In this document: piece after piece, positions 1 through 60,645 of the stretch
Layout: every line of letters begins with the position of its first letter
Numbering within the stretch: the stretch's first letter is position 1
NCBI RefSeq assembly: GCF_903946935.1
Contig: NZ_CAJAXH010000026.1
Location: forward strand, 1 to 60,645
Source of the DNA: an uncultured Thiodictyon sp.
Lineage (GTDB): Bacteria; Pseudomonadota; Gammaproteobacteria; Chromatiales; Chromatiaceae
Reading direction: 5' to 3'
DNA: 60,645 nucleotides
Position numbers and translations under genes: made by a program
Notes under the pieces: generated by a model
What the model saw: the letters and a program-made list of their open reading frames with translations, nothing else
Databases searched by the model: none
Told to the model about the DNA's origin: nothing

Positions 1-183
1 AACTCGTTCATGGTAGCGACCGGTGTCCAAAGATCCGACGCCCATGATCGCAGGAAGACCTCGGTTTTTCAACTGAGTGGCCGCCGCTATACATAGATCG
101 CCGGAGCTAACATGAGTAACTTCTTAGTGAACCGTTCCTTAGACTATGGTGCAGTGGATCAGCCTCAATTGCGCACTGACTCA

Positions 184-220
184 CGCGAAGTCGCGAAGCC
201 GCGAATAAGAACGCGAAGAC
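184..220. repeat. short GCGAA-rich tandem repeat upstream of the first gene
   Basis: Four near-identical GCGAAG/GCGAAT units lie 19 bases before the start codon at 239, in otherwise featureless leader DNA (1-238). Spacing is 7-11 bases. It may be a remnant of an intergenic repeat or a protein-binding site; the sequence alone cannot decide. Confidence 0.35.
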
Positions 221-238
221 GAACAACTGGAGACCGTC

Positions 239-3200
239 ATGAACGCCGCCCGCTACCCCGTCTGGACCCTCCTGGTCCTGCTGCTCGCCACCTGGTCGGC
301 CCTCGCCACGGCCGAACCCGCACCCGCACCCGCACCCGATCCCACGGCCAATCAGGCCGCGCCCATCCCGGCGGCCGAACTCGGCCGGCGCGCCGATGCC
401 CAGCAGGCCGCGCCCACGCCGGTGCTCGACGGGGGGCGCGCCACCCTGGCCGTGCCCCTGCAGGCCCTGCGCGGGGAGGTCGGCCCGGCCGGGCTGAGCG
501 TGGACTCCACCTCGGTCGCCGAGGGCACGGGCCGCTTCCGGCTGACGCCCGGCACCCTGAGCAAGGGCGGCACGCCCACCCCCGTGGGGCCCGGCGTCGT
601 GCGCCTGAGCGGGCAGACCGCCGTGCTGGACCGCGGCGCGCTCACCGAGGTCTTCAGCGCCTCCGCCGACGGGCTGCGCCAGGACTTCGTGGTGGCGCAA
701 CCGCCCGCCGGGGACGCCCCGCTCACCCTGACCCTGGCACTGGAGGGCGTGACCGCGGCCGACGCGGCCGATGGGATCGCGCTGACGCTGCCGGGCGGGC
801 GCAAGCTCGTCTATCACCACCTGCACATCACCGACGCCGCCGGCCAGGTACTGACCGGTCAATTGCGCCGCGCCGATGACCACACCCTGGCCATCACCGT
901 GGCGGACGCCCAGGCCCGCTACCCGATCACCATCGACCCCACCATCACCGATGCCGACTGGCAGGTGTGGGGTGGTGCCCTCGCGGGGGCGAACCGCACC
1001 GTGCAGGCGCTGGCCTACGATAGCACCGGCAGCAAGCTCTACGTCGGTGGCGACTTTAGCGCCATCGGCACCGTCAAGACCAACGGCATCGCGCAATGGG
1101 ACGGCAGCGTCTGGTCGGCGCTGGGCGGCGGCATCGGCCAGTACGAAACGGTCTACGCCATGGCGGTGTCGTCCGGCGGCACCCTCTACGTCGGCGGCAG
1201 CTTCACCACGGCCGGCGGGGTCGCGGTCAACAACATCGCTCAATGGGACGGCAGCGCCTGGACGGCGCTGGGCAACGGCCTGAACAGCCAGGTCCAGGCG
1301 CTGGCGGTGTTCGGCAGCACCCTCTACGCCGGCGGCTACTTCGACACAGCCGGCGCGGTCACGGCCAACTACATCGCACAATGGAACGGCAGTGCCTGGT
1401 CCAACCTCGGCACCGGCCTGGACAGCCAAGTCAACGCCCTGGCGGTGTCGTCCACCGGCATCCTCTATGCCGGCGGCGGCTTCACCGCGATTCAAGGCGG
1501 CACGGCGGGTACGCTCAACCACATTGCCCAATGGAACGGCAGCGCCTGGTTGGCACTGGGCAACGGCATGAACCAGTACGCCTCGGTCATGGCCCTGGCG
1601 GTGTCCGGCAGCACTCTCTACGCCGGCGGCTACTTCAGCACGGCCGGCGGGGTCGCGGTCAACAACATCGCGCAATGGAGTAGCGGCGCCTGGTCGGACG
1701 TCGGCGGCGGCATGGACCAGTACGGTCCGGTCAATGCCCTGGCGGTGTCCGGCAGCACCCTCTACGCCGGCGGCTCCTTCAGCACGGCCGGCGGGGTTGC
1801 GGCCAACGCCATCGCACAATGGAACGGCACCGCCTGGTCGCCGTTGGGCAGCGGCATTTCGTTCGGCATGAACGGGGTCACCGCCCTGGCGGTGTCCGGC
1901 AGCGGTACCCTCTATGCCGGCGGCGACTTCACCACGGCCGGCGGGGTTGGGGCCAACGGCATCGCGCAATGGAGCGGCAGTGCCTGGTCGGGGCTGGGCA
2001 CCGGCATGGACGGCGCGGTCAACGCCCTGGCGGTGTCCGGCAGCGGCACCACCCTCTATGTCGGCGGCGCCTTCACCACGGTCGGCGGGGTCACGGTCAA
2101 CCGCATCGCGCAATGGAACGGCAGCGCCTGGTCGGCGTTGGGCAGCGGCATGGACAGCGATGTCTTCGCCCTGGCGGTGTCCGGCAGCACCCTCTACGCT
2201 GGCGGCCGGTTCAGCACGGCCGGCGGGGTCACGGTCAACAACATCGCGCAATGGGACATCGTCAACAGCGCCTGGTCGGCGCTGGGCAGCGGCATGGACG
2301 GCGATGTCTACGCCCTGGCGGTGTCCGGCGGCACCCTCTACGCCGGCGGCTACTTCAGCATGGCCGACGGCAAGTCGGCCAAGTCCGTCGCGCAATGGAA
2401 CGGCAACGCGTGGTCGGCCGTCGGCAGCGGTATGAACCAGTACGCCACGGTCTACGCCCTGGCGGTGTCCGGCAGCACCCTCTACGCCGGTGGCTGGTTC
2501 ACCACGGCCGGCACGGTCACGACCACAGGGATCGCCCAATGGAACGGCACCGCCTGGTCGGCGCTGGGCAGCGGCATCGACAACCAAGTCAACGCCCTGG
2601 CGGTGTCCGGCAGCACCCTCTACGCCGGTGGCTGGTTCAGCACGGCCGGTACGGTCTCGGCCCCCAAAATCGCGCAATGGAACATCCTCAACAACACTTG
2701 GTCGGCGCTGGGCAGCGGCCTGAACAGCGCGCCCTCCGCCCTGGCGGTGTCCGGCGGCACCCTCTACGTTGGCGGCGGCTTCACCAGGGCCGGCGGGCTC
2801 ACGGTCAACCACATCGCGCAATGGGACATCGTCAACAGCACCTGGTCGGCGCTGGGCAGCGGCCTGGACAATCAGGTGAACGCCCTGGCGGTGCTCGGGA
2901 CGACGCTCTATGTCGGCGGCAACTTCCTCACCGCCGGCAACAAGTTGTCTCCCTACGCCGCCGTGGTGCGCCTGTCGCCCTGCGGCCCCGGCGTCGCGCT
3001 GACCACCAGCCCCACCGCCCTGTGGCAGCAACTGGCACTGCCCTGTGTACCCAGTGTCGGCACGGCCAGCGTGGCGAACGTACTCGGCAACGGCCCCACG
3101 GCCAACCTGGTCGGCACCAATTACGGTTCGAACAGTTGGCTGATGTATGACCTGCCGCCGACGGCGACCGCCTACCGGGTGCTCACCAAGACCAGCCTGC

Positions 3201-4219
3201 TCACCTCCGGCACCGGCTATTGGATCAAGAGCCTGGTGGCGCCGGTCGGGGGTCAGCTCAGGGTCGCGGGCACCAAGACCCCGGTGGATACCGCCCTCGC
3301 CGACTGCCAATCGATCGACGGCTGTGCCGTGGTGCAGGTGTACAGCAGCGGCCAGCCGATCGGCTACAAGCTGATCGGCAATCCCTTCCCCTATGATGTG
3401 GACTGGTCCAAGGTGCGGGTGCGGGTCGATGGCACCGTCTACACCCCGAGTCAAGCGGCGGGTATCGGGGGCAATGCCGCCAGTCCCGCGGTCCTGTCCA
3501 ACCAGATCTGGATCTGGAACGGCAACACCTTCCAGTACTGGACCGACACCGCGCCCAACCAGGGCAACCTGCAATATTTTAAGGCATTCTGGGTCAAGGT
3601 GCTGCCCGGGGCAGCGAACAAGACCATCGAGCTGCTGATCCCCGCCGAGGCCTCCACGGTGCCGCTGAGCGCGCTGCCGACGCCGTTCGCGGCACCGCTG
3701 GCCGCCGTGCCGGCGCGGCCCTGGTATCTGGCCTGGCTGGATGCCCTGATCCCGAGCGCCGCCGCGGCGGAGCGGCCGGCGGGTGCCTGGGTGATCCAGC
3801 TCAAGGTCGAGGCCCCCAAGACCGGCTGGAAGGCCCAGGCCAAACTCGGTCAATGGCCCGGCGCCGAGCCGGGTTACGACCCCGCGGACCTGACCGCCAT
3901 GGCCCCCTTCGCCAGCCCCTACCTGACCCTGGTCTTTCCGCAACCCGCCTGGGGGGCGCGCAAGGGCGACTATGGCACCGATTTGCGCCCCGCCGACGGT
4001 TGGCCGGGTACCTGGAACCTGGAGCTGCGCACCGATCCGGTCGGCGCGGCGGTGGTGCTGCGCTGGACGGGCGACCCCGCCATCCTGGCGCGCTCGCGCC
4101 TGACCGATAAGCAGACCGGCAAGGTGATCGATCCCGCCGACCCGGCCTATGTCAAGGGCTACCCCCTCACCCTGACCACCAAGGTGCGCGCCCTGACCTG
4201 GGAGTATCTCGGCAACTGA
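239..4219 (+). CDS. large secreted repeat protein, beta-propeller-like
   Basis: The 1326-residue product starts with a signal peptide (charged start, then a LLVLLLATWSALATA core) followed by an Ala-Pro stretch. Residues of about 245-930 hold 14 copies of a ~45-residue unit with the consensus ALAVSGSTLYAGG-F-TAGGV...IAQWNG...WSALG. The Trp, Gly-Gly and short strand pattern resembles beta-propeller blades, and 14 would fit two seven-bladed propellers; that is inference. The C-terminal ~390 residues are a different, non-repeated region with Cys pairs (CGPG, ALPC, DCQSIDGC). No membrane anchor, LPXTG or PEP-CTERM signal is visible, so it is probably periplasmic or exported. The start is supported by a GGAGA site about 6 bases upstream. 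It lies just before the 68-residue peptide gene, on the same strand. Confidence 0.85.
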   Translation: MNAARYPVWTLLVLLLATWSALATAEPAPAPAPDPTANQAAPIPAAELGRRADAQQAAPTPVLDGGRATLAVPLQALRGEVGPAGLSVDSTSVAEGTGRFRLTPGTLSKGGTPTPVGPGVVRLSGQTAVLDRGALTEVFSASADGLRQDFVVAQPPAGDAPLTLTLALEGVTAADAADGIALTLPGGRKLVYHHLHITDAAGQVLTGQLRRADDHTLAITVADAQARYPITIDPTITDADWQVWGGALAGANRTVQALAYDSTGSKLYVGGDFSAIGTVKTNGIAQWDGSVWSALGGGIGQYETVYAMAVSSGGTLYVGGSFTTAGGVAVNNIAQWDGSAWTALGNGLNSQVQALAVFGSTLYAGGYFDTAGAVTANYIAQWNGSAWSNLGTGLDSQVNALAVSSTGILYAGGGFTAIQGGTAGTLNHIAQWNGSAWLALGNGMNQYASVMALAVSGSTLYAGGYFSTAGGVAVNNIAQWSSGAWSDVGGGMDQYGPVNALAVSGSTLYAGGSFSTAGGVAANAIAQWNGTAWSPLGSGISFGMNGVTALAVSGSGTLYAGGDFTTAGGVGANGIAQWSGSAWSGLGTGMDGAVNALAVSGSGTTLYVGGAFTTVGGVTVNRIAQWNGSAWSALGSGMDSDVFALAVSGSTLYAGGRFSTAGGVTVNNIAQWDIVNSAWSALGSGMDGDVYALAVSGGTLYAGGYFSMADGKSAKSVAQWNGNAWSAVGSGMNQYATVYALAVSGSTLYAGGWFTTAGTVTTTGIAQWNGTAWSALGSGIDNQVNALAVSGSTLYAGGWFSTAGTVSAPKIAQWNILNNTWSALGSGLNSAPSALAVSGGTLYVGGGFTRAGGLTVNHIAQWDIVNSTWSALGSGLDNQVNALAVLGTTLYVGGNFLTAGNKLSPYAAVVRLSPCGPGVALTTSPTALWQQLALPCVPSVGTASVANVLGNGPTANLVGTNYGSNSWLMYDLPPTATAYRVLTKTSLLTSGTGYWIKSLVAPVGGQLRVAGTKTPVDTALADCQSIDGCAVVQVYSSGQPIGYKLIGNPFPYDVDWSKVRVRVDGTVYTPSQAAGIGGNAASPAVLSNQIWIWNGNTFQYWTDTAPNQGNLQYFKAFWVKVLPGAANKTIELLIPAEASTVPLSALPTPFAAPLAAVPARPWYLAWLDALIPSAAAAERPAGAWVIQLKVEAPKTGWKAQAKLGQWPGAEPGYDPADLTAMAPFASPYLTLVFPQPAWGARKGDYGTDLRPADGWPGTWNLELRTDPVGAAVVLRWTGDPAILARSRLTDKQTGKVIDPADPAYVKGYPLTLTTKVRALTWEYLGN

Positions 4220-4226
4220 GCCGGGG

Positions 4227-4255
4227 CGGGCGCGCCGAGCGGTTCGGCGCGCCCG
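4227..4255 (+). terminator. strong GC hairpin between repeat protein and small peptide gene
   Basis: Two perfect 12-base arms (4227-4238 and 4244-4255) enclose a five-base loop, directly after the stop at 4219. No T run follows, so it may be a weak terminator, an attenuator or an RNA-stability element that sets the large protein's expression apart from the genes downstream. Confidence 0.4.
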
Positions 4256-4287
4256 CGTTCATCTGTCCCCAACTGGCCACTTTACCG

Positions 4288-4494
4288 ATGAGAACCACCG
4301 CGATGCACACCCCCGTTGACGACACCACCCCCACCACCGCGGACACCGCCGCGCCCACCGATGCCGAGCGCCGCGCGGCCTTGCAGCGGCTGGGTGCCCT
4401 GGCGGCCCTGACCCCGCCGGTGGTGCTCACCCTGCTGCTGTCGCCGCGCCCCTCGGCGGCCTCCGTCGGTGCGCCGCCGGTGCTTGGGCCCTAG
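4288..4494 (+). CDS. 68-residue peptide, candidate substrate of the PqqD/HprK-like system
   Basis: A small protein with a Thr/Ala/Asp-rich N-terminus, then ERRAALQRLGALAAL, then a hydrophobic stretch TPPVVLTLLLS and a short Ser/Ala/Pro/Gly tail. It sits 17 bases before the PqqD-like/HprK-like fusion gene. PqqD-type domains bind precursor peptides in RiPP pathways, so the position suggests it is the partner or substrate peptide. The RR-plus-hydrophobic pattern also looks like a weak export or membrane signal. A second ATG lies at 4303; neither has an obvious Shine-Dalgarno site. No known RiPP core motif, such as a Cys-rich or Gly-Gly processing site, is visible. Function is inferred from context only. 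Confidence 0.6.
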   Translation: MRTTAMHTPVDDTTPTTADTAAPTDAERRAALQRLGALAALTPPVVLTLLLSPRPSAASVGAPPVLGP

Positions 4495-4511
4495 AACAGG
4501 GGCCGGGCATC

Positions 4512-5708
4512 ATGCTCCACACCACACTGGGTTCGACCCGTTTGCTGGCGCGCCCGGGCGACCGCCGGCTCTGGCTGCTCGATAGCTTCACTGCTGCGCT
4601 CTGGGACCTGCACGCGGCGGGCTGGGCGCCGGGGCCGCTGGCCGAGCTGCTGGCGCAGCGCTTCGGGCTCAACCCGGGCGCGGCCGGCGACTATCTGGAC
4701 ACCCTGCGCGCCGCATGGCAAGCGGCAGGTCTGCTCGCGGATGAGGCCGCGACGGCCGGGCGCTTGACCCCGGCGCAGGCCTTGTGGTCGCTACCCCCGC
4801 CCGACGGCGCCCCGTCCCCGCCCGGGGCCTGGCGGCTGGCGGTGGCGGATCGGACACTGAGTCTGGCGATCACCGATGGGGCGTTGCGCGCCGACCTCGC
4901 CCCGCTGCTCGCTTCCTTGATGGTACCGCCGCCCACCCCGGACCAGCTCGCCGATTGGGGGCGGCCCAGCGATCGCCTGATTCTGGATGGCGCGGCCGCG
5001 CACTGGACCCTCACCGCCAACGGCCGGGGCTGGGAGGCGGGTCACGGCCATGATGCCGCACTGGTGGCCATCCTGCACGGCTTGACCGAGTTCGGCTGCG
5101 CTACCCACGAGCGCCTGCTGGTGGTACATGGCGCCGGGCTGGTCGCGCCCGACGGGCGCGCACTCTTGTTGATTGCCCCCGGCGGTTCCGGCAAGAGCAC
5201 CCTGACCGCAGCGCTGAATACCGCGAGCTATGGGCTCTTGAGCGACGACGTGGTGCCGGTGACCCCGGCGGGCGAACTCTTGGGCCTGGGATTGCCGCTG
5301 TGTCTGAAGCCCGGCAGTTGGCCGCTGCTGGTGGGGTGCCGACCGGACCTGGCCCAGGCGCCGACTGTGCAGCGCCTGGGCCAGGCGGTGCGCTTTCTGC
5401 CGCCGCGGGGGCGGGTGGCACCAGGTCCGCGGGTGCCGGCCCGGTTGCTGTTTCCGCGCTTTCGCCCCGGCCTGGCGCCCCGGCGCGAGCGCCTGTCGCC
5501 CGCGCGGGCGCTGCAGGGCCTCATCGAGGCCGAGGCGGTGATCCGCGACCTCACCCAGGTCAAACTCGCGGCCCTGGCGCACTGGGTGGGCGCGGTGCCG
5601 GCCTATGCCCTGAGCTATCCGGACCTCGACGGCGGTGTGGCGCTGGTCCGCGGCCTCCTCGATGACCTTGACTCACATGAGTATGACGCCCATGACACAA
5701 CGGCTTAG
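4512..5708 (+). CDS. PqqD-like domain fused to HprK-like P-loop kinase domain
   Basis: The 398-residue protein has two parts. Residues of about 1-85 follow the PqqD winged-helix pattern (LLDSFTAALWDLHAAG, an LAELLAQRFG helix, a closing AGLL), the fold that presents precursor peptides to modifying enzymes. Residues of about 200-380 resemble the HPr kinase/phosphorylase catalytic core: a Walker A motif GGSGKST near residue 224, followed by LLSDDVVPV, the HprK-type acidic motif. The N-terminal HprK domain is absent. HprK-related proteins next to PqqD-like proteins and nucleotidyltransferases are a known but functionally unresolved association; here the first two are one polypeptide. The gene follows the 68-residue peptide by 17 bases and overlaps the next gene, indicating an operon. 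Confidence 0.8.
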   Translation: MLHTTLGSTRLLARPGDRRLWLLDSFTAALWDLHAAGWAPGPLAELLAQRFGLNPGAAGDYLDTLRAAWQAAGLLADEAATAGRLTPAQALWSLPPPDGAPSPPGAWRLAVADRTLSLAITDGALRADLAPLLASLMVPPPTPDQLADWGRPSDRLILDGAAAHWTLTANGRGWEAGHGHDAALVAILHGLTEFGCATHERLLVVHGAGLVAPDGRALLLIAPGGSGKSTLTAALNTASYGLLSDDVVPVTPAGELLGLGLPLCLKPGSWPLLVGCRPDLAQAPTVQRLGQAVRFLPPRGRVAPGPRVPARLLFPRFRPGLAPRRERLSPARALQGLIEAEAVIRDLTQVKLAALAHWVGAVPAYALSYPDLDGGVALVRGLLDDLDSHEYDAHDTTA

Positions 5709-6759
5709 AATCACCCGCTGGTCCGATCTCGCCGCCCTGCTCGATCCGGGCGGACAGTGCGCCGATCCCAGGGCGGATGGTCATGCGCTCGATTGGCTGG
5801 GCATCTACGCATTGGCGGCGGCCCATCTGGTGGCCCCCACACTCTATGCCGTGCTGGCGGCACGCGGTCGGCTGGACGCGGTGCCGGAGGCGGTGTGCGC
5901 TGCCCTGGCGGAACTGCATCGGCTCAATGACGCGCGCAATGCGCGGTTGCGTGCGGTGCTGCGTGATACGGTGCGACATCTCATCGCGGCCGGGATCGAG
6001 CCGCTGTTGCTCAAGGGGTCGATCGCCCTGCTGCCCGATCAATACCCGCAGGCCGCGGCGCGCATGATGGGCGACCTGGACCTGGCGTTGGTCAACGCGC
6101 CGGCCGAGCAGGGCGAGGCGGTGTTGCGGGCGGCCGGCTATTTTGCTGCACCCAACGTCAATCCGGCGCATTATACCGCCCCCTTTCATCATATCGTTCC
6201 GCTGTTTCACCCCAGCGGCGACGGCTATGTGGAACTGCATCGGGCTATCCTGGCCGGGTGGGTGCCGGCGCAAGCGCTGCCGCTGGCGCGGGTGTGCGGT
6301 GCGGCGCAGCCGGTCGACTGGGACGGCCTGCGGTTGTGGGTGCCATCCCTGGGGCATCGCCTGCTCCATAATGCGCTGCACCACCAGGTGACTGATGCGG
6401 GCTTGTACTCCGGCCGTCGCGCCTTGCGCCAACTGTTTGAGTTTGCAAAGTTGCGGGCGTTGCCGGGCGCCGCGCGGATCGACTGGCCGGACCTACTCGC
6501 CGGACTCGACCGGGTGGGGCAGGGCGGTGCGGTGCGCGCCTATCTGCTCGCGGGCGAGCGGCTGTTCGGCCAACCCTTGCCGGCCGGCGTCAGGCCGGGT
6601 GTCATGGCTTACTGGTCGGAGCGACTTGCTTGGCTGCGCATTGCGCTGCCGCGCCTGGGGCCGCAGTTCGATCTGGTCGGACGTCTGCACAACCTGCCCC
6701 GACACCTCATCACGCCGAGCTGGTATCCGGCGAAGATTCGTTCCCTGTGTCGGGGGTGA
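5692..6759 (+). CDS. nucleotidyltransferase-fold family protein
   Basis: The product (about 355 residues) contains LLKGSIALLP followed by RMMGDLDLAL. This is the pattern of the uncharacterised nucleotidyltransferase family often found beside HprK-like and PqqD-like genes (NTP_transf_5 type), with Asp residues suited to metal and nucleotide binding. A His-rich stretch follows (HYTAPFHHIVPLFH). The rest is Leu/Ala/Arg-rich and helical. It overlaps the end of the fusion gene, so the two are probably translationally coupled. ATGs at 5662, 5677 and 5683 are alternative starts; 5692 gives MTQRLRITRW. It might transfer a nucleotide or phosphate-linked group to the small peptide, but no substrate can be read from the sequence. 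Confidence 0.75.
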   Translation: MTQRLRITRWSDLAALLDPGGQCADPRADGHALDWLGIYALAAAHLVAPTLYAVLAARGRLDAVPEAVCAALAELHRLNDARNARLRAVLRDTVRHLIAAGIEPLLLKGSIALLPDQYPQAAARMMGDLDLALVNAPAEQGEAVLRAAGYFAAPNVNPAHYTAPFHHIVPLFHPSGDGYVELHRAILAGWVPAQALPLARVCGAAQPVDWDGLRLWVPSLGHRLLHNALHHQVTDAGLYSGRRALRQLFEFAKLRALPGAARIDWPDLLAGLDRVGQGGAVRAYLLAGERLFGQPLPAGVRPGVMAYWSERLAWLRIALPRLGPQFDLVGRLHNLPRHLITPSWYPAKIRSLCRG

Positions 6760-6929
6760 TGGCCGGGCCGCTGCGCCAATGGTCGTCCACAATTCGCGTC
6801 AAGAGTCTTTGTGATCTTTGTGTCTGCGTGTGAGCTGTGATCGCCTGCCTGAGGGCAGGGGTAGTCCGGGGCGCCGACATTGGCACGACTCTCGGTGGTG
6901 CGCTCCAGGGCCGCCAGAGAACGGCTGGC

Positions 6930-7508
6930 TCACCGGGCACCGGCGACCCTCAGGGTCGCCACATCCCCGAGTGCGGCACGGATTTCGTCCAGTGTAATGG
7001 GCCGGGAGCGCGACATCTCATTGAGCATGCCCAGGCAGGTGAGTCGCATCACATTGCGATCCGGTCCCTCAAGCCATAGGTGATAGCCGTCCTGGATCAT
7101 GGGGTTGCCGCCACCCCCGTCGTCGACCCAATGGGCGGGCAGCAACCGTGCCGCAGCCGCTCGGCGATGGTAGGCGACCTGCGCCCAATAGACCTGCACC
7201 CGGGCGATCTGGAAGCTTTGCGGGGCAATACGCTGGGGGCCGGCATGGGATATGCGGCGCACCTGTAGCGCGCAGCTGGGCCCCAGGTTGATCCCGATCT
7301 GGGAGATCTGACCGTCGCGCAAGACCACTTGCGCCTGATCTTGGGGCACCTGAACCGGACGGTTCAGGGTGAGTGTGCTGCCGGGCGGGATCGGGGTCCA
7401 GGGACCCCGGGCCGACTCCTGGACCAGCATCGGTCCACAGCCGGCGAGCCCCAGGGCCGCGGCCAGGACCGCGGCCACCGCAATCCGATATGAATTCCCC
7501 AGCGTCAT
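6930..7508 (-). CDS. hypothetical lipoprotein
   Basis: The 192-residue product has a clear lipoprotein signal: a short start, a hydrophobic run (IAVAAVLAAALG) and a LAGC lipobox with Cys near residue 24. The mature part begins GPMLVQES and includes an eight-residue PWTPIPPG turn region, a central strand-rich stretch and a C-terminal SRSRPITLDEIRAAL segment. I do not recognise the family. It should be anchored in the inner or outer membrane. It stands apart from the flanking plus-strand genes; only the small reading frame upstream at 7519-7731 could be co-transcribed with it. Confidence 0.65.
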   Translation of the reverse strand: MTLGNSYRIAVAAVLAAALGLAGCGPMLVQESARGPWTPIPPGSTLTLNRPVQVPQDQAQVVLRDGQISQIGINLGPSCALQVRRISHAGPQRIAPQSFQIARVQVYWAQVAYHRRAAAARLLPAHWVDDGGGGNPMIQDGYHLWLEGPDRNVMRLTCLGMLNEMSRSRPITLDEIRAALGDVATLRVAGAR

Positions 7509-7518
7509 GGTGTTGCCC

Positions 7519-7731
7519 TCAGTGGTGCGTTGTGTGCCGCTTGATTTGGTGCTCGGCGAGCAGCGGCGTGAGTGCGCAGGACGCCATCTCGGTCATGCTG
7601 TCCGCGATGGTAAGGCGCCGCGCAAGTCGCGCCTTGGCGCCGACGGCGATTTCGTTGAATGTGAGATTTTGGATGCAGATCGGGGACTGGTCTATGGTTG
7701 CGCCTCCAGGATGGTCGATGGCACCACTCAT
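7519..7731 (-). CDS. possible small protein upstream of the lipoprotein gene
   Basis: A 70-residue reading frame ends 11 bases before the lipoprotein start on the same strand. Its composition is less Arg/Ala-biased than nearby shadow frames, with a TFNEIAVGAKARLARRLTI segment. There is no convincing Shine-Dalgarno site and no recognised domain. It may be real and coupled to the lipoprotein, or chance. Confidence 0.35.
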   Translation of the reverse strand: MSGAIDHPGGATIDQSPICIQNLTFNEIAVGAKARLARRLTIADSMTEMASCALTPLLAEHQIKRHTTHH

Positions 7732-7825
7732 TTCCGGGTGGGGGCTGGCGGTACGCGAAGGATAGAATAGATGTCGCTGCCGGTGATAGGGTGGCGACGT
7801 CCAAGCACATCACAGGGGCTCTACC

Positions 7826-8323
7826 ATGACCGAATCGCTCGACCCGCTCGCCACCCGTCTCGGGGAGTTACTGCTGGCCCAGGGGCTGCACCTCACTGCC
7901 GCGGAATCCTGCACCGGCGGCTGGATCGCCAAGGTAGCGACCGACATCGCCGGCAGCAGTGCCTGGTTCGATCGCGGGTTCGTCACCTACAGCAACTCGG
8001 CCAAGACCGAGATGCTCGGGGTGCGGGCGGCGACCCTGGAGGCCCAGGGTGCGGTGAGCGAGGCCGTGGTCCTGGAGATGGTGGCCGGTGCCCTGGCGCA
8101 CAGCCGGGCGCAGGTGGCGGTGGCGGTGAGCGGCATTGCCGGACCCGGCGGCGGCAGCGCGGACAAGCCGGTGGGTAGGGTCTGGTTCGCCTGGTCGGTC
8201 CCCGGTGCCCCACCCTGGGCGCGGTGCCTGCAATTTGTGGGCGAACGGGGTGAGGTGCGACACCAGGCGGTGCGGTGTGCCATCGCGGCCCTCGTGGAGC
8301 GGCTGGCGGGGTCCGGTGGCTGA
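7826..8323 (+). CDS. pncC: nicotinamide-nucleotide amidohydrolase (CinA C-terminal family)
   Basis: PncC deamidates nicotinamide mononucleotide to nicotinate mononucleotide, recycling pyridine nucleotides in the cytoplasm. The 165-residue length matches the stand-alone family. Signature motifs are present: LTAAESCTGGWIA near residues 24-36, TYSNSAKTEMLGV in the middle, and AVSGIAGPGGGSADKPVG near residue 100. The stop overlaps the thpR start by eight bases, so the two are probably translated from one message. In many gammaproteobacteria pncC precedes recA; that neighbour is missing here. Confidence 0.93.
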   Translation: MTESLDPLATRLGELLLAQGLHLTAAESCTGGWIAKVATDIAGSSAWFDRGFVTYSNSAKTEMLGVRAATLEAQGAVSEAVVLEMVAGALAHSRAQVAVAVSGIAGPGGGSADKPVGRVWFAWSVPGAPPWARCLQFVGERGEVRHQAVRCAIAALVERLAGSGG

Positions 8324-8921
8324 ACGCTGGTTCTTTGCCCTGTGGCCGGACCCGGCGACGGCCAAGGTCCTGGCCGCGCGGGCCAGGCCGCTGATCCCGC
8401 CCGGCGCCCGCGCGGCCCATCCGCTGGATCTGCACCTCACCTTGCGCTTTTTGGGTGAGTTGAGCCCTGACGCACTGCGGGCGGCGCAGTCGGTGGGGGC
8501 GGGGGTGCGGGCCGCGCCCTTGAGCCTAAGCCTCGATCAGGCGGGCTGTTTCCCGCGTGCCGCGGTGCTGTGGTGCGGGCCGACCCGGGCCCCGGAGGCG
8601 CTGTTGGCGCTCGTGACCCAATTGGAGCAGGGGCTTGCGTCCCAGGGGTTCGTCCCGGAAACCAGGCCCTACCGCCCGCACCTGACCCTGGCGCGGCGGT
8701 TCCATGGGCGCGCGGCGCGGGACTGGGGGCCGGCGGTGACCTGGGAGGCGCGGGAGCTGGTGCTCGCCCATGGGTGTCCCGGTCAGTTGCCGCGCTATGT
8801 CGCGGCGCGCCGGTGGCCCCTCGCCGTTGCGCCTAGAGAGAGCGATTGTCCGCAAATGAACGCAAAAAACGCAAATAAAATCAAATTACTTACCTCAGCC
8901 CCGTCACCACCCCCGGGGTGA
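8316..8921 (+). CDS. thpR: RNA 2',3'-cyclic phosphodiesterase (2H family)
   Basis: ThpR hydrolyses 2',3'-cyclic phosphate ends of RNA and belongs to the two-histidine phosphoesterases. Both catalytic motifs are visible: LHLTLRFLG near residue 40 and PHLTLARRF near residue 124. The start is a GTG at 8316, inside the pncC stop region, giving VAERWFFALWPD, which fits the family N-terminus. The last ~25 residues (from about 8850) are encoded by the left arm of a CGCAAAT-type inverted repeat, so the native C-terminus has probably been replaced. The core fold is complete before that point. Confidence 0.9.
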   Translation: MAERWFFALWPDPATAKVLAARARPLIPPGARAAHPLDLHLTLRFLGELSPDALRAAQSVGAGVRAAPLSLSLDQAGCFPRAAVLWCGPTRAPEALLALVTQLEQGLASQGFVPETRPYRPHLTLARRFHGRAARDWGPAVTWEARELVLAHGCPGQLPRYVAARRWPLAVAPRESDCPQMNAKNANKIKLLTSAPSPPPG

Positions 8922-8990
8922 CCTGGCGACCTGACTCAAGCCCTTGATTATTTGCGTTAATTTGCGTTCATTTGCGAACGAAATGCTCTT
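8848..8990. repeat. CGCAAAT-type inverted repeat element, copy 1
   Basis: The left arm (8848-8885) carries units of the form CGCAAATGAA. The right arm (8943-8982) is its reverse complement, with TTTGCGTTCATTTGCG-type units. A ~55-base spacer separates them. It lies at the convergent ends of thpR and the stress-protein gene and reads into the thpR 3' end. A second element of the same design is at 13915-14110. Confidence 0.75.
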
Positions 8991-8997
8991 TTTGGGG

Positions 8998-9450
8998 TTA
9001 CGGCAGCAGCAGGAGCGGCCGGGTCGCGTGCCGCGCCAGGGCGCGGGCGGCCGACTTGAGGCTGGGTCGGCCGCTGACCTGAAAGGTGCGTCGGGCGAAG
9101 ATGCAGAGGTCGGTGCCCGGGTCGTTGAGGCGAGCGAGCAGGACCCGGACCGGATCGCCTGCGGCCAGCTCGAAGCGGGCGTCGCCGAGCCCCGCGGCGG
9201 CCTCGGCGAACTGGCTGCGCGCCGCCTGCGCCTGCGCGTCCTGCTCGCGCCCGATGTGGTCCAGAAACCCCTGGCGCGCGTTGCTGGAGGATTGCCAGTC
9301 GTTGCCGATGAAGTCCGCCCAGCCGGTGTCGATGACAAAGAGGCCCGTCAGGGTGGAGTCACCCTGACGGGCCAGCCAGCACGCGTGCCCCAGGGCCGCG
9401 GCGCAGGCCGGCGAGCCGTCGAGCGCGACCAGGATGTGGCCGAAGTGCAT
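8998..9450 (-). CDS. universal stress protein (UspA family)
   Basis: The 150-residue protein has the single-domain Usp layout: ILVALDGSPACAAAL at the start (first strand and nucleotide loop) and RHATRPLLLLP at the end (last strand). The usual ATP-binding G-2x-G-9x-G(S/T) signature is weak; the sequence near residue 128 reads VSGRPSLKSAARALARHATRP, so it may be a non-ATP-binding member. The gene follows the one-TM protein and YeiH-like transporter genes on the same strand, with a 13-base gap, suggesting one operon. Usp proteins act in the cytoplasm in stress or energy starvation. Confidence 0.88.
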   Translation of the reverse strand: MHFGHILVALDGSPACAAALGHACWLARQGDSTLTGLFVIDTGWADFIGNDWQSSSNARQGFLDHIGREQDAQAQAARSQFAEAAAGLGDARFELAAGDPVRVLLARLNDPGTDLCIFARRTFQVSGRPSLKSAARALARHATRPLLLLP

Positions 9451-9463
9451 GGCCCCGACGGCC

Positions 9464-9688
9464 TCAGCGGCCAGGTGCGGCGCCGGGCAGCGCCGCGGGG
9501 GCGGCCGGCGCCGGTGTCGCCGCGGCAGGGGGTTTCATGAAGACGGTCAACACCACCACCACGACGACCACCAGGACCGCGAGCGCGATGGCACCCAGGT
9601 CCTCGGCGCGGTCGCTGCGGAACAGGGTCATGGTGCCGCGGTCGCCCGCCGCCCCGATGGTCTCGCTACCGGTATGTTCATTGGCCAT
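9464..9688 (-). CDS. small single-pass membrane protein
   Basis: A 74-residue protein with a hydrophilic start (MANEHTGSETIGAAG), one transmembrane segment (about residues 33-50, very Val-rich) and an Ala/Pro tail. An AGGAGA Shine-Dalgarno site precedes the ATG at 9688. It lies between the YeiH-like transporter gene (20 bases upstream) and the stress-protein gene. It may be a subunit or regulator of the transporter; no family is recognised. Confidence 0.7.
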   Translation of the reverse strand: MANEHTGSETIGAAGDRGTMTLFRSDRAEDLGAIALAVLVVVVVVVLTVFMKPPAAATPAPAAPAALPGAAPGR

Positions 9689-9708
9689 GAGTCTCTCCTG
9701 CGAAGCGT

Positions 9709-10845
9709 TCAGATGGCGACCAGATAGTCGCGGATCAGCAGCACCACCGCCAGCGCCAGCACATATTTGGTCACGCCGACCAGCAGCCCGACCTTGAGCG
9801 GCGCACCCCCCGCCTGGGCCAGCTCTTTGAAATCGATATAGGCCCCCAGCCCGACCAACCCGAAGCCGAAGATCCAGGTCATCCACAGCCGCAGCATCTT
9901 GATGGTGTCCGAGGCCGCCGGCCCGCCCTTGATGCCGACATCGCCGAAGGCCCCCAGGCTGGTCAGCAGGACCATGACCAGGAAGCCGATGACGAAGACC
10001 GGGAACTTCTCGACCAACAGGGTGCCCAGGCCCTTGCGCTCGCCGCTCTCCTCGGTCTTGCCCGACCAATACCAGAGGGTAACCGCGAAGACCGCAAAGG
10101 GGATGGAGATGACCCGCATGATGTTCCAGATCTCGGCCACCGAGACCGCGCTCCCGGGCGTGACCTGCGGATTGAAGGCCAGGGCGGCGGCCAGCACCTG
10201 TCCGGAATTCAGTATTCCGGTCCCGACCCAGGCCCCGTATTGCAGATCGGTGAGCCCCAGTGCATGGCCGATGAAGGGGCTGATGAACATGGTGAGGATG
10301 CCGAAGCCCAGGATGGTGGCGATGGCATAGGCGACATGGGAGGCCTTGGCCTCCACCGCCGGTGCGGTGGCCACCGCGGCACTCACCCCGCAGATACTGA
10401 GCGCGTTGGCCAGGACGGCGGTCATGGAGCGGTCGAGCCCGAAGACCCGGCCGAGCCACAGGACCAGGACCAGGCTCAGGATCACGAAGCCGCCGATCAG
10501 CAGGACCGCCATGGCCCCGAGCTGGACGATGGCCTGCACCGTGTAGAGCGACCCCAGCAGGATGATCCCGGTCTTGATCAGTAGCCGGGAGAGCTTGAAC
10601 CCGTCCTCCAACAGCGCTGGGATGCGCCCGCGAAAGAGCAGATTGCGGTAGAGCAGGCCGGCGATGATGCCGAGCAGGATGTAATTGAGGTGGGTTACCT
10701 TGATCAGCCAGCCCTTCTGGCCCAAGACCACCGCGTCCGTCATCCAGGGTTCGACCCAGTTGCGGATGACGACCATGGTCAGCACGATCAGCGCCAGCCC
10801 CGGCAGGGCGCGGGGCAGGCGCTTAAAAAAGTCGATGTCGGTCAT
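9709..10845 (-). CDS. YeiH/UPF0324-type putative sulfate exporter
   Basis: The 378-residue integral membrane protein has about ten hydrophobic segments and family motifs: LNYILLGIIAGLLYRNLLF near the start, NALSICGVSAAVATAPAVEA in the middle and GTGILNSGQVLAAALAF after it. The start at 10845 is favoured by an AGGAGG site 6 bases upstream, over the longer frame beginning at 10887. Members of this family are annotated as sulfate or sulfite-related exporters, but the substrate is largely unproven. In a sulfur-oxidising host, export of sulfur oxyanions would make sense; that is inference. Confidence 0.85.
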   Translation of the reverse strand: MTDIDFFKRLPRALPGLALIVLTMVVIRNWVEPWMTDAVVLGQKGWLIKVTHLNYILLGIIAGLLYRNLLFRGRIPALLEDGFKLSRLLIKTGIILLGSLYTVQAIVQLGAMAVLLIGGFVILSLVLVLWLGRVFGLDRSMTAVLANALSICGVSAAVATAPAVEAKASHVAYAIATILGFGILTMFISPFIGHALGLTDLQYGAWVGTGILNSGQVLAAALAFNPQVTPGSAVSVAEIWNIMRVISIPFAVFAVTLWYWSGKTEESGERKGLGTLLVEKFPVFVIGFLVMVLLTSLGAFGDVGIKGGPAASDTIKMLRLWMTWIFGFGLVGLGAYIDFKELAQAGGAPLKVGLLVGVTKYVLALAVVLLIRDYLVAI

Positions 10846-11081
10846 GTGGTCCTCCTCGTTCTTAGCGTGTGACGATTCGCTCACCACGGGTTCGGACGCG
10901 CCCCCAGCCCGCCCAAGACCCGCGCTGCCTGGGCAGAATAGGCGCGCGGCGACCCGCCGACAAGGGATTTGCTATCCTGCGGGCTTCGACACCACGCGGC
11001 GTTGCCGGAGGTCGCCCGCTGGGTCGCTATGCAAGTTCTCGGCCGTCCTTTACCCCTGCTGTCATGTGCCGAGGTGGCGCC

Positions 11082-11546
11082 ATGATCGACTTGATCCGCC
11101 GCCGCCCGCGGTTCTTCCTCGTGGCCGGCGCGGCCGGGCTCCTGCTGCGGCTGGGCCTGGTCATCTGGTTTCCCGTCAGCTTCGATGACGACACCCTGTA
11201 CTATGCCGAGCTGGGCCGCAACTGGCTCCAGTACGGCACCTATGGCAGCCTGGTCAATGGCACCGTGATTCCAAGCGATGTCCGGCTGCCGGGCTACCCG
11301 GCCTTTCTCACCGCGGTCTTTGCAGTCTTTGGGGACGGCCAATATCTGCCCGTCTTACTCATTCAGGTCATCGCCGATCTGGGCTCCTGCCTGCTGATGG
11401 CCGCAATCGCACTGACGCTGGTGGGCGAGGGGGCCGCGCTGGCCGTCTTACTGGCGGCAGCGCTCTGTCCCTTCACGGCGACCTATGCCGCGGTGGGCCT
11501 CGATCATCATTGCGGCCACCGGCGCTTCACGGCGCGGAGCGCCTGA
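11082..11546 (+). pseudogene. truncated membrane glycosyltransferase (GT39/ArnT-like N-terminus)
   Basis: The 154-residue frame begins like a polytopic PMT/ArnT-type glycosyltransferase: a first membrane helix, then FDDDTLYYAELGRNWLQYGTYG, the acidic loop that holds the catalytic Asp, and RLPGYPAFLTAVFAV. Homology-like sequence stops after FTATYAAVG, and a short unrelated tail (LDHHCGHRRFTARSA) follows. Family members are 450-600 residues, so at least two-thirds is missing. A GAGGTGG Shine-Dalgarno site precedes the ATG. A REP-like hairpin lies directly after the break. The fragment is probably inactive. Confidence 0.7.
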
Positions 11547-11550
11547 CACA

Positions 11551-11580
11551 GGCGTGCCACCGCTTGAGCGGTGGCACGAG
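11551..11580. repeat. REP-like hairpin, copy 1
   Basis: Perfect 10-base arms (11554-11563 and 11568-11577) enclose a TTGA loop, flanked by GGC and GAG. The same design, with one compensated change, occurs at 13067-13096, so the pair flanks purD. It follows the broken glycosyltransferase and may also terminate purD on the minus strand. Confidence 0.65.
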
Positions 11581-11642
11581 AACGGGGGCGCGGCGGCCGG
11601 GAATCGGATGGCGCGACAGAACTCGCATCGACACTTGGCGGG

Positions 11643-12938
<1,296 letters not shown>

Positions 12939-13066
12939 AGGGATTCCTGCGGATAGCGAGGCTCGGGCGGGGGCGGAAAATAGGCAAGCCTTGGTCAGAT
13001 GCTGGCTACCGTTGGCCTTGATCGTCACGCCGGCCGCCGGCCGCGGGGTACACAGCGCCCAACACC

Positions 13067-13096
13067 GGCGTGACACCGCCGCCGCGGTGTCACGAG
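13067..13096. repeat. REP-like hairpin, copy 2
   Basis: Arms at 13070-13079 and 13084-13093 are perfect 10-base complements with a CGCC loop, flanked by GGC and GAG as in copy 1 at 11551-11580. It lies between the lpxA stop and the purD start on the minus strand, where it could end lpxA transcription. Confidence 0.6.
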
Positions 13097-13111
13097 AGGT
13101 TGGCCTTTGAC

Positions 13112-13888
13112 TCAGGCGAAAGAGCAGATGCCCCGCCGACTCGATTGGATGAATTGGACGATCTCGGCGGTCTCCGGCCCCGGATACTCGGTCTCGGCCT
13201 TGACCAGGGCCTCGGCCAGCCGCAGCCCCGAGCGCAGGGCCAGCCGGTAGACGGCCTTGATGCGGCTGCGTTGTTCTTGGGTGAAGCCGGCGCGGCGCAG
13301 GCCCACGACGTTGAGGCCGACGATCCGCGCCCGGTGGCCGTCTACCGTGACGAATGGCGGCACGTCCTGGGGCACACCAGTGACCCCCGCCACCATGGCA
13401 TAGGACCCAATACGGCAGAATTGGTGGACCGCCACCTGTCCGGAGAGGAAGCAGTGGTGGTCCACCTCGACATGACCCGCCAGGGTGGCGGTATTGGCGA
13501 AGATATTGTCATCGCCGACCACGCAGTCGTGACCGGCATGGGAATACGCCATCCAGTAGTTGTGGCTGCCGATGCGGGTGCCCTCGGCGGTCTTGGTCCC
13601 GCAACTGATATTCACCCCTTCCTTGAAATGATTGTGGTCGCCGATGGTCAGCGGGCTGGCTCGCGCCGGATCGAAGCCCAGGTCCTGGGCGTCGGAACCC
13701 AGGGTGGCGCCGTGGCAGACGCGGTTGAAGGCGCCCATGCGGGTCGGCGCGAAGATACGCACCGAGCTTTCGATACGGCACCCTTCTCCGATGACGGCAC
13801 CCGCCTCGATGATGGAATAGGGACCGACGCTCGCCGTCTCATGGACCTGGGCGCCGTCTTCGATGATCGCGGTGGGATGAATGCTCAT
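13112..13888 (-). CDS. lpxA: acyl-ACP-UDP-N-acetylglucosamine O-acyltransferase
   Basis: LpxA transfers a 3-hydroxyacyl chain to UDP-GlcNAc, the first step of lipid A synthesis, in the cytoplasm. The 258-residue length is close to the family norm (about 260). The N-terminal two-thirds show left-handed beta-helix hexapeptide repeats (IHPTAI, ASVGPY, GAVIGE and so on). [13 protein letters not shown] holds the catalytic His, and [13 protein letters not shown] follows. The usual partners lpxD, fabZ and lpxB are absent; instead it sits between purD and purH. REP-like and CGCAAAT repeats border it. It may be a second copy or a relocated gene. Confidence 0.93.
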
Positions 13889-13914
13889 GCGCGGACTCGA
13901 GAAGCAAGAAAGAG

Positions 13915-14110
13915 GTTTGTCCGCAAATGAACGCAAATAAACGCAAATGAAGATGAAGAGTGAATTGAAGCCGGCCGGCGCTCGGTTAATTGCGTGGCGC
14001 TCGAGCACGCGCCCATTTTGCGATGACCGGAAATACGCATCGGTCGGCGCGCCCAATCCAAAGCGTCATTTGATTTGCGTTCATTTGCGTTCATTTGCGG
14101 ACGAAATCCC
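13915..14110. repeat. CGCAAAT-type inverted repeat element, copy 2
   Basis: The left arm (13917-13950) has three CGCAAAT/CGCAAAC units after TTTGTC. The right arm (14066-14107) is the reverse complement, ending in GCGGACGAAATCCCTTTTTAG. The ~115-base interior is unlike the interior of copy 1. It fills the gap between the purH stop and the lpxA start, so any lpxA promoter lies inside or beside it. Confidence 0.75.
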
Positions 14111-14113
14111 TTT

Positions 14114-15679
14114 TTAGTGACGGAAGTGCCGCATGCCGGTGAAGACCATGGCCATGCCGTGCTCGTCGGCGGCGGCGATCACCTCTTCATCGCGCATTGA
14201 GCCGCCCGGCTCGATGACCGCGGTGATGCCCGCCGCCGCGGCCGAGTCGATCCCGTCGCGGAAGGGGAAGAAGGCGTCCGAGGCCATGACCGAGCCCTTC
14301 ACCTCGAGCCCCGCCAATTCGGCCTTGATGGCGGCGATCCGCGCCGAGTTCACCCGGCTCATCTGGCCGGCGCCCACGCCGATGGTCATGCCGTTGCGCC
14401 CGTAGACGATGGCGTTGGACTTGACCGACTTGGCCACCCGCCAACTGAACAACAGGTCCGCCAGCTCTTCGGGGGTCGGTTCGCGCTTGGTGACGGTGCG
14501 CAATGAATCGATCAGGCGCAGATCCGCGTCCTGGACCAGGAGCCCGCCATTGACCCGCTTGAAATCGAGCCGCGCCAGCGCCTCGCTACCCCATTCGCCA
14601 CACTCGAGCAGGCGCACGTTTTTCTTGGCGGCCACGGCCGCGGAGGCCGCCGCCGAGACCCGCGGGGCGACGATCACCTCAACAAACTGGCGCTCACAGA
14701 TGATGCGCGCGGTCTCGCCATCCAGCTCCCGATTAAAGGCAATGATGCCGCCGAAGGCGGACTCGGGGTCGGTGCTGAAGGCCCGCTCATAGGCCTCGAG
14801 CAGGTTCTCGCCCACCGCCACACCACAGGGATTGGCATGCTTGACGATGACACAGGTCGGCCCCTCGTCGAATTGCTTGACGCACTCGATGGCGGCATCC
14901 GTGTCGGCAATATTGTTATAGCTCAACTCCTTGCCCTGGAGCTGGCGGGCGGTGGCCACGCCGGCCTCGCGGGGATTGAGTTCAGTATAGAAAACGCCCT
15001 GCTGATGGGGGTTCTCACCATAGCGCATGCCTTGGCGCTTGTGGAACTGGAGATTGAAGGTGCGTGGGAAGCCGGTCGCCCGTTGCTTCGGGTGCTCGAT
15101 CACCGCGCCCAGATAATTGGCGATGGCCCCGTCATAGGCCGCCGTATGCTCGAAGGCCTTGACCGCCAGGTGGAAACGGGTGGCTGGGCTGACACCGTCG
15201 GTGCTGGCCAATTCATCGAGCACCCGGGTGTAATCGGCGGCATCCACCAACACCGTCACCCCGGCATGATTCTTGGCCGCGGCGCGCAGCAGGGTGGGGC
15301 CGCCGATGTCGATGTTCTCAATTGCGGTGGGGAGATCGCAGCCGGGCTTGGCGACGGTCTGCTCGAAGGGATAGAGGTTCACCACCACCAGGTCGATCGG
15401 CTTGATGGCGTGCGTGTCCATCACCGCCTCATCGGTCCCGCGCCGCCCCAGGATGCCCCCATGGATGCGCGGGTGCAGCGTCTTGACCCGTCCGCCCATC
15501 ATCTCCGGAAAGCCGGTGTAGTCGGACACCTCAGTGACCGCAATCCCCTGCTCGGCCAGTAGACTGGCGGTGCCGCCGGTGGAGAGGATCTCCACCCCCC
15601 GGCCGGCCAGTCCCCGGGCCAATTCAACCACCCCGGTCTTATCCGAAACACTGATGAGCGCGCGTCGTATCGGTTGCAT
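14114..15679 (-). CDS. purH: bifunctional AICAR transformylase/IMP cyclohydrolase
   Basis: PurH performs the last two steps of IMP synthesis. The 521 residues match the family. The N-terminal cyclohydrolase domain (about 1-200) begins [20 protein letters not shown] and has [21 protein letters not shown]. The C-terminal transformylase domain holds [27 protein letters not shown] (Lys-His catalytic pair) and [12 protein letters not shown], and it ends [14 protein letters not shown]. It lies upstream of lpxA and purD on the minus strand. The fis gene is immediately upstream, separated by a terminator hairpin. Confidence 0.97.
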
Positions 15680-15725
15680 AGCTTGACTTCCGGTTGGCCC
15701 CAGGCCACAAAAATATGAATAACCA

Positions 15726-15754
15726 AGTTAAATCGCCCAGCGGGCGATTTAACT
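15726..15754 (-). terminator. rho-independent-type terminator after fis
   Basis: Perfect 13-base arms (AGTTAAATCGCCC and its complement) enclose a three-base loop. On the minus strand the stem is followed by a T-rich stretch (TTGGTTATTCATATTTTT). It overlaps the fis stop codon and separates the dusB-fis transcript from purH. Confidence 0.7.
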
Positions 15755-16078
15755 ACGGGTGATGCCAAAGTGCGCCAGACGTTTGCGCAAGGTGCTGCGG
15801 GTGAGCCCCAGGATGCGGGCGGCCAGGGTGAGATTGCCCTCGGCGGAACGCAGGACGGTCTCGAACAGGGGGCGTTCGACCTCCTCAATGACCAGTCGGT
15901 ACAGGTCGGTGATGGCGTGCCCGTCCATGTTGTGCAGATAGGTCGCCACGGCATCCTCCACGCACTTGCTCAAGGGCTCGGCGCGCTCGGCCTGGACCAC
16001 CTGCAAATCGGGGGCGTGGCCGGCCGCAGTCCCCGGAGGTACGGACGCCGTGTCGTCGTCCTGAAACGCTGTCGTCAT
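15749..16078 (-). CDS. fis: Fis family DNA-binding protein
   Basis: Fis is a nucleoid-associated protein that bends DNA and regulates rRNA and many other promoters. The 109-residue product has the typical length. Its C-terminus carries the helix-turn-helix NLTLAARILGLTRSTLRKRL, and ERPLFETVLRSAEG precedes it. The N-terminal part is more variable. Its ATG overlaps the dusB stop by four bases, and dusB-fis is a conserved operon in gammaproteobacteria, so context agrees. Confidence 0.95.
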   Translation of the reverse strand: MTTAFQDDDTASVPPGTAAGHAPDLQVVQAERAEPLSKCVEDAVATYLHNMDGHAITDLYRLVIEEVERPLFETVLRSAEGNLTLAARILGLTRSTLRKRLAHFGITRS

Positions 16079-17100
16079 GCCGCGTGCTCCTCCAGTGCGG
16101 GGTGTTCGTTGAAAAAGGCCGTGACCTGCCGTTGCTGGTCCAGCGTGCTGTCCGTGCGATTGACCGTGACCCTGAAGGCCGCGGCCCCCGCGCGCCCGCG
16201 ACAGTACCAGGCGATGTGTTTACGCGCGATCCGCACCCCGGCACGGGCCCCGTAAAAGCCATAGAGCCCGTCCAGGTGCTCCAGCAGGAGGTCCCTGATC
16301 CAGTCTCGCGGGGGCTCGGCAGCGGCGACGCCGGTGGCCAGATAGGTGGCGATGTCGCGGAAGATCCAGGGGCGTCCCTGGGCCGCGCGCCCGATCATAA
16401 TAGCATCGCAACCGGTGGAGTCCAGCACCCGCCGGGCCGCCTGGGGGGAATCGATATCGCCGTTGGCGATTAACGGAATGTCCACGTGCAGCCGCATCGC
16501 GCGTAGCGTCTCGTGTTCGGCCGGGATGTCGTAGCCGCAGCCGCGGGTGCGGCCGTGGACCGCCAGCGCGGCCACTCCCGACTCGCGGGCGATGCGGGCG
16601 ATGGTGAGTGCATTGCGTTCCCCGGGCGACCAACCGGTGCGGATCTTCAGCGTCACCGGGGCCGGGGCGGCGGCCTGCACCACCGCGGCGAGGATGCGCC
16701 CCACCAGCAACTCGTCGCGCAGCAGGGCGGAGCCCGCCGCCACCCGGCAGACCTTCTTGGCCGGGCAGCCCATGTTGATGTCGATGAGCTGGGCGCCGGC
16801 GCCTAAATTGATCCGCGCCGCCTCGGCCATGGCCAGCGGATCGGTCCCGACGATCTGCACCGAGACGGGTCCCGCCTCACCGGCAAAGTCCAGGCGGCGC
16901 AGGGACTTTGCCGAGCCCCACAGGGTGGTATCGCAGGACACCATCTCCGAGACCGCAAGCGCCGCGCCGAAGCGCCGGCACAGCGCCCGGTAAGGGCGGT
17001 CGCTGATCCCCGCCATCGGCGCCAGAATTAGATTGGTGGGGAACCGGTAAGGGCCGATGGTGAAGGGCCGCAGCGCGCCCGCCGGGGGCGCCGACGTCAT
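16075..17100 (-). CDS. dusB: tRNA dihydrouridine synthase B
   Basis: DusB is a flavoenzyme that reduces specific uridines in the tRNA D-loop. The 341-residue product shows LILAPMAGISDRPYRALCRRF near the start, IDINMGCPAKKVCR with the active-site Cys, LKIRTGWSP, VHGRTRGCGY and IANGDIDSPQAA with IMIGRAAQGRPWIF for FMN binding. The ATG at 17100 overlaps the previous gene's stop as ATGA, and its own stop overlaps the fis start, so three genes are translationally coupled. The reading frame continues upstream to 17562 but that part is not family-like. Confidence 0.96.
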   Translation of the reverse strand: MTSAPPAGALRPFTIGPYRFPTNLILAPMAGISDRPYRALCRRFGAALAVSEMVSCDTTLWGSAKSLRRLDFAGEAGPVSVQIVGTDPLAMAEAARINLGAGAQLIDINMGCPAKKVCRVAAGSALLRDELLVGRILAAVVQAAAPAPVTLKIRTGWSPGERNALTIARIARESGVAALAVHGRTRGCGYDIPAEHETLRAMRLHVDIPLIANGDIDSPQAARRVLDSTGCDAIMIGRAAQGRPWIFRDIATYLATGVAAAEPPRDWIRDLLLEHLDGLYGFYGARAGVRIARKHIAWYCRGRAGAAAFRVTVNRTDSTLDQQRQVTAFFNEHPALEEHAA

Positions 17101-17924
17101 TGCAGCCGCACCTTGAACCCCGCGGCCTCCGCGGGGGGCGGTGCCAGGGCCAGGGCGACCACGCGGACCTCGTGCGGGGCGATGGGGTCGGCACTCGCGG
17201 CACTCGGCGCCCCCGCGGCGGCGTATTCCTCCGGTGAGAACCGGCGCGCCGCGGTGAGGTCGCCCTGCTGGTTGTACAACTCCAATTCGATCAGTGGGGC
17301 AGGCTGCGGCAGCCCCGCGCTGTTCTCGATGAGCAGGCGCAGCATCGGTACACCGGTCGTCGGATCCGGGATCAGCGAGGGCTCGCGCACGGCAAGGGCC
17401 TCCGGCAGTCGGGGCGGCGTCACGCGGCACCCCAGATAGCTGCACCAGGTGGTCAGGAATTGGAACCCCGTGGGATTGCGCAGCAGCGCGGGGCGTTGCC
17501 ACCAGACCAGTTGGACGCCCAATGACACGACCAGGGCCAGGAGCAAGGCCAGGCGCCCCCAAGGCAGGCGGCCGCGGGCCGGTCGGCGCGCGGGGGCGGG
17601 TGGGGACGCCGAGGTCCGCGACCGGATGCCGCGCGAGTTGCTCGTCGGGACGGCGGCCGGCACCAGCGCGGCCGTCAGACCGGGGCGGGTCTCCCGGAGC
17701 TCCGCGCGACGACGCGGGGGCGTGGTGGGGCCAGGGTCGGCCGCGGCGCGGCCGCGGTTCAGCCGCGATTCGCCGGCCATGCCCGCCTCATCGACCAGCC
17801 CGGCCACCGCATCGATGCGCTCATTGCAGTGCGGGCAGTCGACCTGTCCCCGGCGCGCCTTGAGTTGCTGGGCATAGACGGGGAATTGGCGCCCGCAGCG
17901 GGTGCAGCGTGTCGTCAGCGGCAT
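17097..17924 (-). CDS. zinc-ribbon membrane protein (DUF3426 type)
   Basis: The 275-residue protein begins with an MJ0042-type zinc ribbon: CTRCGRQF and CPHCNERI supply four Cys within the first 40 residues. A Pro/Arg/Ser-rich linker follows, then one transmembrane helix (about residues 130-150, LALLLALVVSLGVQLVWW) and a C-terminal DUF3426-like domain with TWCSYLGCRVTPPRLPEALAV. The family regularly lies between prmA and dusB. Its function is not known; a membrane-linked regulatory or assembly role is a guess. An alternative GTG start at 17933 would add three residues. Confidence 0.88.
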   Translation of the reverse strand: MPLTTRCTRCGRQFPVYAQQLKARRGQVDCPHCNERIDAVAGLVDEAGMAGESRLNRGRAAADPGPTTPPRRRAELRETRPGLTAALVPAAVPTSNSRGIRSRTSASPPAPARRPARGRLPWGRLALLLALVVSLGVQLVWWQRPALLRNPTGFQFLTTWCSYLGCRVTPPRLPEALAVREPSLIPDPTTGVPMLRLLIENSAGLPQPAPLIELELYNQQGDLTAARRFSPEEYAAAGAPSAASADPIAPHEVRVVALALAPPPAEAAGFKVRLQ

Positions 17925-17926
17925 CG

Positions 17927-18826
17927 TCAGCACCCCGCGCGCCGCGTTCCCGCGATGAGCGCCCAGCCCTCGCGCAACCGCACCGGTGCCAGTTCGACCT
18001 GCCCCGCATAGGCAGCGCTCACCCCCTGCACCTGCTCGGCCAGCACCCCGGAGAGGACCAAGCGGCCCCCGGGGGCCAGAGCCGCGAGCAGCCGCGGCGC
18101 CAGCTCGACCAGCGGCCCGGCCAGGATGTTGGCGACGACACAGGCCACTGGCAGTCGCCCGGCGACGGCCGGCAGCTCATCGGGCAAACAGACGGTCAAG
18201 CGCGCTTCAACTCCATTGGCGGTGGCGTTGGCGACGGTGGCCTCGATCGCCTGGGGATCGTGGTCGACCGCGATCGCCGCGGCGGCGCCGAGCTTCAAGG
18301 CGGCGATGGCGAGGATGCCGGAGCCGCAACCGTAGTCGAGCAGGGTAAGACCCGACAGTTCGGCGGCGTCCAGCCATTCCAGGCACAGGGCGGTGGTCGG
18401 GTGATGCCCGGTGCCGAAGGCGAGACCCGGGTCCAGGTCCACGACGATGCCGTCCGGGTCTCCCGCCGGCTGACCCTGCGGGCAGACCCAGAGTCGGCGG
18501 CCGAAGCGGGTCGGTCGGAAGTCGTCGAGCCAGACGCGCTCCCAGGCGCGATCGGCGATGTGCTCGCTGCGCGGCGGGGTCAGGCTCAGTGGGCCGAAGG
18601 CCAAGGTGAGGGCATCGACTTGGGCCGCGCCCGCCGCATCGTCCGCGAATAGTGCATGCAACTGCACGGCCTGCCACAGCGGCATGGCCCCCGGCGGGGG
18701 CTCGAGTTGCGGGTCGTCGCCGGCATCGTCCAGGGTCACTGCCAGGGCCCCGGCGTTCTCGAGGGCGGCCTCCAGCAGCGGGGCCTGGTCCCGCGGGACG
18801 GTCAGAGTGAGTTGCAGCCAAGACAT
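17927..18826 (-). CDS. prmA: ribosomal protein L11 methyltransferase
   Basis: PrmA trimethylates ribosomal protein L11. The 299-residue product has the N-terminal substrate-recognition domain (WLQLTLTVPRDQAPLLEAAL), the linker motif DPGLAFGTGHHPTTALCL, the SAM-binding LLDYGCGSGILAIAALKLGA and the catalytic VVANILAGPLVELAP. The ATG at 18826 gives MSWLQLTLTV, the usual start. It sits between accC and the zinc-ribbon gene, as in many gammaproteobacteria. Confidence 0.96.
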   Translation of the reverse strand: MSWLQLTLTVPRDQAPLLEAALENAGALAVTLDDAGDDPQLEPPPGAMPLWQAVQLHALFADDAAGAAQVDALTLAFGPLSLTPPRSEHIADRAWERVWLDDFRPTRFGRRLWVCPQGQPAGDPDGIVVDLDPGLAFGTGHHPTTALCLEWLDAAELSGLTLLDYGCGSGILAIAALKLGAAAAIAVDHDPQAIEATVANATANGVEARLTVCLPDELPAVAGRLPVACVVANILAGPLVELAPRLLAALAPGGRLVLSGVLAEQVQGVSAAYAGQVELAPVRLREGWALIAGTRRAGC

Positions 18827-18863
18827 AGGCGGGTGCTCGGAGAAAAGGGTCATAAGGATACCG

Positions 18864-20207
18864 TCACATCCCCAGTTTCTTCTCCAGGTAGTGGATATTG
18901 GCCCCGCCCGCCTCGAAGGCGGCGTCGCGCATGATGCTGCGTTGCAGCTTGATGTTGGTGTCGATGCCTTCAATCACCGTCTCGCGCAACGCGTTGCTCA
19001 TGCGGGCAATGGCGACTGCCCGATCCTCCCCATGGGTGATCAGCTTGCCGATCATGGAGTCGTAATGCGACGGGACCGTGTAGCCGGAATAGATATGGGT
19101 ATCGATGCGGATGCCGGGCCCCCCGGGGGCATGGAATTCGGTGATCTTGCCGGGGCTGGGGCGGAAGGTCTCGGAGTGCTCGGCATTGATGCGACACTCC
19201 ACGGCATGACCGCGTAACACGATGTCCTCTTGGCGGTAGCGCAGGGGCTCGCCGGCCGCGACCATGATCTGTTCTTTCACGATATCCACCCCGGTGATCA
19301 TCTCGGTGACCGGGTGCTCCACCTGGACGCGGGTATTCATCTCGATGAAATAGAAATGCCCGTCCTCATAGAGGAACTCGAAGGTGCCGGCGCCGCGGTA
19401 GCCGATATCCCGGCAGGCCTGGGCACAGCGCTCCCCGATCTCATGGCGTTGCGCCGGCGTGATGCCGGGCGCCGGGGCCTCTTCCACCACCTTTTGATGA
19501 CGGCGCTGCATGGAACAGTCGCGTTCGCCCAAATAGATGGCATTGCCGTGCTGGTCGGCGAGCATCTGGAACTCGATATGGCGCGGGTTTTCCAGGTACT
19601 TTTCCATGTACACCATGTCATTGTTGAAGGCGGCCGCCGCCTCGGCCCGGGTGAGCGAGATGGCGTTGAGCAGGGTCGCCTCCGAATTCACCACCCGCAT
19701 GCCGCGGCCGCCGCCGCCGCCGGAGGCCTTGATCATAATCGGATAACCGATCGCGCGGGCGAGATCCAGGGTGTGTTTCTTGTCGTTGTCGTCCAGCGGA
19801 CCATCGGAGCCGGGCACGCAGGGCACCCCGGCCGCCTTCATGGCCGCGATGGCGGAGACCTTGTCGCCCATGAGACGGATGGTCTCCGGGCGCGGGCCGA
19901 TAAAGATGAAGCCGGAGCGCTCTACCCGTTCGGCGAAGTCGGCGTTCTCGGACAGGAAGCCGTAGCCCGGATGAATGGCCACCGTATCCGTGACCTCGGC
20001 CGAGCTGATGATGGCTGGAATATTCAGATAGCTGTCGCGCGAGGCGGCCGGCCCGATACAGACCGATTCGTCCGCCAGCAGGACGTGCTTTAAGTCCCGA
20101 TCCGCCTCCGAATGGACGGCGACGGTGCGGATGCCGAGTTCACGGCAGGCGCGCAGGACGCGCAGAGCGATCTCGCCCCGGTTGGCGATGAGGATCTTCT
20201 CGATCAT
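18864..20207 (-). CDS. accC: acetyl-CoA carboxylase biotin carboxylase subunit
   Basis: AccC carboxylates the biotin on AccB using ATP and bicarbonate, starting fatty-acid synthesis. The 447 residues match the family. Motifs: [35 protein letters not shown], the glycine-rich ATP-grasp loop [31 protein letters not shown], and [20 protein letters not shown] with the catalytic Glu/Asn/Arg set. An ATG nine bases further upstream (20216) is an equal alternative start. It follows accB on the same strand by about 85 bases. Confidence 0.97.
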
Positions 20208-20294
20208 GGCTGGCATGCTGGGGTTGCCTGTAAACGGTGGCCGACGGGTGCGGTGTGGCATGCGGGATCGTGCGGCGGGCGCCGCGCGGGCGGG

Positions 20295-20753
20295 TCACTC
20301 GATAATGAACAGGGGCTGGTTGTATTCGACCGGCTGGCCGTTTTCCACCAGGATGCGGCGCACTGTGCCGGCCTTCTCACACTCGATCTGGTTGAGGATC
20401 TTCATCGCCTCGATGATGCAGAGCGTATCCCCGTGTTTGACCTTCTGACCCTCCTCGACGAAGGGCCCGGAGCCCGGGGCGGGGGCGCGGTAGAAGGTGC
20501 CGACCATGGGTGAGCGCACGACCTCGCCCGCCAGTCCATCGAGCACCTCATCCCCGGGCTTGACCGGGGTGGACGCGACCGCAGCCGGTGCCGCGGCGGC
20601 CGCCGGCATCGCCATTGCCTGGGGCATAAACAGCGATGTCGCACCGCCGTGTCGGCTGATGCGCACCGACTCCTCACCCTCGTGGATCTCGATCTCCGCC
20701 ACGTTGGATTGCTCCAGGAGTTCGATCAGTTTCTTGACCTTGCGGATATCCAT
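20295..20753 (-). CDS. accB: biotin carboxyl carrier protein of acetyl-CoA carboxylase
   Basis: AccB carries the biotin that shuttles CO2 between biotin carboxylase and the carboxyltransferase. The 152-residue product has the N-terminal [23 protein letters not shown] segment, an Ala/Pro linker in the middle, and the biotinyl domain with [20 protein letters not shown], where the Lys of EAMK is biotinylated. It begins two bases after the aroQ stop, so it is probably co-transcribed with aroQ and accC. Confidence 0.97.
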
Positions 20754-20755
20754 GT

Positions 20756-21217
20756 TCAGTGGTTCTCGGTGGGATTGGCCGGCACCAGCCGGCTGAAGGC
20801 GGCGCGAAGCGCCAGTTCATACCCTTGCGCACCCAGCCCGCTGATCACCCCCACCGCAATATCGGAGAAGTAGGAGTGGCGACGAAAGGGCTCGCGCGCC
20901 TGCACGTTCGAGAGGTGTACCTCGATGAAGGGGATGGCGACGGCAAGCAGTGCATCGCGTAGCGCAACGCTGGTATGGGTAAAGGCGGCCGGGTTAAAGA
21001 TAATGAAGCAGACACCGTCCGCCGGGGCGGCATGGACGCGCTCGATCAATTGGTGCTCGGCGTTGCTCTGGACGAAGGCCAGGTCATGACCCTCGCGTTG
21101 CGCCGCCGCGCGCAGCCGCTCCTCGATTTGCGCGAGGGTGACCTGGCCGTAATGGCCCGGCTCCCGGGTTCCGAGTAGGTTGAGATTGGGCCCGTTGAGG
21201 ACCAGGATGCTTGCCAT
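20756..21217 (-). CDS. aroQ: type II 3-dehydroquinate dehydratase
   Basis: AroQ removes water from 3-dehydroquinate in the shikimate pathway. The 153-residue product shows [20 protein letters not shown] with the catalytic Tyr, [52 protein letters not shown] with the active-site His, and [19 protein letters not shown]. The start at 21217 gives MASILVLNG. The placement directly before accB is conserved in many gammaproteobacteria. Confidence 0.97.
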
Positions 21218-21408
21218 GTCGGCGCTGTGACCTTGCAGATTCGGGGGTTCGGGGTGGTCGGCGCGGGAGCGGCGGCCGCCGGGGCGCCGCCAGGGCGCGG
21301 GTAGTCCGTGCAGGGGCGGCAAAGCGGCGCGAATTGTGCCGATTTTGCGCGATCTTGTCCAGCGTGGCGCTTGGTCCCGGCGTGGCCCGGCCCCACCCGC
21401 CGCGCGGC

Positions 21409-23742
21409 TCAGGGAGCGACCCGCCGCAGGTGCGCGACGAACTGCGGGGCGGGCGTGAAACCGACCAGCCGTCGCCCCGCCGCCTCCGCCCCCGTGGCAT
21501 CGAAGAACAGCATGGCCGGCGGCCCGGGGAGCTTGAAGCGCCCCTGCATCAGGGCCCGATCGGCGGCATCGTTGGCGGTCACGTCGGCCTGGAGCAGGAC
21601 GAAGCGGGCGAGGGCGCCGATCGCCGCGGGGTCGCTGAAGGTGTCGCGCTCCAGCTCTTTGCAGGACACGCACCAATCGGCATAGAAATCGAGCATAACC
21701 GGGCGCCCGGCCGCGCGGGCGCCGGCCAGCTCCCGATCCAGATCGGCCACGGTCTTGATCCGCTTGAAGGCGATCGGTGCGCCCGCGGCGGCCGCACCGC
21801 CCGTCCCCAGCAGACCGCGCAAGGGCTGGAGGGTGTCCTTACCGCCCGCGGCGGCCCCGACCAGCATGAGCGCACCGTAGATGAGCAGGCCGATCCCGAG
21901 CCCTTTCCAGAGCTTGCTCCAGCCGCCGGCCCCGGGTGGCAGATGGGTGAGCGCCCCCAGATAGACCGCGGAGCCGATGAGCAGCAATCCCCACAGGAGC
22001 ATGGACAGTGCCGCCGGCAGGATACGCTCCAGGAGCGCGATCGCCACGCCCAGCAGCGCCACCCCGAAGACCGCGTTGACCGCCCCCATCCAGGCCCCGG
22101 CGCGGGGCAGGAGCTTGCCGGCGGAGGTGCCGATCACGATGAGCGGCGCACCCATCCCCAGGCTCAAGGCGAACAGCGCCACCCCGCCCAGGACCGCGTC
22201 GCCGGTCTGGCTGATATAGATCAGCGCGCCGAACAGTGGCGGGGCGACGCAGGGGCCGACGATCAGGGCGGAGAGCACCCCCATGATGGCGACCCCGAGC
22301 AGGGTGCCGCCCTGTTGCCGGTGGCTCAGTGCGGCCAGCCGGGAGTGTAACCCGGAGGGCAGTTGCAGGTGATAGAAGCCGAACATGGACAAGGCCAGGG
22401 CGACGAAGACCAGGGCGAAGGCGGTCAGAATCCAGGGGTTTTGGAAGGCCGCCTGGAGGTTCGCGCCGAAGAGCCCCGCCAGCACCCCGGCCGCGGTATA
22501 GGTCAGGGCCATGGCGAGCACATACACCAGCGACAGCAGGAAGGCCCGGCGGGTGGTGAGTTGGGCGCCATGGCCGGCGATGATGCCGGACAGGATCGGG
22601 ATCATCGGGAAGACACAGGGGGTGAAGGCGAGCAGGAGCCCGAAGCCGAAGAAGAGTGCCACCACGGCCAACAGGCTGCCGCCGGCCAGGACCGCGGCGA
22701 TCCGATCCAACTGCGCGGGTGGCGCCGCGGCGGTGGCCGGGTCGATCGGCCGGGTCTCGGCGGGGGCGGGCGGGGGGCCGTCCGGCGCCTGGTCCTCACC
22801 GCTGGACGGCAGCGCCGGCAGGTCGAGCTTGATGCGCTGGGTCTGGGGCGGATAGCAGATCCCCTGCTCGGCGCAGCCCTGATACTTGGCGACCAGGGTG
22901 ACGGTGGTCGGCGCGGCGGCGGTGCGCACCAAGGGCACACTCAGAGCCAAGCGGTCGCGGTAGACCGCCACCTCGCCCACGCTGCCGTCGGGCCGCACGC
23001 CGTCCTTCTCGACCGCACCCGGGGGCAATTGGAAGGCCCCGAGTTTGACCCCGGTCGCCCCGTCCAGGGCAAGCGCGACCTTATCGCGATTCAGGTAGGT
23101 CCCGGGGGCCATCGTCCAAGTCAGTTCCAGCCGATCCGGTGCGGCCACGACCGCGGCAACGGCAAAGGCCTCCTCGACGCTCGGGGCCGCGCCAGCCAAT
23201 CCCGCCGCGGCCCCCGGCGGCGGCGCAAGGGCCTGGCCGATGCGTTGAGGGTGCCTGTCTGCGGGCGGCGCGGCGGGCTCGACGGCCCGGGGCAGGCTGA
23301 CCAGCAGCCGCTGGCGTTGCGGGGGATAGCACAGTCCGGCATCGGCACAGCCCTGGGCGCTGGTCTCCAGGGCCAGGGTGTCCCCGGCCCCCGGCCGGCG
23401 CGTGACCGGGAGGCGGACCTCCACCTGATCGCGATGGATCTTCACCTCCCCGAAATAGGCATCCTGCTTGGTCTGCGCGGCCGGCAGGTCGGGACTGCCC
23501 AGCGTCATCTGCGGGGTGTCGGTGGTGAAACGCAGCTTGGCTTGGTAGAGGTAATAGCCCTTGGCGATGACCCACCGCACCCGCACGGCGTCCGCCCCGT
23601 CCGGTTGCGCGGACACCTGGAAGGCCTGCTCCGGCTGCAGAAAGTCGGCGGCGGCGAGGCGCGGGGCGGCGCCGACGACGATCGGCAGGAGCAGGACCAG
23701 GCGCAGCAGGCCCACGGCCCTGGCCCTCAGGCGTGCGTGCAT
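21409..23742 (-). CDS. dsbD: protein-disulfide reductase DsbD, with duplicated N-terminal domain
   Basis: DsbD passes electrons from cytoplasmic thioredoxin to periplasmic thiol proteins. The 777-residue product is longer than the usual ~570. It has a signal peptide, then two DsbD-alpha-type domains in tandem, each with its own Cys pair ([11 protein letters not shown] near residue 135 and [11 protein letters not shown] near residue 290). An eight-helix transmembrane part follows with [14 protein letters not shown] and [12 protein letters not shown] Cys motifs. The C-terminal thioredoxin-like domain has [14 protein letters not shown]. All redox centres are present. Its ATG lies 16 bases inside the cutA 3' end, so translation is probably coupled to cutA. 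Confidence 0.95.
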
Positions 23743-24056
23743 GAGGTCACCCAGTTCAGGTAGTCGGGGAGCCCGGCGGCGATCGGCAGCGCGATGATCT
23801 CCGGTACCTGGTAGGGATGCAGCCCGCGCAGGGTCTCGGTCAGGGCCGGGAGGCGTCCCGCGACGGTCTTGATCAGCAGCAACACCTCGGTCTCGCGTTG
23901 GACCTCGCCCTCCCAGCGATAGATGGAGGCGATGCCCGGCAGCAGATTCACGCAGGCGGCCAGCCGCTCGCCCACCAAGCGCTCGGCAATGCGCGCGGCA
24001 GTCTCCTGGTCCGGACAGGTGCAGAACACCAGCCGACAATCGGTTTCCGGGGTCAT
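23727..24056 (-). CDS. cutA: divalent-cation tolerance protein CutA
   Basis: CutA is a small trimeric protein linked to copper tolerance. The 109 residues match the family: LVFCTCPDQETAARIAERLVGERLAACVNLLPGI at the start, IYRWEGEVQRETEVLLLIKT in the middle and LHPYQVPEIIALPI near the end. The ATG at 24056 follows an AGGAGA site formed by the codons after a further ATG at 24068, which makes 24056 the better start. cutA next to dsbD is a common pairing. Confidence 0.94.
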   Translation of the reverse strand: MTPETDCRLVFCTCPDQETAARIAERLVGERLAACVNLLPGIASIYRWEGEVQRETEVLLLIKTVAGRLPALTETLRGLHPYQVPEIIALPIAAGLPDYLNWVTSCTHA

Positions 24057-24210
24057 AGGTCTCCTCATGCGGGGTTCGGGATGGCGGCGCTCGGCCGACG
24101 GACTGTGGGATGATACGGGGACGGCCGGTCTTTGGCTTCCATTTGGAACCGGATACCGGCCATCGTCGCGCGGCCAAGGCGCCGCGCCTACCTACCCAGA
24201 GGCCGCTACC

Positions 24211-24630
24211 GTGCCAATTTTGATTTTGTTTTTTATCGGCTTACCAATCATCGAGATCTATTTTCTGATCGAGGTGGGGGCCATCATCGGCGCCGTGCCG
24301 GCCATCGCGCTCACCCTGTTGTGCGCGCTGCTTGGCACCTGGCTGGTCCGCCGTCAGGGGTTCAGTGTACTCATGCGGGTGCGCGAATCGCTCGCCCGCG
24401 ATGAGGTCCCGGCCCTGGAGCTGGTGGACGGCGCCCTGCTGCTGGTCGCCGGATTGTTCCTGCTGCTGCCTGGTTTCCTCACCGATATCGTCGGCTTTCT
24501 GCTCCTGATCCCGCCGCTGCGCCGGTTGGTCATCCGGCGCACCCTGGGGGTGATCCCGGTACGCACCTTCGATGCCGATCCCGGGCGCGGCCCGCGCGTG
24601 ATCGAGGGGCACTTTCGTCGCGAGGACTAA
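24211..24630 (+). CDS. fxsA: FxsA family membrane protein
   Basis: FxsA is a cytoplasmic-membrane protein first known for reducing phage F exclusion; its normal role is unclear. The 139-residue product has about three to four hydrophobic segments, with FFIGLPIIEIYFLIEVGAIIG at the start, GTWLVRRQGFSVLMR in the loop, and LLVAGLFLLLPGFLTDIVGFLLLIPPLRRLV. Start is a GTG at 24211; longer ATG starts give non-family sequence. It is divergent from cutA. groESL, its usual downstream neighbour, is not here. Confidence 0.9.
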   Translation: MPILILFFIGLPIIEIYFLIEVGAIIGAVPAIALTLLCALLGTWLVRRQGFSVLMRVRESLARDEVPALELVDGALLLVAGLFLLLPGFLTDIVGFLLLIPPLRRLVIRRTLGVIPVRTFDADPGRGPRVIEGHFRRED

Positions 24631-24631
24631 C

Positions 24632-24716
24632 GGCCCTGGCCCGTCCCCCTCTCCGTTCTCCCCCACGAAGAGGAAGGGAGACGTGGACCGCGCTCCCGGC
24701 GCGACTTGCACGGGAA
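24632..24716 (+). repeat. ~125-bp dispersed repeat, copy 1 (diverged, partial)
   Basis: It aligns with the second half of copies at 28387, 36407 and 45065: CCGTCCCC, the AGGAAGGGAGA core and GGACCGCGCTCCC then GCGCGACTT. The first half (the MAPxPPR-coding part) is missing. It fills the whole gap between the convergent stop codons of fxsA and the hydrolase gene. Confidence 0.75.
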
Positions 24717-24719
24717 GGC

Positions 24720-26534
24720 TCAGTCGACCACCGGAAAGGTCACTGCAATGGCCCAGGCAAAGGCCAGTCCGATGGCCAGTGCGCCCACCAGCGGGTGGCG
24801 GGTGCGCCGGTAGATCCAGCCGCCGATGAGTCCGTAGAGCAGGAAAAAGACCAGGATCGCCGGCACGATGATGATGAGGAAGAACAGTTGGCTGAGATTC
24901 AGGGCCACCGCCGCCAGCAGTGAGAACAGGAATAACGCCTTGGTGAGCACCGGCGCGGCCCGCGGTGTACCTGGTCCGTGGGTGAGCCAGCCATCGGCGG
25001 CAAAGTAGGCCCAGGTGCCCGGGACAATCGCCAGAATCAACCACAGGCGGCCGGCCGCGGGCAGGAAGGAGGTGACATAGCGGTCGATGGGGAGCGCGAT
25101 CGCCAGGGTCAGGTAGGTGCCGCTGACCAGTGTGCCGATCAGCAGGCCCGGCCACAGGACCAGCCCCGCCGACGGCGGCGGTGCGGCGGCGACGACGCGC
25201 TGACGCCATGGCGGTAAGCGTAGCGCTGCGATGGCCAGCAGGGCGTAGACCCCAAGTAAGAAGACGGTGACGTAGCGATTCAGCAGGGGTGCGGCGATCG
25301 GCAGGTTCAGCATGGCGGCAACCTGACTATCCAGCAGGGGCCGCTCGAGCGTCAGGGTAAGGTAGGTGCTGCTGGCCAGGATGGCGATCGCCAGTCCCAA
25401 CCACAGGGTCCGTCCAACCAGGCGGCCGGTCGTGGCCCAGAGTCCCGCCATGGTCAGCAGACCGTAGACCCCGAAGTGCAGGGCCAGATAGTCCCCGAGC
25501 AGGATCGGCAGATAGTCGCTGGGCATGAAGCGCAAGGTGAGCGGGGTGAGCAGGGCCGGGAAGATCGCCACCGGCAGCAGTTGCCGCCAGGTGAGCCCCG
25601 CCCCCAGCGGTCGAGTCGCCGCCCGCGGCAGCAGACGCGACAGCGGCCAGGTCAGGGCGACGATACCGAGGAAGAGCAGGCCGAGCGATTGCCCGCGGGC
25701 GTCGATGAAGCCGTCTCCCGCGTGTCCGAGGGCCCGGTTTAGCCAATCCAGGGCGGCACCGATGCCGCCGCGTCCGTACAGCACCCCGATGTGCTCCACC
25801 CCGGGGACCAGCACCAGCTCCCGGGCGCTGCCGGTGGCCAGGTCGCCATAGGTCACGCCGGGCTCGACCGCGTCGCCGGTGGCGGCGGTGATGGCGTCAC
25901 GGCCGGCCTCGTGGAGCATCGCGGGCTCCAGCTCCCCGAACACGAACAGCAGGTTACGCGGTTGGGTCCGCGGGGCATCCGGGCCCATGTAGGGCGATAG
26001 GAGTACCGAGGCCACGACCTGGTCGCGATGCGCGGTGGCATAGCGCAATAGGATGTCCCCGGCCATGGAGTGCCCGAGCAAGGCCAATCGGCCGTCGCCC
26101 CCGGGCAGTCCAGCGGCGAACCCGGCCACCTGCTCTAATGCCCCCAGCAAGACCCCCACGCGTCGCGCCTCGTCTTCCAGGCGGGCGACGAAGGGGCGTG
26201 GGTTGCGACCGTGCCCGGGAAAGTCGAAGGTAACGGCCATATACCCGTTGCGGGCCAGGGTGACCGCATAGGGCTGCATCAACTGCTGCGAGGCGGCGAA
26301 GCCGTGGGCGATGACCACCACGGGTGCCGGCGTCCCGCCGGCCGGGCGGTAGACGGTAACCGGGATGTCGCCGACCCGTTGGGTCTCGACGGTGAGGCCC
26401 GCCGTGGCCGCGGTCAGGCGCCACAGGCCAGTGCCGATCGCGGCCACGGCGAGGAGGGCGACGGCGAACGCCGCCAGGGCGAGCGCCCGCCGGAAGCGCT
26501 CTGGTTTGGCGACGTCGGCGATAGGGATCGTCAT
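24720..26534 (-). CDS. alpha/beta hydrolase fused to polytopic membrane domain
   Basis: The product (about 604 residues) has an N-terminal membrane helix (residues 17-40), then an alpha/beta hydrolase domain: VVVIAHGFAASQQLMQPY (oxyanion loop), FDFPGHGRNP, ALLGHSMAGDILLRYA with the nucleophile Ser of G-H-S-M-A-G, and LVPGVEHIGVLYG with a probable catalytic His. From about residue 290 to the end there are eight or more hydrophobic helices. Two of these segments look like an internal duplication (STYLTLTL and GTYLTLAI). It may act on a lipid or acylated substrate at the membrane. The ATG at 26534 is chosen; longer frames are possible. No partner gene is evident. Confidence 0.75.
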   Translation of the reverse strand: MTIPIADVAKPERFRRALALAAFAVALLAVAAIGTGLWRLTAATAGLTVETQRVGDIPVTVYRPAGGTPAPVVVIAHGFAASQQLMQPYAVTLARNGYMAVTFDFPGHGRNPRPFVARLEDEARRVGVLLGALEQVAGFAAGLPGGDGRLALLGHSMAGDILLRYATAHRDQVVASVLLSPYMGPDAPRTQPRNLLFVFGELEPAMLHEAGRDAITAATGDAVEPGVTYGDLATGSARELVLVPGVEHIGVLYGRGGIGAALDWLNRALGHAGDGFIDARGQSLGLLFLGIVALTWPLSRLLPRAATRPLGAGLTWRQLLPVAIFPALLTPLTLRFMPSDYLPILLGDYLALHFGVYGLLTMAGLWATTGRLVGRTLWLGLAIAILASSTYLTLTLERPLLDSQVAAMLNLPIAAPLLNRYVTVFLLGVYALLAIAALRLPPWRQRVVAAAPPPSAGLVLWPGLLIGTLVSGTYLTLAIALPIDRYVTSFLPAAGRLWLILAIVPGTWAYFAADGWLTHGPGTPRAAPVLTKALFLFSLLAAVALNLSQLFFLIIIVPAILVFFLLYGLIGGWIYRRTRHPLVGALAIGLAFAWAIAVTFPVVD

Positions 26535-26679
26535 GGGGGGATACCTTGAAGGAAAGAAATGCTCGCAACCAGACATGGGGACAGGCAGACGCCAAGAAAG
26601 CGACGCTTAACGACAGGGTGCCGGGGCGGTCAGTGACACTGGCCAACGCATCGGCGCCGAAATGGGGTACTGTTTGCCG

Positions 26680-27141
26680 ATGAAGATAGCCCCAGCCCGT
26701 GCCTTAGCGATCCTCGTCGTGCTGCTGTCCGGCGGTTGCGACACGCGCCTGCCAGTACCCGATGCGACCCTGCTCGAGGTCAACGCCGCTGTCAACCGTC
26801 AGGGTCTGCCCTGCCCGCGCGACTACTGCCAGGATGATTGGCCCGATCCCGCCGACCTACCGCAACTCGAGTATTGGGACTGCAAGGCCTACGCGGTGGC
26901 CAAGGCCCATCGACTGATCGGTCAGTATGGCTACTCGCCGAACCGACTGGAATATTTGCTGATCGCCGGTCCACCGCTGCGGGTCACCCATGCCGCCCTG
27001 TTGGTGGACGGTCGCTGGGTGATGGATCTGGGGCTGCGCTGTCAGGTGTGCGAGCTGGACCGATTCGTCGCTGGCGTGACCGTCACCGGACGGCTGCCGG
27101 TGAACGAACTACCGCTGGTGGTGAGGATGCTCAGGCGCTGA
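26680..27141 (+). CDS. transglutaminase-like cysteine proteinase lipoprotein (BTLCP-like)
   Basis: The product (about 153 residues) begins with a lipoprotein signal (MKIAPARALAILVVLLSGGC, lipobox Cys near residue 20). The mature part contains YWDCKAYAVAKAHRLIGQYG, then THAALLVDG and RWVMDLG, which match the Cys-His-Asp order of bacterial transglutaminase-like cysteine proteinases (the LapG family). The usual DCED is DCKA here, so the residue after Cys is unusual. Such enzymes cleave adhesins at the cell surface. It lies just before the polysaccharide locus. An alternative start six codons upstream at 26662 is possible. The family call rests on motif pattern only. Confidence 0.6.
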   Translation: MKIAPARALAILVVLLSGGCDTRLPVPDATLLEVNAAVNRQGLPCPRDYCQDDWPDPADLPQLEYWDCKAYAVAKAHRLIGQYGYSPNRLEYLLIAGPPLRVTHAALLVDGRWVMDLGLRCQVCELDRFVAGVTVTGRLPVNELPLVVRMLRR

Positions 27142-27209
27142 ACCCGTCGCCGCCCGACGCGCTCGCGAGGCACGGTCGGGAACAGTCGGCCCCCAGGCCG
27201 GTGATTGTC

Positions 27210-28313
27210 TCAGTTAGCGTCATCCTCGTCCGGCCGGTGAAGAACCGGGGCGCCGCCCGGATCGGTCCGCCGCCGTAGCAACCCGGACGTGAGTCTGAAA
27301 TAGACTAGGAACAGACCGGCGAAGGCGTAGAACGACAGATATTGAGGGACCGCCAGGCGGTCGGCCAGCACGCCCAAGGCGCCGGTAATGAGGGTGAGTG
27401 CCAGCAGCACGGCGGTGGCCCGGCCATCCGGCAGGCCGCGGCCAAGCAGCAGATGGTGCAGGTGCCGGCGGTCGGCGGCAAAGGGGCTGTGCCCGGCGCG
27501 CAGACGCCGCACCATCACCGTCAAGGTGTCCAGTAGCGGCAGGGCCAGAATCCATACCGCGGTGATCGGTGCCATGACGGCGCGATCCCCTTGTGAGAGA
27601 TGGATCAGAAACCAACTCAGAACGAAACCGAGCATCGTGCTGCCGGCATCGCCCATGAACACGCTGGCGTGGGCCCGCCATGGGTGGCGCAGGTTGTAGG
27701 CCAAAAAGCCGGAGATAGCCATCGCCAGCACCAGCAGGGCGCCGATATCGCCCGGGTGAGTCCCGGGAGCGGTCAGGCACAGCACGAGCAGCCAGCCGGT
27801 GACGACCAGGCCAGTACCGCCCGCCAAGCCATCGAGCCCGTCAATCATGTTGAAGGCGTTGATGACGCCGATGACGCCGAACAGCGTGAACAGCACGGCC
27901 CCCGCGCCGAGCGTGACCGCCCCCAGCCCGAACAGATCGCCCAGACTGCCCAGTACCACATGGCTCCCCAAGGCCATGAGCAGGACAGCGACGGCTTGGA
28001 ACAGGAAGCGCGTCGCCGGCCGGCTGGAGTGGATATCGTCATAGAGCCCGACCAGGGTCAGCAACGTCATGCTAATCAAGAGGATCGGCCAGTCCTCCGG
28101 TTTGGCCGGGAGCAGCAGGACGCTCAGGCAGAAGGCGCTACACATCACCACCCCACCGACCAGCGGCACCGGGTAGCGGTGGTGTTTGCGGTTGCAGGGG
28201 CGATCGACCCAGCCCAGCGTCTGGGCCGGCCCGGCCAACAGCGAAATCAAGCCGACACTGAACAAGAACGTGCCCGGCAAGACCCAGTATTGCAGTAGGC
28301 TAAATACCGTCAT
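27210..28313 (-). CDS. WecA/MraY-type undecaprenyl-phosphate sugar-1-phosphate transferase
   Basis: This enzyme class loads the first sugar-1-phosphate on undecaprenyl phosphate at the inner membrane, starting O-antigen or exopolysaccharide synthesis. The 367-residue product has about eleven hydrophobic helices. Family motifs are visible: RKHHRYPVPLVGGV, LVGLYDDIHSS (the DD motif), NAFNMIDGLDGLAGG, VFMGDAGSTMLGF and ADRRHLHHLLLGRG (the HxHH-type loop). The start at 28313 gives MTVFSLLQYW. Sugar specificity (GlcNAc or another) cannot be read. A ~125-bp repeat copy lies just upstream. Confidence 0.9.
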   Translation of the reverse strand: MTVFSLLQYWVLPGTFLFSVGLISLLAGPAQTLGWVDRPCNRKHHRYPVPLVGGVVMCSAFCLSVLLLPAKPEDWPILLISMTLLTLVGLYDDIHSSRPATRFLFQAVAVLLMALGSHVVLGSLGDLFGLGAVTLGAGAVLFTLFGVIGVINAFNMIDGLDGLAGGTGLVVTGWLLVLCLTAPGTHPGDIGALLVLAMAISGFLAYNLRHPWRAHASVFMGDAGSTMLGFVLSWFLIHLSQGDRAVMAPITAVWILALPLLDTLTVMVRRLRAGHSPFAADRRHLHHLLLGRGLPDGRATAVLLALTLITGALGVLADRLAVPQYLSFYAFAGLFLVYFRLTSGLLRRRTDPGGAPVLHRPDEDDAN

Positions 28314-28386
28314 GTCATCGTTGAACCTTTTTGGTGCCCGCCGGTTGGAAACACCGCATACGCAGTGGGCCAGGACAGCCTCCGGC

Positions 28387-28514
28387 AACGGCCATGGCGC
28401 CCACACCACCCCGCAAGATGAAAGTGGCGGGCGCCTTGGCCGTTTCCCCACCCCGCCCTCCCCCAATAGGGGAGGGAGAACTGGAGCGCGCTCCCGACGC
28501 GACTTTCACGGTAA
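28387..28514 (+). repeat. ~125-bp dispersed repeat, copy 2
   Basis: The full-length copy begins AACGGCCATGGCGCCC and ends CACGGTAAGC. The segment between GGCCGT and AATAGGGG is 21 bases. A central hairpin forms from CCCTCCCC and GGGGAGGG. It lies between the ligase stop (28517) and the WecA-like start (28313) on the opposite sense of those genes, and it is open in the MAPTPPRKMKVAG frame. Confidence 0.9.
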
Positions 28515-28516
28515 GC

Positions 28517-30058
28517 TCATACGCCGAACGGATTGCGCAGGTTCTCGGGTGCAATCGTAAAGGTCGACGGGGCGCGAGGCGCCTCCTCGCCGGACGCTCC
28601 CGGACGCCGGGCGCGCGACCCTTCGTGGTGTAGCGACCGGTGAAAAAACACCCCGGCCAGGAAGGCCGTAAACACGGCGTTAGCAGGCGTCCGCAGGTTA
28701 AATTCGACCAATGTGTGCAACATCATCAGCAGCAACGCGATTCCCGCTCCGGCCTGGGCAAAGCGGAACGTCGCCCAGTCCCCGCGAGTCCACACCCTTC
28801 CCCACTGGCGAAGGTAGAGCAGCAGCCAGACCGCGATCAGCACACCGGCGACCAGGCCGAATTCCAGCAACCATTCCAAATAGTCATTGTGCGCACGGTT
28901 AATGACCACTCCAGGAAACATGGCAGGATGGAACCGCTGCATGACATCGAGGAAGGTGCCGGCACCGCTACCCAGGGGGAAGAATTCGCCGATGACCTGC
29001 ACCGTAGCGTTGAATATACCCCAACGCGCATCCTCAAACGGGTCAGTGGAGGCGAATCGGCTCCAGACCGGCATCAGGCCGATCAGGCTGGCCAGCCCGA
29101 CCCCGCTGGCGGTGATGGTGCCGATCACCCCGTAGGCGTTACGCCCCCCCAATCGGTAAGCGAACAGCAGGACGCAGAGGACGATCCCGAGCATCGCCAG
29201 GCCGACGCCGGTGCGCGAGCGGGTAAAAATCAATCCGAGCAGAATGGCCAGCGACAGCGCGCCCAAGGCCGCAGCCTGGTTGATCCGCGTGACCGTCAAA
29301 CGCGCCAGCCAGCGACGCAAGGTCGGCTTACGCCGGCCATGGCGTCCCGCGCTGTGTGCCGGCCGCCCGTGGCCGGCCACGGCGGCCAATAGGGCCAAGC
29401 CGACCGGCAACGCCATTTCCAGCAGACCGGCCAAGTGGCTGCGGTTGGTGTAGGTGCCCAAGGCGTTACCGGCGCCCATGCCGGTTCGCCCGAACTGAAT
29501 CAGTCCCAGCAGCGCCTCACCGGCGGCGATACTCAAGAACACCATCACCAACACCAGCAGCCGCTCACGATCCAGCCGCAGCGCGACCAGAAACACCGCC
29601 AGTGGCGGTAGTAGCGTCAGCCAGGCGGCCTCGGTAGTACTCGGAATCAGTGACATCGCCCGCCAGCCGAAACCCTCGCCGACGTCACCGGCCAGTCGCA
29701 TCGCCCCGGCATAGAAGGCCCGCCCCGGCAACTCCGCCCACAGCGTGGTCGGCAGCGGCAGCAATTGGGCGAGGGGCAGCAGAAACAGCAGCAGCAGAAA
29801 AATCCGCACCGGTTGAGACACCGGCCGGCCGCGCTCGGCGCGACTGGCTTCGCCAGGCCCCGGGGCGCCCGCCATCAGCCGCCCGGGTAGCCATAGGAGC
29901 CCCAACAGTCCCAGCGCGGCCAATTCCAACGCCATCAGGGGCAGCGGGCGCCAAGTCCCCAAAAACAGCGGTGCGAACACCAGTGTCGCGGCCATGCCGA
30001 AAAACAACGCCGCCCCGTCGGGGGGGGCGTTAAAACTCAGCGGGCGATGATCCGTCAT
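28517..30058 (-). CDS. O-antigen ligase/polymerase family protein
   Basis: The 513-residue membrane protein has about ten to twelve hydrophobic helices. The periplasmic-loop motif RAHNDYLEWLLEFGLVAG is the Wzy_C/O-antigen-ligase signature, and GTYTNRSHLAGLLEMALPV is a second family motif. Proteins of this type join or polymerise undecaprenyl-linked glycans. It follows the FecR-like gene by one base and precedes the WecA-like gene on the same strand. The C-terminal tail (SRARRPGASGEE...) is hydrophilic. It could be a ligase for lipid A or a polymerase for the exopolysaccharide; these are not separable by sequence. Confidence 0.87.
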   Translation of the reverse strand: MTDHRPLSFNAPPDGAALFFGMAATLVFAPLFLGTWRPLPLMALELAALGLLGLLWLPGRLMAGAPGPGEASRAERGRPVSQPVRIFLLLLFLLPLAQLLPLPTTLWAELPGRAFYAGAMRLAGDVGEGFGWRAMSLIPSTTEAAWLTLLPPLAVFLVALRLDRERLLVLVMVFLSIAAGEALLGLIQFGRTGMGAGNALGTYTNRSHLAGLLEMALPVGLALLAAVAGHGRPAHSAGRHGRRKPTLRRWLARLTVTRINQAAALGALSLAILLGLIFTRSRTGVGLAMLGIVLCVLLFAYRLGGRNAYGVIGTITASGVGLASLIGLMPVWSRFASTDPFEDARWGIFNATVQVIGEFFPLGSGAGTFLDVMQRFHPAMFPGVVINRAHNDYLEWLLEFGLVAGVLIAVWLLLYLRQWGRVWTRGDWATFRFAQAGAGIALLLMMLHTLVEFNLRTPANAVFTAFLAGVFFHRSLHHEGSRARRPGASGEEAPRAPSTFTIAPENLRNPFGV

Positions 30059-30841
30059 CTAAGGTGCAGTGATCGGTACCGGCGGCGTCGGCGGCGTCGG
30101 CCCCGGCACTGGGTTAACGGTTCCTGACGACGTACCCGCGGCGCCCCCGGTCAGCGCCGCGCCCGCTACCCCGATCGCCGCGGCCGTTGCCAAACCCAAA
30201 CCAAGCGGAGGAATCACAACGGCCGCGACCGCGGACCCGGCCCCGGCAGCGGCTCCCGCCAAGGCTTCCACCGACCCCTGTAGCTCGGCTGGGAGGGTGG
30301 CCAGAAAGGCGTCCGCCGCCACCTGCCCCGACGTCACCTGAATCGCCACGTACAAGTCGGACAATTGCTCTTGGCTCAACGCCGCGACCAGTTCCGCCCG
30401 CTCCGCGGCGTTGAGATTGTTGTAGGCAGCGGCCAGTTGTTGGGAGTTATAGGACGCGAAATTATTCAAGATGACCGCCACCTTGGCGGCATGTACGCTT
30501 TGCCCGATGGCCTTATCTTGAAAGCCCGCCGTGGTGCGCACCACCGCCTGCGCGGTGCGACACTGATCCGCCCCGCCGATCGTCAGCAGGCTGTTTTCCG
30601 GCAGGGCCACCGCACAGCCGTCGGGATACACGACCTGCGCGGTCCCACCCGCGACGGACATCACCCGATTGCCGGCATACAGGGGCATCGCGTCCCGCGC
30701 CGGGCCCGTCGTCGTGGACTGGCCGACGAACACCCGCCCATTTAACTGCTTCAGGGTGGCCGAGGGCTCGACCGCGCTGGCAGCGACGGCGTAGCCCGCC
30801 AGCATCAGCGTCAACCCAGCACTCTTATAGCGTATTTTCAT
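30059..30841 (-). CDS. secreted FecR-like domain protein
   Basis: The 260-residue product begins with a signal peptide (MKIRYKSAGLTLMLAGYAVAASA). Residues of about 28-95 look like a FecR-type domain: LKQLNGRVFVG, MPLYAGNRVMSVAGGTAQVVYPDG and VALPENSLLTI. After this comes a helical stretch (NNLNAAERAELVAALSQEQL), then a hydrophobic Ala/Gly segment (about 195-235) and a Pro-rich tail ending PPTPPVPITAP. FecR-like proteins are frequent in exopolysaccharide loci, but their role there is undefined. Its stop is immediately before the ligase ATG, so the two are probably coupled. Its promoter is likely in the divergent region upstream. Confidence 0.7.
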   Translation of the reverse strand: MKIRYKSAGLTLMLAGYAVAASAVEPSATLKQLNGRVFVGQSTTTGPARDAMPLYAGNRVMSVAGGTAQVVYPDGCAVALPENSLLTIGGADQCRTAQAVVRTTAGFQDKAIGQSVHAAKVAVILNNFASYNSQQLAAAYNNLNAAERAELVAALSQEQLSDLYVAIQVTSGQVAADAFLATLPAELQGSVEALAGAAAGAGSAVAAVVIPPLGLGLATAAAIGVAGAALTGGAAGTSSGTVNPVPGPTPPTPPVPITAP

Positions 30842-31260
30842 GTCTGTAAAACCCCCGAGATTGTTGACCTGTCATTCAGCAGTGCGCCCGTCGCTGGCGG
30901 CAAACAGCTCGCGGCGCCGGTCTACGTCAGGCACTTGGGGCGATCCGGCCAGCTACCCCGGGCCCGTTGCGACCCTCAGACCTCGCGCGGACGGATCGGC
31001 GCGGTCTTTACTCCCACGCGATTATAATCGCATTGAGTGGGAGAGTTGGCAAAAATGACGTGCGCGGCACCGCCGTGGGGTCCGCGGGTCGGCCCGGCAA
31101 GTTAAGTTGGGACAGCGCCATGTCGCATGCTAGACTCGCCCTGATTTCGGGGTGCCTGCCGAGCGTCCGGGTCCTTAGGGTTTCCGGTATAGCGGCTTCA
31201 TCAGTGCAGCGGACAGCACCCCCGCCCCATCGCCTGGTTCGAGTTTTTCGACGCCGCATC
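30842..31260. promoter_or_regulatory. divergent regulatory region with palindromic -10
   Basis: This 419-base gap separates the minus-strand FecR-like operon from the plus-strand export operon. At 31011-31043, seven-base arms CTCCCAC and GTGGGAG flank a perfect inner palindrome GCGATTATAATCGC (31018-31031). The inner part holds TATAAT at 31023-31028 and, because it is self-complementary, also on the other strand. It could be a two-way core promoter, an operator, or both. No clear -35 element is visible. I found no gene in the rest of the gap. Confidence 0.5.
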
Positions 31261-32067
31261 ATGATCGATCTGCATTCCCATCTGTTGCCCGGAGTTGATG
31301 ACGGAGCCCCTGACCTGGCGACGTCGCTGGCGATGGCGCGGGTGGCGGTGAGCGATGGCATTGAGGTGATGGCCTGTACGCCGCATATCTATCCAGGATT
31401 GTACGAGAATGAAGGATCGGCCATCCGGGCGGCGGTGGCGCAACTGCAAATGCGCTTGGACGAGGCCGGCATTGCCCTGCGTTTGAGCCACGGGGCCGAT
31501 ACCCATGTCGCGCCCGACTTGGTTGCCGGGCTGCGCTCCGGCCGGGTGCCAACCCTGAACGATAGCCGCTATTTCCTGCTGGAGCCGCCCCATCATGTCG
31601 CCCCGCCCCGGTTGGAAGAAACGGTATTCAACCTCCTGACCGCAGGCTATGTGCCAGTGATCACCCATCCGGAACGCCTGAGTTGGATCGAGGGGCACTA
31701 CGAGGTCTTTGTGGAGTTGGCGCGCAAAGGCGCCTGGCTACAGATCACCGCGGGCAGCCTGACCGGCCGCTTTGGTGCAGGTGCCCGGTATTGGGCCGAA
31801 CGCCTGCTGGATGAGGGCTGGGTTCACATTCTGGCGACCGATGCGCATGGGGTTGAACGCCGCCCACCACTGCTGGCCGAGGGCCAACGCGCGGCGGAAC
31901 CCTGGGTGGGCGCGGAGGAGGCTTGGCGTCTGGTCAGTACGCGCCCACGTGGTATATTGGAAAACGCGGGGCCGGACAGCCTGACCGCCGCTTTAGGCTT
32001 GGTGAGCCCGGTAGCCGACGAGTCGGCGGGCTGGTGGCGGGCAAGGAAATGGTTCGGTCGTCGCTGA
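31261..32067 (+). CDS. PHP-type tyrosine-protein phosphatase (CpsB/CapC family)
   Basis: The 268-residue protein is the metal-dependent phosphatase that removes phosphate from Wzc-type tyrosine kinases and so sets polysaccharide chain length. It begins MIDLHSHLLPGVDDGAPD with the HxH metal motif, then ACTPHIYPG, GADTHVAPDL, the VITHPERLSW His and the ATDAHG motif near the end. It is the first gene of the plus-strand export operon, followed by wza and the kinase. The ATG at 31261 is used; longer upstream sequence is non-coding. Confidence 0.9.
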   Translation: MIDLHSHLLPGVDDGAPDLATSLAMARVAVSDGIEVMACTPHIYPGLYENEGSAIRAAVAQLQMRLDEAGIALRLSHGADTHVAPDLVAGLRSGRVPTLNDSRYFLLEPPHHVAPPRLEETVFNLLTAGYVPVITHPERLSWIEGHYEVFVELARKGAWLQITAGSLTGRFGAGARYWAERLLDEGWVHILATDAHGVERRPPLLAEGQRAAEPWVGAEEAWRLVSTRPRGILENAGPDSLTAALGLVSPVADESAGWWRARKWFGRR

Positions 32068-32180
32068 GTGTCCCGCTGGGTGGTCGGGAACCTGCGAGGC
32101 GTGACCGCCCTAGGTCTATGTGATTGCCATGACGTGCTAAATTCGAGAGGGTCGCGGTTTTGTCTAGTAAGGCCGTAGTC

Positions 32181-32915
32181 ATGCCATCGTGGATATTGTG
32201 GCTGGGCGTCCGCATGGCGCTGTGCATGTTCGCGCTTGGTATCGCGGCTTGCGCCAGCACTGGCCAGCACCCGGGCGATGCAGAAAGCGCGTCCGCCTCA
32301 ACGAACACCGCTACCATCAACCCGAATCTCACCACCAACGGTAATGCCTCGAGCGACAACGATTACGTCATTGGCCCGGAGGACTTGATCAAGATTGAGG
32401 TTTATGGGGCCGAGACCATGAACCGCTCGGTGCGTGTCAATGCCAGGGGGCAGGTCGTTATGCCGCTGATCGGTTTGGTTCAGGCCGGCGGCCTCACCAG
32501 CGATCAATTGGCGGCCGAGATCGCCGCGCGGCTTGGCAAAGACTATATGCAAAACCCCCAGGTCCTTATTTTTATTCAAGAGTATACCAGCCAGCGGGTC
32601 ACTGTCGTCGGTGCGGTTAATAAGCCGGGGGTTTATCCGCTGAAGGGTCGGGCAACCCTCGTGCAGGCGGTTGCCAGCGCCGGCGGCCCCAGCAAGGTGG
32701 CAAACATTAGGTTAGTGAAGATCATGCGTCTCAAACCCGACGGCGAGCGCAATGTAATGGAATATAATATGCGCGACATCCAGGACGGGCGGGTCCGCGA
32801 CCCAGAAATTCATGGTGAGGACCTGGTACTGGTCGATACCTCGCTGTACAAGGATACCTTCACCGATATGTTCCAATGGGTGTTACCGTTAGCGGTGTTC
32901 GGTACCTTCCTCTGA
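32181..32915 (+). CDS. Wza-type polysaccharide export lipoprotein
   Basis: Wza-type proteins form the outer-membrane channel for capsule or exopolysaccharide. The 244-residue product has a signal peptide with lipobox LGIAAC, then a Ser/Thr/Asn linker, the export domain (DYVIGPEDLIKIEVYGAE, VNARGQVVMPLIGLV, LAAEIAARLGKDYMQNPQV) and one SLBB domain (VTVVGAVNKPGVYPLKG and LVQAVASAGGPSK). It is shorter than E. coli Wza (about 380), like other EPS-locus members, and ends in a hydrophobic helix (FQWVLPLAVFGTFL). A TTG at 32160 is an alternative start. Confidence 0.9.
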   Translation: MPSWILWLGVRMALCMFALGIAACASTGQHPGDAESASASTNTATINPNLTTNGNASSDNDYVIGPEDLIKIEVYGAETMNRSVRVNARGQVVMPLIGLVQAGGLTSDQLAAEIAARLGKDYMQNPQVLIFIQEYTSQRVTVVGAVNKPGVYPLKGRATLVQAVASAGGPSKVANIRLVKIMRLKPDGERNVMEYNMRDIQDGRVRDPEIHGEDLVLVDTSLYKDTFTDMFQWVLPLAVFGTFL

Positions 32916-32952
32916 GCCAATCTCGCTGCCCTCAACTGAACCCAAAGCACGT

Positions 32953-35304
32953 ATGAACCCGCCCGATTTCCAGCTCTCGGCCGATTCCAGTCCACCCCCT
33001 CCTGGCCGCGCCTTGGTGGAGCGCCGGAGCAGCGCTCCCCTGACGGCGGCGCCGCCGGCCTTCACGGGCTTCGAGGACGAGCCGGAAGGCCAGGGTGTCG
33101 ATCTGCGCGAGCTGTTGCAGGTTGTCATAAAGCGCCGCTGGACGATCATCATCTTCACCGTCATTGTGGTCGCGGCGGTGGTCACGGCGACCAACCAGGA
33201 GACCCCGATCTACCGTGCCAACCTGACCCTGCAGATCGACCGGGACGATATCAAGGTCCTTGCGATGGAGTCGCCGGGCGAGCGATTTTTCAACGGCAAG
33301 GAGTACCTGGAAACTCAGTACCAGCTACTCCAAAGCCGCAACCTGGCCAAGCGTGTGGTCGACCAGATGGGTCTGGCCGACCGGACGGCGGCCAAACCAG
33401 CAGCCCCCTCGCTGGTCAGTGAGGCCAAGGGCTGGCTGGTCGGCTTGCTGCCGGGTGGCGGGGGCGCCGCGCCCAAGCAGCCGAACAACCAGGGCCAGGC
33501 AACCGATCCGGCGGCGGACAGCGCCCGCATGGAGGGCGCCATCGGCCTCGTGCTCGGTGGCCTGAGCGTGGCGCCGATCGAGAAATCCCGGCTGGTGCGA
33601 CTGTCTTACGATGGCCCCAACCCGCAGCTCGCGGCCGACATCCTGAACAACATGGCCAAGATTTTCATTAACCTGAATCTCGAGCGACGTTTCGAATCGA
33701 CTACTTACGCGCGCAACTTCCTGCAAGAGCGGCTGCAACAGCTCAAGACCAGACTGGAGGAATCGGAGCGGGAGTTGGTCGATTTCTCCCGCCGGGAACA
33801 GATCATCTCAGTCGATCAGAAGGAGAGCATTATCACCGGTAACCTGGCCGCCGCCAGTGCGGCCTTGACCGATGCGAGAAGAAAGCGGATGACGGCGGAG
33901 TCGATCTACCGACAGATGGAGGACGGCGCCCGCGGCCAGGGGCTCACTCAGGTCCTGGACAGTAAGGTCATCCAGGATCTCAAGCAGAGCAAGTCGAAAC
34001 TCGAGGCACAATACCAGGAAAATCTGGGCACCTATAAGCGGGCGTTTCCGACCATGGTGCAGTTGCGTGCCCAGATCAATCAGATCGATCTCATGATTAA
34101 TCGGGAGATCGACAACATTCGGGCCGCGACGACGAGTGAGATCACCTCCAACTACCAGGCCGCCCGTGCCGAGGAGGCGATGCTCCAGACCTATCTCGAC
34201 CGGATGACCCAGGAAGTGCTGTCGCTGCAAACCCGCAGTATCCCTTACAATATCCTGCGCCGCGAGGCTGACACCAACCGTCAGCTCTACGACGGCCTGT
34301 TGCAGCGTTACAAGGAGGTCGGGGTGACGGCGGGGATCGGGACGAACAACATCTCAGTGGTGGATGAGGCCAAGGTGCCGCGCGCACCTTACAAGCCGAA
34401 CCTGCGCAAGAGCGCCATGACTGCGCTGCTCTTGGGCCTGCTGGGCGGGATCGGCTTGGCCTTCCTGTTTGAGCATCTCGACGACAGCTTCCGCCGACCC
34501 GAGGAGCTGGAGAAACTGCTGGATATCCCGATGCTGGGCGTCATCCCGAAGACCCCGCCAACCTTCGGGGACGACCGGGCCATGGCGCTGATCGGCCACG
34601 ACGACCAGCGCTCAATCTTCGCCGAGGCCTACCGTTCGGTACGTACCGCACTTCAGTTCTCCACCGCCCGCGGCGCGCCACGACTGCTGACCGTGACCAG
34701 TGCGATGCCTGGGGAAGGGAAATCCACTACCGCACTCAGCCTGGCGATCCAGTTTGCGCAAGCGGGCAAGCGGACGCTGCTGATCGAGGCCGACCTGCGC
34801 AAACCCTCGGTCCACCGCAGCCTGAAGCTGGACAATCAGACGGGGCTCAGCAATTATCTCACCGGCGGGGAGGCGCGACCGCTGGATATCACCCGACCCA
34901 CCCATATTCCGAACCTGTTCGCCATCACGTCAGGGCACCTGCCGCCCAACCCGGCTGAACTCCTGTCCTCGGCCCGGATGCTTGATCTGCTCTCCCTGGC
35001 GGCGGAAAAATTCGACCAGGTGATCCTGGACAGCCCGCCGCTGCTCGGCCTGGCCGACGCACTGATCATCGGCAATCTGTGCGAGGGCACCCTGCTCACC
35101 GTCGAAATGGGCAGTACCCCGCGCAGTTATGTGCAGGGCACGGTCAAGCGGTTGCGTTCGGCCCGCGTACCCCTGCTCGGGTCCATCTTGACCAAGCAGG
35201 AGGCTCAGTCTGGTGGCTACGGCTACTATCGCAGTTACTACTACTATCAGCACACCGGCTACGGCGAGCCCATCGCCGATCAGGCAAAGAAGCTAGCCGG
35301 CTAG
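32953..35304 (+). CDS. Wzc-type polysaccharide co-polymerase/tyrosine autokinase
   Basis: The 783-residue protein couples chain-length control with a BY-kinase. Residues of about 50-230 form a Wzz-like domain with a first membrane helix (WTIIIFTVIVVAAVVTA). A long helical periplasmic part follows (EERLQQLKTRLEESEREL and so on), then a second helix near residue 490 (ALLLGLLGGIGLAFLFEHLDD). The C-terminal kinase has Walker A AMPGEGKSTT near residue 586, Walker A' LIEADLRKPSVH and Walker B VILDSPPLLGLAD. The C-terminus is a Tyr cluster (GGYGYYRSYYYYQHTGYG), the autophosphorylation target. It lies 37 bases after wza. Confidence 0.94.
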   Translation: MNPPDFQLSADSSPPPPGRALVERRSSAPLTAAPPAFTGFEDEPEGQGVDLRELLQVVIKRRWTIIIFTVIVVAAVVTATNQETPIYRANLTLQIDRDDIKVLAMESPGERFFNGKEYLETQYQLLQSRNLAKRVVDQMGLADRTAAKPAAPSLVSEAKGWLVGLLPGGGGAAPKQPNNQGQATDPAADSARMEGAIGLVLGGLSVAPIEKSRLVRLSYDGPNPQLAADILNNMAKIFINLNLERRFESTTYARNFLQERLQQLKTRLEESERELVDFSRREQIISVDQKESIITGNLAAASAALTDARRKRMTAESIYRQMEDGARGQGLTQVLDSKVIQDLKQSKSKLEAQYQENLGTYKRAFPTMVQLRAQINQIDLMINREIDNIRAATTSEITSNYQAARAEEAMLQTYLDRMTQEVLSLQTRSIPYNILRREADTNRQLYDGLLQRYKEVGVTAGIGTNNISVVDEAKVPRAPYKPNLRKSAMTALLLGLLGGIGLAFLFEHLDDSFRRPEELEKLLDIPMLGVIPKTPPTFGDDRAMALIGHDDQRSIFAEAYRSVRTALQFSTARGAPRLLTVTSAMPGEGKSTTALSLAIQFAQAGKRTLLIEADLRKPSVHRSLKLDNQTGLSNYLTGGEARPLDITRPTHIPNLFAITSGHLPPNPAELLSSARMLDLLSLAAEKFDQVILDSPPLLGLADALIIGNLCEGTLLTVEMGSTPRSYVQGTVKRLRSARVPLLGSILTKQEAQSGGYGYYRSYYYYQHTGYGEPIADQAKKLAG

Positions 35305-35393
35305 GGGAATTGCCGATCGAAGATCGAGGATCAACCTTGCGCCTGTAATCCTAAATCAACCATCCTCAATCGCTTGATCATAAATTCCTCGCC

Positions 35394-36710
35394 ATGACCG
35401 CTACCGATATCGTGGATCTGGCGCTCGCATTCTATCGGGACCCGCTGGCGTATCAGGGGCGATTCGTGGCGACCTCGCCGCTGCCGCCGGGCGTGGGGCG
35501 CCTGCTGGGACTCGCCCATGGCGGTGCGCCGGTGCTGACGGAGGCGGCTCGGCAGCGTGGAGCGCGACCCGCGGAGGTGCAAGACGCCGCACGGTTCCTG
35601 ATTCAGCAACTGTGCTTCGCCCGCGGTGCTGGCCATTACCGGACCCTGGGGCTCGAACCCGACGCATCCTTTGAGCAGATAAAGGAGCACCACCGCCGAT
35701 TGATGTGGTTGTTTCATCCCGACCGCGCGGCCGGCCGCGACCCCTGGACCGATGGCTACGCGGCCCGACTGAACGATGCGTGGGATACACTATCCCGCCC
35801 AGAGTCGCGGGTACGCTATGATACCGGGTTGCAGCAGCGCGGGCTCCAGAGCGGCGGCGGCCGGCGTGCGACCGGACGGTCACCGCTCCTCTTCAGGAGT
35901 CGCCCGCGGCAGATCGCCAGTCGACCCATTTACGCGCAACGTCAGCGTTGGCTGCCCATCCTGGTTCTGGGCGGGTGTTCGCTCCTCGCCGCGCTGCTGG
36001 TCGGGGTGAATCATTGGCTGCGACCGGCGGCCGTGCCGCTGGTGTATGCGGCCCGCCCCGCCGTGCTGACCGCACCGGACCAAGCGGTGAGAGCGGCCGA
36101 GCTGAAATGGGCGCAAGAGCAACGAGAGCGGATCGCGGCGACCGTGAAGAGCGAGCAAGATCAGCGGTTCGATCTATTGGTGCAGACGGTCGCGGGGGCG
36201 GCTGAACGGTTACGGCTCGAGCGGTTACGCCAGGAGCAAGACGCTGCCGCCCGTCGCGCGCAATTGGCTCTACCGAGTCGCGCTGAACCACCGCGGGTAC
36301 CATCGGCGTCGCCCCTGCTGGTCGTGCCGGTCGAGCCGGTCGCCCGGGTCAGCCAAGCCGCCACGCCTACCCCCGCGGTCGATCGCAACCCAGAGACCGC
36401 CGGGCTAACGGCCATGGCGCCCGCACCACCCCGAAAGATGAAAGTGGCGGGCACCGTGGCCGTCCCCCCCCCCCGCTCCCCCAATAGGGGAGGGAGAAGT
36501 GGAGCGCGCTCCCGACGCGACTTTGACGGTAACCGATCGGGACGTGGAGCGACTGGTCAAGCGTTACACCCGCGCCTACCAGCGCGCCGACCTGAACGCG
36601 GTGATGAGGCTCTTTGCCCCCGGTACGCGCGACCGGGACGGCGGCGACCTTCGCCGCGGGTACGCGGCGACCTTCGCGGCTTACGAGATCCGCGAACTGC
36701 GGTTTTATGA
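35394..36710 (+). CDS. membrane J-domain protein, frameshifted at C11
   Basis: The N-terminal ~80 residues are unassigned. Residues of about 79-145 are a J-domain (GHYRTLGLEPDASFEQIKEH, then LFHPDRAAGRD with the essential HPD near 108-110). One TM helix (about 185-207) follows, then an Ala/Glu/Arg-rich coiled coil with a Pro-rich linker. At 36407 the frame enters a copy of the 125-bp repeat. From the C11 run at 36464-36474 the translation is out of frame with the real continuation at 36499-36888. Adding two bases there rejoins them into about 498 residues, and two other repeat copies do have those bases. J-domains stimulate DnaK-type chaperones. It sits between the kinase gene and a TPR-like gene in the export operon. 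Confidence 0.7.
   Translation: MTATDIVDLALAFYRDPLAYQGRFVATSPLPPGVGRLLGLAHGGAPVLTEAARQRGARPAEVQDAARFLIQQLCFARGAGHYRTLGLEPDASFEQIKEHHRRLMWLFHPDRAAGRDPWTDGYAARLNDAWDTLSRPESRVRYDTGLQQRGLQSGGGRRATGRSPLLFRSRPRQIASRPIYAQRQRWLPILVLGGCSLLAALLVGVNHWLRPAAVPLVYAARPAVLTAPDQAVRAAELKWAQEQRERIAATVKSEQDQRFDLLVQTVAGAAERLRLERLRQEQDAAARRAQLALPSRAEPPRVPSASPLLVVPVEPVARVSQAATPTPAVDRNPETAGLTAMAPAPPRKMKVAGTVAVPPPRSPNRGGRSGARSRRDFDGNRSGRGATGQALHPRLPARRPERGDEALCPRYARPGRRRPSPRVRGDLRGLRDPRTAVL
36407..36532 (+). repeat. ~125-bp dispersed repeat, copy 3, inside a coding gene
   Basis: It is nearly identical to the copy at 28387. The segment between GGCCGT and AATAGGGG is 19 bases here (C11 then GCT and five C) and 21 in the copies at 28387 and 45065. 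It codes for MAPAPPRKMKVAGTVAV in the J-domain frame and for VERAPDATLTVT in the frame that follows. The central hairpin (CTCCCCC/GGGGAG) is kept. Confidence 0.9.
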
Positions 36711-36888
36711 CCTGGACTGGGGTGTGCGCGGCGATACCGCCAAGGTGTTCGCCAGCTACGAACTGCGGCTGCGGCAACGCACGAACGGGCAACTGAGCCA
36801 ACTGGGGGGTACGATACGTCTTGGACTGCACAAGCACGCAGACCGGGTCGTCATCGATGCGATCGACTACCAGTGGCGGGCGAATTAA
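36499..36888 (+). CDS. NTF2/SnoaL-like domain, probable C-terminus of the J-domain protein
   Basis: The ~129-residue frame starts with GTG inside the repeat. From about residue 12 it resembles an NTF2-like fold: VERLVKRYTRAYQRADLNAVMRLF, YAATFAAYEIREL, DLDWGVRGDTAKVFASYEL and LGGTIRLGLHKHADRVVIDAIDY. Such domains bind small molecules or partners. It lacks its own good ribosome site and is most likely the detached end of the J-domain protein; the missing two bases at the C11 tract explain the break. If read separately it would be a stand-alone domain. Confidence 0.6.
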   Translation: MERAPDATLTVTDRDVERLVKRYTRAYQRADLNAVMRLFAPGTRDRDGGDLRRGYAATFAAYEIRELRFYDLDWGVRGDTAKVFASYELRLRQRTNGQLSQLGGTIRLGLHKHADRVVIDAIDYQWRAN

Positions 36889-36902
36889 GAAGGCGGCGGA
36901 CC

Positions 36903-38141
36903 ATGCGACTATCCAGGAACTTGATTACTGTGACCGGCATCTGCCTGCTGGGTGGGTTGTTGAGCTGGCGGGTCCTGGTCGTCGGGCTCGCCGACTACTA
37001 TGCCGCCGACCAGACGCCCGCGGCGGCGGCGTCCACACTACGCTGGCGCCCCGACGCCCCGGAGGCACTGCGGCGGCGGAGGCAGGCATTCGCTCAAAGC
37101 GCGCCGGCCGTGGCGGGCCCACTGCTCCAAGCCTCGGTGTGGGCGAATCCGACCAATCCCCGGCCCTATCTGGCGCTGGCGCGGGTGTGGGCCGGGGCCG
37201 GCCGAGTGCCGGAGGCCATTGCATTGGTTGAGGTCGCCGACACTCTGGCGCCGATGAGCCCCCCGGCCCTGGCCGAATCGGCGTGGTTCTGGTTCGAGCG
37301 GGGCCGCCCGGAGCGCGGCCTGGAGCGCTGGAGCGCCCTGCTGCGCAACAGCCCCACGAGCGCCGGGGAGTTGTACCCGCGGCTGCTGCGGTTGGCCGAC
37401 ATGGCGGCGGCCCGGCCGCTGTTCCTGCCGCTGCTGCGGCAGCCGCCCGACTGGTGGGAGGCCTTTTTTGTCTACGCGGCGGCGCACGCACCGCGTCCGG
37501 AAACAGTGACATTCCTGTATGAGGGCCGCAATCGCGGCGGGGCACTGCCGTCCGCCGCAGAGCAGCGCGCCTACCTAAACCGATTGTGGAAAGACAGCCG
37601 GTGGTCGGAGGCCTATCTAGCCTGGTTGGGCGGGCTCGACGCGGACGCGCAAAGGGGGTTGGGGCAGGTCTATGACGGCGGATTCGATCTGCCGATCACC
37701 GGGGTCGGCTTCGACTGGCGGATCGCCAAGGCCCGTGGGGTGACGGTCGAAACCATCGACACCTATGGTTCACGCGGCCAAGCGCTGCATCTGGTGTTCG
37801 ATGGTCGTGGGGAACGCTTCCAGCACGTCTCTCAGCCGCTGTATCTGGAGCCCGGTCGCTACCAACTCCAAGGGCGGGTAAGGACGGACGGACTGTCCTC
37901 GCGGCAGGGGCTCATCTGGGCGGTGCGCTGCCAGCGGCCGGACGCCGAGCCGTTGGGCGCCAGCGAGTCCTTTAGTGGCAAGGATGACTGGCAGCTCTTC
38001 AGCTTCGAGTTCCAGGTGCCTCAGGCGGATTGTCCGCTCCAGTGGCTGCGTCTGGAACAGGACCAATCACCCGGCACGGTCGGTGAGGCCCTGGGCGGCG
38101 GCATCTGGTTCGACGATCTTGTCATCAGCCGGCGCGGCTAG
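36903..38141 (+). CDS. membrane-anchored TPR-like protein with C-terminal sugar-binding-like domain
   Basis: The 412-residue product has an N-terminal membrane anchor (NLITVTGICLLGGLLSW). Residues of about 50-250 are helical with repeats resembling TPR (ARVWAGAGRVPEAIALVEVADT and FERGRPERGLERWSALL). From about 270 it is strand-rich (VTVETIDTYGSRGQALHLVFDGRG, YQLQGRVRTDG, WFDDLVIS), like a jelly-roll carbohydrate-binding domain. It starts 14 bases after the NTF2-like frame, with an AAGGCGG site upstream, and ends six bases before the rfaH-like gene. It may scaffold the export complex; this is inferred. Confidence 0.75.
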   Translation: MRLSRNLITVTGICLLGGLLSWRVLVVGLADYYAADQTPAAAASTLRWRPDAPEALRRRRQAFAQSAPAVAGPLLQASVWANPTNPRPYLALARVWAGAGRVPEAIALVEVADTLAPMSPPALAESAWFWFERGRPERGLERWSALLRNSPTSAGELYPRLLRLADMAAARPLFLPLLRQPPDWWEAFFVYAAAHAPRPETVTFLYEGRNRGGALPSAAEQRAYLNRLWKDSRWSEAYLAWLGGLDADAQRGLGQVYDGGFDLPITGVGFDWRIAKARGVTVETIDTYGSRGQALHLVFDGRGERFQHVSQPLYLEPGRYQLQGRVRTDGLSSRQGLIWAVRCQRPDAEPLGASESFSGKDDWQLFSFEFQVPQADCPLQWLRLEQDQSPGTVGEALGGGIWFDDLVISRRG

Positions 38142-38147
38142 ACCGTT

Positions 38148-38663
38148 ATGAGCACTTGGAGCGTGGTCTTCACCAAGCCTCGACAGGAAGCGCTCGCCAG
38201 GGAAAACCTTGAGCGCCAGGGATTTGCGGCCTATCTCCCGCTGCTTAAGCAGAGTAAGCGGCGACGCGGCTGCTGGGTTGAGGTGGTCGAACCCCTGTTC
38301 CCGCGTTATCTATTCGTGGCGCTGGAGTTTGGTGTACAGGACCTGTCACCCATCCGCTCGACGCTCGGGGTCATCGACCTGGTGCGATTCGGCCTCACCC
38401 CCGCGACCGTCCCGCGGGGGGTCGTCGAATCCTTGATGGCAGCCGAGGACCCGGCGGCGGCTTGTCACTTAGGTCGCCACGAGCCGTTTCGCAAAGGCGA
38501 TCGAGTGACGATCGCCGCCGGTCCATTCGCCGGTATCGACGCCATCTTCGAGGAGTCTACTGGAAAGGGGCGGGTCTCCCTGCTACTCGACCTGCTGGGT
38601 CAAGCGAATCGTGTTCAGATCGACAAGAATCTCGTCCTCGCTGCGCCGGGCAGCCCCCCGTAG
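38148..38663 (+). CDS. rfaH: RfaH/NusG-like transcription antiterminator
   Basis: RfaH-type proteins bind RNA polymerase and let it pass terminators in long polysaccharide operons. The 171-residue product has a NusG N-terminal domain (MSTWSVVFTKPRQEALAREN, GFAAYLPLL, VVEPLFPRYLFVAL) and a C-terminal KOW-type domain (FRKGDRVTIAAGPFAGIDAIFEE). RfaH is about 162 residues. It is the last gene of the plus-strand export operon and faces the minus-strand glycosyltransferase run. I could not find a clear ops element, so its target is unproven. A NusG-type paralogue of another subfamily is possible. Confidence 0.87.
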   Translation: MSTWSVVFTKPRQEALARENLERQGFAAYLPLLKQSKRRRGCWVEVVEPLFPRYLFVALEFGVQDLSPIRSTLGVIDLVRFGLTPATVPRGVVESLMAAEDPAAACHLGRHEPFRKGDRVTIAAGPFAGIDAIFEESTGKGRVSLLLDLLGQANRVQIDKNLVLAAPGSPP

Positions 38664-38790
38664 GGGTGTGATCGGCGCCGAGGTTGGGTCTCAATCGTCC
38701 GTGACCAGACACGGACTCGCCCCGCGCGACCTCAGCCAACAGCCCCTCCCAAGCCGCAAGCGCCCGCTGCTGCGCGAACCGTTCCTCTAG

Positions 38791-38904
38791 CAGGCTGTCG
38801 GACTTAGTGATGCAACCGATTGAATGCAAAGAGTTTCATCTTTTGCGCCAAAAAGTCGTTTTCCTGTTTAATCAATCGGTTACGCCATCAAGTCCGACAG
38901 GCTG
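38791..38904. mobile_element. 114-bp MITE-like insertion with CTAG target duplication
   Basis: The ends read CAGGCTGTCGGACTT on the left and, reversed, CAGCCTGTCGGACTT on the right, and the similarity continues inward to ACCGATTGA on both sides (about 33-base inverted repeats). CTAG flanks both sides (38787-38790 and 38905-38908). Removing 118 bases joins the glycosyltransferase frame to a same-frame continuation (EERFAQQRALAAWEGLL) on the other side. It carries no gene. A 4-base CTAG duplication fits a YTAR-type (IS5-like) target, but the family is unassigned. Confidence 0.85.
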
Positions 38905-40147
38905 CTAGGAGACGCCGCGCATTGGCCCCCTGCCGCCCCCGCAGCAGCGCATCGTCGCGCAGCCGCTCGACCGCCGCAGCGAAGCCCGCGCCGTCTCCCT
39001 CCGCCACCCAGCGCCCGCAATCGTAGTCTGCCAGCAGGCGTGCAATCTCCCCGTCCGGCTGCCCCACCAACAACACCGGTCGGCCAGCCGCCGCGACCCC
39101 GTAAAACTTGCTCGGCACCACCAGCCCTTCCAGCCCCGGGGGGTGTGAGACCCAATGCACATCCGCAACACCCAGACTCAAGTGCAGGGCTGCGCGTTCC
39201 TGATAAGGCTGAAACCGCACATTGCGTAGCCCAAGTCGCTCCACCTCGCCGCGTAGGGCGCGCCACTGAACGCCGCCGCCGATGAACAAAAACATGACCG
39301 GCCGCAGCGGCGCCCCCGCCGCGACAGCCGCGGGGCCAGCAGCGTCGCCCGGGATCGCTGGCCCGGCTCTCTGGCCCGTGCCCGGCGCTGCGCCGGTCCC
39401 CGCCTCATCGAGCAACTGCGCCGCCTGCAACAGCGTCGCGTAGGTATGTGCCCGCCCGAGATTTCCGGAGTAGCCCACGACGAAGACATCCTCCAATTCC
39501 CACTCCCGGCGCAGCTGGTTGGCCTCGGGCGCGAGCGGGCGAATCGCCTCGGCATCGGCCCAATTGTGGATGACCCTTACCCGGCTCGCTGCCACCCCGG
39601 CCGCCAGCACCCGCTCGGCCATGCGCTCGCTGATGGCCACATTCACCGCCGCCCCGCGCAGCGACCGATCCCGCAGCCGCCGCAGCCAGCGGCCGAATCG
39701 CCCGTCCATCCCCCTGACATTCAGCGCCTGCGCCACCTCCGGAAACAGGTCCTGGAGCCAGTTCACCAGCAGCACCTGCCGCCCCGCCAGGACCCAATAG
39801 GTCAACACGGACAAGAGCGGCGGATCGGTCATCGTCACCACGACCTCGCCCGGACGCGCCAACTGCCGCAGCCGCCACATCGCGCACACAAAAAAACTCA
39901 GATAATCCATGGCCCGGCCGGGCAGGCCCACTCGCCCGAAGCGGCTGGTCCAAACGCGATGGACCTCGACTCCCAGCACCGACTCCCGGGCCGCCAGCCC
40001 GGCCTGCGCGTTCAGATAGCCCTGGCGGCTGGCAATCACCCGCACCCGATGCCCCCGCGCCACCAGATCCAATGCCAAATCGGTCAGCAGCTGACTGGTT
40101 GCAGAATGGTCCGGATGGAAGAAGCGATTCAGAAAAATCAGATCCAT
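38888..40147 (-). CDS. GT4-family glycosyltransferase (WbuB-like), 3' end cut by MITE
   Basis: The 419-residue product has the GT-B layout: FLNRFFHPDHSATSQLLTDLA at the start, NWLQDLFPEVAQALNV in the N-domain, and VVGYSGNLGRAHTYATLL with a WVSHPPGLEGLVVPSKFYGVAAAGRP donor-site region in the C-domain. It probably transfers a sugar to a lipid-linked glycan at the inner membrane. The present stop lies in the 114-bp insertion. Without it the protein would run on past EERFAQQRALAAWEGLLAEV, so the end of the last helix is missing. The core is intact, so activity may be partly kept. It is the most distal gene of the minus-strand run. Confidence 0.87.
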   Translation of the reverse strand: MDLIFLNRFFHPDHSATSQLLTDLALDLVARGHRVRVIASRQGYLNAQAGLAARESVLGVEVHRVWTSRFGRVGLPGRAMDYLSFFVCAMWRLRQLARPGEVVVTMTDPPLLSVLTYWVLAGRQVLLVNWLQDLFPEVAQALNVRGMDGRFGRWLRRLRDRSLRGAAVNVAISERMAERVLAAGVAASRVRVIHNWADAEAIRPLAPEANQLRREWELEDVFVVGYSGNLGRAHTYATLLQAAQLLDEAGTGAAPGTGQRAGPAIPGDAAGPAAVAAGAPLRPVMFLFIGGGVQWRALRGEVERLGLRNVRFQPYQERAALHLSLGVADVHWVSHPPGLEGLVVPSKFYGVAAAGRPVLLVGQPDGEIARLLADYDCGRWVAEGDGAGFAAAVERLRDDALLRGRQGANARRLLAACRT

Positions 40148-40203
40148 ATCATCAGCACCGCGTTACGACGACAATCGCCTGACCCAAATATCCCCACCCG
40201 TAC

Positions 40204-40374
40204 CTAACCGAAACCGCGGCGCCTCCCGCACGCGCGCAACCAACCGTTCGCAATCGGCCACATACAACAGCCCAACTGCCAGCGCAGCCAGCGCGCCAAG
40301 GCCGCACCTGGGCGCCGACGATTGAGCGGGTGGCGCAGGATAAAGCTCAACGACCGCACCAACTTCATGGACAT
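40204..40374 (-). pseudogene. fragment of FkbM-type methyltransferase N-terminus
   Basis: The 56-residue frame begins MSMKLVRSLSFILRHPLNRR and has ALARWLRWQLG, which I recognise as the start typical of FkbM-family SAM methyltransferases. Everything after about residue 40 is unrelated, and no SAM-binding motif follows. It lies between two complete glycosyltransferase genes. The assignment is from memory of the N-terminal pattern. Confidence 0.5.
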
Positions 40375-40420
40375 TGGCCCTCGCGTCTCAGTGGCCTGCG
40401 CAAGCCGCCGACCAGCCGCC

Positions 40421-41314
40421 CTAAACCCCATCGTGCCCGCCAAGCAATTGTAACTCGTAAACTTTCGCCCGCGCCTGGGCGATATAGCTCGCGCGAATTT
40501 GACAAGCAATCAGGCCAGCGCGACCCTCCATGAACCCCGCCCGGACGATGTAGTGGTAAAAGAACCAAAGATACGGCTCACCGGGCAGGCGAATAATCAG
40601 GGCCTTCAGCCACCGCCGCCGCTGCGGTGCGTTGCCGAACAGCCGCGGCTCGATCGTGTCCTCGCCATAGCGACCAGTGCTGAGGTAGCGGTGGCGAACC
40701 CGCGCCTCCCAGGTCGAGTATTTGTTATGGCGGGCGATATAGGCCTCCAGCCCCTTGAAATCCTGATGAATTAGTGGCGTCGCGAGCCTCCCGATGCGCC
40801 CCTGCACCACCACGCGCTCGTGGATCTCCATGTCCAGGCTGTCCGGCGAGTCGTCAAACAGTCGCTCGAAGCGCGCTGTCCCGGTGCGCCACAACAACAC
40901 CGCTGCGTGGGAGAAGCCACCGTGCCGCAAGCGCCGGCCGAGAAAATGAAACCCCTTGGTAATCAGATAGGCATCCAGTGCATCCGGGCGCCGGACGACC
41001 CCCGCGATCTCCTCCCAAAGCGGCCGCGGAACCACCTCGTCAGCGTCCAGCGACAGCACCCAGGGGGTGTCGATCGCGACCTGCTCCAGCGCCCATTGCC
41101 GCTTCTTCGGGTAGCCGCCGGGGTAGTCGAACTGCACCACCTCGGCCCCATGCGCCAGTGCGACCGCGGCCGTCGCATCGGTACTGTGTGAGTCAAGCAC
41201 GATCACCCGCGCCGCCGGACCCAAGGCCGCGAGGCAGCGCGGCAGGTTGAGCGCCTCGTTCTTCGCCGCGAGCAGGACGGTGAGCGGGAGTTTGGTGCTG
41301 GGATCACTCATCAT
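40421..41314 (-). CDS. GT2-family glycosyltransferase (WaaE/KdtX-like)
   Basis: The 297-residue product starts LPLTVLLAAKNEALNLPRCL, has LDSHSTDATAAVA, WVLSLDADEVVPRPLWEEI with the DxD metal motif, and LGRRLRHGGFSHAAVLLWRTG. The late part (TPLIHQDFKGLEAYIARHNKYS and ALIIRLPGEPYLWFFYHYI) is typical of the WaaE-like core or O-antigen glucosyl/heptosyl subgroup. It is cytoplasmic or membrane-associated. A second Met at 41311 is equal. Sugar specificity is unknown. Confidence 0.88.
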   Translation of the reverse strand: MMSDPSTKLPLTVLLAAKNEALNLPRCLAALGPAARVIVLDSHSTDATAAVALAHGAEVVQFDYPGGYPKKRQWALEQVAIDTPWVLSLDADEVVPRPLWEEIAGVVRRPDALDAYLITKGFHFLGRRLRHGGFSHAAVLLWRTGTARFERLFDDSPDSLDMEIHERVVVQGRIGRLATPLIHQDFKGLEAYIARHNKYSTWEARVRHRYLSTGRYGEDTIEPRLFGNAPQRRRWLKALIIRLPGEPYLWFFYHYIVRAGFMEGRAGLIACQIRASYIAQARAKVYELQLLGGHDGV

Positions 41315-41466
41315 GAATTAGGGCAATTGGTGTAAGCACATGGCGTCGACCGAAAGTATAGCATTGCAGGTCCTGGTATATGCCATCCTGCCAGGATTTA
41401 GTAGCCCGCGCACCCTCCTCACGTCGGCCAGATTCCCGCTATCGCGAATGCGGTCACGAGATCGCT

Positions 41467-42213
41467 TCAACGCTCGCCAACGTTTTGCTGGTGCTTCAGG
41501 AAAAAAACAATATCATGATATCTCTTCTCACCAACTAGCTTTGAAAGAGCATACCTAGCGATCCATCTCAGCTGGGCGTCAATTATCTTCGATAATGGCA
41601 GTGGCTTTTCGGATATCAAGAGAGAGGCTTTATCACTGATGCAATCTAACAGACGAACGATTCCCTGTGGTAGCGGATCTCCCTTCTTGATTCCGATAAA
41701 ATAAATATCTTTCGCATAAATGTTGCGGACAAACCTAAAACCTGTGAAATTCTTCAGTAGCCCGGTGCGCCGAAAGTCTGAAACATCCAGATTCTTATAA
41801 TAATTGCCTCCAGAAACCTCAGCGGTTAAGGAATAATGGGGCACGCACCGGGATGTCCCGTGTTCGCCGCGCCCGATAGATGCGCACGTGATAATACAGA
41901 CCCCTCCAGGCTTCAGCATCCGAATCATATTCGAGAATGTCTCAATCCAGTATTCATTGTGTTCAAAGCATTCGCATGAAATCGCCACATCAAAATAATT
42001 GGACTCGAAACTTACGTCTTGCCCGAAACATACCAAATCAACATTAGGCCCTGCCGCAATATCGACTCCAATATAGCAGCATGAGGTAAATAGTTTACGA
42101 ATACTTCCGTTTATATCGCAGCTACCGACCTCCAGAACCTCCTTGCTCTTAAAGTGATCCGGAAAATGCTCCCTGCAAATTAAAACAAACTGGTGCTGTT
42201 GGTAATGAGCCAT
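41467..42213 (-). CDS. class I SAM-dependent methyltransferase, AT-richer than neighbours
   Basis: The 248-residue product has EVLEVGSCDINGSIRKL and CYIGVDIAAGPNVDLV (SAM-binding strands), YFDVAISCECFEHNEYW, and MLKPGGVCIITCASIGRGEHG. It may methylate a sugar or another part of the polysaccharide. The start at 42213 is chosen because upstream frame to 42354 is unlike the family. Codon use and base composition are clearly lower in GC than neighbours, suggesting recent transfer. The 293-base gap upstream (42214-42506) holds no gene I can support. Confidence 0.8.
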   Translation of the reverse strand: MAHYQQHQFVLICREHFPDHFKSKEVLEVGSCDINGSIRKLFTSCCYIGVDIAAGPNVDLVCFGQDVSFESNYFDVAISCECFEHNEYWIETFSNMIRMLKPGGVCIITCASIGRGEHGTSRCVPHYSLTAEVSGGNYYKNLDVSDFRRTGLLKNFTGFRFVRNIYAKDIYFIGIKKGDPLPQGIVRLLDCISDKASLLISEKPLPLSKIIDAQLRWIARYALSKLVGEKRYHDIVFFLKHQQNVGER

Positions 42214-42506
42214 GTATGGATATCCAAGTTGTAGCCGCGGTATCGTTTTCCGGGGGGCAACAGGCGGGAGCGGACACCGGCGGTTTCCGTCTTGCGCAAA
42301 ACAGAGCGCACCGGGTAGCAAGGTGTTAGTCGCTACAACAACATGTCTTGCCAAATAAGCTGCCGAGGTGGGGTGCTGTCATTGCTGTCATGGAGTTTAG
42401 TCACAATCCTTCAGTCTGGAGGCGCAAGCCGCCCACGCTGTTCGAGCGCCCCCCATAACCTAAGCGCCTGCCCCCTCCCTGCGCTTTCGGATCGTGCAAA
42501 ATAATC

Positions 42507-43262
42507 TTAGCGCCAAAGGGACGGCAAAAGCCTGCGTAAGAACGCCCGCAACATATTCTTACTAACGATCACCAAGGAATGATAATCTTGATTCGTCCCG
42601 GCGACCCCACTAGCCGGGCATTCCAAGAGAAATCGCTGGGAAATGCGATGCTCGCCTATTAGGGAGCAAATCTTTTCCGCGATAAACTCCTCGATATGCG
42701 AACAACCACCGATCATCTCGCCGCGCACATCCAGCATCTTCTTACGATAAAAATCCGTCGAGAAAAGCATGAGCTGAGTTCTGGACCTCAGGGGGTAACC
42801 GGACTCGTTCCTATATTTTCTTCGATGATCAATGATCGCATCGAATCTAATATCAGTTGTATCTAAAAGTCTGGATATCCGCGGAAACGTTAATCTACCT
42901 GTAGCTTTAATAAAGTATTCACAGTGCGCCAATAAGACGCTCTCCTTCATAGCGTAATCAATGATGCCCAACTCGGAATAACCATAATGAACCCCGACTG
43001 GCGCCGCATTGCCTTGATAACTTATTAATTCGATCGGGATACGAGAACCACGACTCGCTGCTCGTAGAAACCCAAGGTCAGCCCCTGAGTTCTCACAAAA
43101 TACGATCCCGGTGATCCTGTCGTCGGATATCTCCGTCCAGAACTCGAGCGACTTACGATAGTCTTCCTGGCGAACCTGAGGATTATTGCGCACGACCTGT
43201 TGCGCATACGGCCCGGGGTCGATAGTGGCCGTCAGCAGGACCACATAGTAATTAGAATGCAT
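42507..43262 (-). CDS. unknown protein in the glycosyltransferase cluster
   Basis: The product (about 251 residues from MHSNYYVVLLTATIDPG) is lower in GC than its neighbours, like the methyltransferase downstream. It has a WTEISDDRITGIVFCENSGADLG segment, LAHCEYFIKATGRLTFPRISRL in the middle, and HIEEFIAEKICSLIGEHR. The pattern of short strands before conserved Asn/Asp and the KATGR stretch is reminiscent of glycosyltransferase-like or capsule-synthesis proteins, but I do not recognise the family. An ATG at 43274 is an alternative start. Confidence 0.6.
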   Translation of the reverse strand: MHSNYYVVLLTATIDPGPYAQQVVRNNPQVRQEDYRKSLEFWTEISDDRITGIVFCENSGADLGFLRAASRGSRIPIELISYQGNAAPVGVHYGYSELGIIDYAMKESVLLAHCEYFIKATGRLTFPRISRLLDTTDIRFDAIIDHRRKYRNESGYPLRSRTQLMLFSTDFYRKKMLDVRGEMIGGCSHIEEFIAEKICSLIGEHRISQRFLLECPASGVAGTNQDYHSLVIVSKNMLRAFLRRLLPSLWR

Positions 43263-43300
43263 TCGGTGCTGCATAATCTATTGGGCGAGTCACCAGGGTC

Positions 43301-45049
43301 TTATCTCATCTTTTTCATCACGTAACGCCCAAGACACAGCGCATCCATATCGGTGCGCCTGAAGCAATCGAGCGCCTGCTCTGGGGTGTCCACGATCGGC
43401 TCATTCTCATTAAAGCTGGTGTTGAGCACCAGACCCACGCCGGTCTTGCGTTGGAACGCTTCGATCAGCTGATAATACAGCGGATTACTCTCCCGATCGA
43501 CCGTCTGCAACCGCCCGGTGCCGTCGACATGGGTCACCGCCGGCAGACGCTCGCGCCACTCGGGGCGAAACTTGACCACATGCATCATGAACGGGCTGTC
43601 GAGCGTCTGCTCGAAATAGGTCGGCACCAGTTCCCGGAGCACGCTCGGCGCAAAGGGCCGAAAGGATTCGCGGCGCTTGATCTTGGTGTTGATGGTGTCC
43701 TTCATGGTCGAAATGCCGGGGTTGGCGAGGATCGAGCGATGGCCCAGCGCCCGCGGCCCCCACTCGCTGCGGCCCTGATACCAGCCGGTCACCAGCCCGT
43801 CGGCAAGCAGGCCCGCCGCCAGCTCGACCAAGTCCGCGTCGTCGGCACAGGCATGAACCCGGAAGCCACTGCCTTGCGCCACCGCGCGCAGGCGCTCATC
43901 TACATAATCTGGACCCCAGAAGGCGTGCCTCATGTGGAAGCGCTCCCGCCGACCCAGGACCTGGTGCCAGCAGTAGTAGGCCGCCCCCAAGCAGGTGCCA
44001 TCGTCGGATGCCGCGGGCTGGAGATAGTGCTCCGTAAAAGCAGTCTCCCGCGCAATCCGCGCGTTAGCCACACCGTTCAGTGCGCAGCCCCCCGCCATTG
44101 CCAGCCGCGCGCTTGGCACCTGCTCGTGCAAACGCTTCATACAGTGGATCGCCGCCTCCTCAAAGCGCACCTGAGTCGATCGAGCGATATCCTTTTCGCG
44201 TTGGCTGAGTGGATCGGAGCGACGGCGCGGCTGGCCCAAGGCCGAGATCAGCCGGTCGGTATAGAAGCGGCCCATGACGATCCGTTGGGTCGCGTCGACC
44301 GCCCCGCTCGCCCCGCCCTCGTGCATGCCGAAATAGCCCCTCGCCAACCGATACCAATGCCGGTCATCCAACCGCACCAACGCGCGCATCAGCGTGTCGT
44401 AGTTATCCTCGCCATAGGGCGCCAGCCCCATGACCTTGTATTCTTCGCCGAAGGCGTCGAAGCCGATAAATTGACACAAGGCAGTGTAGAAAAAGCCCAG
44501 ACTGTGCGGCAGGGTGACCCGTTCCAGTACCTCGATGCGAGTCCCCTCACAGCGCGCGGCCATCATGCTGACGAAATCGCCGGAGGCATCGTATGAAAAA
44601 CCAGCGGTCAGCCCCTCGAACGGCGACAAATAATAGGCGCTGGCGATATGAGCAAGATGATGCTCAACGCCAACGGTCGCGAAGCGAACCTTGGCTGGGT
44701 CCTCCTCGCAGACCTCGGCGAGCGCGTCCAAAGTCCCCTTGGTTCGCCGCTGCCGACGCCGGTGCTCGAGCACCGCGCCCGCGGTCTTGAGCGGATGCTG
44801 GATCACATAGCCGACCTTCGCGGCGCGATTGGCCTGCGGGTCACGCGCCAGGGCCACGTGCGTGACATCGCGCAGCCGCAGGCCCGCATCCGCGAGTAAC
44901 CGACGAGTGGCGTTAGCCGGAAAGGCGGCGCTGTGCTTGTGGCGCTCGCCCAGGCGCTCCTCTGCGACCGCGCCCAGCAGTTGACCGTCTACCACCAGAC
45001 AGGCGGCAGAATCGGCATGGAAGGCGTTGCAGCCCAGAATAACAGTCAT
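43301..45049 (-). CDS. carbamoyltransferase (NodU/CmcH family)
   Basis: The product (about 582 residues) transfers a carbamoyl group from carbamoyl phosphate to a hydroxyl, via a carbamoyl-adenylate. The N-terminal Kae1-like domain begins TVILGCNAFHADSAACLV and has VEHHLAHIASAYYLSPFEG, GFSYDASGDFVSMM and EEYKVMGLAPYGE. The C-terminal domain has GWYQGRSEWGPRALGHRSIL, NTKIKRRESFRPFAPSVL and LNTSFNENEPIV. It probably decorates a sugar of the polysaccharide. A start four codons upstream (45061) is possible; 125-bp repeat copy 4 lies just beyond. Confidence 0.93.
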   Translation of the reverse strand: MTVILGCNAFHADSAACLVVDGQLLGAVAEERLGERHKHSAAFPANATRRLLADAGLRLRDVTHVALARDPQANRAAKVGYVIQHPLKTAGAVLEHRRRQRRTKGTLDALAEVCEEDPAKVRFATVGVEHHLAHIASAYYLSPFEGLTAGFSYDASGDFVSMMAARCEGTRIEVLERVTLPHSLGFFYTALCQFIGFDAFGEEYKVMGLAPYGEDNYDTLMRALVRLDDRHWYRLARGYFGMHEGGASGAVDATQRIVMGRFYTDRLISALGQPRRRSDPLSQREKDIARSTQVRFEEAAIHCMKRLHEQVPSARLAMAGGCALNGVANARIARETAFTEHYLQPAASDDGTCLGAAYYCWHQVLGRRERFHMRHAFWGPDYVDERLRAVAQGSGFRVHACADDADLVELAAGLLADGLVTGWYQGRSEWGPRALGHRSILANPGISTMKDTINTKIKRRESFRPFAPSVLRELVPTYFEQTLDSPFMMHVVKFRPEWRERLPAVTHVDGTGRLQTVDRESNPLYYQLIEAFQRKTGVGLVLNTSFNENEPIVDTPEQALDCFRRTDMDALCLGRYVMKKMR

Positions 45050-45064
45050 CGTGATTTCCACTTC

Positions 45065-45191
45065 ACCTGAAAGTCGCGCCGGGAGCGCGCTCCACGTCTC
45101 CCGCCCCTAGTGGGGGAGGGCGGGGTGGGGGAACGGCCAAGGCGCCCGCCTCTTTCATCGTTCGGAGTGGTGCGGGCGCCATGGCCGTTAC
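45065..45191 (-). repeat. ~125-bp dispersed repeat, copy 4
   Basis: This full-length, opposite-strand copy reads GCCATGGCGCCCGCACC on the minus strand and has 21 bases between GGCCGT and the following ACTAGGGG, like the copy at 28387. It lies in the gap between the carbamoyltransferase start and the next glycosyltransferase stop (45231). Confidence 0.9.
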
Positions 45192-45230
45192 CGTCGGGTG
45201 AATGAATAAACAACCAGTCAGCCGAGCCAT

Positions 45231-46400
45231 TCAATCGACCCGCACCCAGTCCGGCCGCTCACCGCGACCGAGCACCCAGCGATACAAAGCGAGCGTCTGC
45301 GCGGCACTGGCGTCCCAGTTGAAACGCCGCACATAGTCCCGGCCGCGCTCACCCATGGCCCAGCGCTCATCGTCAGTCAGTGCCATCGCCGCGCGCAGCC
45401 CCGCGACCAGTGGCGCGACGCCGGTGGGGATCCACCAACCACAGCGGTAGGTCTCCAGATCGGCCCAGGGCGAACCCTGCGTGGTGATGACCGGCACCCC
45501 ATGGCCCAGTGCCTCGGCGACGACCACCCCGAAATTCTCACTAAACGTCGGCAGCACAAAGAGATCGGCCGCGCGATACTGTGCCGCCTTAGCCTCATCG
45601 GCCACCGGGCCCAGATAATCGATGACGGAGCTCAAACCCAAGCGCGCCACCACGCGAGACACCTCGCCCCAATGCCCGTCCTCATCCGGTCCGGCAATGC
45701 GTAGCCGCCAGCCCACCGGTGCGACTAGACCCCACGCCCGCACCAGTTCGAGTACACCCTTCTTCGGATGCACCCGCGAGAGAAACAGCGCGATGCGTTC
45801 CCGCTCAACGACTTGCCGCATGGGGGCGACCGTCGCCACGACCGCGTGGTCTACCCCGTTGGGGATGACCGCCACCGGCTGGCGTAGGCCGAACCGGCGC
45901 AGATTGCCATATTCCATTTCAGAGGTAGCCACCAAGGCCCGGGCAGCGTCGAGGTCGGCCTGCTGGAACAGCCGTAAGGCCAAGCGTTTCTTGAGCGCCT
46001 TCTGCCCGCGCGCCCAGGGTTCGAGCATCCCCCGCGGATGAACGATCAGCGGCACCTCCCAGGCGCGCGCCGCCAGCGTGGCCCAATGATTCGCCGGATG
46101 CCAGACGCCATGGCTATGGATCAGTGCGGCCCGCTCGGTGCCGCCCGCCAATGCGCCGCGCAACGGTAACCCCAGTGCCGCGGCCAGTGGATAGCGGCTG
46201 CCGATCACCGAGCGCACAACCCCCGGTTCGACTGACGGGACCGTCGGCACGTCCCCGGTGCGCTGGCTCAACAGCCGAACCGCGACCCCTGGACAGCGCA
46301 CCAAGGCATCGGCCAACGCCACGACCGTGCGCGACGGACCGCCGTGGCCTGGGTCCAGACTGGGGACGCAATGAACGACCGAGATCTTTGGGTTTGCCAC
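45231..46400 (-). CDS. GT4-family glycosyltransferase
   Basis: The 389-residue product has ISVVHCVPSLDPGHGGPSRTV at the start, LIHSHGVWHPANHWATLAA, LIVHPRGMLEPWARGQKALKK (a common motif in O-antigen GT4 proteins), ALFLSRVHPKKGVLELVRAW and the donor-binding segment FSENFGVVVAEALGHGVPVI (E-x7-E). It is a cytoplasmic, membrane-associated enzyme of polysaccharide assembly. It starts three bases after the stop of the ligase-like gene and is probably co-transcribed with it. Confidence 0.9.
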   Translation of the reverse strand: MANPKISVVHCVPSLDPGHGGPSRTVVALADALVRCPGVAVRLLSQRTGDVPTVPSVEPGVVRSVIGSRYPLAAALGLPLRGALAGGTERAALIHSHGVWHPANHWATLAARAWEVPLIVHPRGMLEPWARGQKALKKRLALRLFQQADLDAARALVATSEMEYGNLRRFGLRQPVAVIPNGVDHAVVATVAPMRQVVERERIALFLSRVHPKKGVLELVRAWGLVAPVGWRLRIAGPDEDGHWGEVSRVVARLGLSSVIDYLGPVADEAKAAQYRAADLFVLPTFSENFGVVVAEALGHGVPVITTQGSPWADLETYRCGWWIPTGVAPLVAGLRAAMALTDDERWAMGERGRDYVRRFNWDASAAQTLALYRWVLGRGERPDWVRVD

Positions 46401-46403
46401 CGT

Positions 46404-47897
<1,494 letters not shown>

Positions 47898-48008
47898 GGT
47901 GTCAGGCCCCCGCAGCCTTGGGCTGCGCCGGCGCTTGCCCCGGTGCGCCGACCGGGCCGCCGCACTGTCGGACCCTGCCACGCCGATCGATCAGTCGTGT
48001 CACCATGG

Positions 48009-49205
48009 TCACCGGCTCCGCCCCAATACCTTGTTCACGGCGGCCAAGGTCCCACCCACCGCCCGTTCCACCGAATAGCCGGCCAGCACCAATTGCCGCG
48101 CCTCCACGCCCATCGCACGCAGTCGCTCACCATCGCCTGCGAATTCGCATAGCCGATCCGCCAGGGCCGCAACATCACCCGTTGGAAAAGTGGCGCCGGT
48201 GGCGCCCGCCACGATCAGGTCCGGTCCACAGCCGACCTGATCGCTGACGATGGCCGGCCGAGCGCAGGCCATCGCCTCATTCACCACCAGACCCCAAGTC
48301 TCGCCGCAATCCGATGGCAGGACCAGACAGTCGGCAGCGACATAGGCGCGGGCCAACTCCGTTTGATTGAGAAAACCGGCGAAGGTCACCGGCAAGCGCT
48401 CGTCTGCTGCCAACGCCCGAGCCGGCTCCATCAGCTCACCCGCCCCTGCCACGAGCACATGCGCACGCGCACGCGCACCGAGCCGGTTGGCCAAGCCTAA
48501 CGCCCGCAGCAAATCGAGCGGGTGCTTCTTTGGAATCAGCTTACCGGAGAACAGAAAGCAGGTTGCGTCGACGGGTATACCCCAATCGCGGCGCAGCTCG
48601 GCGCGGTACCTCTCGAGCTCGACGGCGGCCGCCGTGAAACGTTGATTGTCAACAAAATGTGGCGCAGCGTCGATTCGCTTGGGTGACACTCCGCTTTCCA
48701 GGTAGAAATCACGATTCGCCTGGCCGACCGCCAACACTCCATTAACCTGGGACAACAACTGACGGTGGAGAAGGCGCTTCCACCAAGGTCGCCACGCAAG
48801 GTTGTTCGAGTCGCCTCGCACGACCAGGGGAATGCCCAGCCAGCGGCAGGCCCACCAGGCCTGCATCAGCATCCGGGAGTGCCAGCCGGTCAGGATCACG
48901 ACATCGGGCGCCCATCTGCGCAAGACCCGCCCGATCGCTGGCGTGTCGCAGCCCCCGAACGCCCCGAGCGAAGGCGCCTTCGAGACATTCGCCAGCAACT
49001 CCCACCGGTAGCCGTCCAGCAGCGGAATATCCCAGTGGAAGCCGACCCCGAAACCAACCCCCTGCTGCGTCGCATCCGGCAATAGGCCGAAAAACACCTT
49101 CAAGTCCAGCTCAGGCCGCTCGCTCAGGCCTTGGAACCAGGGAATCTGGTATTGAATGGGATGTGTAGCGACGATCGCTACTCGGGCTGGAGTGCAGTCT
49201 CTCAC
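48009..49205 (-). CDS. GT4-family glycosyltransferase
   Basis: The 398-residue product begins RVAIVATHPIQYQIPWFQGLS, has VILTGWHSRMLMQAWWAC, VVRGDSNNLAWRPWWKRL, FLFSGKLIPKKHPLDLLRAL and the donor-binding CGETWGLVVNEAMACARPAI with the E-x7-E pattern. It is a GT-B enzyme of the glycan assembly pathway. The short gap upstream to the ligase-like gene (47898-48008) holds no evident gene. Confidence 0.9.
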   Translation of the reverse strand: MRDCTPARVAIVATHPIQYQIPWFQGLSERPELDLKVFFGLLPDATQQGVGFGVGFHWDIPLLDGYRWELLANVSKAPSLGAFGGCDTPAIGRVLRRWAPDVVILTGWHSRMLMQAWWACRWLGIPLVVRGDSNNLAWRPWWKRLLHRQLLSQVNGVLAVGQANRDFYLESGVSPKRIDAAPHFVDNQRFTAAAVELERYRAELRRDWGIPVDATCFLFSGKLIPKKHPLDLLRALGLANRLGARARAHVLVAGAGELMEPARALAADERLPVTFAGFLNQTELARAYVAADCLVLPSDCGETWGLVVNEAMACARPAIVSDQVGCGPDLIVAGATGATFPTGDVAALADRLCEFAGDGERLRAMGVEARQLVLAGYSVERAVGGTLAAVNKVLGRSR

Positions 49206-49229
49206 GGCGGGGCTCGCGCAATGGGCCGA

Positions 49230-50126
49230 TCAGTGCGGCGCGCCAGCAGAGGGAGGTCGCAGGTAACGCGGTCCGCTTAGATAAAGACCGAGCGCCCAAC
49301 CCATGCCGAGCAGTTGCGCAACCAGCGTCACCGGTATCCACCAGGGTCTGCGCAGGTGGTGGCGAGTCGCGACCGACCGCGCCGCCGTTGCGAGAAACCC
49401 GCCCAGGCTCGGCCAGCCGCTCCAGGTACGCAGGCAACAATAATAGGCCCCGACCGCGTGATCCGGCTTGAAGGTGGTCAGGTGCTCGCCGAAGCTACGG
49501 GTGCCGCCGGTGGCAACCTTGAGGTGGTAAAGGGAGGCCGCCGGCTCAAAATAGATGCGGTGGCCCGCGCGATCCAGACGGTAAGCGAACTCAGCCTCGA
49601 AACGATACGCAACCCTGACGAAATTCTCGTCAAAGCCACCCAGGTCCAGGGCGGCCTTGCGGCGTATAGAGAAGTTACCGCCCATGAATTGCGTGATCCA
49701 TGCCGGCCGCAATGAGGCAAAATGGAACCGAGTGTCCTTGGAGACATCTACCCCCGCTTGCCAGGGCTGGATCACCCGGCCGGCCACCAAGGTGGCTGCG
49801 GTATCCCGGTGGGCCGCGAGGTGTGCCCTGAGCAATGCCGGTTCCGGATGGATATCGTCGTCGAGGAACAGCACAATGTCATTGCTGGCGGCCAGGAGTC
49901 CCTGGTTCATGGCCCGCGTAATCGAGGGTTCCGTCAAACGCAGCCAGCGAATACCACCGGCGGCGTCCCACTCCCGCAGCATCGTTTCGACGTCTGATGT
50001 ATGCGCCCGCGTTTGATCCAACACCAGGACTTCGGCCGGCGGCGGACTGAGGTTCAGCACCTCTCGCAGGGTGTCGACCAACACGTGATCGCGGCCATAA
50101 CTGGGGATGGCGACCGTGATTTTCAA
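49230..50126 (-). CDS. GT2-family glycosyltransferase
   Basis: The product (about 298 residues) begins with a TTG start at 50126 (LKITVAIPSYGRDHVLVDTL), preceded by a CTGGAG site, which I prefer to the ATG at 50165. GT-A motifs: VLVLDQTRAHTSD, LLAASNDIVLFLDDDIHPEPA with the DDD metal motif, and FMGGNFSIRRKAALDLGGFDENF. The C-terminal part has two hydrophobic stretches that may bind the membrane. It ends 24 bases before the next gene. Confidence 0.87.
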   Translation of the reverse strand: MKITVAIPSYGRDHVLVDTLREVLNLSPPPAEVLVLDQTRAHTSDVETMLREWDAAGGIRWLRLTEPSITRAMNQGLLAASNDIVLFLDDDIHPEPALLRAHLAAHRDTAATLVAGRVIQPWQAGVDVSKDTRFHFASLRPAWITQFMGGNFSIRRKAALDLGGFDENFVRVAYRFEAEFAYRLDRAGHRIYFEPAASLYHLKVATGGTRSFGEHLTTFKPDHAVGAYYCCLRTWSGWPSLGGFLATAARSVATRHHLRRPWWIPVTLVAQLLGMGWALGLYLSGPRYLRPPSAGAPH

Positions 50127-50168
50127 ACGGCACTCCAGGTCGGTGCAGGCAGACCCACGGGCCATCGA

Positions 50169-51125
50169 TTATTTGCCAGGCCGCAGCACCAGTGCGGCCA
50201 GCTTGACCCACGCCTTGGCATGCCAAGGCCAGGCCCTCACGGCTTGTTTAAGATAGCGCCGAGCGACTCCGGGATTGTTCGACGCAAGAACACTGCCCAA
50301 AAAATAGTGAAAGCGCGCTTCGCTCAACCCGCTTGGGGTGCGCAATTGTCCATCGATTTCCCCCAGGCTAGCGGTCAGCCGATCCAAGATCGGTTGCTCG
50401 CTCCCTCCCCGGTGGCGGCGTTGTCGACACGCATGGATGGCTTCAGCAGCCATCAGTTGGTCCCGGCGGCGCAGATGACTAATCGAACCCAACTGCCACT
50501 TTGCCTCATACAGTACCTCGGGTATCGCCACACAGCGCCCCGCGTCGACCAGGCGCGTCCACAAGTCCAAGTCCTGGGCCACGCGGAATTCGCGACGGTA
50601 GCCGCCCACGGCGTGGTAAGCGGCTTGACGAAACATCGTGCTACCGTGATGAGACGGCCCGCGCAGGCGTGCCACGATCAACTGTTCAAGGCCCCGCTGC
50701 AATTCATCGCCAAGTTGAACGATCGTATACAGATGCTCGCCCTCGGATCCGATAAAGCGCGTTCCGACAGAGGTGAGAACCACGTCGGGGTGCGATTCCA
50801 ACAAGGCGCATTGCTGCGCCAATCGCCCCGCCAGCGATACATCCCCGGCGTCCTGTCGGGCTAGGTATTTCCCCCGCGCGCGGGCGCAGCCGTTCATCAG
50901 TGCCCGCGTCAACCCGGTATTGTCCTGATGAATCACCCGCACCCGCTCGTCGCGCCGGGCATAGTCATCCAGAATCGCTGCACTGCCATCGCTCGAGCCA
51001 TCGTCGACAACGATGAACTCAAAATCGATCTCTTCCTGAGTCAGCACGCTATCCATTGTCGCGCCCAGCGTGTCCGCACTATTGAAGACGCTCATCACCA
51101 CTGACAGGGACGGAGCCAGGCTCAT
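50169..51125 (-). CDS. GT2-family glycosyltransferase
   Basis: The 318-residue product has SLSVVMSVFNSADTLGATMD, FIVVDDGSSDGSAAILDDYA (nucleotide-sugar site), GKYLARQDAGDVSLAGRLAQQ in place of the usual DDD, and HGSTMFRQAAYHAVGGYRREF. Its ATG overlaps the stop of the next upstream gene as ATGA, so translation is coupled. The metal motif is QDAGD rather than the usual DADD; this is common in this subgroup but worth noting. Sugar specificity is unknown. Confidence 0.87.
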   Translation of the reverse strand: MSLAPSLSVVMSVFNSADTLGATMDSVLTQEEIDFEFIVVDDGSSDGSAAILDDYARRDERVRVIHQDNTGLTRALMNGCARARGKYLARQDAGDVSLAGRLAQQCALLESHPDVVLTSVGTRFIGSEGEHLYTIVQLGDELQRGLEQLIVARLRGPSHHGSTMFRQAAYHAVGGYRREFRVAQDLDLWTRLVDAGRCVAIPEVLYEAKWQLGSISHLRRRDQLMAAEAIHACRQRRHRGGSEQPILDRLTASLGEIDGQLRTPSGLSEARFHYFLGSVLASNNPGVARRYLKQAVRAWPWHAKAWVKLAALVLRPGK

Positions 51126-52078
51126 CTTCGCAGTCCATCCACGGCGCCGGCAATCCGCCCCGCCAATTTCCACCCGACGAGACCCGCCAGCACCCGGTAG
51201 AGCCGAAAATCCAGACCGTCGCGCCGCGGGGGAGGCGACGCGGCGCGCGCTATCTGAAACAACGCTTGCGCGTCCATGGTCTGCCCGGCCGCTCCGCACT
51301 GCCGGGCGAGCAGAAACAGCGCCCGCGCGAAATGGCGCAGCTCCGGCTGTGCGAAATCGGGGCCGACGCTTTGCACGCACTGCCAGATCAAGCGGTGCGC
51401 AACGGCGCGATCTCGCCAATAGCGCGGCGCGGCAGTATTGCCGCTCAATCGGTCGGGTGCCGTATAACCCGTTAGCGACACAAACTGATCGACGTAGCAC
51501 AACCGTGTCCCCAGCGCACCCGCCCGACAGTCATACACCCAATCCTCTTCATGGCGAAGTGCCTCCCAAGGGCCCGCGGCGTCGGCCACATCCCGGCGAT
51601 ACAGCGGGGTCGACGTATCCCACCAGCGCTCTTGGAGAAAGGACGGCCACATCGCCGCGATGCGTTCCCCAGTGCGCTTCCACGCGCGGGCGATGTCCTG
51701 GCCGTGGCCGGTCTTCCCGTAAGCGACGCCGCATTCGGGCTGGGCGCGCAGACCGGACACTTGCGCCGTGAACTTTCCCGGCAGCAGCAGATCGTCACTG
51801 TCCAGGTACTGAACGAACTCGCCACGGGCCGCCAGCCGACCGGCCTCCCGCGCCACGCCCGGCCCGCCATTGGCGACGTGAAGAACGCGAATCGCTACTG
51901 GATGCCGAGCCGCCAGCGCCTCAGCGACTTGACCGGTCTCATCGGTCGAGCCATCATTGACGATGAGGACCTCGATGGGTCGATAGTCCTGCGCCAGCAC
52001 GCTAGCCACCGCCTCTTGCAACAATCGCGGACGATTGTAAACCGGGATGATGGTGCTGACCAGTTCATCAACCCTCAT
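51122..52078 (-). CDS. GT2-family glycosyltransferase
   Basis: The 318-residue product starts VSTIIPVYNRPRLLQEAVAS, has VLIVNDGSTDETGQVAEAL, FVQYLDSDDLLLPGKF with the DSDD metal motif, and WWDTSTPLYRRDVADAAGPWE. The ATG at 52078 lies ten bases inside the asnB 3' end; a further ATG at 52093 is possible. It overlaps the next glycosyltransferase by four bases. It belongs to the glycan assembly run. Confidence 0.88.
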   Translation of the reverse strand: MRVDELVSTIIPVYNRPRLLQEAVASVLAQDYRPIEVLIVNDGSTDETGQVAEALAARHPVAIRVLHVANGGPGVAREAGRLAARGEFVQYLDSDDLLLPGKFTAQVSGLRAQPECGVAYGKTGHGQDIARAWKRTGERIAAMWPSFLQERWWDTSTPLYRRDVADAAGPWEALRHEEDWVYDCRAGALGTRLCYVDQFVSLTGYTAPDRLSGNTAAPRYWRDRAVAHRLIWQCVQSVGPDFAQPELRHFARALFLLARQCGAAGQTMDAQALFQIARAASPPPRRDGLDFRLYRVLAGLVGWKLAGRIAGAVDGLRR

Positions 52079-53852
52079 CGGCGTGAACTCCATAAGCCCG
52101 GGCCCACAACTCGAGCAGCAGCAGTCGCCAGGCGAGGCTGCTGAAAATGCCGATGGCGCGGGGAAACGGATAGCCACGCCGGCCATGCAAAAAATAATCG
52201 GACATGGCGCCGCGCAACCCTAGCGTCTCGGTCCAAGCACCCGGCGCCAGTATGATATCGCGGGCGTACACGCGAAAGGACTCCGACTCATCCATCCACG
52301 ACGCCGCGATACTGGCCCCGTATTTAGGGCGGCCCAAGGTCTCTTCAGGCAGGAGCCGATAGCGTTGCGCCATCCGGCGCAGCACCATCTTGTCGCTGCC
52401 TGCCGACAGCAGATGCCGGGCGGGAATTCGGTAGGCGATTTCCGCCACCCGCTGATCGAGAAAGGGCACCCGCGCCTCGACGCTGACCGCCATGCTGGCC
52501 TTGTCAACTTTCATTACAAAGTTGTTGGGCAACTGTTCACACGACTCAAAGAGCCGGATGGCGGCAAAGCGATCACCCCCGGTGGCCGCCAAGTAGTCGC
52601 GCATGCGCGTGCGGAAGGCGCCGAAGTGGCGGCCATAGCGCCGGCCAACATAGTGCCGGTAGAGTGTGAACAGCCACCAGTCGGTCGGGGTTTGTGCCGC
52701 ACTCAGGCGAAAGGCCCAATAGCCGCCGAACAGCTCATCGGCCCCCTCCCCCACGATCACCACCTTGATACCGAGATCCCGGCACTTGCGGTAGAGAAAC
52801 CCGGTCGAAATGGTGCCCCAGTCGGCGAACAAATCATCGAAATGGTAAGCAGACTCCTCCAGGTCGGCGCGAAGCTCCGCGGCTGTGATCTGCAGTTCGT
52901 GGTGTTCCGTACCGAGGAAGCGCGCGACCGCGCGGGCCTGCGGCCGCTCATCCACCGCCGAATCGGCAAAGCCCATGCTGAACGTGCGCACCGGTGCCGA
53001 TTGGGCCGCCAGCGACGCCAGCAGACTTGAATCGAGCCCGCCGGACAGCAACAGCCCGACCGGTACATCGGCGACCAGGTGCTCGCCGACCACCTGGCGC
53101 AGGGTCGCGTAAAGCGTTGCCTCCCAATCGGCGCTGGTGCGCGAGGGGTCCACGTGCAGCTCGGGGGTGAAGAATCGCTCCGGCCCCGCGGCCACCCCGG
53201 CACGCACCCTCAGCAGATGGCCAGGCGGCAACTTACGCACCTCGGCAAAGATGGTGCCGTGCTCCTCGAAGGCATAGCCAAATTCCAGGAACTGCCCCAA
53301 TGAGCGTCGGTCAACGCGGCGTTCGAACCCGGGCAACGCCAGGAACGCCTTGATTTCCGATGCAAAGACGACCCCCGCCCGGTGCGGCGGCGGGCCGTAA
53401 TAGAGCGGCTTGATCCCCATGGGATCGCGCGCCAGGTGCAGCGTTGCGCTGGCGACCTGCCACCACGCGAAGGCGTACATGCCACGCAGCCGCGCCAGGC
53501 AGGGCCGCAGCCCCCAGAGCGCCAACCCCTGTAACAGCACCTCAGTGTCCGAGTGTGAGCGGAAACGACAGCCCTGCCCGATCAACTCGGTGCGTAGCGC
53601 CCGGAAATTGTAAATCTCACCGTTGAACACCAGCGCGTCGCCCGTGTCCGGATGGACCATTGGCTGGTGTCCGCCGGGGCTCAGGTCAATGATGCTGAGT
53701 CGCCGATGCGCCAACGCCAAGCCAGCGGCCTCATCGCGGTATTCCCCGCAATCGTCCGGGCCGCGATGCGCAATGGCTTGCGCCAGTTGCGTCAAGAGGG
53801 TCCCGGGTAACGCCGTCCCGGGAGTTAATGCCCAGCCCGTGATTCCGCACAT
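52068..53852 (-). CDS. asnB: asparagine synthetase, glutamine-hydrolysing (AsnB-like)
   Basis: The 594-residue product has the N-terminal class II glutaminase (MCGITGWAL with catalytic Cys2, then RRLSIIDLSPGGHQPM and NGEIYNFRALR) and the C-terminal synthase domain with VGLLLSGGLDSSLLASLAA and VIVGEGADELFGGYWAF. AsnB-like proteins in polysaccharide loci often act as amidotransferases on sugars rather than on aspartate; WbpS in Pseudomonas O-antigen loci is an example. That is a family-based inference, not shown here. It overlaps the next glycosyltransferase gene. Confidence 0.92.
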   Translation of the reverse strand: MCGITGWALTPGTALPGTLLTQLAQAIAHRGPDDCGEYRDEAAGLALAHRRLSIIDLSPGGHQPMVHPDTGDALVFNGEIYNFRALRTELIGQGCRFRSHSDTEVLLQGLALWGLRPCLARLRGMYAFAWWQVASATLHLARDPMGIKPLYYGPPPHRAGVVFASEIKAFLALPGFERRVDRRSLGQFLEFGYAFEEHGTIFAEVRKLPPGHLLRVRAGVAAGPERFFTPELHVDPSRTSADWEATLYATLRQVVGEHLVADVPVGLLLSGGLDSSLLASLAAQSAPVRTFSMGFADSAVDERPQARAVARFLGTEHHELQITAAELRADLEESAYHFDDLFADWGTISTGFLYRKCRDLGIKVVIVGEGADELFGGYWAFRLSAAQTPTDWWLFTLYRHYVGRRYGRHFGAFRTRMRDYLAATGGDRFAAIRLFESCEQLPNNFVMKVDKASMAVSVEARVPFLDQRVAEIAYRIPARHLLSAGSDKMVLRRMAQRYRLLPEETLGRPKYGASIAASWMDESESFRVYARDIILAPGAWTETLGLRGAMSDYFLHGRRGYPFPRAIGIFSSLAWRLLLLELWARAYGVHADEG

Positions 53853-54193
53853 GGCTCAGTTCAAGCCCGGCGACGAGGCGCACAAGGGTTCAGACCGCGA
53901 AGCCGCTGCGATAAACCAGCCGTCCGATAACATCCGCGGGGGCTTCATCGCTAAGTATTTGGCGGTGCGCGCCCTTAGATCGTTGCCGGCAGCCTCACCG
54001 AAACGACAGGCTCGACGGGCGATGTGCCAAGCACAAATGAGATCGCCAACGCCCTCATGGCCTAGCAATCTATCGGCAAACCATTTCTCCTCCTTCATCG
54101 TGGTATCTTAACCTTCAAGGGAGGTGCTGAGGGTTCCGGCTACTGGAAGTCACGCATTGCTCGAGCGTCGCGCGCAGCGATGCATTTGCCATC
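53853..54193. other. 341-base gap with a possible small reading frame
   Basis: This gap between asnB and the next glycosyltransferase has no recognised gene. A minus-strand frame (53856-54098, 80 residues, MKEEKWFADRLLGHEGVGDL) ends three bases before the asnB ATG, which could imply coupling. No family is recognised; it may be a remnant or chance. The remaining part holds no clear hairpin or repeat. Confidence 0.35.
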
Positions 54194-55219
54194 CTACACC
54201 CCGCCGGTTGCATCAGCTCCACCGATCCGAGTAGTCGCCGTCATTACATTCCACAGAAACTGTCTGGCAGCGCCCTCAACGAGAACACGCCGAGGCGGCG
54301 CCGCAACCTCATGCGCCCGCCGCAGCAGCCGCTCGCGAAGGTCCGGACGCAACCCTGCAAGCGCATCCTCGCCTTGCGCACGTAATCGCCCCCACTGAGC
54401 GAAATAGCGCCACCAGGTCTTGCGCAGCGGCGTGGTCAGACGGCCACCCGCGGCGTGGTAGCGATTGAGCGAATCGAGGTGAATCAACACACTTTCCCAG
54501 GCCAGCCAAGTCTGGCGGCGGTATTGATCGCTGACCGAGCCGGGGCGATGACGATAGAGCACACCCGCATAGGGGATATGACAAACGCGCCCGTTGCGCT
54601 CCAGGACCCGCAAGATCAAATCGGTATCCGCGGCGCAGCCCCAACTTTCGTCCCAGCCGCCCATCTCCAGCAAGGTCGCACGGCGGTGCATCTGGGCATT
54701 GGAATGCCAGAGCTGCAGGTCGTCGAAGCTGAGCCGATACCAGTCATGCCCGGGGCGGCACTGCACCTGCATCGGCTCAATCCCGGCGCGAATCAGCGCC
54801 CGCTCCCCCAAATAGGAAGAAAACGGCTCGAGGTTGGCGTCGCAACTCAGGGTCCGGCAATACGATACCATCGGGCCGTGAGCGTCCTCCATGGCGTCCA
54901 CCAGTCGCTGCAAGGTCTCCGGACGAACGGCATCATCGGCGTCGAGCTTGACGACATACTTGCCTTGCGCCGCGGCTAATGCCCGGTTCCAGTTACGGGT
55001 CATGCCGAGATTCTCGTCATTGACAACAACCCGAAAACGCGGGTCGCGCCGGCCAAAAGCGTGCGCCAGCGCAACGCTCCCGTCCGAACTCGCGTCGTCG
55101 GCGACCACGACCTCGAAATCGCCGAGCGACTGATGCAAGAGCGATTCAAGGGCTATCGCCAGATAGGCCCCGTCGTTGTAGACGGGAACAATGACCGACA
55201 CGAGTGCAGTCTGCTTCAT
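54194..55219 (-). CDS. GT2-family glycosyltransferase
   Basis: The 341-residue product has LVSVIVPVYNDGAYLAIALE, VVVADDASSDGSVALAHAF, YVVKLDADDAVRPETLQRL with the DADD metal motif and NAQMHRRATLLEMGGWDESWG. C-terminal helices (RYFAQWGRLRAQGEDAL) are typical of the long GT2 subgroup. The start at 55219 gives MKQTALVSVIVPVYN; longer frame to 55363 is not family-like. It lies 31 bases after the previous gene. Confidence 0.88.
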   Translation of the reverse strand: MKQTALVSVIVPVYNDGAYLAIALESLLHQSLGDFEVVVADDASSDGSVALAHAFGRRDPRFRVVVNDENLGMTRNWNRALAAAQGKYVVKLDADDAVRPETLQRLVDAMEDAHGPMVSYCRTLSCDANLEPFSSYLGERALIRAGIEPMQVQCRPGHDWYRLSFDDLQLWHSNAQMHRRATLLEMGGWDESWGCAADTDLILRVLERNGRVCHIPYAGVLYRHRPGSVSDQYRRQTWLAWESVLIHLDSLNRYHAAGGRLTTPLRKTWWRYFAQWGRLRAQGEDALAGLRPDLRERLLRRAHEVAAPPRRVLVEGAARQFLWNVMTATTRIGGADATGGV

Positions 55220-55250
55220 GGTCGTGGTTACGCTGACGACCTTGTAATAG

Positions 55251-56594
55251 TCATTGGCCGCATTGACCGTCCCTGCCATCGGCCTCTCGTGCCCATCGCA
55301 AAAACTCATTCTGTGATTGAGCGCCGTGGCAGGCATGTGGCCATTCGCCCCCCGCGTCATCATGTCGGTACGACACGCCCAGCGTGCGTCGCACCCGCTC
55401 GCCCCATTTCACCCCCAACCACCGATCGAGCCGACCCTGGGGCAAGGCGCCAGATGGCAGGCGCGGTGCGGGCAGACTTGGCAGCCTTAGAATCTGGTGA
55501 AGCGCGTCGTTCCAAAGGCTGACCGAGCAACTGCGGCTATAGCGTCTTTGGACCAGCTCCAGGCCGCCGGTTACCAATCGCTCACGAATACCAAAGGCCA
55601 TCAGAGCGGCCACCGCATCGGCCGCCGCGGCCATGTCGCCGATCGGGAATAACAGGCAGTTGCGACCATTGAGAAGGGCCCCCTCAAGCCCGCTGCCGAC
55701 AAAGCAACTGCTGATCACGGGAAGCCTATGGCTCATCGCTTCCCAGGCCACTATTGGCCCGGTCTCCCATACCGAAGTGATGATCAACGCATCGTGTCTC
55801 CGATACTCGCGGCTCAAGGCTGTCGGCGCCAGGACGCCCAGAAACCGGAATACCCGCTCAGCCCCGCGGGCGGCGATTGCCTGCCGCAACAGCGCTTCAT
55901 CCGGTCCGGCGCCGGCCAGAGAAATCTGGCACGAGACGCCACGGCGAGCCAAGCTGCTGGCCAACTCAACAAGATCGCAGATCCGTTTCTGCTCCTGCTC
56001 GAAGCGTCCACAGTACAGTAGCCGCAATGGTTGGGTAACCGCTACCCCAGTCGTAGCCGCCACTCGCCCACTCGGCACCGGGACGCCGCAGGGCGCATAG
56101 AAAACCCGCTCCTCGCTACCCATGTTGCTAGCCGCCATCTTGACGCCGAGCCGGTTGGTCGAGACGACCCCATCCAGCACGTCGACACTCGCCCGACAGT
56201 CTTCAAGCAAGTCGCTTTGGAAGCCATGTAATGTCATCACCACCTTCGGGCTCGGCTGGCCGCGTAGCCGCAGGTAGCGAATGGCGCAATACGTTGCGGC
56301 GATGTTCACCACCACAACCAGGTCGGGCCGTACCTGTCGTAGGCAAGCCGTTATCGAAGCGATGCGTCCCGGTTGGCTACCGGTCGGATTAGCAATGCGC
56401 CGCACGTCCTGCCAGGGATGCCGCGAAAGATAGGTGTTCACATCGTGAAACCGGCCCTGCACCAGCCCAAGCACGCAGCGCCATCCCAGCGCCTGCAGGC
56501 CGGGAAGAACAGAATCCAGCCAATCGGCTACCCCCCCAAGCGGGTATGCCGAGGGCGCGATCACCAAAACAGAGGGGGCCTGCTTGCCAGTCAA
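55251..56594 (-). CDS. GT4-family glycosyltransferase
   Basis: The 447-residue product has VLVIAPSAYPLGGVADWLDSV at the start, VVMTLHGFQSDLLEDCRASVD, LRLLYCGRFEQEQKRICDLVE and the donor-binding segment TSVWETGPIVAWEAMSHRLPV with an E-x7-E-like pattern (ETGPIVAWE). The C-terminus carries a tail (from about residue 385) not typical of the fold. It is part of the GT run, with a small gap to the next upstream gene. Confidence 0.87.
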   Translation of the reverse strand: MTGKQAPSVLVIAPSAYPLGGVADWLDSVLPGLQALGWRCVLGLVQGRFHDVNTYLSRHPWQDVRRIANPTGSQPGRIASITACLRQVRPDLVVVVNIAATYCAIRYLRLRGQPSPKVVMTLHGFQSDLLEDCRASVDVLDGVVSTNRLGVKMAASNMGSEERVFYAPCGVPVPSGRVAATTGVAVTQPLRLLYCGRFEQEQKRICDLVELASSLARRGVSCQISLAGAGPDEALLRQAIAARGAERVFRFLGVLAPTALSREYRRHDALIITSVWETGPIVAWEAMSHRLPVISSCFVGSGLEGALLNGRNCLLFPIGDMAAAADAVAALMAFGIRERLVTGGLELVQRRYSRSCSVSLWNDALHQILRLPSLPAPRLPSGALPQGRLDRWLGVKWGERVRRTLGVSYRHDDAGGEWPHACHGAQSQNEFLRWAREADGRDGQCGQ

Positions 56595-56670
56595 CAGCGG
56601 ATCTGGCTAATCCGCCAGCCCATCGACGTAAGGTAGCCTTCTAGTTCCCCCCAAGAGCCACATTGGTCGC

Positions 56671-57597
56671 TCAAGGCCGCCAACCAAGCCGCCGGAGGAC
56701 ACGATAGAAAATACGTCCCTTAATTTTATTAAGTTCCTGTGTGAGCTGCACATTGGCAAGCGATACGTCGATCACCATTTCAAATAAGGCGTCATATTCG
56801 CCATGCCGCGCGTACACCAGAGCGAACTCACCCTGACTGCGGTTTCTCAACATCATGGTCTTGGTGTTGGCATAATATCTCATTGACGCAAACACGTCGT
56901 CCGTGCAGCGAAAATAAGCATGGCGCAGAAATTTGAACCAGAGGTCATAGTCGAACAGCAGTTCGAATCGTTCCTCGACGCCACCACAGGCTCGCCATAC
57001 CGCGGCAGGCCAAAAGCAGGACTGTTGCATGAACCAGTGGTCGCGCCACTTCAGGCGCCATTCGACAAGAAGTTTCCGATCGACCTTAGTAGGACATCGG
57101 CGTTCAATTACAGCCCCGAATTCATCCACGACATTGCCCGCTCCCAGTAGAATGAATGATTCGTTGGGGTTCTTGAAATATCGACCAGCAATCGCAAGCG
57201 CATTACGCTCATAATAATCATCGGAGTTGATCCAGCCGAATACCGAACCCGTCGCACGCGCGAAGCCGTTATTGATCGCAGCGGCCTGCCCCGCGTCTTT
57301 CTCACTCACCCAATAGGCCAACCATGGTTCATACTTGTGGATAATCTCAACGCTGCTATCGCTGCTGCCTCCATCCATAATGATGTACTCCAGATTCGGG
57401 TAGCCTTGTAACAGCACGGAGCGGATGGTTTCCTCCAGAAACTGCCCCTGGTTGTAACTTGGGGTGACGATACTGATCTTCGGCCAGGGGTTGCCATTCG
57501 GCATTCGCGCCGAGGCTGCAGACGTTTCCTCGGTCCAAGGCCAGCCGGTCTTATTGGGCGGCGGCGACGGCAGTTCATTCAGGGATGGGCAGCGCAT
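56671..57597 (-). CDS. GT2-family glycosyltransferase
   Basis: The 308-residue product has ISIVTPSYNQGQFLEETIRS, YIIMDGGSSDSSVEIIHKY, and AAAINNGFARATGSVFGWINSDDYY with the NSDD metal motif (GWINSDDYYERNALA). The late part (QSCFWPAAVWRACGGVEERF) is typical of the subgroup. The start at 57597 gives MRCPSLNELPSPP; a later start is possible. Base composition is slightly lower in GC than the genes around it. Confidence 0.88.
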   Translation of the reverse strand: MRCPSLNELPSPPPNKTGWPWTEETSAASARMPNGNPWPKISIVTPSYNQGQFLEETIRSVLLQGYPNLEYIIMDGGSSDSSVEIIHKYEPWLAYWVSEKDAGQAAAINNGFARATGSVFGWINSDDYYERNALAIAGRYFKNPNESFILLGAGNVVDEFGAVIERRCPTKVDRKLLVEWRLKWRDHWFMQQSCFWPAAVWRACGGVEERFELLFDYDLWFKFLRHAYFRCTDDVFASMRYYANTKTMMLRNRSQGEFALVYARHGEYDALFEMVIDVSLANVQLTQELNKIKGRIFYRVLRRLGWRP

Positions 57598-57612
57598 GAG
57601 ATCGCGTCGTTC

Positions 57613-58872
57613 CTATGCTGATCCGAGCACCTGCGCATACAGCCCGGCGTAGGCCCGCGCCTGGGCTCCCAGGGTATACTCCTGCTCCGCCACCTCGCGG
57701 CAGCGCTGCCCGTAGCCCCGCAGTGTCGAAGCATCTGCCAAGGCTACACGTAACGCCTCGCGCAGTTCCTGCACCCGACCGACCGGGGCCAACCAGCCGG
57801 TCTCGCCCGGGCGAACCATGTCGGGAATGCCGCCAGCGTCGAATCCCACCACGGGGGTTCCGCAGGCCAATGACTCCAGAGCGACGTTGGGCAGATTGTC
57901 AGCCAAGGAGGGCACCACCGAGAGATCCGCCAGACTGTAAAGTGCGGCCAAGAGTCCGTCTGAACTGATCGCGCCGACATGGATGTGCCGGAACGGCAAT
58001 TGAAGTCGCGGCGGATGCGGGCCGATGGATAGCGCTACCATCGTCTGGGGCGTCTCCAGCCCATGCAGCGCATCGATCAACGCTTGAAAGCCCTTGCGGG
58101 GATTGCCGACACCGTCCGCGACAAATAACACGACGCGGTCCTCCACCAACAGCCCCAGCGCGGACCGCAGGCCTTCGGCCGCTACCGGCCGGAATACCGC
58201 AGTGTCGATACCGTAGGGAATACAATGAACCGGAAATTCGCGCAGCAGCCGGCTTTGCCGGGCGACGCCCTGAAGCCAGCGCGACGGTGCGACGATGTGC
58301 AGGTCGGTTGGCGAACGGTGCGCATAGGCACGGGCCTTGCGTTGCCAACTGGCGTGTGCCAGGTCCCGCGCGTCGCACGAACCCAATTGTGGGCAGTGGC
58401 CACACTCATGGGTATAGGCGTCGCAGTCCATGGCGTAGTGGCAACCGCCGGTCAGCGCATACATATCGTGCAGCGTCCAGACCACCGGCTTACCTACCAT
58501 TGGCATAAAGGAGCCGACATCCAGGAATCCCGCGATCCAATGGAGATGGTACAGATCCGCCGGCGGCAGTTGACGTTCAAGGACGCGCCAATGATAGGTG
58601 CGGTCATCCGAGAACTGTTCCAGACCGGCGGGACGGGTCTTGCGATAGCGCCCGAACTCGCGAGCGACGCCGCTAAACCGGATGCGATTCAGCAGCTTTT
58701 GCGGCAATGTCCGATGCGGTCGGTGTTGAAGCACACGCGCATCGTCAACTGTCTTGTTCGGGGTGTAGACCACCGAGTCGGCGCCGGCCCGGACCAAGCC
58801 CTGATGGATGCGATACATCGCGCGAGCCGCTCCACCTTGCACGTCAAACGTATTGAGGTGACATATCTTCAT
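57613..58872 (-). CDS. GT4-family glycosyltransferase (WcaC-like)
   Basis: The product (about 419 residues) has KICHLNTFDVQGGAARAMYRI at the start, VWTLHDMYALTGGCHYAMDC followed by ECGHCPQLGSCDARDLAH (a Cys-rich motif of the WcaC/WcaL-like subgroup), VVLFVADGVGNPRKGFQALID and the donor site SLADNLPNVALESLACGTPVV. It is probably a colanic-acid-type or O-antigen glycosyltransferase. The start at 58872 is preferred to 58899, which overlaps the next gene. Confidence 0.89.
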   Translation of the reverse strand: MKICHLNTFDVQGGAARAMYRIHQGLVRAGADSVVYTPNKTVDDARVLQHRPHRTLPQKLLNRIRFSGVAREFGRYRKTRPAGLEQFSDDRTYHWRVLERQLPPADLYHLHWIAGFLDVGSFMPMVGKPVVWTLHDMYALTGGCHYAMDCDAYTHECGHCPQLGSCDARDLAHASWQRKARAYAHRSPTDLHIVAPSRWLQGVARQSRLLREFPVHCIPYGIDTAVFRPVAAEGLRSALGLLVEDRVVLFVADGVGNPRKGFQALIDALHGLETPQTMVALSIGPHPPRLQLPFRHIHVGAISSDGLLAALYSLADLSVVPSLADNLPNVALESLACGTPVVGFDAGGIPDMVRPGETGWLAPVGRVQELREALRVALADASTLRGYGQRCREVAEQEYTLGAQARAYAGLYAQVLGSA

Positions 58873-58888
58873 CGTTGTAGAGTCGTCG

Positions 58889-59806
58889 TCAGGGCTCAAA
58901 ACGCATTACCGCCAATAAGGTGTGCCCGGGGATCAGCTGCCGGATCGGCGTCGTGAGCAAGCGCCTGACTGCGGTCTGTGAGCGAGGGTGCAGGAGTACT
59001 CGCGATACCGGGTCCGAAAGCTGGCGCCGCAATACGGAGGTATAGGCGGAGACAAACCAATCAACATGATACGCCTGCAATGGTTCGCGACCTAGTTTGA
59101 TCAGCCGTAAAGGCAACAGACCCGCCAGCGCACGGAACACGCCGGCATCCCAGTGCGAAATATGGTGTGGGGGCTGGTCGAGCAGGTTGGTGCGTTGCGG
59201 GTCGATAACCCGGGTGACTGCCGCGTTGGGGACCGATAGAACCAACTGGCCCCCCGGGCGTAGCAGCTTAAGCATGTCGGCGAGCAGGCCACGCGGGTCC
59301 GGGACATGCTCCAACACCTGGAAGGCGCAGATCGCATCAAAGGGCGCGAGGCCGCGCTGCGCCAACATCGATAGACTTGTCTCGAAAACCTCAAAGCCCA
59401 GTGCCCGCACGCGTGCCGCTGCAACAGGATTGAGCTCGACTCCGCGAACCCCCAACCCACGCGCTGCGGCGGCTCGCAAAAAGTGGCCTGAGCCAACGCC
59501 GACTTCCAATACCCGGCTGCCTTGCGAAAGGGCACTCAGGGCAGCCTGGAACTCCCATTTATCGGCAACGTAGTACCAATCGAAGCGTTCGAGCTGTGCA
59601 TACAGTCCACCCTCCCCGGCGGCAGCGGGCGGGCTATACCAGGCGAGCCCGGTCGTCTTGCAGCGCCAATATTCAATGACCGGTAGTGCCGCGAAGGCCG
59701 AACCGACATCGATACCCAGCGAGGTCCGCCAGCGCTCGGCGATGTCGGCCGGTGTGAGCGCTTGTAGGCGTTCGGTATCGGGCTGACCGGTTAAGAGGCT
59801 CAACAT
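58889..59806 (-). CDS. class I SAM-dependent methyltransferase
   Basis: The 305-residue product has VLEVGVGSGHFLRAAAARGLG (SAM motif I), GVELNPVAAARVRALGFEVF, FDAICAFQVLEHVPDPRGLL and LRPGGQLVLSVPNAAVTR (motif IV/V), and PPHHISHWDAGVFRALAGLLP. It is typical of methyltransferases in polysaccharide loci and may cap or decorate a glycan. It is the first gene of the minus-strand run. The ~200-base gap to the transposase (59807-60009) has no gene I can see. Confidence 0.87.
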   Translation of the reverse strand: MLSLLTGQPDTERLQALTPADIAERWRTSLGIDVGSAFAALPVIEYWRCKTTGLAWYSPPAAAGEGGLYAQLERFDWYYVADKWEFQAALSALSQGSRVLEVGVGSGHFLRAAAARGLGVRGVELNPVAAARVRALGFEVFETSLSMLAQRGLAPFDAICAFQVLEHVPDPRGLLADMLKLLRPGGQLVLSVPNAAVTRVIDPQRTNLLDQPPHHISHWDAGVFRALAGLLPLRLIKLGREPLQAYHVDWFVSAYTSVLRRQLSDPVSRVLLHPRSQTAVRRLLTTPIRQLIPGHTLLAVMRFEP

Positions 59807-60009
59807 CGCTTGTTAGCTTCCACGAAAATTGATTTCAATTCCTTCACGAAGCACTTGGGCTGGCGTCGATGCGCTGAATGCGCCGTTGCGGGGGGCTAGC
59901 TACACTTTACTCCAGCCCTCCCAGTGTAATCGGTGTAATGCATGAAAGGGCGCTTATTGTTGGCGGAAAAATACTCATCTATTGCTTCTTTTGACCCCGT
60001 CGTAATCGT

Positions 60010-60645
60010 TCAGACCCCCGGCAGCGGGGGCAGGGGCAGTCCGGCGCGCCGCTCGGTGATCGCAGCGACCAGGTAGTCCCACGGCGAGTGGTCGCGTTGC
60101 CGGCAGGTGTCGATGACACTGGCCAGCAGGGCGAAGGCGCGCGAACCGACGGCGGTGCGGGTGCCGTGGCTGATGCGGCGCGCGATCACCCAGTGGCGCA
60201 ACGCCCGCTCGGCGAGGTTGTTGGTCAACGGCAGGTGCGGATGATGCAGGACCCGGAAGATGGCGTCCCAATCGGTGAGCAGCTCCACGGCCAGGTCGCG
60301 GGTCTGGGCATGCGCGTATTCTTGATAGGCCAGGCAGGTGCGCCGCAGCGCCGCGAGTCGGTCGGCCTGCGCGCTGGCCAGGTCCGCCCCCGCCCCGGGC
60401 GGTTCGTCGCGGGCGGCATAGATCGCCTCCATCAACGCCTCCAGGGTGGTGCGCACGCGATGACCGAAGGCGCTGCCACCGGGATCGCAGCACTCCGCCA
60501 CCCCCTGGGCCTTGCGCACCAAGTGCGCCCAGCAGCGCAGGCGCTGCGGATAGTGCCGGTAGGAAAACCAGCCATCCGTCATCAGCCAGCCGGCAAAGCC
60601 GGCCAGCACGCGCGTGACCGTCGCCTTCCCGCGCCCGGCAATCAC
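60010..60645 (-). mobile_element. IS66-family transposase, C-terminal part, cut by window edge
   Basis: The 211-residue partial frame has WLMTDGWFSYRHYPQRLRCWAH with an RxxCWAH-type motif of the IS66 DDE transposase, HPHLPLTNNLAERALRHWVIARR, the family's catalytic Glu region, and a C-terminal QRDHSPWDYL segment. The 5' part lies beyond the right edge. It marks the right border of the glycan locus seen here. The element's terminal repeat could not be identified in 59807-60009. Confidence 0.85.

Follow-up and report, generated by a model that had tools for sequence, protein, structure and literature searches.

LPPs, as described in the available text of PMC13381572, combine a small precursor that has a conserved N-terminus and a variable C-terminus with a discrete RRE, an HprK-like kinase and an NTP transferase, and their clusters also hold an SpI-like peptidase and an MsbA-like exporter. 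Their consensus, YxxPxVLxHQxIxFETxxS, contains [Y/W]xxP, a leader motif of lasso peptides and LPPs, and places a serine 15 positions after the leader proline (P+15). According to the same part of PMC13381572, this serine is Ser3 of the core in the LPP studied and is polyphosphorylated by the HprK-like LppK, as shown by gene deletion, MS/MS and substitution; Thr or Tyr in its place was not phosphorylated, and deletion of lppN caused no detectable change. Lasso peptides of the paeninodin/pseudomycoidin type use an RRE (B1), an HprK-type kinase with a His-Lys-Asp set and a nucleotidyltransferase, and in pseudomycoidin the kinase and then the nucleotidyltransferase modify one serine (PMC9266682, available text). 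Loci of the HPr-rel-A system, with the curated families TIGR04352 and TIGR04353, have the order precursor, PqqD, HprK and NTP_transf_5, the last being a feature seen in such loci and no curated criterion. HprK-like and PqqD-like proteins (ScmC and ScmD) also occur in the SynChlorMet cassette, which includes radical SAM enzymes. No substrate was named for HprK-related kinase A and its PqqD partner in the papers and models searched.

Here we analyzed a locus of an uncultured Thiodictyon sp. at one end of a 60,645-nucleotide stretch of DNA (the window), which is an entire contig whose first gene begins after 238 bases. Its features are as follows.

239..4219, plus strand: large propeller-type-repeat protein, 1326 residues (Rax2/DUF5122 matches)
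3230-4216, plus strand: 'bigC', the last 329 residues of that protein, a conserved domain
4288..4494, plus strand: precursor peptide ORF, 68 residues, kept adjoining the fused kinase in relatives
4303, plus strand: in-frame ATG, the probable peptide start favoured by relatives, giving 63 residues
4369-4374, plus strand: twin arginine (RR) of the peptide, residues 28-29
4408-4419, plus strand: leader segment LTPP, residues 41-44
4462..4464, plus strand: Ser59 (P+15), predicted phosphorylation site by LPP-consensus spacing (PMC13381572, available text), directly after the AxA-like PSA
4512-5708, plus strand: fused PqqD/HprK protein, 398 residues
4512..4742, plus strand: PqqD/RRE-like domain of the fused protein, residues 1-77 (profile comparisons and model; weak alone)
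4773..5696, plus strand: HprK/PEPCK-fold kinase domain, residues about 88-395 (TIGR04352 match and model fold)
5193-5195: Lys228 of the P-loop, invariant together with His206, Asp245 and Lys266 of the kinase
5692..6759, plus strand: NTP_transf_5 nucleotidyltransferase-fold protein (PF14907; relatives)

Inspection of ORFs and frames confirmed the three tightly packed plus-strand genes of the first-pass annotation. The intergenic gaps are short from the propeller gene to the nucleotidyltransferase gene, which most likely starts at ATG 5692 and overlaps the kinase stop; GTG 5635 of the ORF list looks too early. For the peptide, ATG 4303 was preferred because the first ATG is not conserved in relatives. 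Six of the eight downstream ORFs scanned belong to unrelated families (CinA, LigT-type, Usp, PF03601, GARS and LpxA-type) and two were unmatched. None of the eight matched a radical SAM enzyme, as the first-pass annotation had said, and none gave a Pfam match to an SpI-like peptidase, an MsbA-like exporter, a lasso macrolactam synthetase or a B2 peptidase; upstream, the contig ends. A plasmid DNA search with nucleotides 3900-6800 returned no match.

Compared with the described systems, the window shares with LPPs the small precursor, the RRE, the kinase, the NTP transferase, a leader proline segment, here with Leu in place of W/Y at P-3, and the serine at P+15, but its RRE is fused to the kinase and its leader looks like a signal peptide. 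We did not file it as an LPP because the scannable neighbourhood holds neither SpI-like peptidase nor exporter. With HPr-rel-A it shares the gene order and a related RR-type precursor N-terminus; however, its PqqD and kinase parts are fused and fall below, or have no match against, the curated cut-offs, for which reason it was not filed there, and its precursor is reduced to 63-68 residues without a C-terminal motif. Relatives of the window carry the [W/Y]xxP leader motif of the paeninodin/pseudomycoidin type, whereas the window peptide does not end in the C-terminal serine of that type (PMC9266682, available text). Matches to SynChlorMet models were weak (ScmC, E 0.032, in the window kinase; ScmD, E 0.043, in locus L042). 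The first-pass interpretation is borne out in anatomy and conservation, and the unit would work like an LPP system.

The domain assignments rest on several comparisons. The HprK-like part matched TIGR04352 with 74.8 bits, below the 200-bit cut-off, its model folds as HprK/PEPCK, and the His, Lys and Asp set is invariant. The PqqD-like part had no Pfam or NCBIfam match of its own, and the fused protein had no match to TIGR04353 (cut-off 35 bits) listed at E up to 1. In profile-profile comparison, however, the PqqD-like part aligned with TIGR04353-type PqqD proteins (probability 93.9, E 1.5e-7), and a 20-member profile of the fused family matched the lasso RRE TbiB1 (5v1u) at E 1.2e-8 over profile positions 10-90; when seven window-class N-termini alone were compared with solved structures, TfuB1 was the sole match (E 0.043). 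The fusion of a PqqD-like with an HprK-like part recognized in the first pass is thereby corroborated, as is the nucleotidyltransferase fold (PF14907, E 6e-33). The nucleotidyltransferase sequence found no match among solved structures.

Following the peptide across genomes by tblastn and frame inspection, we saw that relatives carry it too, immediately ahead of their fused kinase. The sample comprises 17 distinct loci, located via the kinase rather than the peptide and with duplicates from two collections merged; contig 26 of genome G124 was left uncounted because it is possibly the other half of contig 23. The 13 loci named in one contig scan come from Thiodictyon, Lamprocystis, three Thiocapsa, Candidatus Thiosymbion, Chromatiaceae, Thiobacillaceae, two Methylococcaceae, Rubrivivax, Candidatus Methylumidiphilus and one unplaced MAG. 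The adjacent peptide is intact at 13 of the 17 loci, partial or disrupted at three (L119, L121 and L125) and absent at one (G125), and the nucleotidyltransferase is present at 14, counting G125, where it is fragmented; it was not found at L119, L125 and L128. The first-pass annotation had held that the peptide-substrate idea falls if the small frame is not conserved beside its neighbours, an outcome that did not occur given the 13 intact copies. A chance ORF was ruled out by this recurrence beside the fused kinase in other genera.

A functionless leftover, namely the signal peptide of a decayed canonical precursor, is a highly improbable explanation of the small ORF. The mini-peptide hardly exceeds a leader, and the disrupted or missing copies would fit decay; yet the peptide stays intact in several genera and is kept where kinase and nucleotidyltransferase are kept, while at G125, which lacks it, the kinase and nucleotidyltransferase genes are in pieces too. 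The G125 locus (L037, G125:C387, about 5900-9200), from the genus of the window, is a decayed copy with no peptide found, a truncated kinase, a fragmented nucleotidyltransferase and, upstream, a remnant of the propeller protein. An ATPase-like ORF on the minus strand (867-2453, by eye) seems to interrupt locus L121 (213-4130), which has an intact peptide after the end of bigC and a second, disrupted peptide ahead of the kinase. At short distance, selection on the peptide is only weakly visible: against two close relatives its dN/dS is about 0.70 and 0.48, compared with 0.46 and 0.48 for the kinase; when the two relatives are compared with each other, dN is slightly above dS, with few changes.

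The mini-peptides share the consensus DxERRAALxxLGALAAWTPPxMLTLxxSxRASAxS, followed by a short tail that is often Pro/Gly-rich. The conserved tail for which the first pass had proposed aligning the small peptides did not emerge beyond one serine, and no NCBIfam model came near its cut-off with the 13 mini-peptides, a single Tat-signal match being weak. A profile of these 13 peptides gave 10 matches of 69 bits or more in 147 genomes of the order; nine adjoin fused kinases, which is no proof of linkage since they are the alignment's own rows, and the tenth is an orphan in genome G111. Five of the next seven matches (E 1.9e-7 to 1.5e-3) lie near an HprK-type kinase and two do not (L134 and L138), L138 being an ordinary RR-signal protein. 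The orphan (L132:5490-5783) stands immediately behind a protein with the bigC domain, and the 11 kb read contain no kinase match; in the same genome, G111, another peptide adjoins a fused kinase.

The large upstream protein was suggested in the first pass to be part of the same unit. Its bigC domain lies directly ahead of the peptide at 10 of the 15 loci with enough upstream sequence (the window, G053, G107, G109, G124 contig 23, L121, L123, with two bigC copies, L126, with 35 bigC residues visible, L127 and the orphan L132), but is absent there at the other five (G104, G111 contig 24, G124 contig 54, L122 and L125). G061, G142 and G005 have the domain as well, with no peptide in their flanks as far as these were read. 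The N-terminal parts of bigC proteins vary (propeller, Lcl_C and a near-cut-off LTD match), and a structure search with bigC was ruled out because its model is too weak (mean pLDDT 55.3). The link between bigC and peptide is real but not strict, and the propeller protein probably, though not certainly, belongs to the unit. These data also bear on an alternative in which the propeller protein has the peptide as its small partner or adaptor, exported or anchored in the membrane, and the kinase and the nucleotidyltransferase modify the large protein or a glycan rather than the peptide. The 10 loci, including the orphan without a kinase, and the very short and variable tails of the mini-peptides speak for it; the five loci that retain peptide and kinase without bigC, the three genomes with bigC and no peptide, and an unfused-family precursor that tracks kinase and PqqD speak against it, and we regard it as unlikely.

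The leader motif and the serine behind it point to the peptide as a candidate substrate. W or Y-T-x-P, that is W/Y at P-3, is found in nine of the 13 mini-peptides; Leu takes this place (LTPP) in L123, in the window and in the two relatives nearest to it, and an aromatic residue at P-3 occurs in only one of 48 unfused segments. Counted from the conserved leader proline, P+15 is Ser in 11 of 15 mini-peptides, Ser59 in the window, with Thr, Ile, Phe or Tyr in the remainder, and in 30 of 36 unfused precursors, namely those of the 48 unfused segments with P...[TS][LIMV]. A broader pattern gave Ser at P+15 in 43 of 64 rows, the top Ser count among P-4 to P+21, these rows including several false pattern matches and also mini-peptides. 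In other fused classes P+15 is Ala (L110 and L113) or His (L115). Together with the co-conserved peptide and the RRE-like N-terminus, the [W/Y]xxP family segment and the P+15 serine partly support the first-pass proposal of a PqqD-presented and then modified peptide. The arrangement is not an isolated one.

Phosphorylation could instead fall elsewhere on the peptide, on the leader Thr/Ser at P+4 or, as in paeninodin-type lasso peptides, on the serine of the C-terminal SC[W]xS motif of the unfused family. PadeK modifies a C-terminal serine (PMC9266682, available text), the C-terminal motif is strongly placed (see below), and P+4 is Thr or Ser in 66 of 66 matched ORFs, though the pattern demanded it. 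A P+4 threonine was nevertheless dropped as an invariant phosphosite: the pattern itself had pre-selected this position, which is occupied by Met in L122 and by Ala in L128. The SC[W]xS serine cannot be the site in the window because the mini-peptides lack that motif. We judge modification at either place distinctly unlikely.

Unfused loci often hold, in the place of the peptide, a larger protein of mostly 100-230 residues with a related N-terminus. TIGR04352 (HprK-related kinase A) scored above its cut-off in 60 of 398 genomes of the phylum (Pseudomonadota) and in none of 14 controls. An N-terminal profile of the unfused precursors (32 positions, E <= 1e-6) matched 45 of the same 398 genomes, all of them among the 60 with the kinase, and 38 of the 45 matches lie directly upstream of the kinase on the same strand. 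When the 16 genomes that supplied seed rows are set aside, the kinase is present in 29 of 29 and the match directly upstream in 22 of 29. Seven matches lie elsewhere, and the sequence was inspected for four of them: the match in G283 (L062) neighbours a PqqD gene that diverges from the kinase, L174 and L176 adjoin PqqD, and L179 has no PqqD within its flanks. Of the 15 kinase genomes without a profile match, 14 were inspected (G335 was left out); a more divergent RR protein lies upstream in 11 (L046, L048, L049, L063, L076, L086, L088, L089, L090, L099 and L100) and none in L085, L091 and L101. The 48 unfused and 24 fused-type N-terminal segments were hand-picked, mostly by their RR pattern, and RR frequency is therefore no evidence. 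Alignment A3 was made with L104 and L107 left out.

Many unfused precursors end in a tail that the window-type mini-peptides lack. The pattern [ST]C[WFYLM]xS[FLIMVS] within 40 residues of the end occurred in 47 of 5663 ORFs of at least 60 residues at 103 kinase loci, and 44 of these 47, one at each of 44 loci, occupy a single position, on the same strand and with their end 0-900 bp ahead of the kinase domain, where 432 ORFs lie in all; drawn from the same loci after inspection, the pattern describes the family and is no independent test. This Pseudomonadota precursor family is named nowhere in the literature searched, which took in few subscription papers and yielded one close precedent, the LPP study (PMC13381572). 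By sequence comparison, the window peptide is best read as a shrunken form of this wider precursor family and the fused system as a reduced relative of HPr-rel-A.

Other arrangements were seen alongside. Two unfused loci (L046 and L064) lie, by eye, beside apparent polysaccharide-export and asparagine-synthase genes, a setting that we liken to the capsule loci adjoining LPP and paeninodin clusters (PMC13381572, available text). A further class has HprK ahead of PqqD (L133, L136 and L137) or both in one frame in that order (L115); the RR protein upstream in these four loci has a segment resembling YxxP, and its core is Gly/Ser-rich or Ser/Arg/Pro-rich. In yet another class (L110, L113, L103 and L106), fused kinases go with small peptides of the form RRxFL...TPPAxTLLL with a Gly-rich tail, placed on the opposite strand or downstream, sometimes two per locus. 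The genome of the window itself has a second set of HprK-like, PqqD and NTP_transf_5 genes with a small ORF ahead (L141, G000:C106, 1203-5651); an ORF with a radical-SAM-like CxxxCxxC (by eye) lies between PqqD and the nucleotidyltransferase, and this set is possibly a separate peptide-modification cluster.

The leader of the peptide combines a twin arginine with an uncharged stretch and an AxA-like site. With matches accepted up to E 1, TAT_signal found seven of 23 unfused segments (lowest E 0.0042) and TIGR01409 one of the 13 mini-peptides (E 0.14); these matches are weak, and Tat export is for that reason a suggestion only. A leader that serves as signal peptide would explain why neither SpI-like peptidase nor exporter is found among the neighbours scanned.

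With gene anatomy, domain identity, kinase residues, co-conservation and motif spacing computed, we moderately favour reading the unit as a minimal phosphopeptide system of an LPP-like kind, with a leader that is at the same time a signal peptide and with a core of some 11 residues. Several points weigh against this reading: Leu at P-3 of the window peptide; residues other than Ser at P+15 in four of 15 mini-peptides, where LppK took neither Thr nor Tyr; Ala or His at P+15 in other fused classes; the weak Tat matches; kinase and PqqD parts that fall below curated cut-offs or go unmatched; no SpI-like peptidase or exporter among the eight neighbours scanned; and an lppN deletion with no detectable effect. 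We infer the steps as follows. The PqqD/RRE domain of the fused protein would bind the peptide leader around xTPP, and the attached HprK-type kinase would phosphorylate the P+15 serine (Ser59), just past the AxA-like site. The NTP_transf_5 protein may then extend that phosphate with a further group, either nucleotidyl or sugar. The leader, which is hydrophobic and contains RR, would also act as a signal peptide, probably of the Tat type, and a leader peptidase or exporter of the system's own would then be unnecessary. Host signal peptidase would free the core of about 11 residues for a role on the surface or outside, in which the upstream propeller protein may take part.

LPPs and paeninodins are stated in the available text of PMC13381572 to be restricted to Bacillota, and the Pseudomonadota system would therefore be their counterpart, by common origin or convergence. 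More tentatively, and with slightly less than even confidence, we propose that HPr-rel-A is an unrecognised phospho-RiPP class parallel to the LPPs, in which the leader is both RRE ligand and secretion signal and modification would thus be tied directly to export. The window would then hold its most reduced form, in which a single protein provides both recognition and catalysis and some 11 core residues work with a surface propeller protein. For the common pairing of HprK-related kinase A with a PqqD protein, the analysis provides a candidate substrate: small secreted-type proteins whose N-terminal motif, at the profile threshold used, was confined to kinase genomes. Their candidate phosphosite has the same spacing as a proven site of another phylum. 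The identity of the substrate, what NTP_transf_5 does and how modification is coupled to export thereby become directly testable, and the fused miniature version is the simplest in which to do so.
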